Positions 1 to 26,498 of a DNA stretch of 26,498 bases are shown here, in pieces. A program made the translations under genes and the position numbers. The stretch is from a virus. Positions within the stretch are counted from its first letter, which is position 1. The number at the start of each line of letters is the position of its first letter. The notes below the pieces were generated by a model. That model was given only the letters and a program-made list of their open reading frames with translations. It did not search any database and was not told the DNA's origin. The stretch spans positions 1 to 26,498 of IMG/VR virus record IMGVR_UViG_3300047476_000140; one strand, written 5' to 3'.

Positions 1-164
1 AGAGAAACAGGTCGTGCACTAGGACCACCAGCAGACAGCAAAGCAGCCGCTGCTTGCAGCATTGCTTGGTTCTGAATGCCTTGAGTTTGTTGTGGTGTCA
101 GGTACTCTTCAAGTCCAGTACCACCCATGCCGAAGAGCAAACCACCTAAATCTTCTGTTGCCAT
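1..164 (-). CDS. Probable virion ejection (DNA transfer) protein, N-terminal part
   Basis: The reading frame is open from an ATG at 164 to the left edge, giving about 54 residues, so the gene is cut by the window. Visible segments include ATEDLGGLLFGMG near the start and LTPQQTQGIQNQAMLQAAAA further in. This is Gly/Ala/Gln-rich low-complexity sequence, as seen at the N-termini of P22-like ejection proteins, which enter the cell with the DNA. Two ATG codons are adjacent (167 and 164). The Shine-Dalgarno AAGGGG lies 3 nt before the first and 6 nt before the second, so I chose the second. The upstream gene ends at 175. The family assignment rests on composition and on position after another ejection-type gene, not on a recognised domain. 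Confidence 0.6.
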   Translation of the reverse strand, partial: MATEDLGGLLFGMGGTGLEEYLTPQQTQGIQNQAMLQAAAALLSAGGPSARPVS

Positions 165-174
165 CATTTACCCC

Positions 175-1173
175 TTACATGAATCCAAGCAAACCGCCAA
201 GTGCAGCACCATAACCAGCATACTCAGGGCTTGTTGTTCCACCGATTAGTCGACCTAGTTGAGCGCCACCCAATGCACCGCCAAGAGCAGATGCAGTTTG
301 GTTGCGGTAGATTGGTGAAGTCTGAGTGCCACCAAGATTAGCTGGTTGCAAGCTCAAAGCACCTTGAGAGACATTCAAACGCTCTAAGCCTAAATTGCGT
401 GCTGCATCAAGTTTCTGCTGCTCGTAAGCCTGACGCAACTGCTCTTGTTGCAATGCCAAGTTCTGAGCCTGTGAGAAGCCTTGCTGACGCAACTGAGCGC
501 CTAAAGCACCAGACTGACGCAATGCAGCTTCGTCAACCAATGCACGCTGCACAGCTTGACGCGAACCACCAAAAGCTCTTGCAGCAGTTGCGGCAGCGCC
601 TTCGTTAGCAGTCTGAATCTGACGCTGGCGCTCAATATCGCCAAGAGCGTTTTGAACCACAGTTTCTTCGTAAGGGTTCATGTACTGCTCAACCATGCCA
701 AGGTTGTAGTTAGGGAATGCAGCAAATTGACGCTCACCCAAACCAGCAGCAGTTGCGCGTGCTTCTTCAAGGTTGCGTAAGTAAGCAGCCTTCATCTCAG
801 GGTCAATGGCTGTGCTTGTCGTGCTTGATGTTGGCTTATTGCCACCAAGTCCACCGCCAAGAGCTAAAGCACCAGCGCCTAGACCTAAAGCCTGACCAGT
901 TGATAAACCACCTAGTGCGCCGCCAAGAAAACTAGAACCGCCACTAAGTCCTAAAGATGACAATGTTTCTGCGTCTGTAATTCCAGCAGCCCATGATGGC
1001 AATGTTGATGCACCAGCACCAGCACCACCAAGTAATGTTGGTGCGTAATAAGCGCCAGCCGCCAACATAGCAGCCTTGCCTAGATCAGAACTAGCGACAT
1101 CGCCAACAGCGTCAACTGCACCGCCAACAATATCACCAACACCACCAACAACATCGCTTACAACGCCACCCAT
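175..1173 (-). CDS. Ejection / internal virion protein (P22 gp7/gp20-like)
   Basis: This 332-aa protein is very rich in Gly and Ala. Residues 1-120 are hydrophobic and flexible, with runs such as GLGAGALALGGGLGGNK. Residues 125-270 form a Gln/Ala/Arg/Glu helical region (for example RQQGFSQAQNLALQQEQLRQ), and the C-terminus is again Gly-rich (GGALGGAQLGRLIGG, ending GLLGFM). Podovirus ejection proteins, which are stored in the head and enter the periplasm with the DNA, share this layout of membrane-active glycine-rich ends around a helical core. The start is well supported: AAGGAG lies 6 nt before the ATG. It sits between a small unknown gene and another ejection-type gene, where P22-like phages keep these genes. 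The exact homologue (gp7, gp16 or gp20) cannot be told. Confidence 0.7.
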   Translation of the reverse strand: MGGVVSDVVGGVGDIVGGAVDAVGDVASSDLGKAAMLAAGAYYAPTLLGGAGAGASTLPSWAAGITDAETLSSLGLSGGSSFLGGALGGLSTGQALGLGAGALALGGGLGGNKPTSSTTSTAIDPEMKAAYLRNLEEARATAAGLGERQFAAFPNYNLGMVEQYMNPYEETVVQNALGDIERQRQIQTANEGAAATAARAFGGSRQAVQRALVDEAALRQSGALGAQLRQQGFSQAQNLALQQEQLRQAYEQQKLDAARNLGLERLNVSQGALSLQPANLGGTQTSPIYRNQTASALGGALGGAQLGRLIGGTTSPEYAGYGAALGGLLGFM

Positions 1174-1185
1174 ACTAGACTCCTT

Positions 1186-1485
1186 TTACTCTTTGTTAGA
1201 GTAGATGTAGGCTCTTGAGCCATCCAAACAAATAATCTCTGCTTTCCTATGCCACCCGAAAGTCTTAGCGAACTTTGCGAGTTTCTTGTTTTCCTCACGA
1301 ATGAGAGCAAACATAGGACAGCCGACCAATCCTTCTAAGCAAGATAGGTCTGTCTGGTAGCGTTTTTTGGTGTTTGCGGTCCATCTCTTGATGTCCGTAT
1401 GAAACCATAAACGATTGTCAAACAGCTCTAAGTAGACCGTGTAGTCATCCTTCAGGATAACTGGGACTTTGCTTTTTTCTTGCAC
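1186..1485 (-). CDS. Hypothetical phage protein
   Basis: This is a 99-aa soluble protein beginning MQEKSKVPVILKDDYTVYLE and ending CLDGSRAYIYSNKE. The start is GTG at 1485, with an AAAGG motif about 10 nt upstream. It has many aromatic and Lys residues and three Cys, and no signal peptide or membrane segment. The C-terminal pattern LAKFAKTFGW followed by a short beta-like end loosely recalls the last helix and strand of GNAT acetyltransferases. That is only an impression, because no acetyl-CoA loop is visible. It lies between the gp10-like tail gene and the ejection genes, with 12 bp to the next gene. Its expression with late virion genes is inferred from position. Function unknown. Confidence 0.7.
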   Translation of the reverse strand: MQEKSKVPVILKDDYTVYLELFDNRLWFHTDIKRWTANTKKRYQTDLSCLEGLVGCPMFALIREENKKLAKFAKTFGWHRKAEIICLDGSRAYIYSNKE

Positions 1486-1517
1486 TAATTCTAAGCCTTT
1501 GGCAAGTCAATAGAGCA

Positions 1518-2999
1518 TCACCGCTGACCAGACGCTAACGCATCCAAACGGTTCACGCCAACTCGCCAATCGCCCAAAATTGAACCTGTGTAGCGCACCT
1601 TGACCTGACGGGCAGAAAACCGCACATCTGTCGGCTGCGCTGCTGTATATGGCCCGTAAGTCGTTTCGTCCGAAGTCGGGTACATCCGAGTCTTGAACGA
1701 CACCACGACCTCGCCTAGAGTCTGCTCATCTGGCAGCACCCTAGTCACAGCCATCACATTGTCACCGTTACCGATCTCAATCGGTCCTGTCTCGGCGTAA
1801 GGCGTAGCGCCATCGTAGTTGTAGCCAACCTCATGCTCGTAGACATAACCGTCAGAAGACACCATCAGCGGGTCAAGGAAGACACCTCGATCTGTGCCAG
1901 CCGTACGACCTAAAGAGCCAATTGACCAATGATTCTCGCGGTAGTTGTAGGTCACATACGAGTCGTTTTCGTTGGACTGAGCAGAAGGATAGAACCAAGT
2001 CAACTCGCCATACTTAGAGTTGTGGACGCAATACACCTTGCTGCATTGGTTGTAGTTCATGTTCTGGAAGACATAATCGCCAACCTCAGACACCAAAGGC
2101 TTGACATAGCCGTCATAAATCCAGAATCCTGAACGAGACATCCAGATCGCAGCCGTGTCAATCGCACCCACAGCCTGAGACGAAATCACGCCACAGCCTG
2201 AACCAGCCTTCTCAAACGAGTAGACATAAGGCAGACCAATGTAGGTCGAGACATGGACATCAACATCTGTAAACAGCAGGTTTACACCCCTGACGCGCTT
2301 ACCTGTCTTCAATGAGCCAACAGTCTGCAACTCAAAGTCACCAGCCTGATTCGTGGCAGCAGGTGTCCAGACTGTGTTGTTTTCCTGATCGCACCACTTC
2401 ACAAGTCTAGGGTTTCCACTAGCGCCTAAAGCAAAGACAAAGCGTTCAGCCGTTGTCATCACGGCAGCGCATGAAGTAGGTGCATTGGTGATGGCAGCGG
2501 CAAGCGTAGGGCTTGAGAAGCCTAACTGCCACTCCAGCAGTTGACCGTCAGCAGACGAACAGGCAACGAGATACTGACCCCAAGTGTCCATTGTCCAAGT
2601 CGTTGCTGGAGTCACAGAACCGTTGTCAGGACGCGCCACACCGAAGGCGTAAGAGCCGTAAGTCGAATACCCGTAACCTGTCTTGGTGGCTGCATCAGCA
2701 ATGCCAGCCGTGAAACTTGATGGCGTGATTTCCTTCAAAGTTCCTGCTTCGTTCATCACATACAGCTTAGAGTGCGTGCCAGCCGCAATCCAGCGTCCTG
2801 CCGAGTTGTCCTTCCAAGTAATCAAGCCGCGGCATTTGCCTGTCATCTGGCTTGATGACTTCTTACGCCACCCGCCCAAAGGACGCAAAGTTCCCTCAAA
2901 CCAGCGAACGAGGTTTGCATCGAAGTATCTGCCTTTGGATTGGTATTCTGTGCCGTTACGGTAAACACCAGCAGGGATTTTGAGTGGAATGAGTGCCAT
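1518..2999 (-). CDS. P22 gp10-like packaged DNA stabilisation / tail protein
   Basis: A 493-aa protein starting MALIPLKIPAGVYRNGTEYQ, a well-conserved beginning in podovirus tail hub and DNA-stabilisation proteins. Blade-like segments (RWFEGTLRPLGGWR, WIAAGTHSKLYVM, YGELTWFYPSAQ, NYRENHWSIGSLGR) suggest a beta-propeller-rich fold. In P22, gp10 binds below the gp4 adaptor and helps seal the portal after packaging; this role is carried over by family and context. A TTG codon at 3029 would add ten residues but would overlap the upstream gene by 23 bp. The ATG at 2999 leaves 7 bp after the upstream stop and matches the usual N-terminus. The ribosome site is weak either way. Confidence 0.8.
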   Translation of the reverse strand: MALIPLKIPAGVYRNGTEYQSKGRYFDANLVRWFEGTLRPLGGWRKKSSSQMTGKCRGLITWKDNSAGRWIAAGTHSKLYVMNEAGTLKEITPSSFTAGIADAATKTGYGYSTYGSYAFGVARPDNGSVTPATTWTMDTWGQYLVACSSADGQLLEWQLGFSSPTLAAAITNAPTSCAAVMTTAERFVFALGASGNPRLVKWCDQENNTVWTPAATNQAGDFELQTVGSLKTGKRVRGVNLLFTDVDVHVSTYIGLPYVYSFEKAGSGCGVISSQAVGAIDTAAIWMSRSGFWIYDGYVKPLVSEVGDYVFQNMNYNQCSKVYCVHNSKYGELTWFYPSAQSNENDSYVTYNYRENHWSIGSLGRTAGTDRGVFLDPLMVSSDGYVYEHEVGYNYDGATPYAETGPIEIGNGDNVMAVTRVLPDEQTLGEVVVSFKTRMYPTSDETTYGPYTAAQPTDVRFSARQVKVRYTGSILGDWRVGVNRLDALASGQR

Positions 3000-3006
3000 A
3001 GTCTGA

Positions 3007-3681
3007 TTATGCTGATAGGTTGGACACAAATGTCAATGTGGCAACGACTGAAGCCGTTGTCGGTCTAGTTGGCGATGTTCCTGCTGGATAGGCTTGGATT
3101 GTTACTAGAGTGCTTGGCGTTGACCACCAAATCTCCACAAAGTCATTGGCGTTCAGGGTTACATAGTAGTTCCAGCCAACAATGATGTGACCATCAATGC
3201 CACCATGAGAGTTTGGCACGCTAATAAAACCAGTTGACCCATCAACATCAACACCAGCCCCTGAAGCATCCTTACGCAGCCAAATGCTCACATCGTGCAG
3301 TTGGGTGTCTGTGTTTTGAAACTGTGCGCTGAATTGCAGGTTGTAGATTCCAGCCTGTGCAACAGTCAGCCTTGATGCCTTACCGCCACTTGTCACCACG
3401 CTCACACCGTTAGCAAAGTCGGTGGTGTTGAATGTCATCACGGTGGCTGTGTTGGCGCTGGCAGTCTGGTCTGTCGTGTCCTGAAAAGCCCCGTAAGGGA
3501 TGTTCAGGTACTTACCGCCACGAGGTCCAAGCAATGCCTGAAATGCGTTTCTAACCCTTAAAAAGAAGGTTCTAAGACGCTCGTTTGTCTGGGCTACCGT
3601 CAGCCGCTCATACCTGTCTTGCGGATTAGGCAAGTCTGGTACTGGTGGAGTCTCTAGCTGCTGATCGAGGTTTGTAGCCAT
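3007..3681 (-). CDS. Virion structural protein with jelly-roll-like C-terminal domain
   Basis: A 224-aa protein in two parts. Residues 1-60 are proline-rich then helical (PPVPDLPNPQDRYERLTVAQ), as in anchoring peptides of phage tail proteins. Residues 60-224 are beta-rich, with segments such as AGIYNLQFSAQFQ, HDVSIWLRKD, GWNYYVTLNANDFVEIWWST and a Ser/Thr/Val-rich end. The 'AGIYNLQFSAQF ... VSIWLRKDG ... NDFVEIWW' order resembles C1q/TNF-like jelly-roll domains found in phage head or tail decorations. It lies between the endolysin and the gp10-like gene, so a tail or tail-associated role is likely. There is no Shine-Dalgarno match before the ATG, and the gap from the endolysin gene is only 23 bp. 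Fold and location are inference. Confidence 0.7.
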   Translation of the reverse strand: MATNLDQQLETPPVPDLPNPQDRYERLTVAQTNERLRTFFLRVRNAFQALLGPRGGKYLNIPYGAFQDTTDQTASANTATVMTFNTTDFANGVSVVTSGGKASRLTVAQAGIYNLQFSAQFQNTDTQLHDVSIWLRKDASGAGVDVDGSTGFISVPNSHGGIDGHIIVGWNYYVTLNANDFVEIWWSTPSTLVTIQAYPAGTSPTRPTTASVVATLTFVSNLSA

Positions 3682-3704
3682 AGACCATATTTTCGCTTAA
3701 AAGT

Positions 3705-4367
3705 CTAGGCGCGGCATATGTCAATGCAGCTATCGTATCTAGCCTCGCGATCTGCCAGCCCGATCAAACCGCCATTGATCTTTTTCGTCATGCCTTCAAT
3801 GTCCTCGGCATCAGCGAATTTGCTCAAGTTGTTGGTTTTCCAAAACCAGCCCGCCGATCTAGCCGCATTGTTTGGCTCTAGCAGAATATCAGGGTTAGAC
3901 ACTAGGTCAACTCCCAACGCTGCCGAGCAACGGGTGTAGTTGTCCTTGCCCGTCAATTGCTTTAGACCTCTTCCCCTGTACGCGAAACCCTCACCAGACT
4001 CAATCGTGCCGTTTCCCATACGATTCGAGTACACGGCGTTTGCGATAAGTTCAGGCTTACGATGCAGGGCTTTAGCAAAGGCGTTAGGGATATTCTTACC
4101 CTTCTCGTCCTTCTTAGGCTTCTTCGTGGCTGGGTCGATAACCGCAAAACGGTTAGACCAAACAGCAGCCATCGTCACATCTGAGTAATTCAGATTTTCC
4201 TCAAGCATCGTATAGCCAGCAGACTCGTGAGCAGTCTGCGCCAAGAATGAAGCAATGCGCTCTGGCGTATTGATCTCAAACTCCTCACAAGTGTTCTTGA
4301 TAACCTCAAGCCACTTGTCAGGGTCTTTGATCTTTACGGCAACCAGCATCTCGCGTGTAGGTGTCAT
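3705..4367 (-). CDS. Endolysin, glycoside hydrolase family 19 (chitinase/lysozyme-like)
   Basis: A 220-aa enzyme predicted to cut the glycan strands of peptidoglycan at the end of infection. GH19 marks are clear: AQTAHESAGY at 43-52 with likely catalytic acid E48, LEENLNYS at 55-62 with a second acidic pair, and the substrate-cleft block YRGRGLKQLTGKDNY at 130-144. W173 lies in SAGWFWKTNNL. There is no signal peptide or membrane anchor, so export needs a holin. The ATG overlaps the stop of the upstream holin-like gene as ATGA, implying translational coupling. Length is normal for a single-domain phage GH19 lysozyme, with no separate wall-binding domain. Assignment is firm; the exact bond cut is not shown by the sequence. 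Confidence 0.92.
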   Translation of the reverse strand: MTPTREMLVAVKIKDPDKWLEVIKNTCEEFEINTPERIASFLAQTAHESAGYTMLEENLNYSDVTMAAVWSNRFAVIDPATKKPKKDEKGKNIPNAFAKALHRKPELIANAVYSNRMGNGTIESGEGFAYRGRGLKQLTGKDNYTRCSAALGVDLVSNPDILLEPNNAARSAGWFWKTNNLSKFADAEDIEGMTKKINGGLIGLADREARYDSCIDICRA

Positions 4368-4840
4368 TTTTTGTCTTTCATGCGTGAGCCTTGGCTAGAA
4401 CCAAGCAAGAATGCAAACATACCTGTCAGAATTGTTCCGAAAATTGCGCCTTGTGTAACATCAGCAAATCGTTGATTAGTTTCAGGAATTGGGACCCAAA
4501 TTAAACATGGGATGACAACAGCACAAAATAATGACCACCAGCCGATAAAGAAGTAAATGAATCTGCGAACCAGAGGGTCGTCAGACTCCATGGCCTTCAT
4601 CTGCATATCAGTAGCACGCTGTCTAGACTTCTCGTCCAGCTCTGCCATGAACTCCTCATGCTTGGCAGCTTCAGCGTTCCACTTCTCATAATCCTCTTTG
4701 GTTGCTTCGTGTTCAGGCTTCAGGGTAATGCCCATCTTCTCCTGCACATAATCCACACCCTTCTCAATCACAGCATCTGCCACTTTAGGCATATTGTTGG
4801 CAATCAAGCCGTTAACGATTGACATGACGATTGGCAGCAT
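4364..4840 (-). CDS. Putative holin (GTA-holin / 3TM type)
   Basis: A 158-aa membrane protein. The first 25 residues are a hydrophobic or amphipathic helix (MLPIVMSIVNGLIANNMPKV), and residues 41-90 are a charged, probably cytoplasmic helix. Two clear membrane spans follow: about 94-116 (FIYFFIGWWSLFCAVVIPCL) and about 129-147 (TQGAIFGTILTGMFAFLLG), then a basic tail GSRMKDKK. The layout matches holins of the gene-transfer-agent 3TM family. The gene directly precedes the endolysin and overlaps it by four bases (ATGA), the usual holin-lysin arrangement. GGGG lies 6 nt before the ATG. Holins time lysis by forming inner-membrane holes. The call rests on topology and neighbourhood. Confidence 0.75.
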   Translation of the reverse strand: MLPIVMSIVNGLIANNMPKVADAVIEKGVDYVQEKMGITLKPEHEATKEDYEKWNAEAAKHEEFMAELDEKSRQRATDMQMKAMESDDPLVRRFIYFFIGWWSLFCAVVIPCLIWVPIPETNQRFADVTQGAIFGTILTGMFAFLLGSSQGSRMKDKK

Positions 4841-4841
4841 A

Positions 4842-5330
4842 TTAGACCCCTAAAGCAATTACAAACAACAAAACACCTGACGAGCCAACAGCCACGGCAG
4901 CATAAAACAAAGGCATAGACACAGCAAGAATTGCTGCGGTAGACAGCACCAAACCCAACTGCATCAGCATAGCTGAGTATGTGTAATAAGGTGACTTGGC
5001 TGACAACTGTTTCTGTTCAGTCTCCAAAGCCACAGCGCGTGCCTTGATCTCTTCCATGTCAGCGTTCATGCGCTGCGCTTCACCGTGATAGTGCTGTGAC
5101 AGCTTCTTGTCATCCACTAAATCAGCAGTTGTCTTGTAAATGGCAGCACGCACATTCTTGGCTTGATACCAAGCCCATTGATTGTTGGCAGCAATGATGT
5201 CCTTCATGATGCGACCAGAGTTGCTGTCCTTGAAGAAGCTGTTAATGGCTACCAATGCAGCCAATATGATGAGCAAGACAGCAGCACGCTTCTTGATAAT
5301 GATCTCCATCTCGCTTCTGGTTAGTGCCAT
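4842..5330 (-). CDS. Membrane protein, DUF4337-like
   Basis: A 162-aa protein with an N-terminal span at about 15-32 (RAAVLLIILAALVAI), a long helical, charged middle at 35-112, and two C-terminal spans at about 117-137 and 140-160. The segment NQWAWYQAKNVR at 50-61, followed by a coiled-coil region and paired C-terminal spans, is the pattern of the DUF4337 family, whose function is unknown. The start follows directly after the upstream stop, with an AGGA motif overlapping the end of that gene. It lies between a small membrane gene and the holin, so membrane remodelling or lysis timing is plausible, but nothing shows it directly. Confidence 0.75.
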   Translation of the reverse strand: MALTRSEMEIIIKKRAAVLLIILAALVAINSFFKDSNSGRIMKDIIAANNQWAWYQAKNVRAAIYKTTADLVDDKKLSQHYHGEAQRMNADMEEIKARAVALETEQKQLSAKSPYYTYSAMLMQLGLVLSTAAILAVSMPLFYAAVAVGSSGVLLFVIALGV

Positions 5331-5528
5331 TTACTCTTCCTTCTCTGTTGATTTCAATTCACGCTTTAGCTTCTTCAGTTCTCTTATCTCTGCCGCTATC
5401 TCACTCTTGAGAACTCTGTTGTCAAAATAGATAAAGGCAGTAATTGGTAACGCAATGAAGCTGACGGTTGCAAATAAGACCATGCCCCAAAAGTAGACCT
5501 TTGCGTCATAGTTTGAGATATTTGCCAT
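5331..5528 (-). CDS. Small membrane protein with C-terminal charged helix, possible i-spanin-like
   Basis: A 65-aa product from ATG 5528 (MANISNYDAKVYFWGMVLFA). One membrane span covers about residues 12-34, followed by a highly charged helix (VLKSEIAAEIRELKKLKREL) that could form a coiled coil. An upstream TTG at 5570 would add 14 poorly typed residues, so I prefer the ATG, although no Shine-Dalgarno is visible. The gene starts inside the end of the 271-residue ORF in another frame (133-bp overlap) and abuts the DUF4337-like gene. A short N-terminal span plus a periplasmic coiled coil is the layout of inner-membrane spanins, but this protein is short and no lipoprotein partner was found. Function is open. 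Confidence 0.65.
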   Translation of the reverse strand: MANISNYDAKVYFWGMVLFATVSFIALPITAFIYFDNRVLKSEIAAEIRELKKLKRELKSTEKEE

Positions 5529-6211
5529 ATGCACAACCAGAAAATGATGACAAGCCCAAGGGTAACCCAATGCGGTACGCAGCGATCAGTTCTGTCGTTC
5601 TCAGTCCTGATCTGGTCAATCCTTCTTTGCTTCTCGTTCTTTCTGTCCCTCTCCCTAGTCTTGCGCTGCTCAACCAAAATCTTCTCGTACATCGCTTTAT
5701 AACGACTGTACAGCGGTCCTAGTTGTGGTGGTGCTTCGTTCATCAGCCACCGCATTTCAGAACCGCACTTCGTTAGCTTCGTCTCGATAGAGATAAGTTC
5801 CAGCGCACCTTCGTTGTTGTCCTTGTACGATGCACTAAACACTTTTTGCTCTAGCTCTTCTTTGTAAGCAACGAGATAAGCCTGTGCCTTAAAGTAGTTA
5901 CCGACATGACGAATGAACTGGTCAACGACTTCATCTTCTGTTGGAATGTGGTCAACATAGTCATCTTTCTTTGGCTTTGTTGGCTTTGCTTCTGGCGCTG
6001 CTTCAGGTATTCTTTTAGGCGGTTCTGAGCCTCGAAGTATGCTGGCAAGCCATCCAAAGAATCCCGAAACATCTTTAGCGATTGCTTTAGCGTCATCAAC
6101 GCCTTTCTTAATGCGCTGTATCTCAGCTTTGCCCTCTGACAACATTTCGCAACAAGAGCGTATGCCCTTGATTGCGCTTGACAGCATAAGCATTGCAGAG
6201 ATAGGGTCCAC
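5396..6211 (-). CDS. Membrane-anchored hypothetical phage protein
   Basis: A 271-aa ORF from a GTG at 6211 (MDPISAMLMLSSAIKGIRSC). Residues 1-60 are helical, 62-85 are a Pro/Lys-rich linker, 90-210 are a charged helical domain ending in a very basic stretch (RKTRERDRKNEKQRR), and 214-231 is a single membrane span (WVTLGLVIIFWLCIWQ). The last ~40 residues (231-271) lie mostly over the next gene in another frame and look less protein-like; relatives probably end soon after the span, which is my recollection of such proteins. The start lies 1 bp after the upstream stop. Lysis or host-membrane takeover is possible from its neighbours, but function is unknown. An alternative frame over 5851-6291 is open but unconvincing. 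Confidence 0.65.
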   Translation of the reverse strand: MDPISAMLMLSSAIKGIRSCCEMLSEGKAEIQRIKKGVDDAKAIAKDVSGFFGWLASILRGSEPPKRIPEAAPEAKPTKPKKDDYVDHIPTEDEVVDQFIRHVGNYFKAQAYLVAYKEELEQKVFSASYKDNNEGALELISIETKLTKCGSEMRWLMNEAPPQLGPLYSRYKAMYEKILVEQRKTRERDRKNEKQRRIDQIRTENDRTDRCVPHWVTLGLVIIFWLCIWQISQTMTQRSTFGAWSYLQPSASLRYQLLPLSILTTEFSRVR

Positions 6212-6212
6212 A

Positions 6213-6404
6213 TCACGGCTGCTTTACTTCTTTGTAAATCTGATACACCTTGTGACCAATCATTATTACGGTGTAGATCAAAGTAGCCCATAACACCAGT
6301 TCGCTGACCTGATAGCCAGCAACCGTTGCAAGTGAAATAGTTACTGGTGGCGCTACCTTAGTAGCAACCGCTGCAACTGTTTCTGTTGTGTGCTCTGTTG
6401 CCAT
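6213..6404 (-). CDS. Small one-span membrane protein, holin-like
   Basis: A 63-aa protein: about 22 polar residues rich in Ala, Thr and Val, then a hydrophobic segment at about 24-50 (including YQVSELVLWATLIYTVIMIG) and a Lys-rich tail (YKEVKQP). Small proteins of this form occur beside lysis genes in many phages and are sometimes annotated as holins or pinholins; with one or two short spans this is possible but unproven. The ATG overlaps the stop of the preceding tail-fibre chaperone gene by one base (TAATG), and GGTGAG sits just upstream. The candidate holin beside the endolysin would make this a second holin or an antiholin. Confidence 0.7.
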   Translation of the reverse strand: MATEHTTETVAAVATKVAPPVTISLATVAGYQVSELVLWATLIYTVIMIGHKVYQIYKEVKQP

Positions 6405-6715
6405 TACTCACCCCAAGGCAAACCGTTGTCGGTCACGGGTGCTTTTTGAGCCTCAATCTGTGCGGTCAAAGCAGCCTCGACAGCTTCTTTGTCAATCTTG
6501 CCCCACAACCAACCAAGGACTGTTTCTTCAGTCAGGGTGTCGTAGTTCACGAATGAGTCACCTCGTTCTAGGGCTTGTGTGTTGTAAACACCTGCACCGT
6601 AGGGCTTCTCAGGGTCATTGCTAGCCTCAGTTGCTGAAGCACCCCAATGCACTACTGTTACAAGACCATCAGAGGTTTGGCGTTCTAGGTTATTGATTTT
6701 CCATGTGATTGTCAT
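6404..6715 (-). CDS. Probable tail fibre assembly chaperone (DUF7936-like)
   Basis: A 103-aa acidic protein starting MTITWKINNLERQTSDGLVT and containing NYDTLTEETVLGWLWGKI at about 57-74, then a helix with EAVEAALTAQIEAQK. The order 'TWKINxLERQTSDG ... hydrophobic strand ... YDxLTEExVxxW ... helix with AQIxAQ' is a repeated feature of small proteins encoded directly after phage tail fibre genes, and these are thought to help fold or assemble the fibre. Here it follows the fibre gene with a 10-bp gap, and its AAAGGA motif is 5 nt before the ATG. Location supports the chaperone role; direct evidence is absent. No membrane segment or signal peptide is present. Confidence 0.7.
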   Translation of the reverse strand: MTITWKINNLERQTSDGLVTVVHWGASATEASNDPEKPYGAGVYNTQALERGDSFVNYDTLTEETVLGWLWGKIDKEAVEAALTAQIEAQKAPVTDNGLPWGE

Positions 6716-6725
6716 AGTATTCCTT

Positions 6726-8243
6726 TTAGCAAGCCATCAAAACGCAAGGCACACAGTAAGAACCATCTTCATATGTGCAAGTTACATGGGTTGAAGTTAC
6801 TTTAGCGATTGTCTTGGCTCGAACAATGTCGTCGCCTTGTGGCTTGGCAGTACCGTCACCAGCAGACATCAGCAAATCACCACGGGCAACAGTAGTTCCT
6901 TGAGCGATACGGATAATCATATCGCCTGTCATAGCCATGTTAATTTCGTCTACATTGTGCTGTTCATCATGTGACCAGTTAACAAACACGCCAGCAACAT
7001 TGGCATCGCCTTCAACATCAGAAACTTTGACTTTGTTGAGCTGCTCGTTTGAAACAGGATTGCCTTCAGCGTCTGTATAAGAGTTCATTTCATCCAAGTT
7101 GGACAGCACAGTGCCTTTCTTGAGCGATTCGTCTTTAGACCCAATAGTTTGTGCGTAGCGAGCTAAGTGGCCGCCGTTATATGAAACTGTTGTACCAGAT
7201 ACTGATATTGTTCCTTCAAGGGTGCTAGCTTGATAAAACTCAACTAAAGTTCCATCATTTGTAAGACGGTTAATTAACAATACAGGGTCTGCATTGCGTG
7301 TGTGATATACAGCACCAACTCCAAAAAGTTCATGTCCTGCCGTACTCAGTGAAGAAGATGTTTTACCCACCAGCACTGTCCCGCTGGAGTCGATACGGGC
7401 GCGTTCTGCGTTGTTCACACCAAATGCCATGTGATTGGAGCTGTGGGTGTAATCAATGTACGCTTGAGATGCTGAAGATGCGTTAGGGAAACGAACACCA
7501 GCAAAGCCTGAAGCAGCAGCGCACAAGTATGCTTCTGAGCCACCTTCTGCGGTAACAATGTACCTGCTATCTGAAAGAGCGCCTGAGCTTCCTGTTTTGG
7601 CGTGCAGTCTTACAGAAGGACTTGTAGTACCAACACCCAAATTCCCACTAGAGTCAAGCGTCATTGCTTGGGTGAAGCTGATGGCGTTACCTGCTGTGCC
7701 AGAGGCTGCTATCTTAAACACATAAGCGCCGTTCTCCATCTCTAGAGTAGTAGCGCCAACACCAGAACCGTAATACTTGTACCCGCCGCTATCTCGGTAC
7801 ATATTGGAGCCAAAACGCAGACCGCCATTTGGCGTAAACATGGAAGCACCGCCAGTCAGTTCAATTGCTTTCCAGCTCGATACCCAAGCACTGGGCGTAA
7901 CACCAACACCAATGTTGCCAGAACTATCAACCCTAGCTCTCTCAGTTCCACCAGTAGTGATGCCAACAGTATCAGCAGCGGGGAAGAAGATACCTGTGTT
8001 GGTATCGCCTGTGTTGGTAATAGTTGGAGCAGATGCAGAGCCATCTGCAAATGATGCAATGCCGCCAACTGTCAGAACCTTACCAGAACCGACATTAAGA
8101 CCAACAGATGTGCCTGTGCCATCAGCATTGAAAAGCGCATCAATGGTGTCTAGGTCTGTGTTGAGTTTGCCACCCCATGTGTCTGTTGAAGCACCGACCT
8201 CTGGTTTGGTAAGCGATAAATTGCTCGTTGTGGTATCTGCCAT
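6726..8243 (-). CDS. Tail fibre / receptor-binding protein
   Basis: A 505-aa protein. Residues 9-35 carry the common fibre N-terminal motif ([20 protein letters not shown] then DLDTID), which probably attaches the fibre to the tail. The middle has several copies of a strand-turn unit, such as [14 protein letters not shown] (101-114), [12 protein letters not shown] and [14 protein letters not shown], typical of trimeric beta-structured fibres. The last ~130 residues form a distinct domain with [20 protein letters not shown] and a Cys-rich end ([17 protein letters not shown]). That end could be an intramolecular chaperone or a receptor-binding tip; I do not recognise catalytic residues there. 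GAGG, overlapping the upstream stop, lies 6-7 nt before the ATG. Host range is expected to depend on this gene. Confidence 0.85.
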
Positions 8244-8246
8244 TTT

Positions 8247-9014
8247 TTACCTCGTTGCGGCGATCTGCCATGATTTACTATTTGCAGAGATCGGTGTCCA
8301 AGTTTCAGGAGTGTCTGACTCGTCAGTCCATGTAATGCTTGAATCACCTATCGCTGTCCAATCCTCAGATGTGTCTTGCTGTGCAGTCCATGTCTCAGGT
8401 GTATCGCTCTCATTTTCCCATTTTTTGACACCGTTGATGACAACAGTTGAAGAGTCAACAAATGCAAATGAACCAGTTTGAACTCTAGCGCCATCAATGA
8501 CAACTTCGCTTGATGCCTCAATCGTGACAGCTTGATTGACAATCACCTGAGAACCAACAACCATCGTCATTGCGTCAAGGATTGACATCTCTGCCAATGC
8601 AACGCGAATGCCATTGATAACAACTGTGCTTGCATCAGTCGAAGCAAACGCGCCAATGGCATAACGCACGCCATTGACAGCAACTGTGCTTGTGTCGCTG
8701 ATTGCTGCTGCACCTATCGCATAGCGCAGACCAGCGATAGAGACAGAACTAGATGATGAGATAGCAGCAGCACCGTCAGCCAAACGCTGACCAGCGACAG
8801 CAACTGAACTGCTAGAAGAAACAGAGAAAGCGCCAGACTTGACAACATTGGCTGCAACAGCGACTGTGCTGGCGCTAGAAACGGCAAACGCGCCTATGCA
8901 GACGCGCTTTGCATTGATGGCTACGGTGCTGGCAGAAGATACGGCAAAAGCCCCAAGGCTTACCCCGTAGGAGTACTTGCCCCCGCCATAATAGCCAGAG
9001 CCGTATGCTGCCAT
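8247..9014 (-). CDS. Repeat-built tail protein
   Basis: A 255-aa protein made almost wholly of repeats. After a Gly/Tyr-rich start (MAAYGSGYYGGGKYSYGVSL), residues 21-200 form nine units of exactly 20 residues of the form GAFAVSSASTVAVNGxRYAI. Residues 201-250 form five units of exactly 10 residues with a Trp in the same place (W209, W219, W229, W239, W249; W199 fits too), for example DTPETWT. The two-strand units suggest a beta-solenoid or stacked beta layer. It lies between a structural gene and the tail fibre, so a tail or fibre-connector role is likely. The ATG is 2 bp after the upstream stop, without a clear ribosome site, suggesting coupling. No named family is claimed. Confidence 0.75.
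   Translation of the reverse strand: MAAYGSGYYGGGKYSYGVSLGAFAVSSASTVAINAKRVCIGAFAVSSASTVAVAANVVKSGAFSVSSSSSVAVAGQRLADGAAAISSSSSVSIAGLRYAIGAAAISDTSTVAVNGVRYAIGAFASTDASTVVINGIRVALAEMSILDAMTMVVGSQVIVNQAVTIEASSEVVIDGARVQTGSFAFVDSSTVVINGVKKWENESDTPETWTAQQDTSEDWTAIGDSSITWTDESDTPETWTPISANSKSWQIAATR
8265..8414 (-). repeat. Five 30-bp coding repeats (10-residue Trp units)
   Basis: The segment encodes residues 201-250 of the same protein. Trp recurs every ten residues, preceded by Thr, Asp, Lys or Ser and usually followed by Thr; ESDTPETWT occurs twice, at units 1 and 4. The unit length is exactly half that of the preceding repeats. Confidence 0.75.
8415..8954 (-). repeat. Nine 60-bp coding repeats (20-residue units)
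   Basis: The segment encodes residues 21-200 of the repeat-built tail protein. Each 60-bp unit keeps a Gly-Ala start, a Ser/Thr-rich middle and a Val-x-Val/Ile strand, with no insertion or deletion between units. Units at the N-terminal end are most alike (GAFAVSSASTVAI versus GAFAVSSASTVAV), and those at residues 141-180 are most diverged. Confidence 0.8.
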
Positions 9015-9016
9015 GA

Positions 9017-9412
9017 TTAGGTCAGGGTGACTGTCAAGCTACCAGCAGGAATGCGGAACACATCGCCATCATTGATGGTGCGTGATGTAGTCAAAGCAGC
9101 CCAAGCAAGCATATTGCCTGAAGTGGAAGCATCAAAGATCGCTGCATGGGTAACTGTTCCCCAATTGCCACCAGAGGCAGCAGCAAACTCGATTGCAGCA
9201 GAGTTGGTTGCCGTGGTGTCAGTACCAGACACGCTGATCGTGCCAGTAGCCACACGCGCATAACCGTTGCCAGTTACCTCAGTACCGCCACCAGCATCAG
9301 AAGGTGCAGCGGTAAACAGTCCAACATACCAAGCTGTCGGACGGGTTGCAGAGTTGGTCGTGAGCAACCAATTCAGCAGCAGGTTTTCGGTGTAATTGCT
9401 AAAAGATGACAT
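9017..9412 (-). CDS. Virion structural protein, tail-associated
   Basis: A 131-aa protein starting MSSFSNYTENLLLNWLLTTN. A short amphipathic helix is followed by a beta-rich domain with PTAWYVGLFTAAPSDAG at about 26-42, GYARVATGTISVSG, and a C-terminal strand pattern IPAGSLTVTLT. The 'YVGLFTAAP ... GYAR ... IFDA ... LAWAALTTSRTINDGD' order occurs in small structural proteins of many phages, usually beside tail fibre genes, and I recognise it only at that level. AAAGGA lies just before the ATG. It sits 9 bp after the adaptor gene and 2 bp before the repeat-built tail gene. Its exact place in the virion is unknown. Confidence 0.75.
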   Translation of the reverse strand: MSSFSNYTENLLLNWLLTTNSATRPTAWYVGLFTAAPSDAGGGTEVTGNGYARVATGTISVSGTDTTATNSAAIEFAAASGGNWGTVTHAAIFDASTSGNMLAWAALTTSRTINDGDVFRIPAGSLTVTLT

Positions 9413-9421
9413 ATCTTTCCT

Positions 9422-10042
9422 TTATCCTAAAGTTCTCGCTCTCGCAACCAAAGCCCCGCCTGAAGTAGAGCCACGATCATCAGCAGTTTGCAGGTCTTGC
9501 AACGCTGTCAAATACATTTGCGACCATGTACCAATTCTCGCATCATCCTTGAGATATGGAGCAGCTTGCATCAAAGCACCATAAAGATAGATGTCAGGAG
9601 CAGCGGTCAAAAGCCAGTTGGTCGTGTTGCTATCAGACAGCTTACTCAGCTTCGCGTAGTAAACCAGCTCTGCCGTGTAAGAAGAATCAGCAATCGGCAC
9701 AGTCCTGATCTGACCACCAACAATTGAAAAGAACTGAGGCTTGCCAGAAGATGTGTAGCGAGTGCTTAGATCATCCAATGAGTCAATCGTCTCAAAGCCA
9801 ACTGGAGTGATTGGATTAGTCTGCAACTTAAGAGAACGAGCCTCAAGGAAGTCTGCTGGAACAGCACTATATTCAGAATCAATGGTTGCGGTAGCCCTGA
9901 CAATCATCTGACGGGTACGCAGTCGGCGCTCGACCTGCGCTTCAGCCAATGAAATAAAGTCAGGCACAGCAGAAGTCAGGTCTGAACGATTCAGCCAATC
10001 TGCTACCGATGTCTTTAATTCCGAATATGTGCTGAGTGCCAT
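9422..10042 (-). CDS. Head-to-tail adaptor protein (P22 gp4 / SU10 adaptor-like)
   Basis: A 206-aa protein from ATG 10042 (MALSTYSELKTSVADWLNRS). It has a helical N-terminus, then SLAEAQVERRLRTRQM at about 31-46, a short beta part, and a C-terminal helical region with LYGALMQAAPYLKDDARI. This 'WLNRxDLxxxxPxFIxLAExxxxRxLR' pattern is typical of podovirus adaptors that bind below the portal ring and extend the DNA channel. The ATG overlaps the upstream stop by one base (TGATG), with AGAGG 7 nt before it; a TTG one codon earlier is possible but less likely. The position between portal/capsid genes and tail genes agrees. Confidence 0.8.
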   Translation of the reverse strand: MALSTYSELKTSVADWLNRSDLTSAVPDFISLAEAQVERRLRTRQMIVRATATIDSEYSAVPADFLEARSLKLQTNPITPVGFETIDSLDDLSTRYTSSGKPQFFSIVGGQIRTVPIADSSYTAELVYYAKLSKLSDSNTTNWLLTAAPDIYLYGALMQAAPYLKDDARIGTWSQMYLTALQDLQTADDRGSTSGGALVARARTLG

Positions 10043-10701
10043 CAACTTGCCTCTTTAGCTTTCTCCAAGTCACGCATCACCCAAGTGTGATCGTGCTTGA
10101 ATTCAAAAGTGCCAATATGACCGATCTCTTTCGAGAGGTCATGGTCTATGTAGATTTTAAAGCCAGCAGCACGCGCTTTGCGACAGAAGAAAACATCCTC
10201 TCCAATATAGCCACGCTTATCGGTGCGCCACGGTGTTTCAAACCACGGTTCGCTCAAAGACTCAAACACCTTGCGTGAGATCAGCATGACACCCATGCCA
10301 ATAGACTGCACTTCTTCCAAGCCAGTTGACTCAGGCATCGAGTAGACCAGTTCTGAGTTCATGCCCCTAGCAGTTGGACCTGTCGGCATACGCCTACGCG
10401 CACAGTTGGTTGCAATGATGTCCTCGTTATGAGCCAACAAACGACCAATCATGTCCTGTGGGAATGTCATGTCTGAATCGACAAACAGAACATGGGTACA
10501 GTTTTCACGCATTGCTTCAAGGCACAAGTCAGCACGCTGGTTCTGAATCAATGTTCCCTGATTGATCTTCAAGGCAACAGCGTCAGGTGTGTTGATCGTG
10601 TGATACGCGACCATGTTGACGAGGCAAAAGGTGTAGTTAGCGTGAACCATGTCACGCGCTGGCGTACAGACCGCAATGTAGTTGACTTCTTGCTCTGTCA
10701 T
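10042..10701 (-). CDS. Glycosyltransferase, GT-A fold (family 2-like)
   Basis: A 219-aa protein with a nucleotide-sugar fold. The N-terminus VNYIAVCTPARDMVHANYTF is the first strand-loop. THVLFVDSDMTFPQDMI (about 69-85) holds the metal-binding DxD motif (D75-S-D77). GYIGEDVFFCRKARAAGFKI in the C-terminal third carries an ED pair in the position of the usual catalytic acid of GT2 enzymes. It probably transfers a sugar from a nucleotide-sugar to a phage or host target. The gene overlaps its upstream neighbour (ATGA) and has AGAGGG about 8 nt before the ATG, in the middle of late structural genes, so expression with capsid genes is likely. The acceptor is unknown: a virion protein, host surface sugar or modified DNA base are options. 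Confidence 0.85.
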   Translation of the reverse strand: MTEQEVNYIAVCTPARDMVHANYTFCLVNMVAYHTINTPDAVALKINQGTLIQNQRADLCLEAMRENCTHVLFVDSDMTFPQDMIGRLLAHNEDIIATNCARRRMPTGPTARGMNSELVYSMPESTGLEEVQSIGMGVMLISRKVFESLSEPWFETPWRTDKRGYIGEDVFFCRKARAAGFKIYIDHDLSKEIGHIGTFEFKHDHTWVMRDLEKAKEAS

Positions 10702-11012
10702 ACATTGCCCTCTTTAACCCTGAAAAAACGATTCTCGCTGTCGTTTAACCAGCGCTTCATGTAGGCTTCATCATCCAGCTTGCCTTCAGCCTTCAGCTTG
10801 TAATAGATTGAAAGCGGGATACGGGCAACATGATGCCATTCACCCTTCCAACCTGTATTGCCAGACTGTGTCTGGTCAATCTTATTCATCTCAATGATTG
10901 GTGCTACATCTTGCAGCGTCTCAATCGTTGCTTCATCTTTTTCGGCATCGTAGTGCCAGACTTTTGTGATGCCTGTGGCATCATCTTTATCAAATAGTTT
11001 CTTTTCGTTCAT
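10698..11012 (-). CDS. Hypothetical protein following the capsid gene
   Basis: A 104-aa protein, MNEKKLFDKDDATGITKVWH at the start and YMKRWLNDSENRFFRVKEGN near the end. It is charged and soluble, with WHHVARIPLSIYYKL in the middle. Proteins with a 'KLFxxDxxTGI...WHY... / WHHVARIP / RWLNDxENRFFR' layout are frequent directly after DUF5309 capsid genes, but their role is not known to me. The start codon comes two bases after the U-tract of an intrinsic terminator and has no Shine-Dalgarno, so expression may be much lower than that of the capsid protein. It overlaps the following glycosyltransferase by four bases. Confidence 0.8.
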   Translation of the reverse strand: MNEKKLFDKDDATGITKVWHYDAEKDEATIETLQDVAPIIEMNKIDQTQSGNTGWKGEWHHVARIPLSIYYKLKAEGKLDDEAYMKRWLNDSENRFFRVKEGNV

Positions 11013-11014
11013 GT

Positions 11015-11042
11015 AAAAAAGGGGAGAGATTTCTCTCTCCCC
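11015..11042 (-). terminator. Intrinsic terminator after the major capsid gene
   Basis: On the minus strand a 9-bp perfect stem (GGGGAGAGA paired with TCTCTCCCC, arms at 34-42 and 21-29 of 11000) with a 4-nt loop is followed by six T (11020-11015). It begins 14 bp after the capsid stop. Because genes continue in the same direction, it probably attenuates rather than ends transcription. Confidence 0.85.
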
Positions 11043-11056
11043 TCTCCTTGGTTTGA

Positions 11057-12019
11057 TTAAGAAGTAATCAAGTCAGCGGCAATGCCGTGAGCGTTTTCAG
11101 CGGTCACTTTCAGACCCCATTCAACGATCAACATACGCTTCTCAGCGTCACCAGTCTTAGCCAACTCAACTTGTTGGTAAGGACGCAAAGTCATCAACTT
11201 AGCGTAATCAGGGTCGATCACCCAAGCGTCACGCTCACGCTGGAAGCGGTTAGCGATGACCTGCACATTGCCGAAGTCTGAAACATAGATGTCAACAGCG
11301 CCGACCAATGTTGCTGGCTTTGCGCCACCATCAATGTTGAAGCGTGAAGAAGCGATGCCAGAGAAGCCAGAAACGCGCTGCTTGTTGACAGGACCTGTCA
11401 TCAAGATTTTTGGTGTACCACCAGCAGCCCACACCTTTTGAATCACATTCTTCAAAATGGTTTCGGTGAAGGTACGCACATTGCCGTCTGTACGAGCAGA
11501 GTTAGGCAAAGTGGTGTAGTCTGGGTTAGCACCGTTGGTTTGCATATCGTAGTTAGTCTTAACGAATGCGTTCAACGAAGCAGTACCGCGAGCAGTTGTG
11601 GTGTTACCAGCAGCAGCGATTGCACCATTCAACATGGTGAATTCTTGGTCGCGCTTCAACTCAGCGCCACGCTTGGCGATTTGGTAAGCCAATTCGCTAC
11701 GGCGACCAGCTTTGTTCACCACTTCTTCAGTAGCTGACAAAACGATGGTCTTGCGGCTGATCTGAGCGTAGTTTTGCATACGCACAGTTGCAGTCACAGC
11801 GTCAAACGATGTCACATCATCGCCTTCCAACTGCTTGTTAGCAGCGGCAGCAGCCAATGTGTCAGTCTGCCACTCATACAAAGAGTTGCTGATCGACTCG
11901 CGACCGATGTTGCTCATGAAGGGGGTTTCTTCAGGAGCAATGTTTGTGATGACATTTGACAGGTCTTCACGGATGCCTTTGGCATCAAAGGTGGTAAAGG
12001 TGTTAGTTACGATAGCCAT
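11057..12019 (-). CDS. Major capsid protein (DUF5309 / SU10-type)
   Basis: A 320-aa protein, MAIVTNTFTTFDAKGIREDL at the start, then NIAPEETPFMSNIGRESISN (about 26-45), YAQISRKTIVLSATEEVVNK, and a C-terminal part with VSDFGNVQVIANRFQRERDA and YAKLMTLRPYQQVELAKTGD. These blocks and the length fit the HK97-fold capsid proteins of the DUF5309/SU10 family, with the 'P..TPFMS.IG' N-arm region and the late 'D.Y..L..LRP......AKTGD' block. It follows a scaffold gene, with 9 bp between them, and is followed by a strong terminator, as expected for the most highly expressed gene. GAGG lies 7 nt before the ATG. No decoration domain is visible. Confidence 0.93.
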   Translation of the reverse strand: MAIVTNTFTTFDAKGIREDLSNVITNIAPEETPFMSNIGRESISNSLYEWQTDTLAAAAANKQLEGDDVTSFDAVTATVRMQNYAQISRKTIVLSATEEVVNKAGRRSELAYQIAKRGAELKRDQEFTMLNGAIAAAGNTTTARGTASLNAFVKTNYDMQTNGANPDYTTLPNSARTDGNVRTFTETILKNVIQKVWAAGGTPKILMTGPVNKQRVSGFSGIASSRFNIDGGAKPATLVGAVDIYVSDFGNVQVIANRFQRERDAWVIDPDYAKLMTLRPYQQVELAKTGDAEKRMLIVEWGLKVTAENAHGIAADLITS

Positions 12020-12028
12020 TTAAGTGCC

Positions 12029-13042
12029 TCATTTCAAAAGAAGTGCAATTGCGGAAGCCGCGTCATCAACGCGACCAGTTTTTGCAAGACGCTGTTTTGC
12101 GCGTGTAGCTTCATTTGTTGGAGAGACTCTACCCGCTGCACTAGGCTTGGCAGGTCGAGGACCATTGTTCACAACTGGTTTGATCTGTCCACGCTTGGAC
12201 ATCATCTGGTCGTATAACGCTGCTTTACGCAGAGTCAAAACGGCACGATGGTCAAACACATTCTTGAGTTCTTCTTCTGAGTAACCGACCTTTTGACCGA
12301 ACTCAATCAACATGGCTTTTTCTGCTTTAGCCTTCTTGGAATCTTTCCATTCAGGTATCGCAGCGACTAATGCCTCTTGCTCTTGAGAAAGTTTGGCTTT
12401 CATCTCTTCCATGCGTTGTTGCTGTGTCAATTGAGAAAGTCGCTGCTGTTCAGACTGAATGGCTGCGAGTTTTTCTTGCTTGTCACGCAACAACTCTCGC
12501 TGACGAACCCACTCGATAGGGTCTTCGTTATAAAGACGCTCCAAATCGACTTGTGGCTCGGCAGCAGACTCAAGCTGCTGTTGCAATGCTCCCAACAATT
12601 GAGCGTACTGTTCACGCTCGGCACGAATAGCAGCAGCTTCAGCTTCAACCGCTTTGCGGCTTTCAGCGATCTGTTGCGTCTTTCGTGTGTAGTCCTGAGT
12701 CCTTGAATAACCCTTCTGAAGTTCGTCCAGCGTCACCTCAATCTCTTTACCGTCAACCTTGACGGTGTAGACCTGTGGCTGTTCTTCCTCATCAGATTCT
12801 TCATCTTCTTCGGACTGTTCCTCATTGGTTTCTTCATTAGACTCTTCGTCTTGCGTTTCTAATGATTCTTCCTCTGAAGCCGCAACTTCTGGCTCATCGC
12901 CATCAGTTAACTGCGTCTCTTCCTCTGCTGGCTGTTCTCCCTCAATAGGCAGCAACATTTGGTCGAGAACACCGACTGCATCAGTCAATGTCATTGGTCC
13001 TGTTTGGACGCTTCCCGAAGGATTGGCGATATTTCCTTGCAT
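12029..13042 (-). CDS. Capsid scaffolding protein
   Basis: A 337-aa protein from ATG 13042 (MQGNIANPSGSVQTGPMTLT). Residues about 40-92 are extremely acidic (for example ESLETQDEESNEETNEEQSE), then comes a short domain (VYTVKVDGKEIEVTLDELQK), a long Gln/Glu/Ala coiled coil at about 120-235, and a basic C-terminus (EATRAKQRLAKTGRVDDAAS) of the kind that binds capsid subunits. The layout is classic for podovirus scaffolds, which guide procapsid assembly and then leave. A TTG two codons upstream is possible, but AAGGAA is better placed (about 9 nt) for the ATG. It directly precedes the capsid gene. Confidence 0.85.
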   Translation of the reverse strand: MQGNIANPSGSVQTGPMTLTDAVGVLDQMLLPIEGEQPAEEETQLTDGDEPEVAASEEESLETQDEESNEETNEEQSEEDEESDEEEQPQVYTVKVDGKEIEVTLDELQKGYSRTQDYTRKTQQIAESRKAVEAEAAAIRAEREQYAQLLGALQQQLESAAEPQVDLERLYNEDPIEWVRQRELLRDKQEKLAAIQSEQQRLSQLTQQQRMEEMKAKLSQEQEALVAAIPEWKDSKKAKAEKAMLIEFGQKVGYSEEELKNVFDHRAVLTLRKAALYDQMMSKRGQIKPVVNNGPRPAKPSAAGRVSPTNEATRAKQRLAKTGRVDDAASAIALLLK

Positions 13043-13054
13043 TTCCAAGATTCC

Positions 13055-13315
13055 TTATTGTGATTTCTGAGCGCGGTCAATGTTTCTTTGAGCCACTTTG
13101 CCGTTGTCCATGATCTTGTTGATCTGTAAACGGAACTGCTCAATGGCTTGAACCATGTGCCACGCACTCTCTCTTTTCACGCTGTCCTCTGGCTTCGTAC
13201 TCTTCCAAAGCCAAACGGCATCGTTCTCCATTTGCAGCAAAGCTGCTGAGAAGGCTTCGTCCTGTATCAGACTCTCAGCCTTCTTCCCTTTTCTTACGGC
13301 TTCTTCATTACTCAC
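13055..13315 (-). CDS. Hypothetical protein between portal and scaffold
   Basis: An 86-aa, mostly helical protein (MSNEEAVRKGKKAESLIQDE, then WLWKSTKPEDSVKRESAWHM, ending DRAQKSQ). The start is GTG, directly after the portal stop (TAAGTG), so translation is probably coupled. Small helical proteins of this kind commonly stand at this position in P22-portal podoviruses; I know no assigned function. Involvement in head assembly is inferred from location only. No cysteines, no membrane span. Confidence 0.75.
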   Translation of the reverse strand: MSNEEAVRKGKKAESLIQDEAFSAALLQMENDAVWLWKSTKPEDSVKRESAWHMVQAIEQFRLQINKIMDNGKVAQRNIDRAQKSQ

Positions 13316-15538
13316 TTAATAGACCATTCCTTGTGGGTTGATGGGTGGCTGTGCCGCTTGAACCGCTTGCATAACTTGCGCTTGCAACTGTCCTTGCTGC
13401 TTCACAGCCTCTCTGTCAACAGCTTGCATCGCCACAATCTGTGCCGAGTCAATCTGTGTTTGATACTTTAACTCAAGCTCGTACTTCTTGAGTAAGTAGT
13501 CCTGATTCAGTTGATCTCTACGATAGTCATCATCCCGAATCATCTTCTCGCGCTGCAACTCCAGTTCAGCAGCCTTCTTCTGAATGTCAGCCTTGATCGA
13601 CTCAGCCTGAACCTGCGCCAGCACTTCTTCAGGTGTTGGCTTTGGCTGGCTCTGTGGTGGCTTCCAATCGTCAGGAATGTCGCTAAAGTAAGCCGAAGCG
13701 TCCTTCATGCCAGACAGCTCAACGACCTTACGCAAGGTACGCACATACTGTTGTGCAGAAACAACAGGATTCGTTAAACCGTATTGGTTCAGAATCGCCT
13801 CTTGCTTGGCAGCGATCTGCGTCAAGGTGGCAATCTTCTCGTTCACATCGCCATTGCCCAAGGCAATATTGACTGTGACATCCATTGAGTTGTCCCAAGC
13901 GCGGGGGTCGATCTGCACCCACTCGTTACGCAGACGAATCATGCGTGGCTTGTCCTGATGGGTTGTGACCAAGAACAGGATGGTCTTAAACAACTGCTTC
14001 ATGCCTTCAGCCATCAAACGGGCTGTCAGCTCAATGCGACCTTGAGACGCAGAGATCGTGGCGTTCACAGCCGCTTTGGTAGCCGACTGCAAAGCGTCAG
14101 CATTCAAGCCCATAGCCGCCTTGCTCATGCCTGTACGGTCTTCCTTGATCTGGTCGATGTAGTCCAGAACAGGGAATGCAGCTTGACCAACAAAAGGAGT
14201 AGTCAAAGGCTGAACCATGCCAGCAGAACGGGCGCGAATAACAGCGCCTGTCTCGTTGTTCAGCACATCGTCAATATTGACTTGACCCTCAACAATGACA
14301 GTACGGGGGTGAATCGACTGAGCCAAAGAGTCCAAGGTGTTACGAAGCACCTCTGACTTGATCTCTTGCAAGTCGCGTGTGATGTCAAAGATTGAATTCG
14401 CCTCAAGTGGCGATGTGTGAGGCTCTGGGTCGCATGGGAACTCAATAAACGGGATGTAAGAGGCTGGCAGGTTGCGAACCATCTTGTAGCCAGAACCCAA
14501 GAAGCACATCTTGCGAAGCTCGGCAATACCGTCACCGTCATAGTCAACTTTGGCGTAACCCTCAACATACAGCACGCGCTGCATCATTGGGTTGGCGCTC
14601 TCTGTGGGGAATTGCTGGTTGTTCAAAGGCTGACGCGCCAAAGCCTCTTCGCTGTCGTTGAGGTCGGACGAGCCAACATATTCCATGACTTCGTCTTGGT
14701 CGTAACCCATTTCGACCAGCTCCCACACATAAGCCATCTTGCGATGACCAATGAACGGGGAGTCTTGGAAAGACATCGCCTGACGAGACAGCAACAGCTC
14801 TTCAGGTGGCAAGCAAGCCACATGAATACGCTTGTCAGTAATCACTCGCTTGATCTGCACATCGTGCAGCATAGGTTGCGGCATCTGCACCATCTGACCC
14901 GTCATTGGGTCAATCATTGGCTGCATCTGCATTGCGTCTTCGTCAGGGTAGGACACGACAATCTTTGTCTCTGCCTCTGGCTCTTGCATCAGAATCTGCA
15001 AGGTCTGGTCATCCAGCCCTGAATATTCCTCAATGCGGACAGACTCGGTTTCCTCAACCCAAGCCTTCATAATCCCGCACTTACGCACCAGAGCGTCCTT
15101 GAAGGTCGCGTAAGAGATCATGAAACCGTTGTTGTCGTTCTGGAACACATAGTTACAGTAGTCAGTAGCTTGCTGCGCTCCCTTGACATCTTCAGGACCG
15201 CGAGGCATGAACTCGACAACATTCTCAGAACTAAAGAACATACGCATCAGGCTCGGCAACATTGCCGACACCGTGTCGCGCACTTCCATCGCCACGACCT
15301 GCGAACGACCTTCTTCCTCATTGCCGAACGGGTCGCCGCGGTAGTACTCAGTACCACGAGCGCGGATAGGTGACAGGTCTGAGTCAATGTAGGACACAGC
15401 GTCTGTGATCTCTTGACCCATCATCGCCTCAAGCTCGGTGTCATCCATCTTGTTAGGCGCGTTCTCTTCGCTCTCAGGGTCAGCCGCCTCAAGTTGATCT
15501 TCAAGCGCGTCTTCAATCTTCTCTAATAAAGGATTCAT
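13316..15538 (-). CDS. Portal protein (P22-type)
   Basis: A 740-aa protein, close to the P22 portal length. The N-terminus is acidic (DALEDQLEAADPESEENAP), then the portal core: YYRGDPFGNEEEGRSQVVAM at about 65-84, DTVSAMLPSLMRMFF, a long wing domain, and YKMVRNLPASYIPFIEFPCD. The stem/crown region contains DRTGMSKAAMGLNADALQSA. The last ~130 residues are a Gln-rich coiled coil (LELQREKMIRDDDYRRDQLN), matching the barrel of P22-like portals, and end PPINPQGMVY. Twelve copies form the ring through which DNA is packed and ejected. The ATG overlaps the methyltransferase stop as ATGA. Confidence 0.93.
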   Translation of the reverse strand: MNPLLEKIEDALEDQLEAADPESEENAPNKMDDTELEAMMGQEITDAVSYIDSDLSPIRARGTEYYRGDPFGNEEEGRSQVVAMEVRDTVSAMLPSLMRMFFSSENVVEFMPRGPEDVKGAQQATDYCNYVFQNDNNGFMISYATFKDALVRKCGIMKAWVEETESVRIEEYSGLDDQTLQILMQEPEAETKIVVSYPDEDAMQMQPMIDPMTGQMVQMPQPMLHDVQIKRVITDKRIHVACLPPEELLLSRQAMSFQDSPFIGHRKMAYVWELVEMGYDQDEVMEYVGSSDLNDSEEALARQPLNNQQFPTESANPMMQRVLYVEGYAKVDYDGDGIAELRKMCFLGSGYKMVRNLPASYIPFIEFPCDPEPHTSPLEANSIFDITRDLQEIKSEVLRNTLDSLAQSIHPRTVIVEGQVNIDDVLNNETGAVIRARSAGMVQPLTTPFVGQAAFPVLDYIDQIKEDRTGMSKAAMGLNADALQSATKAAVNATISASQGRIELTARLMAEGMKQLFKTILFLVTTHQDKPRMIRLRNEWVQIDPRAWDNSMDVTVNIALGNGDVNEKIATLTQIAAKQEAILNQYGLTNPVVSAQQYVRTLRKVVELSGMKDASAYFSDIPDDWKPPQSQPKPTPEEVLAQVQAESIKADIQKKAAELELQREKMIRDDDYRRDQLNQDYLLKKYELELKYQTQIDSAQIVAMQAVDREAVKQQGQLQAQVMQAVQAAQPPINPQGMVY

Positions 15539-16068
15539 TTTTTGCCCTTTTGCAGAATCACAAACATCGAGTCCACCGCCCTCGGCGTCCTCAAAACCTC
15601 ATCTTGTGGCAATTTTAGGCTTTCCCCGAACTTTGAGAGACGAAATTCCAAGTGCTTCAAGAAAAACCGATCTTCCCAACCCAGATACCAATGCCAACTT
15701 GTGTAATACGCCCACGAATTCTCGTTAAACGCACGCACATGGGTCGGGTCTTGCCACGCCCCAAGGCTCAAGTCATAAGGCACATGGATGTGCATCTCAC
15801 CATCATCAGCCAGCAAGTCCTTGCAATTGGTCATCGCCTTGACCAAATCAGGAATATGCTCAAGCACATCGTTCGCCAGAATCTTGCTGAACATCCCGCG
15901 CTTGACAGGAAACTCGCCCAAACGGGTGACCAAAACACCGTCCCAATACACATTCTGGATGTCAAGACACCAATCAGACTTGACCCTGCGCTCAACATCA
16001 GCGTTGATGCAGTCCTCGCGCCAATCACGGCCACAACCCAAATTAAGAACCAAAGAAGTCTGTGACAT
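15535..16068 (-). CDS. Class I SAM-dependent methyltransferase
   Basis: A 177-aa protein with motif I LNLGCGRDWREDCINADV at about 8-25 (Gly-rich SAM loop plus the acidic residue after strand 2) and ANDVLEHIPDLVKAM at about 65-79, the usual post-II region of type-11-like methyltransferases. GEMHIHVPYDLSLGAWQDPT further along is the strand with the substrate-side loop, and a WHWYLGWEDRFFL aromatic stretch follows. No DNA-methylase NPPY/DPPY motif is seen, so a small molecule, sugar or protein is the more likely target. It overlaps the upstream glycosyltransferase by 26 bp and the portal by 4, implying joint expression. The pair may build or cap a modified sugar. Confidence 0.8.
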   Translation of the reverse strand: MSQTSLVLNLGCGRDWREDCINADVERRVKSDWCLDIQNVYWDGVLVTRLGEFPVKRGMFSKILANDVLEHIPDLVKAMTNCKDLLADDGEMHIHVPYDLSLGAWQDPTHVRAFNENSWAYYTSWHWYLGWEDRFFLKHLEFRLSKFGESLKLPQDEVLRTPRAVDSMFVILQKGKK

Positions 16069-16732
16069 ATTCTGGACGATTAGCCTCTATCCAAGGTCTA
16101 GCCTGTGCGTTCAATGCCTCAACATCAGACCCAACTGTCTGCGAGCCGACATGATGCACATAGCTAGAAGAAACAAAATGACAGTACCCAAGACGATTTA
16201 AGTCAAAGCAGGACACATCGTCCGAGTACCAGTTCAGCGGTCCAAACCTACCATGCGCCCAAGCATCACGCGAGATGTAAGCAAAGATCGGTGCAATCAC
16301 ACCAGCCTCACGAATAAACGACTCGGACTTAAACCGATTCATATAAAGTGGGTCGCCGTCAGGGTTAAACCTAATGTTCTGAGCAGCACGCACAGAATCG
16401 CTACGCGCCGCAACCCAACCGACTTGAGGCACAAACTCCTTAATGATTTCGACATCCTCAAGCAATCGCTGGTAGCTGGTTGGCGTTAAGACAACATCGT
16501 CATTACAGACGATGCAGCCTTGCGCGTACCTCAAAGCGTCATCAATGACTTCGTTGTAGTCATCGCCAAAGTTACGCGCCTCGCCAAAGATCAGTCGGCA
16601 GTTCTCGTATCCACCGATCACCTTCTCAGGACCGCGAAGATAAATAAACGCCTCTGGCGCGTATTGCTTGATTGACTCCAGCAGTACAGGCAACCCCCTG
16701 CCGTGTACTGTGGATATGCAGATAGGTATCAC
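16043..16732 (-). CDS. Glycosyltransferase, GT-A / family 2-like
   Basis: A 229-aa protein: IPICISTVHGRGLPVLLESI at the start is the first strand and helix of the nucleotide-binding fold, RNFGDDYNEVIDDALRYAQG precedes GCIVCNDDVVLTP (about 72-84), where the NDD replaces the usual DxD metal site. RFGPLNWYSDDVSCFDLNRL carries the later acidic pair. The start is GTG, overlapping the upstream stop (GTGA), with no strong ribosome site. It is not closely similar by eye to the other glycosyltransferase at 10042-10701. It pairs with the adjacent methyltransferase. Target unknown: virion surface, host receptor masking or small molecule. Confidence 0.8.
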   Translation of the reverse strand: MIPICISTVHGRGLPVLLESIKQYAPEAFIYLRGPEKVIGGYENCRLIFGEARNFGDDYNEVIDDALRYAQGCIVCNDDVVLTPTSYQRLLEDVEIIKEFVPQVGWVAARSDSVRAAQNIRFNPDGDPLYMNRFKSESFIREAGVIAPIFAYISRDAWAHGRFGPLNWYSDDVSCFDLNRLGYCHFVSSSYVHHVGSQTVGSDVEALNAQARPWIEANRPEYVTDFFGS

Positions 16733-16920
16733 TTCTTGGCTTTGTTCTTGGCAGTACGCTGACCACGCGAAGGCAAAGACTTGCCAGCCTCAGACAACGC
16801 AATCGCAATCGCCTGTTTCGGATTCTTCACAACCTTGCCGCCAGCACCTGAGTGCAGCTTGCCTGACTTGTACTCACGCATGACAGAACCGATCTTCTTC
16901 TCTGCTTTTGTCATCTTCAT
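16729..16920 (-). CDS. Small basic protein, DUF6496-like
   Basis: A 63-aa, strongly basic protein: MKMTKAEKKIGSVMREYKSG, then KLHSGAGGKVVKNPKQAIAI and a Lys/Arg-rich end (RGQRTAKNKAKK). The 'M.E.K.GKL.SG....KV....QAIAIALSEAG' layout matches DUF6496, a family of unknown role common in phages and some bacteria. The charge suggests binding to nucleic acid. AAGGGG lies 6 nt before the ATG. It follows the PGDYG-like gene with a 34-bp gap and overlaps the glycosyltransferase. Confidence 0.75.
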   Translation of the reverse strand: MKMTKAEKKIGSVMREYKSGKLHSGAGGKVVKNPKQAIAIALSEAGKSLPSRGQRTAKNKAKK

Positions 16921-16954
16921 GGCTTACCCCTTCAAAGTAAATTGACAGACACAA

Positions 16955-17317
16955 TTATGCAGGTTCATATGTCATTTGGAAAATGTCAGGCTTGCAGGGA
17001 TAGTGTTCACCCTTAACGCCAGTAATAATCCAATCAGCAGGGCAGACAATGTGACCGCCTTCAAGCGTGTCTATCCATCCGTGGTCGTGCATGATGTTTC
17101 CACAATGCTCGCATTTATGTTGTCCATCAAGGTCTGGCGTTCGGTAGTAACGCACGATGTCGCCTTCCCATCGCATCTGCTTGCGATCTTCAGGGGAAAA
17201 CTTGACCAGTTCGCCACCAGCAAATCCATCATGTGTCTTGCTGTAGTCCAGCGGATGATCGCCATTCTTGAACCATTGATGTGCATCAACCACAACTGGT
17301 TTCTTACGAAATTTCAT
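16955..17317 (-). CDS. PGDYG-domain-like phage protein
   Basis: A 120-aa protein: MKFRKKPVVVDAHQWFKNGD at the start, a four-residue metal-type cluster CEHCGNIMHDH at about 69-79, then WIDTLEGGHIVCPADWIITG and GEHYPCKPDIFQMTYEP. The frame 'KFRKKPVVVDAxQW ... TLEGxHxVxPxDWIITGVKGExYPCKPDIFxxTYE' is shared by many small phage proteins assigned to the PGDYG family, whose function is not known. The CxxC-x-H pattern suggests zinc. AAGGAG is 5 nt before the ATG. It lies between the large terminase and the DUF6496-like gene; packaging involvement is not shown. Confidence 0.8.
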   Translation of the reverse strand: MKFRKKPVVVDAHQWFKNGDHPLDYSKTHDGFAGGELVKFSPEDRKQMRWEGDIVRYYRTPDLDGQHKCEHCGNIMHDHGWIDTLEGGHIVCPADWIITGVKGEHYPCKPDIFQMTYEPA

Positions 17318-17328
17318 ACTTTCTCCTT

Positions 17329-18825
17329 TTATGCAACCCGCGACAGGTTTCTACGCAAAGGCTGCGACCACTTGTTAGACACAGCCGAACCAAACATCCC
17401 AATCGTGGCATCACTCGCAAAGGTCAAGACAAACGAATCTGCCTTGTCAGGAGACTTCAAGCCGCGCTTGCGAATATCGTCCTTGCTTTCAATCTGAATC
17501 TTGCCGTTGCTCGTGAAGAAGTAACGCACAGTCGCAAGCTCTGCCACTAGCTCCTCATCATTAGGAATGATGCAGTCACGCGCCTCAAACCACGCCTTGC
17601 ACTTGTACCAAAGCTCGGCACGCAGGTTCTTGTAAGTCGTTCCCATCGCAGGACTCTCGGACACATTGATGCCGCGAACAGGTAAACCCAACTCACGCAG
17701 ACGGTCAACCACGCCAGCACCCAAGCCAATCGAGTCCACCAAAATCTCATGCGGTCTTTGACTTGGGGCTAATGCTTCCCACTCAGCCACCACCGCACCA
17801 GTTAGCTGCATCAAGTCCAAGTTCTTCCACACCTTGATCGGCTCAACCAAGCCATTGCCCTGACGCTTGGCAAGAGTAGACCTGTCGCCGCCAAAGCGCG
17901 CCACATCAACGCCCCAAATCAACTTAGCCGACTTGCTGACTTCGACATCTCGGTGCTTCGCCAACTCCAGCAGCTCCATCGGGATGATCGTGTCATCGTC
18001 CGACCTCGGAAACTCGCCAAGGACACGAATGCGATAAGCGTTCGACTCCTCGCCGTAACGCGCCTTCATCTCCTCGACATACGCCTCGCTGACCCGTGGG
18101 GAGTCAACGCAGCTAACCTTCATCGTCACCCAATCATTCGCGAGACGGTTCTGCGTGTCGTAGAAGAAACCGCTGCTTCGCACAGGGTTGCCGAGCAAAA
18201 GGGTGACGGCAGAGTGACCAGACATCGAGCCAGCCGCTGCCTCGAACACCTGTTCAGGGATACCAGATGCCTCATCAGCCACCAGCATCACATTGTCACT
18301 ATGCACACCCTGCAAGGCTTCAGGCTGCTCGGCTCTAGATGTTCGCGCTGACACGAAGGCTTCGGTGGCAGCTTCCTTGACCTCAATGCGGTCTTGCTTT
18401 ACCTCCAGCATATCCCTCAAGGTAGGTGGCAGTTCCTTCACCCAACGCTTCAACTCAGCAAACAAAGCGTCATACAACTGGCTTGAGGTCGGCGCTGTCA
18501 CCACTACCTTGACGGGATACCTGAGGAGCAGATACCAAATGATCGCCCATGACGCTGCGGTGGACTTGCCGACACCGTGACCAGACCTTACGCTGATACG
18601 CCTGTTGCCAGCCGCGATGTGATTCAGGAAGGTGCATTGCCACTCATCAGGGCTGGTGTTCAAGACTTCCTTCACGAACAGCACAGGATGATTCTTGTAG
18701 CGCGTGACAAACTGCACGAACGGGTTAGCCGCTAACTCATTGAGCTTCTTCTGGTGCGCGTTGTCCAGCCTCTCCTGAACTTCAGGATGCAGCTTGATCT
18801 TCTTGTCAGTTGATTCTGTTGTCAT
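17329..18825 (-). CDS. terL: Terminase large subunit (packaging ATPase-nuclease)
   Basis: A 498-aa motor protein. ATPase part: Walker A SGHGVGKS at 81-88, Walker B VMLVADEAS at 179-187 with E185 as catalytic carboxylate, and coupling motif LLGNP near 210-214. Nuclease part (RNase H fold): WGVDVARFGGDRS with D307, ILVDSIGLGAG with D364, and SPDKADSF with D463. It cuts concatemeric DNA and drives it through the portal. The ATG is the only good start; an in-frame TAA lies 18 nt upstream and no Shine-Dalgarno is visible. Unusually, about 590 bp separates it from the small subunit gene. Confidence 0.95.
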   Translation of the reverse strand: MTTESTDKKIKLHPEVQERLDNAHQKKLNELAANPFVQFVTRYKNHPVLFVKEVLNTSPDEWQCTFLNHIAAGNRRISVRSGHGVGKSTAASWAIIWYLLLRYPVKVVVTAPTSSQLYDALFAELKRWVKELPPTLRDMLEVKQDRIEVKEAATEAFVSARTSRAEQPEALQGVHSDNVMLVADEASGIPEQVFEAAAGSMSGHSAVTLLLGNPVRSSGFFYDTQNRLANDWVTMKVSCVDSPRVSEAYVEEMKARYGEESNAYRIRVLGEFPRSDDDTIIPMELLELAKHRDVEVSKSAKLIWGVDVARFGGDRSTLAKRQGNGLVEPIKVWKNLDLMQLTGAVVAEWEALAPSQRPHEILVDSIGLGAGVVDRLRELGLPVRGINVSESPAMGTTYKNLRAELWYKCKAWFEARDCIIPNDEELVAELATVRYFFTSNGKIQIESKDDIRKRGLKSPDKADSFVLTFASDATIGMFGSAVSNKWSQPLRRNLSRVA

Positions 18826-18944
18826 GGCTGCATTGTGCCATTAGTGAAGGTTGTTGGTGGCTGGTACTGATCTCCAGCTTTACTCGCGTTGTTGGCCCGT
18901 GAGTTGTTTGTCCAACTGCTTCTACGCCGCGCATCAGCCTGCGC

Positions 18945-19065
18945 ATTCACCAACACGGCTGGGGACTGCTGGGGGGAGTCGAACCCCCGATAATCCATAA
19001 CCCATTGCTGAGTTGGCTGCTGCTACCGCTGGCTCCATCAGCAATCCCCATGCGTGTTGACGCAT
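18945..19065 (-). ncRNA. tRNA-like structured RNA candidate
   Basis: Read on the minus strand, a GGGGG/CCCCC stem with loop TTCGACT (18972-18988) matches the tRNA T-arm and B-box consensus GGTTCGAnnCC. Directly flanking are ATTGCTG (5') and CAGCAGT (3'), which pair over 7 bp with one G-U, and the pairing continues through TGGGG/CCCCA to 12 bp. After a 2x2 mismatch it adds CAACACG/CGTGTTG. In total, arms 19039-19065 and 18945-18971 match at 21 of 27 positions. AACTC/GGGTT can pair around a 6-nt loop inside. I could not fold a normal D-arm, 7-nt anticodon loop or CCA end, so this is not called as a working tRNA. It may be a tRNA-derived RNA, a degenerate tRNA or an attachment or processing site. 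Confidence 0.5.
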
Positions 19066-19071
19066 AAGTCA

Positions 19072-19100
19072 AGTCTATCTCATTTCAGATTTTTCTTCAA
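19072..19100 (-). promoter_or_regulatory. Possible sigma70 promoter for the tRNA-like element and terL
   Basis: TTGAAG (19100-19095), 17-bp spacer, TAGACT (19077-19072). Each box matches four of six consensus bases. A start about 7 nt downstream would fall near 19065, the first base of the tRNA-like inverted repeat. A weak match, supported by this position. Confidence 0.35.
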
Positions 19101-19342
19101 AATTTTTTCTTGGGGCTGTGGGAAGTGATAGGGGTACGGGGTGGTGGGTATTTAATTCATGTTGTGGCTTTGAGCGGCGTGGTTGTCGGCTTGGTGCAGA
19201 TTTCTTTTAATTCATAACTGTGGGGTTGTCATTGTCAGCCCGCCCCGCCGCGAAACGCTGACGGGGGGGTCTAGGCGATGAAATGAATACCGAAGCACTC
19301 ACCGATTTGATACAACATTCATTATGTTAAGTTTCATCGTGG

Positions 19343-19441
19343 TTATCCACAGGTCATACAGTTTTTTCGTTGCTTGCACGCAACACTTGCCATGCGTCTG
19401 TGGATAACATGAACAAGTTACGCCTTGTCATCTGTGGATAC
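19343..19441. promoter_or_regulatory. DnaA-box cluster, candidate replication origin element
   Basis: TTATCCACA, the consensus box for the host initiator DnaA, occurs at 19343-19351 on the plus strand and inverted (TGTGGATAA) at 19399-19407. A third site one base off (TGTGGATAC) is at 19433-19441, inside the end of terS. Two perfect 9-mers in 65 bp are unlikely by chance. Nearby AT-rich sequence could unwind. Confidence 0.55.
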
Positions 19442-19849
19442 TTGCTCCACGACCTCGATATGACGCAACGCATCCAGCCTCATGCCAGACAGGTTCACTT
19501 GCACGCTTGGCTGCTTGCTCTGCGCGTAGGCTTGCGGATTCCAGCGCTCAGCGACCCATTGGCGCGTTTGCACGCGCAGACGGGCTTTGTTGACCTCCTC
19601 GATGTCGGTTTCGTCCGCGATCTCGATCGTCTCTGCCACGAGGTGGTCTGCGGCTTTCGCACGCGCGCGATATAGGAAGCCCTCTTGCTCTGGGCGTTCC
19701 AACCACAAATGCAACGCTTTTTTGCCGATTCCAAGCTGGTAGCAAATCTTTGCTTCGCTAGCTCCAGCCTCGAACAAAGCCTCGATCTGCTCCTTCGGCA
19801 GCGAGTCCAATAACGCTAAGTCTTGAATCTTCTTTTTCTGTCCAGCCAT
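19418..19849 (-). CDS. terS: Terminase small subunit
   Basis: A 143-aa protein. Residues 16-52 look like a helix-turn-helix (LPKEQIEALFEAGASEAKIC then LGIGKKALHLWLERP), which would bind the packaging site. About 62-105 is a helical block (ARAKAADHLVAETIEIADET, then EVNKARLRVQTRQWVAERWN) with the 'ADxxxxIADE...NKARLRVxTRxWxAxRxxPxxY' pattern of small terminases, used for ring assembly. GGAGAG lies 7 nt before the ATG, and a good sigma70-like promoter stands 22 bp further up. It partners the large subunit encoded after the non-coding gap. A DnaA-like site overlaps its 3' end. Confidence 0.85.
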   Translation of the reverse strand: MAGQKKKIQDLALLDSLPKEQIEALFEAGASEAKICYQLGIGKKALHLWLERPEQEGFLYRARAKAADHLVAETIEIADETDIEEVNKARLRVQTRQWVAERWNPQAYAQSKQPSVQVNLSGMRLDALRHIEVVEQVSTDDKA

Positions 19850-19870
19850 TTAAACGCTCTCCAATCAATT

Positions 19871-19899
19871 TTTATACAAAGATGCTACCTGCATATCAA
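19871..19899 (-). promoter_or_regulatory. Sigma70-like promoter for terS and late genes
   Basis: TTGATA (19899-19894), 17-bp spacer, TATAAA (19876-19871): five of six matches in both boxes with optimal spacing. It sits in the 57-bp gap before terS, so a transcript would start about 15-20 nt ahead of the terS start codon. This is the best promoter match I saw in the window. Confidence 0.6.
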
Positions 19900-19912
19900 A
19901 AGCGTATCAAAA
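19891..19912 (-). repeat. 11-bp direct repeat overlapping the terS promoter -35
   Basis: GCATATCAAAA (19891-19901) and GCGTATCAAAA (19902-19912), plus-strand reading, are back to back and differ at one base. The first covers the -35 box and the second runs into the last codons of the upstream gene. The 11-bp spacing puts both on the same DNA face, as for a regulator site. Confidence 0.45.
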
Positions 19913-20593
19913 CGCCTCTAACGCCCGATTTGATGCCTTCCTGACCATTTTAGAAGTATCAAATACCTTCTTCATCGGTTCACCTTCCAATTCATCCGAT
20001 TTCATGTCATCAAGTCCTGTCTCGCCAGCATGGGGAAACTTCACAGGGTCTTTGTCAAGTCTGACGAGGTTCGCAGTTGGGTGCAAGGCTTTGATTTTCA
20101 TGGTTTCCTTGATGACGGGTGACTCCATGATGACCTCAAGCTCCTGCATCGTCCAGATGTGACGGTTCTGGACATCGGGTCTGAACTGCTGGTACAGCTC
20201 TGCATCGTGCTGCGTCTCGACAACGACCATGACCGACCCGTCTTGCATCTGCAACTCGCAAGCCTTGATCTCTGGCACAGGCTCAACGCCGTGTGCCTCA
20301 GCCCAACGGTCCAACGCTGCATAAGCATTCTTCATCCCTTGGATGGCTTTCTCGAACCTGACCTCATCTCGCTTGACCTGTGCATCGAAGATTCGTTCCG
20401 ACTGTTTCCAGAACTTGATGCGGAACTCGGAATCCACCAACTCGATGACTCGGTTAATACCCCACCGTTTCTCGTGGTTATTTTTTACAACCTTGAGGTC
20501 AATCAACCCTGACCGCATGACTGCCTCAAACGGGTCAATCGGGAAACTTGGTTGCTCGATCTTTTTCAACGCTTTGCTCAGTTTCTTTTGCAT
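19907..20593 (-). CDS. Hypothetical phage protein next to repeat block
   Basis: A 228-aa protein I do not recognise. The N-terminus is basic (MQKKLSKALKKIEQPSFPID), then NNHEKRWGINRVIELVDSEF at about 48-67, a charged helical stretch (SERIFDAQVKRDEVRFEKAI), a small beta-like part (SVMVVVETQHDAELYQQF) and a C-terminal tail ending MVRKASNRALEAF. No membrane span. AAGGA lies 5-6 nt before the ATG. It stands alone between the TTTGTCCC repeat block upstream and the terS promoter downstream. That could suit a regulator or replication factor that binds the repeats, but no DNA-binding motif is clear. Confidence 0.7.
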   Translation of the reverse strand: MQKKLSKALKKIEQPSFPIDPFEAVMRSGLIDLKVVKNNHEKRWGINRVIELVDSEFRIKFWKQSERIFDAQVKRDEVRFEKAIQGMKNAYAALDRWAEAHGVEPVPEIKACELQMQDGSVMVVVETQHDAELYQQFRPDVQNRHIWTMQELEVIMESPVIKETMKIKALHPTANLVRLDKDPVKFPHAGETGLDDMKSDELEGEPMKKVFDTSKMVRKASNRALEAF

Positions 20594-20616
20594 TTTCTTC
20601 CTTTAATACTTTTATC

Positions 20617-20645
20617 TAAATACAAACATCGGACATACGGGACAA
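20617..20645 (-). promoter_or_regulatory. Weak promoter candidate overlapped by TTGTCCC boxes
   Basis: TTGTCC (20645-20640), 17-bp spacer, TATTTA (20622-20617), upstream of the 228-aa gene. Matches are four and three of six. The -35 lies inside one of the TTGTCCC repeat copies, so a protein bound to the repeats would block or modulate it. Confidence 0.3.
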
Positions 20646-20802
20646 GGGACAAGTCTTAAGACACTTGTCCCATTTGTCCCGTTTTTTGTCGGTACAAATG
20701 GAGGGACATTTGTCCCCATTTGTCCCCATTTGTCCCTTCTTTTGCTTAAAAATTAAGCAGATTTCGACCTGTTTTGACTTCCCATTTGTCCCCATTTGTC
20801 CC
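20639..20802. repeat. TTTGTCCC iteron-like repeat block
   Basis: The 7-bp core TTGTCCC occurs nine times in 164 bp. Forward copies start at 20665, 20674, 20710, 20720, 20730, 20786 and 20796, mostly as TTTGTCCCCA with 10-bp spacing. Inverted copies GGGACAAG are at 20639 and 20646. GGGACAAGT at 20646-20654 pairs with ACTTGTCCC at 20663-20671, and GGGACATTTGTCCC at 20703-20716 forms another dyad. The whole 20594-20816 gap has no gene. Such spacing is typical of iterons or cooperative operators. Confidence 0.8.
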
Positions 20803-20816
20803 GCCTTGTGTATTAC

Positions 20817-22847
20817 TTACGGATTAGTCTTGAGTTTTACGACTTTGTCGGATTCATATCCATCATCGTCATTGTTTTCAAAAATAGCCCAACACCAATC
20901 GTTGTACAGCATGACTTTTTTCTTGTGAATTAGGTTGTCAACGCTTCTCGACCATGCCTTTTTGAATGTCTCAGGGTTCACATCAGAGCCTTTTCGAGCC
21001 TTAAATTCTGACTTCCATTGCTCAATTTTTATGCACTTATTACGCATTCCGTTGATGGTTTCCATCGTTCCGAACTGCTTAATTGCAGCGTGCAAAGAGT
21101 CCAGCGCCAGCTTTGTATTAGCGCCGCCACCTGTTCTGTCTGGTGGAACTGGCTGCTTTCTCTGCTGATTGACATCCATTTCCCCGTCCAATTCAAGCGC
21201 CAAGCTGGTCACAGATTCAAAGCCTAGCGCGCTTGTTCCAATGTCCACGGTGACCATTTGGAAGCCCATGCGCTGCCCGTCTTCCCCGTCCTTTTGCTTG
21301 CTGATGTGCAGGATTCCTTTGGGCGCGTCCTCGATTCTTATGATCTCGAGTTCGGTGTCCACAGCGCCTAGCAAGCTGCTGTGACCTCGTAGACCCTTCG
21401 TTGCGTCCTTACCTGCGTGGTGCACGACTAGAAGCGCCGAGTCGTACCGCTGCTGGATTGCACCTGCCGCCGTGATGAAGGCTCCCATGTCCTCTGAAGC
21501 GTTCTCATTGCCACCGCCAAAGGCTCTGGCTAGCGTGTCGATCACGATTAGCTGGAACTGGATGCCTTGAATGGCTTGCAGCTCGTCAATGGCAAGTGCC
21601 AAGTCTTGAATGTCCTGCTGGCTTGATCTCAGGTTTACTTGCCTTCTAAGGAAGTAAACAGGCGCTCCCTGTGGCGTGTCGTGGTGTACTTTGAGCGCCT
21701 TGATACGCGCCCCGATACCGCCGTGACCTTCACCTGCGATGTACAGGACTGCGCCTTGCTGCTTGACTTCCTTGCCTAAGAATGGTCTGGTCGTGGCGAT
21801 GCACTCCGCAATGTCCAGCGCCACGAATGACTTAAATGATGCTGGTGGAGCGTAAAGGGCTACGAAAGCCTTTTTAGGGATAACGCCTTCAATGAGCCAA
21901 TCGACAGGCTCGTCCTTGATGTCATCCCACGCTTCGATCTGGAAGCCTTGCCTGATGGGTTTGAGTTCTTCCTGTGGCTCTGTTGCTTTTTCTTCCTTAT
22001 CTTGAAATCGTGCAGGAATCGTGACCTCATCTTCTGTTGTCACTTTGACTGCGTACTGCTTGACTAGGTCTTGCAGCTTGTTCTTCGTGCCGTTGTACTT
22101 GTGGACATACTCGAATGCGTCTTCCTTGTGTTCCAGCTCGAGGTCAAGTGTCCTGATTGACTTGGCAATGGTCTTGATTGCTTTGGTGGCTTTCTTCGCG
22201 TACTCCCAACCAACCTTGTCGCAGTCAGGCACGATGACGATGTTGAGGTTCACGAAGTATTGGATTGAGTCCTCTGGGAAGGTGGCAGCGCCAACGTGCG
22301 TGGTTGTGGCTGTCATGCCGATGCTTGTCAGCGCGTCCGCTGCCTTCTCGCCTTCTGTGAGGAACACGACCTTGTTCAGTTCTCTGGCTTCTTCTAGTGC
22401 TGGCAGGTTGTACGGTACGATGTTCGCGCCGAGCATCGTGGTGTGTCGTCTGCCTTCGTTGTCCACCTTAAGCAGCTTGTAAGTCTTGCCCTTGTGGTCA
22501 TTTGTCTTGTAACGCTGCTTGATGAACTGCGTCACACCGTCCTCATCTGTGTAGTGCCATTCCTGCTCTAAGGTTGTCTGGATTGGCTTCAGGCTGCTCA
22601 AAGGTTCAGGTCTTGGCTCAAGGTCGGGTAAGAGTCCGAAGTTCTTGATGGCTTCAAAGACATCGTGCTGCTCACACCCACCGTGGCACTTGAACAGCGG
22701 CTTGCCGTCCTCGCCGTCAGAGATAGACAGGCTAGGATTCTTGTCACCGTTGCCTTGCCCGTGTGTAGGTAGCGGGCAACTGGCTAACCAGCCCTGCCCT
22801 GTCCTCTTTGCGTTGCCAAGCGCCTTTGCTATTTGTTCGGCTTGCAT
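20817..22847 (-). CDS. Bifunctional primase-helicase (TOPRIM + RepA-like ATPase)
   Basis: A 676-aa replication protein. A zinc-finger-like N-terminus has C24, H29, C54 and C58 (SCPLPTHG and KCHGGC). TOPRIM catalytic residues appear in LTEGEKAADAL (E165) and IVIVPDCDKVG (D208, D210). A hexameric RepA/AAA_25-type helicase follows, with Walker A APPASFKS at 333-340, Walker B QLIVIDT at 432-438, and the histidine segment LLVVHHAGKDATKGLRGHSS at 473-490. It should prime and unwind phage DNA for a polymerase not seen here. The Walker A lacks the usual first and central glycines. The ATG overlaps the upstream stop (TAATG). The downstream gap carries the repeat block. Confidence 0.9.
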   Translation of the reverse strand: MQAEQIAKALGNAKRTGQGWLASCPLPTHGQGNGDKNPSLSISDGEDGKPLFKCHGGCEQHDVFEAIKNFGLLPDLEPRPEPLSSLKPIQTTLEQEWHYTDEDGVTQFIKQRYKTNDHKGKTYKLLKVDNEGRRHTTMLGANIVPYNLPALEEARELNKVVFLTEGEKAADALTSIGMTATTTHVGAATFPEDSIQYFVNLNIVIVPDCDKVGWEYAKKATKAIKTIAKSIRTLDLELEHKEDAFEYVHKYNGTKNKLQDLVKQYAVKVTTEDEVTIPARFQDKEEKATEPQEELKPIRQGFQIEAWDDIKDEPVDWLIEGVIPKKAFVALYAPPASFKSFVALDIAECIATTRPFLGKEVKQQGAVLYIAGEGHGGIGARIKALKVHHDTPQGAPVYFLRRQVNLRSSQQDIQDLALAIDELQAIQGIQFQLIVIDTLARAFGGGNENASEDMGAFITAAGAIQQRYDSALLVVHHAGKDATKGLRGHSSLLGAVDTELEIIRIEDAPKGILHISKQKDGEDGQRMGFQMVTVDIGTSALGFESVTSLALELDGEMDVNQQRKQPVPPDRTGGGANTKLALDSLHAAIKQFGTMETINGMRNKCIKIEQWKSEFKARKGSDVNPETFKKAWSRSVDNLIHKKKVMLYNDWCWAIFENNDDDGYESDKVVKLKTNP

Positions 22848-23182
22848 TACTTGTTCTTTCCAATTTCTGCCGCGGCTCTAACGATTGCTCTGCGGGTTGC
22901 TGCGTAGGGGTTATCTCGATTGATTTCTTCACACTCAAAACCAGTTACAGAAATTGCTACGGTTCTCCCATGACCCTCAATCGTCACGCATTGTTCCAAC
23001 TTCACAGCCAAACGCAGCGCATCACCATCGTCTGTTAGTGGGTTCCAATATTCTTCAAGATCGTCCGCATAAAAAGCCTCAGAAAAACCATAGCGAATAT
23101 TCATCCATTCGCCACCATTTTGATATTCGCCTTTATATCCAGCCGCTTTAGCAGCCAGTTCTAGCAGTTCTTTGTCATTCAA
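22847..23182 (-). CDS. Phage ABA-sandwich domain protein
   Basis: A 111-aa protein: MNDKELLELAAKAAGYKGEY at the start, then EYWNPLTDDGDALRLAVKLE at about 44-63, the hallmark of the phage ABA-sandwich family, and a C-terminal helix PYAATRRAIVRAAAEIGKN. Function unknown; common in phage early regions. I accept a TTG start at 23182 because AAGGAG lies exactly 6 nt before it and the conserved N-terminal helix would be lost with the next ATG, at about residue 27. It overlaps the 36-aa ORF upstream and the primase downstream, so the three are probably translated together. Confidence 0.85.
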   Translation of the reverse strand: MNDKELLELAAKAAGYKGEYQNGGEWMNIRYGFSEAFYADDLEEYWNPLTDDGDALRLAVKLEQCVTIEGHGRTVAISVTGFECEEINRDNPYAATRRAIVRAAAEIGKNK

Positions 23183-23285
23183 GGTCTTCTCCTTCTTCTA
23201 ATTCCTGCAATCGCTGCTCCAATTCGTAGACCCTTTGAGCCAACGCAATCAGCAGCAGCGTCCAAAATTCTTGTGTGTTTTCCAT
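23175..23285 (-). CDS. 36-aa helical ORF
   Basis: A very short gene: MENTQEFWTLLLIALAQRVY at the start, then a Glu/Leu heptad-like helix (YELEQRLQELEEGED). It has a hydrophobic patch at 8-17 and a coiled-coil-like acidic end. The ATG comes 5 nt after the U-tract of the upstream terminator and lacks a Shine-Dalgarno. Its end overlaps the TTG start of the ABA-sandwich gene and supplies that gene's ribosome site, so one role may be translational coupling. Real but low-certainty. Confidence 0.5.
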   Translation of the reverse strand: MENTQEFWTLLLIALAQRVYELEQRLQELEEGEDLE

Positions 23286-23290
23286 AGAGG

Positions 23291-23323
23291 AAAAAAAAGC
23301 GGGACAGCGTGATGCTGCCCCGC
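23291..23323 (-). terminator. Intrinsic terminator in the early operon
   Basis: On the minus strand GCGGGGCAGC pairs with GCTGTCCCGC (one mismatch) across a 5-nt loop, followed by eight T (23298-23291). It begins 12 bp after the stop of the 49-aa ORF. As early genes continue in the same direction, partial termination or antitermination is likely. Confidence 0.85.
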
Positions 23324-23335
23324 CTTCTCTCGCTG

Positions 23336-23485
23336 TTACTGAGGTGGCTGATCTTTAGGGTCGTCCTTGGTGACGAACTCATAAATAGATTCAGCGATTG
23401 CTTTAACAGCATCGAGTGATGTGCCTTGTGGCACAGAGCGCAAAGCTAATGCGATAGCTTCAAAACGAATTTGCATTGTGTTCAT
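23336..23485 (-). CDS. 49-aa hypothetical protein
   Basis: A short gene with a good ribosome site: AAGGA lies about 9 nt before ATG 23485. The product starts MNTMQIRFEAIALALRSVPQ, continues as a helix (SLDAVKAIAESIYEFV) and ends in a charged, proline-containing tail (KDDPKDQPPQ). No Cys and no membrane span. It lies 12 bp after the SSB-like gene and is followed by a strong terminator, so it is the last gene of that transcript section. Function unknown. Confidence 0.65.
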   Translation of the reverse strand: MNTMQIRFEAIALALRSVPQGTSLDAVKAIAESIYEFVTKDDPKDQPPQ

Positions 23486-23497
23486 GTGTGTGATTCC

Positions 23498-24079
23498 TTA
23501 AAACATTTCGTCATCATCAACTGCTTTTGCTGCGGCTGTCTTGGGTGCAGCGGCTTGCTTCATGCCACCGAACTCACTAGAAGATGTGAAGCTAGGTTCT
23601 TCTTCGGCATCCATGCCAGCGGGACGATCAACCCACGACACCACATTGAAGTTAGGGATGCGTGTTGAGCCTTTGCCGATCTTCTCCAGCTTGCTGCCTG
23701 TGTACTCAATGACAGGCAACTTGCCAGCGTTGGCTTCACGCTGCGCGGCTGCTGCGTTGTAGAGGGCTTCTAAGCCCATATTAGGACCAGTACCGTTGGA
23801 TGACCATTCAACAGTTCCGAGTTCCTTGTTGTAGAACTTCACCATGAAGCCACGCTTGTGATCTGGTGAAGGCTGCGGACCTTTCTTGCCAAGACCTGCA
23901 TCTGCTTGCCAATCACGCACACCTTCACCGAGGTGCAGCCAACCTGTTTGCACATTGTCAATGTCAAACACGACCTTCTTGAGTTGAATTTCTTCTTTTG
24001 CGTTGTTGAGCCAAGCGTTTGCAGATGGCATAAAGCGGATGTAATTTCCTGAACCGCCAGAGGATGATAGATTAAGCAT
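23498..24079 (-). CDS. Putative single-stranded DNA-binding protein
   Basis: A 193-aa protein. Residues 13-110 are beta-rich (NYIRFMPSANAWLNNAKEEI, KKVVFDIDNVQTGWLHLGEG, GFMVKFYNKELGTVEWSSNG), compatible with an OB fold. After about residue 155 comes a Pro/Ala/Ser-rich linker, and the protein ends KAVDDDEMF. An acidic tip with a final Phe is the protein-interaction tail of bacterial SSB and T7 gp2.5-like proteins. It stands among recombination and replication genes, which supports the role. AAAGG is 5 nt before the ATG. The OB fold is inferred, not shown. Confidence 0.7.
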   Translation of the reverse strand: MLNLSSSGGSGNYIRFMPSANAWLNNAKEEIQLKKVVFDIDNVQTGWLHLGEGVRDWQADAGLGKKGPQPSPDHKRGFMVKFYNKELGTVEWSSNGTGPNMGLEALYNAAAAQREANAGKLPVIEYTGSKLEKIGKGSTRIPNFNVVSWVDRPAGMDAEEEPSFTSSSEFGGMKQAAAPKTAAAKAVDDDEMF

Positions 24080-24127
24080 TTGAGCCTTTCGAGTTTAAGA
24101 ATGCCACGATGTGTGACGGGGTTGTGA

Positions 24128-25198
24128 TTATTGACCAAGCCCAACTGCTCTTGCAAGCGTTAAGCCAGAAGATTTTTTCTCTGTGATGTCATCCAGCAAC
24201 ACTCTGTCTTCTTTTGACAACAGCTTACTGGCTTCTGACGGTGAGATTAGTTCTATTGTGTACAACTTGGATTTCTCGATGCCAGCTTGCATCAAGACTT
24301 CAACTGCCTTGTTTTCGTCTTTCCACTTACGCTGTGCGCGTTTTGGTTGCATCTGCCAGCCTGTGATGACTGAACCTGATTCGATCTTCTGCGTGGCGTA
24401 TTCACGCAATGCTTTGATGTAGTCTTCGACTGCTGTGACCTTTGAAAGCATGATGCCGATCTGCTCGTCTGTCATGTCGTGCATACGCTTGATGTCCTGC
24501 GCTGCGACTTCGTTGAACTCTGCGACATGGGCAGGACAAGTCGCCTTTGCTGGACACCATTGGCACGCCTTCTCTGACGGTGTTGGCGTTGTCTCGCCTT
24601 TGACGATGGCTTTAATCGCTGGCGTGAGATAGGTTGCAGCCCACTCGTTCAGCTCCTTGTAGGTCAGCTTGTGAGTGCGTGGCTCACCGTGATGCGGCTG
24701 AATGATTCTGAGTTCTATGTTGCTGAAGTCAGTCTTGAGTTGTGCCATTGCGCCGATTGCGTAAATCTTCATCTGATCTGAATCAGCGTCAACAAAGCCT
24801 CTGCCTGTCTTCAAGTCAGCAATGACAAGCGTGTCCTTGTCGTAAGAGTACGCAATGACATCTGCTGTGCCAGCGAGTGTGAGTTCTTTGCCTTTGTACG
24901 CCGTGACGAATTGCTCGACCTTAAGCGTGCCCATGTCCAACTCAAGCTGCCTGATGTGGTCAACATGAGCGTAAGCAAAGCGTGCGTTTTCCTCTGTGAT
25001 CGTGATGCCTTCCACGACCTTGCCGATGTACTCGTCAGGTGATGTGCCTGTGAGGTAGCAGGTTTCAGCGACTGCGTGAATCGCTGTGCCGATCTGCGCG
25101 GCTTCGCCTGATGGTTGATAAGGGATGCCTTCCGACAGCTTGACAGATGCAGGACAGGCAATCCAGCGTGATGATGATGATGGTCTGAGTTTTATCAT
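24128..25198 (-). CDS. PD-(D/E)XK nuclease, DUF2800 / Cas4-RecB-like
   Basis: A 356-aa protein from ATG 25198, which overlaps the upstream stop as ATGA; a TTG 15 bases earlier is less likely. Nuclease residues: H41 in GTAIHAVAE, D113 in GTADVIAY, D128 and K130 in IADLKTG, and Q142 in the following helix. An Fe-S-type Cys set is split between the ends: C15 (WIACPAS) and C212, C215, C221 (ACQWCPAKATCPAH), as in Cas4 and AddB. It matches DUF2800, common in phage recombination modules, and could process DNA ends for recombination or degrade host DNA. Neighbours are the SSB-like and RuvC-like genes. Confidence 0.85.
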   Translation of the reverse strand: MIKLRPSSSSRWIACPASVKLSEGIPYQPSGEAAQIGTAIHAVAETCYLTGTSPDEYIGKVVEGITITEENARFAYAHVDHIRQLELDMGTLKVEQFVTAYKGKELTLAGTADVIAYSYDKDTLVIADLKTGRGFVDADSDQMKIYAIGAMAQLKTDFSNIELRIIQPHHGEPRTHKLTYKELNEWAATYLTPAIKAIVKGETTPTPSEKACQWCPAKATCPAHVAEFNEVAAQDIKRMHDMTDEQIGIMLSKVTAVEDYIKALREYATQKIESGSVITGWQMQPKRAQRKWKDENKAVEVLMQAGIEKSKLYTIELISPSEASKLLSKEDRVLLDDITEKKSSGLTLARAVGLGQ

Positions 25199-25416
25199 TT
25201 GTAATCCCAACAAAGCATTGCTTGATAGTAATCGGCTCTTTCTTTATTCGTCATTGACAGCATTATTGCTCCAGCTTGTTCTGTGTAGTCGTGATACATG
25301 AAATGTTGATACATCGCCATTTGGAAGTCACCTGTATCAATGTGAACTTGTCTTCTGTAAGCGCAATATGCAATGTGATACTTGAGAAAAAGCAACTCTT
25401 TTATTTTTGATTCCAT
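25195..25416 (-). CDS. Hypothetical protein
   Basis: A 73-aa protein with many Tyr, His and Met residues: MESKIKELLFLKYHIAYCAY at the start, QVHIDTGDFQMAMYQHFMYH in the middle and ADYYQAMLCWDYK at the end. It looks helical and soluble, with no recognised family. CAGGAG lies 8 nt before the ATG. It overlaps the upstream gene by 16 bp and the nuclease gene by 4 bp, so it belongs to the same translated block. Confidence 0.7.
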   Translation of the reverse strand: MESKIKELLFLKYHIAYCAYRRQVHIDTGDFQMAMYQHFMYHDYTEQAGAIMLSMTNKERADYYQAMLCWDYK

Positions 25417-25748
25417 GCTGCACGCTCCTGTTCGATTTCTTCTGAAAATAGGTTGTAGATTCTTGATCTGACTTGCCCGTCAACTGCCCAACCTAGAGAG
25501 TCGGGGTTTAGCATTTCACGCAGTATGTCATTGCGCTGTTTCAATGCGTGCCGTGTGCGTTCTAGCTCTGTTGTGAGCCACACGATGTGCTGTCTAAGCA
25601 CTTCTCTTTCTTCTTCCTTTGCGTCTAGCAATTGTTTCTCCTGTTGTTGTGATTCCTTCATGCACTTGAGCGCATATTCCCGCATCTGCTTGGCTGAATA
25701 CTTCGCTTCAAATACGCTGCATTTGTTTGGTAATCGTGCGAGTGTCAA
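25401..25748 (-). CDS. Coiled-coil hypothetical protein
   Basis: A 115-aa protein: MTLARLPNKCSVFEAKYSAK at the start, then a long Glu/Gln/Leu helix from about 23 to 72 (including DAKEEEREVLRQHIVWLTTE), a short linker (LNPDSLGWAVDGQVR) and a final helix. The start is TTG at 25748, overlapping the RuvC stop (TTGA); an internal ATG at residue 22 is an alternative. The coiled coil suggests oligomerisation. No family recognised. Confidence 0.6.
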   Translation of the reverse strand: MTLARLPNKCSVFEAKYSAKQMREYALKCMKESQQQEKQLLDAKEEEREVLRQHIVWLTTELERTRHALKQRNDILREMLNPDSLGWAVDGQVRSRIYNLFSEEIEQERAAWNQK

Positions 25749-26227
25749 AGTGTCTTAGTCCCGTAGTAAGCAATCATGCAAGAATCTGCTCTGCCTGAAT
25801 CCTTCACGCGCTTGAAGAGATGCTGGTCATCTGGGTGCAGCTCCATCGCACGATGACGAATTGCGTCCTTGCCTTTGCCGCAGCCTGTGGCTTTCATCCA
25901 TGCTTGCGGAGTGATGTAGGTGACGGGAACAGACAACGCAGCAAGACAGCCTTCAATGACACCTGCTGCACGCCCGAAGGCAAACATTGATGACACTCCC
26001 TGATTGGGCATTGCGCCGACCTTTTCAACGAAGGCGTGCGTGGGTGCAAGCTCTTTGATAATGGCTGCAACGCCTTGCGCTGAGACTTGTCTTTTGGTGC
26101 TGCCACCGCGAACCACCTCAACGATAGGCATATCAACGACACGATCAAGCCTTCCATCGACATAGAGTGCAAACGCACCGAGAGCACCCACATCACAGCC
26201 CATAACTCGTTTGACGGGCTGAATCAT
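25745..26227 (-). CDS. RuvC-like Holliday junction resolvase
   Basis: A 160-aa RNase H-fold nuclease. Catalytic acids can be placed at D12 (VMGCDVGALGAF), E68 (HAFVEKVGAMPNQGVSS) and D143 with D148 (VKDSGRADSCMIAYYG), and the helix region MFAFGRAAGVIEG matches the family. It should cut branched DNA formed by recombination or replication before packaging. Length is close to bacterial RuvC. The ATG overlaps the HTH gene's stop (ATGA), so the two are coupled. It is first in a recombination block with the nuclease and SSB-like protein. Confidence 0.88.
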   Translation of the reverse strand: MIQPVKRVMGCDVGALGAFALYVDGRLDRVVDMPIVEVVRGGSTKRQVSAQGVAAIIKELAPTHAFVEKVGAMPNQGVSSMFAFGRAAGVIEGCLAALSVPVTYITPQAWMKATGCGKGKDAIRHRAMELHPDDQHLFKRVKDSGRADSCMIAYYGTKTL

Positions 26228-26448
26228 GGCTGACCGATCTTGTCGATGGACTCGATACGCTGCGCGATGAGGCGGTCTGCTGCGTCCTTGAGGCGATGAA
26301 TTGATGAGACTAGGGGCGTGACCTTGCCAGCCTTCCAGCGTGACGCCACAGACGGGTCTAGACCCGCCTCACGGCAGACATCAGCCATAGTGAAGCCAGC
26401 TAAAGCAGCACGCTCTTGAATCTCTTTGATGTAGTTTGGATTTGTCAT
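26224..26448 (-). CDS. Small helix-turn-helix regulator
   Basis: A 74-aa protein: MTNPNYIKEIQERAALAGFT, then MADVCREAGLDPSVASRWKA at about 21-40, which reads as a Cro/CI-type helix-turn-helix, followed by GKVTPLVSSIHRLKDAADRL. It is likely to bind operators as a dimer. A perfect 17-bp inverted repeat touches its start codon and overlaps a good promoter, which suggests self-repression. There is no Shine-Dalgarno, and the predicted leader is only a few bases, so near-leaderless translation is possible. Confidence 0.8.
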   Translation of the reverse strand: MTNPNYIKEIQERAALAGFTMADVCREAGLDPSVASRWKAGKVTPLVSSIHRLKDAADRLIAQRIESIDKIGQP

Positions 26449-26465
26449 GGCTTAAATGTTAAGCC
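26449..26465. promoter_or_regulatory. Operator-like palindrome at the HTH gene start
   Basis: GGCTTAA and TTAAGCC form a perfect 7-bp inverted repeat around a 3-bp centre, directly next to the start codon of the HTH gene and overlapping the last bases of the -10 box. Its size fits a Cro/CI-type dimer site. Confidence 0.6.
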
Positions 26466-26490
26466 ATAATTGATTTGCGTGGCAAGTCAA
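26463..26490 (-). promoter_or_regulatory. Promoter of the HTH-RuvC operon
   Basis: TTGACT (26490-26485), 16-bp spacer, TATGGC (26468-26463). The -35 matches five of six and the -10 three of six. The start would fall near 26456, giving a leader under ten bases inside the palindrome. Confidence 0.5.
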
Positions 26491-26498
26491 AAAAAGGG

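Follow-up and report, generated by a model that had tools for sequence, protein, structure and literature searches.

A conserved iteron-like array next to a phage AAA_25 primase-helicase gene as a putative replication origin

Repeat array downstream of the primase-helicase gene

The window, that is, the whole stretch of DNA analyzed here, is the IMG/VR virus record IMGVR_UViG_3300047476_000140, which has a length of 26,498 nt and may be a fragment. According to Pfam and PHROG matches, it has genes for portal and capsid proteins of the SU10 type and for terminase, together with a replication block consisting of a RuvC-like resolvase, an exonuclease, two small proteins, and a primase-helicase. 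Glycosyltransferase-like and methyltransferase-like ORFs are also found among the structural genes (10042-10701 and 15535-16732), as judged only from reading their translations. The 676-aa primase-helicase is separated from a 228-aa ORF by a gap of 223 nt, and both genes are on the minus strand. Terminase genes follow on the same strand, 1 to 3 kb downstream of the repeat array that lies in the gap, with the 228-aa gene intervening before the small terminase gene. The features of this region are as follows.

20817..22847, minus strand: gene for the 676-aa primase-helicase, recognized by Pfam AAA_25, PHROG primase/helicase families, and a RepA profile match
20594..20816, minus strand: putative origin region, from the primase stop to the start of the 228-aa gene, delimited by the ORF boundaries, with a layout kept in about 60 distinct relatives
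20639..20802, both strands: putative iteron array of nine TTGTCCC/GGGACAA copies, defined by their count and their excess over shuffles
20636..20684, minus strand: hairpin, or dyad, made of inverted cores around TCTTAAGA, with a DNA fold of -19 kcal/mol and z of -8.6
19907..20593, minus strand: gene for the 228-aa protein, a conserved neighbor and not a specific binder, being 100% identical in a relative with another core (L068)

An earlier note on this DNA had described seven direct and two inverted copies of a 7-bp core in the gap. We indeed found TTGTCCC starting at 20665, 20674, 20710, 20720, 20730, 20786, and 20796 on the plus strand and at 20639 and 20646 on the minus strand. The number nine holds for this 7-mer; the 8-mer ACAAATGG was present in 6 copies in the gap, and the nine exact copies attributed to TTTGTCCC came down to only 6. 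The 10-bp period ascribed to several copies is exact at 20710/20720/20730 and at 20786/20796 and does not extend to the remaining spacings, which are 9 and 7 bp. Read in the gene direction, the array unit is GGGACAAATG(G), arranged in direct 10-bp steps and inverted pairs. The two dyads that had been pointed out are real, with 20636-20684 folding into the strong hairpin listed above.

The whole record contained 10 copies of TTGTCCC against 3.3 expected, a number reached in 0 of 100 shuffles, and nine of these copies were inside the gap, with a single one in the rest of the record. When the gap was shuffled 1000 times with its dinucleotides preserved, the maximum for any 8-mer was 4 copies, found in one shuffle. 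Away from the block, no stretch of the record had any 8-mer in more than 3 copies. The gap is thus a gene-free region with several direct repeats of one short core, above chance, as expected for an iteron-type origin. The GC skew of the record showed no switch at the repeat block and was uninformative for placing an origin.

Core types and hairpins in near relatives

Relatives were collected in two scans of viral contigs, which gave 80 sequences with the primase and 72 with the 228-aa protein, and about 60 distinct gaps were extracted from them. The order of primase, gap, and 228-aa gene was kept across these relatives. The gap was always present, with several copies of a short core together with inverted copies and usually a hairpin. 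Because de novo EM motif finding mixed registers through overlapping copies, anchored patterns were used instead. The core types in the gaps were GGGACAAAT, TGGACAAAT, CGGACAAAT, AGGACAAAT, GTCTACATAT, ATAGAC/GATAGA, GACGAAT, and GGTCAAAT. Within one gap, most copies shared the core type, so that the copies changed in concert; mixed cores were found in the gap of one relative (L108) and few exact core copies in that of another (L018). Such a concerted change is the trace to be expected if one DNA-binding protein had changed its specificity. The motif search in the record and in its relatives gave good support to the iteron reading of the earlier note, since the core is confined to the gap and not evenly spread, and relatives with the same genes do have repeats at the same place. 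In three relatives (L009, L021, and L024), the gap was 80 to 100 nt longer than in their close relatives, with cores flanking the extra stretch, an arrangement somewhat like that in the window.

In 25 relatives, we compared a hairpin whose arms contain cores. Ninety-one percent of the cells were paired, and 56 of them were compensatory, with changes on both sides. The covariation score was 0.477, compared with 0.174 after shuffling and 0.05 to 0.15 for slid controls, and the inner stem pairs covaried too. The hairpin at 20636-20684 in the window is the probable equivalent of this covarying hairpin. Part of the covariation may have arisen because the arms are proposed binding sites themselves. 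The strength of the hairpin and its compensatory changes would also suit a structured RNA, such as a terminator or a regulatory RNA, with the repeats as by-products of folding. However, an Rfam search of the region gave chance-level matches only (E of 0.6 to 0.8), and no terminator pattern was found on scanning the gap. Moreover, the direct repeats outside the hairpin also change in a concerted way, for which base pairing is no explanation. We therefore regard a structured RNA as highly improbable.

Coupling between the core type and the C-terminal domain

The primase-helicase contains an AAA_25 helicase domain at aa 305 to 482 (Pfam, 1.4e-41). A profile match at aa 338 to 495 to RepA of RSF1010 (1g8y/1nlf/1olo; E of 1.2e-12) places this part in the RepA family, with a predicted RecA fold related to that of the hexameric RSF1010 RepA. 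An SF3 helicase domain was absent, and the domain does not belong to the AAA+ (MCM-like) initiator helicases, its fold being RecA- and RepA-like. In the N-terminal part, PHROG primase families matched aa 94 to 292 and wider, and the closest viral model was annotated as DnaG/twinkle Toprim; Pfam gave no Toprim match in the 676-aa protein. The C-terminal domain was modeled with AlphaFold2 at moderate confidence (pLDDT of 82 to 88 over most of residues 41 to 110 of the fragment). The predicted topology is a helix, two strands, a helix, another helix, and a two-stranded wing. The best structural neighbors of the model were winged helices, including those of ORC1 and Cdc6 (Z of 8.4 to 8.8); the structural search returned many winged helices and no clear family, and a sequence search of the PDB with this domain gave no credible match. 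The features within and around this domain are as follows.

20820..21197, minus strand: C-terminal domain, aa 551-676, a predicted winged helix and the proposed iteron binder, based on AlphaFold2, structural matches, and co-variation with the core
20925..20975, minus strand: predicted recognition helix, aa 625-641, the FKKAWSRSVDNL region, based on the AlphaFold2 model and permutation tests against core type
20594..21170, minus strand: exchangeable cassette of C-terminal domain and array, which differs between otherwise about 95% identical phages

We compared the window with relatives that had either the same or another core. The window and L006 were 98% identical over aa 1 to 540 of the primase and 99% identical in the 228-aa protein, whereas the C-terminal domain was only 55% identical and the repeat-word similarity was 0.05. 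For L005, which has the same core as the window, all three parts were 97% identical, and the repeat-word similarity was 0.97. Along the primase, the identity between the window and the L006 group was about 97% over 550 residues and then fell to 36 to 80%. DNA identity was also profiled in 50-nt steps against L006, L085, L012, L009, and L013. It dropped from about 95% to mostly 26 to 80% at roughly 350 nt ahead of the primase stop codon, stayed low through the gap, and was back at about 95 to 100% at the 228-aa gene; the profile against L005 showed no drop at this place. These profiles indicate that the domain and the array are swapped between phages as one cassette. A further swap was found between L022 (AGGACA) and L025 (GTCTAC), for which the identity was 95% in the N-terminal part and 58% in the C-terminal part, with a repeat similarity of 0.06. 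Exchange of the cassette means that recombination occurs around the array, and the terminase genes are not far downstream, as might be expected if the array were a packaging or recombination site located there by chance. Against this, the conserved 228-aa gene parts the array from the small terminase gene, the pairing of helicase and array recurs in many phages and prophages, and the core type follows the primase domain. We consider such a site very unlikely.

Across the relatives, the partial rank correlation with the repeat words was 0.40 for C-terminal identity (0 of 500 permutations), compared with 0.08 for N-terminal identity and -0.07 for identity of the 228-aa protein. Consistently, when the core was treated as an eight-state class, a minimum of 9 changes was required on the C-terminal tree, while the N-terminal tree required 21 and that of the 228-aa protein 20. 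The domain that would act as initiator is thus linked to the repeats and matches their sequence, as seen by co-variation only, and the likely iteron binder is the C-terminal winged helix of the primase. Part of the coupling could be linkage, as the array adjoins the C-terminal codons; however, the 228-aa gene lies just past the array on the other side and, unlike the C-terminal domain, shows no coupling to the core. In one pair of relatives, the arrays were nearly identical (L067, 8047-8219; L046, 2886-3060), with C-terminal domains that were just 52% identical. Either the domain and the array can be separated, or the domain may have diverged with its recognition residues kept.

The 228-aa protein had been put forward as a possible binder of the array, with the primase mentioned just as a second protein for a binding test, and it is the immediate neighbor, kept beside the array in near relatives. 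This proposal is contradicted by our comparisons, in which the protein was 97 to 100% identical between phages with wholly different cores. The protein of L068 is 100% identical to that of the window and stands next to a gap of the GTCTACATAT type; it therefore cannot be the specific reader of the array. Together with the number of core changes on its tree and the absence of correlation, this leaves the 228-aa protein with almost no probability as the specific binder. The statement that it has no known family was right: no match was found in Pfam, in PHROG, or in the named phages, nor in 50,697 phage records. Its N-terminal half is predicted to be helical and to be accompanied by a small alpha/beta part; the only matches in a fold search were to helical bundles, such as would be expected by chance.

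Within the C-terminal domain, the helix at aa 625 to 641 tracked the core type to a degree not predicted by the remainder of the domain (0 of 2000 permutations). After the large GTCTAC clade was thinned, the result for this helix was 0 of 5000, and no other segment of the domain was convincing. Since relatedness is not fully removed in these permutations, they provide strong support, not proof, for tracking of the core type by this predicted recognition helix. The best single columns were aa 631 and aa 633, and an aspartate at 633 is common to L067 and L046. A code relating the first base of the core (G/T/C/A) to S or Q/Y/D/A at aa 633 was considered as well and is not claimed, the first base being variable among copies within a phage.

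Proposed origin function and arrays after distant AAA_25 genes

In all, the block is probably an iteron array that forms the core of the phage replication origin and is read by the protein encoded immediately upstream. The best reading of the sequences is that of a self-contained replicon, in which a primase and RepA-type helicase fused to a winged helix would bind its own downstream iterons. The C-terminal winged helix would first bind the direct and inverted GGGACAAATGG copies; the left part of the core, which is variable, would be read by its recognition helix, as the co-variation suggests. By analogy with the related RepA of RSF1010, several bound molecules might then gather their RepA-type RecA-fold domains into a ring helicase on the opened DNA. 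Finally, the N-terminal primase-like part could prime on the exposed hairpin or on nearby single-stranded DNA.

Alternatively, the array could be bound by the same C-terminal domain and serve mainly as an operator, or in copy-number or timing control for the downstream genes, rather than as an origin. On their common strand, the 228-aa gene and the terminase genes come after the gap, and repeated sites with 10-bp steps suit cooperative repressors too. However, no sigma-70-type candidate passed a scan of 20500-20950, which leaves the promoter candidate formerly said to overlap one of the copies unsupported. The covarying hairpin and a binder that is fused to a helicase and a primase-like part point to initiation instead. 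In addition, Rhizobium phage 16-3 and Ancylobacter prophages have arrays after the same type of helicase, although the 228-aa gene is unmatched in named phages. An operator or control site is therefore unlikely.

Several known systems resemble this proposed origin. The helicase of P4 alpha is of the SF3 class, and SaPI Rep and SCCmec Cch2 are AAA+ (MCM-like) initiator helicases. P4 alpha combines a primase and a helicase with a winged helix for binding the repeats of the origin, all in one polypeptide (PMC4234260). The primase-helicase of the window is similar in its C-terminal winged helix, as predicted from the AlphaFold2 model and its structural neighbors, and differs in its RepA/AAA_25 helicase with a RecA fold and in having the repeats directly downstream of its gene. 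For SaPI Rep and Cch2, which have been compared with MCM, the C-terminal domain of the helicase recognizes iterons placed right after the helicase gene itself (PMC7581432). The array of the window likewise comes directly after the helicase gene, with specificity apparently set by the C-terminal domain; unlike these proteins, that of the window joins a helicase of the RepA type to a primase-like part, and it is encoded in a tailed phage itself. The oriV of RSF1010 (IncQ) has iterons and stem-loops at the origin (PMC4234260). The window helicase is related to RepA of this plasmid (1g8y); in RSF1010, however, the tasks of helicase, primase, and iteron binding are divided among three proteins (RepA-RepB'-RepC), whereas the window combines helicase, proposed binder, and primase-like part in a single 676-aa ORF, with no separate RepB/RepC arrangement. 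The system in the window would thus work like P4, SaPI, and IncQ and is a member of none of them, judging by the helicase class for P4 and SaPI and by the three separate proteins for IncQ.

In the PLE satellites of Vibrio cholerae, the DNA-binding domain of the initiator co-varies with the origin and is exchanged along with it, and an origin-directed nuclease is thought to be the driver of these swaps (PMC8263062). RepA_N is an N-terminal domain that comes with no predicted helicase or primase (PMC7145576). It is unrelated to the domain studied here, and PLE has two origin types, compared with eight core classes in our relatives. The arrangement was undescribed in the open literature that we searched for the core sequence, for replication of phage 16-3, and for RepA-like/Toprim proteins with iterons.

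We then considered more distant AAA_25 genes. From bacterial genomes, 80 AAA_25 relatives were retrieved in a scan; together with named phages, they provided 84 scorable downstream regions, and a region was scored as having an array if one 8-mer was present in at least 4 copies. An array followed the AAA_25 gene in 34 of the 84 loci; among 1414 control regions located behind other ORFs, the number was 7 (Fisher p of 3e-39, which is indicative only given the non-independence of the loci). About a dozen of the array loci are from Xenorhabdus and represent a single array type, and under the 4-copy rule a majority of the distant AAA_25 genes had no array. The frequency was 28 of 57 for ORFs of at least 600 residues and 2 of 19 for those of less than 450 residues. 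The cores were GCGTGACA in Rhizobium phage 16-3 and ACTACAAA in Roseobacter phage CRP-823. Those in bacterial genomes were AGTGAGGA (Xenorhabdus), GTGGGGGA (Morganella), AACCGGAC (Ralstonia), ACCCGGCA (Halomonas), ACGGGAAA (Accumulibacter), and ATGTCCCG (Ancylobacter). By eye, many of these distant arrays had a short hairpin with an A+T-rich center between inverted cores.

We tentatively suggest that the AAA_25 primase-helicases of phages and prophages may represent a broad and hitherto undescribed class of self-contained replicons in which every helicase gene is followed by an iteron array of its own. Specificity for the origin would reside in a small number of residues within a single recognition helix, aa 631 and 633 in the numbering of the window, and would be changed by cassette exchange, perhaps as an escape from origin-targeting interference or from exploitation by satellites. 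The comparisons assign to this family a role that is concrete and testable and predict an origin next to many such phage and prophage genes, and the eight core classes matched to one helix are a natural series large enough to test a protein-DNA recognition code. The comparisons also indicate that origin and reader have been exchanged as a cassette between phages, as in the PLE satellites (PMC8263062).

Some of the distant loci had features of their own. In Rhizobium phage 16-3, at least 11 GCGTGACA copies in both orientations occupy a 357-bp gap after p101, a RecA-family ATPase (L147, 4151-4522). This stretch is a likely origin in this classical temperate phage, whose record carries no such annotation. 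In the cultured marine Roseobacter phage CRP-823, nine ACTACAAA copies follow the primase/helicase (L145, 4018-4170), and the gene order is the same: nuclease, single-stranded DNA-binding protein, primase, gap, and hypothetical protein. In Halomonas sp. DQ26W (L181), 8 ACCCGGCA copies were found downstream of the helicase, and another 350-nt window of the same locus had an 8-mer repeated up to 13 times.
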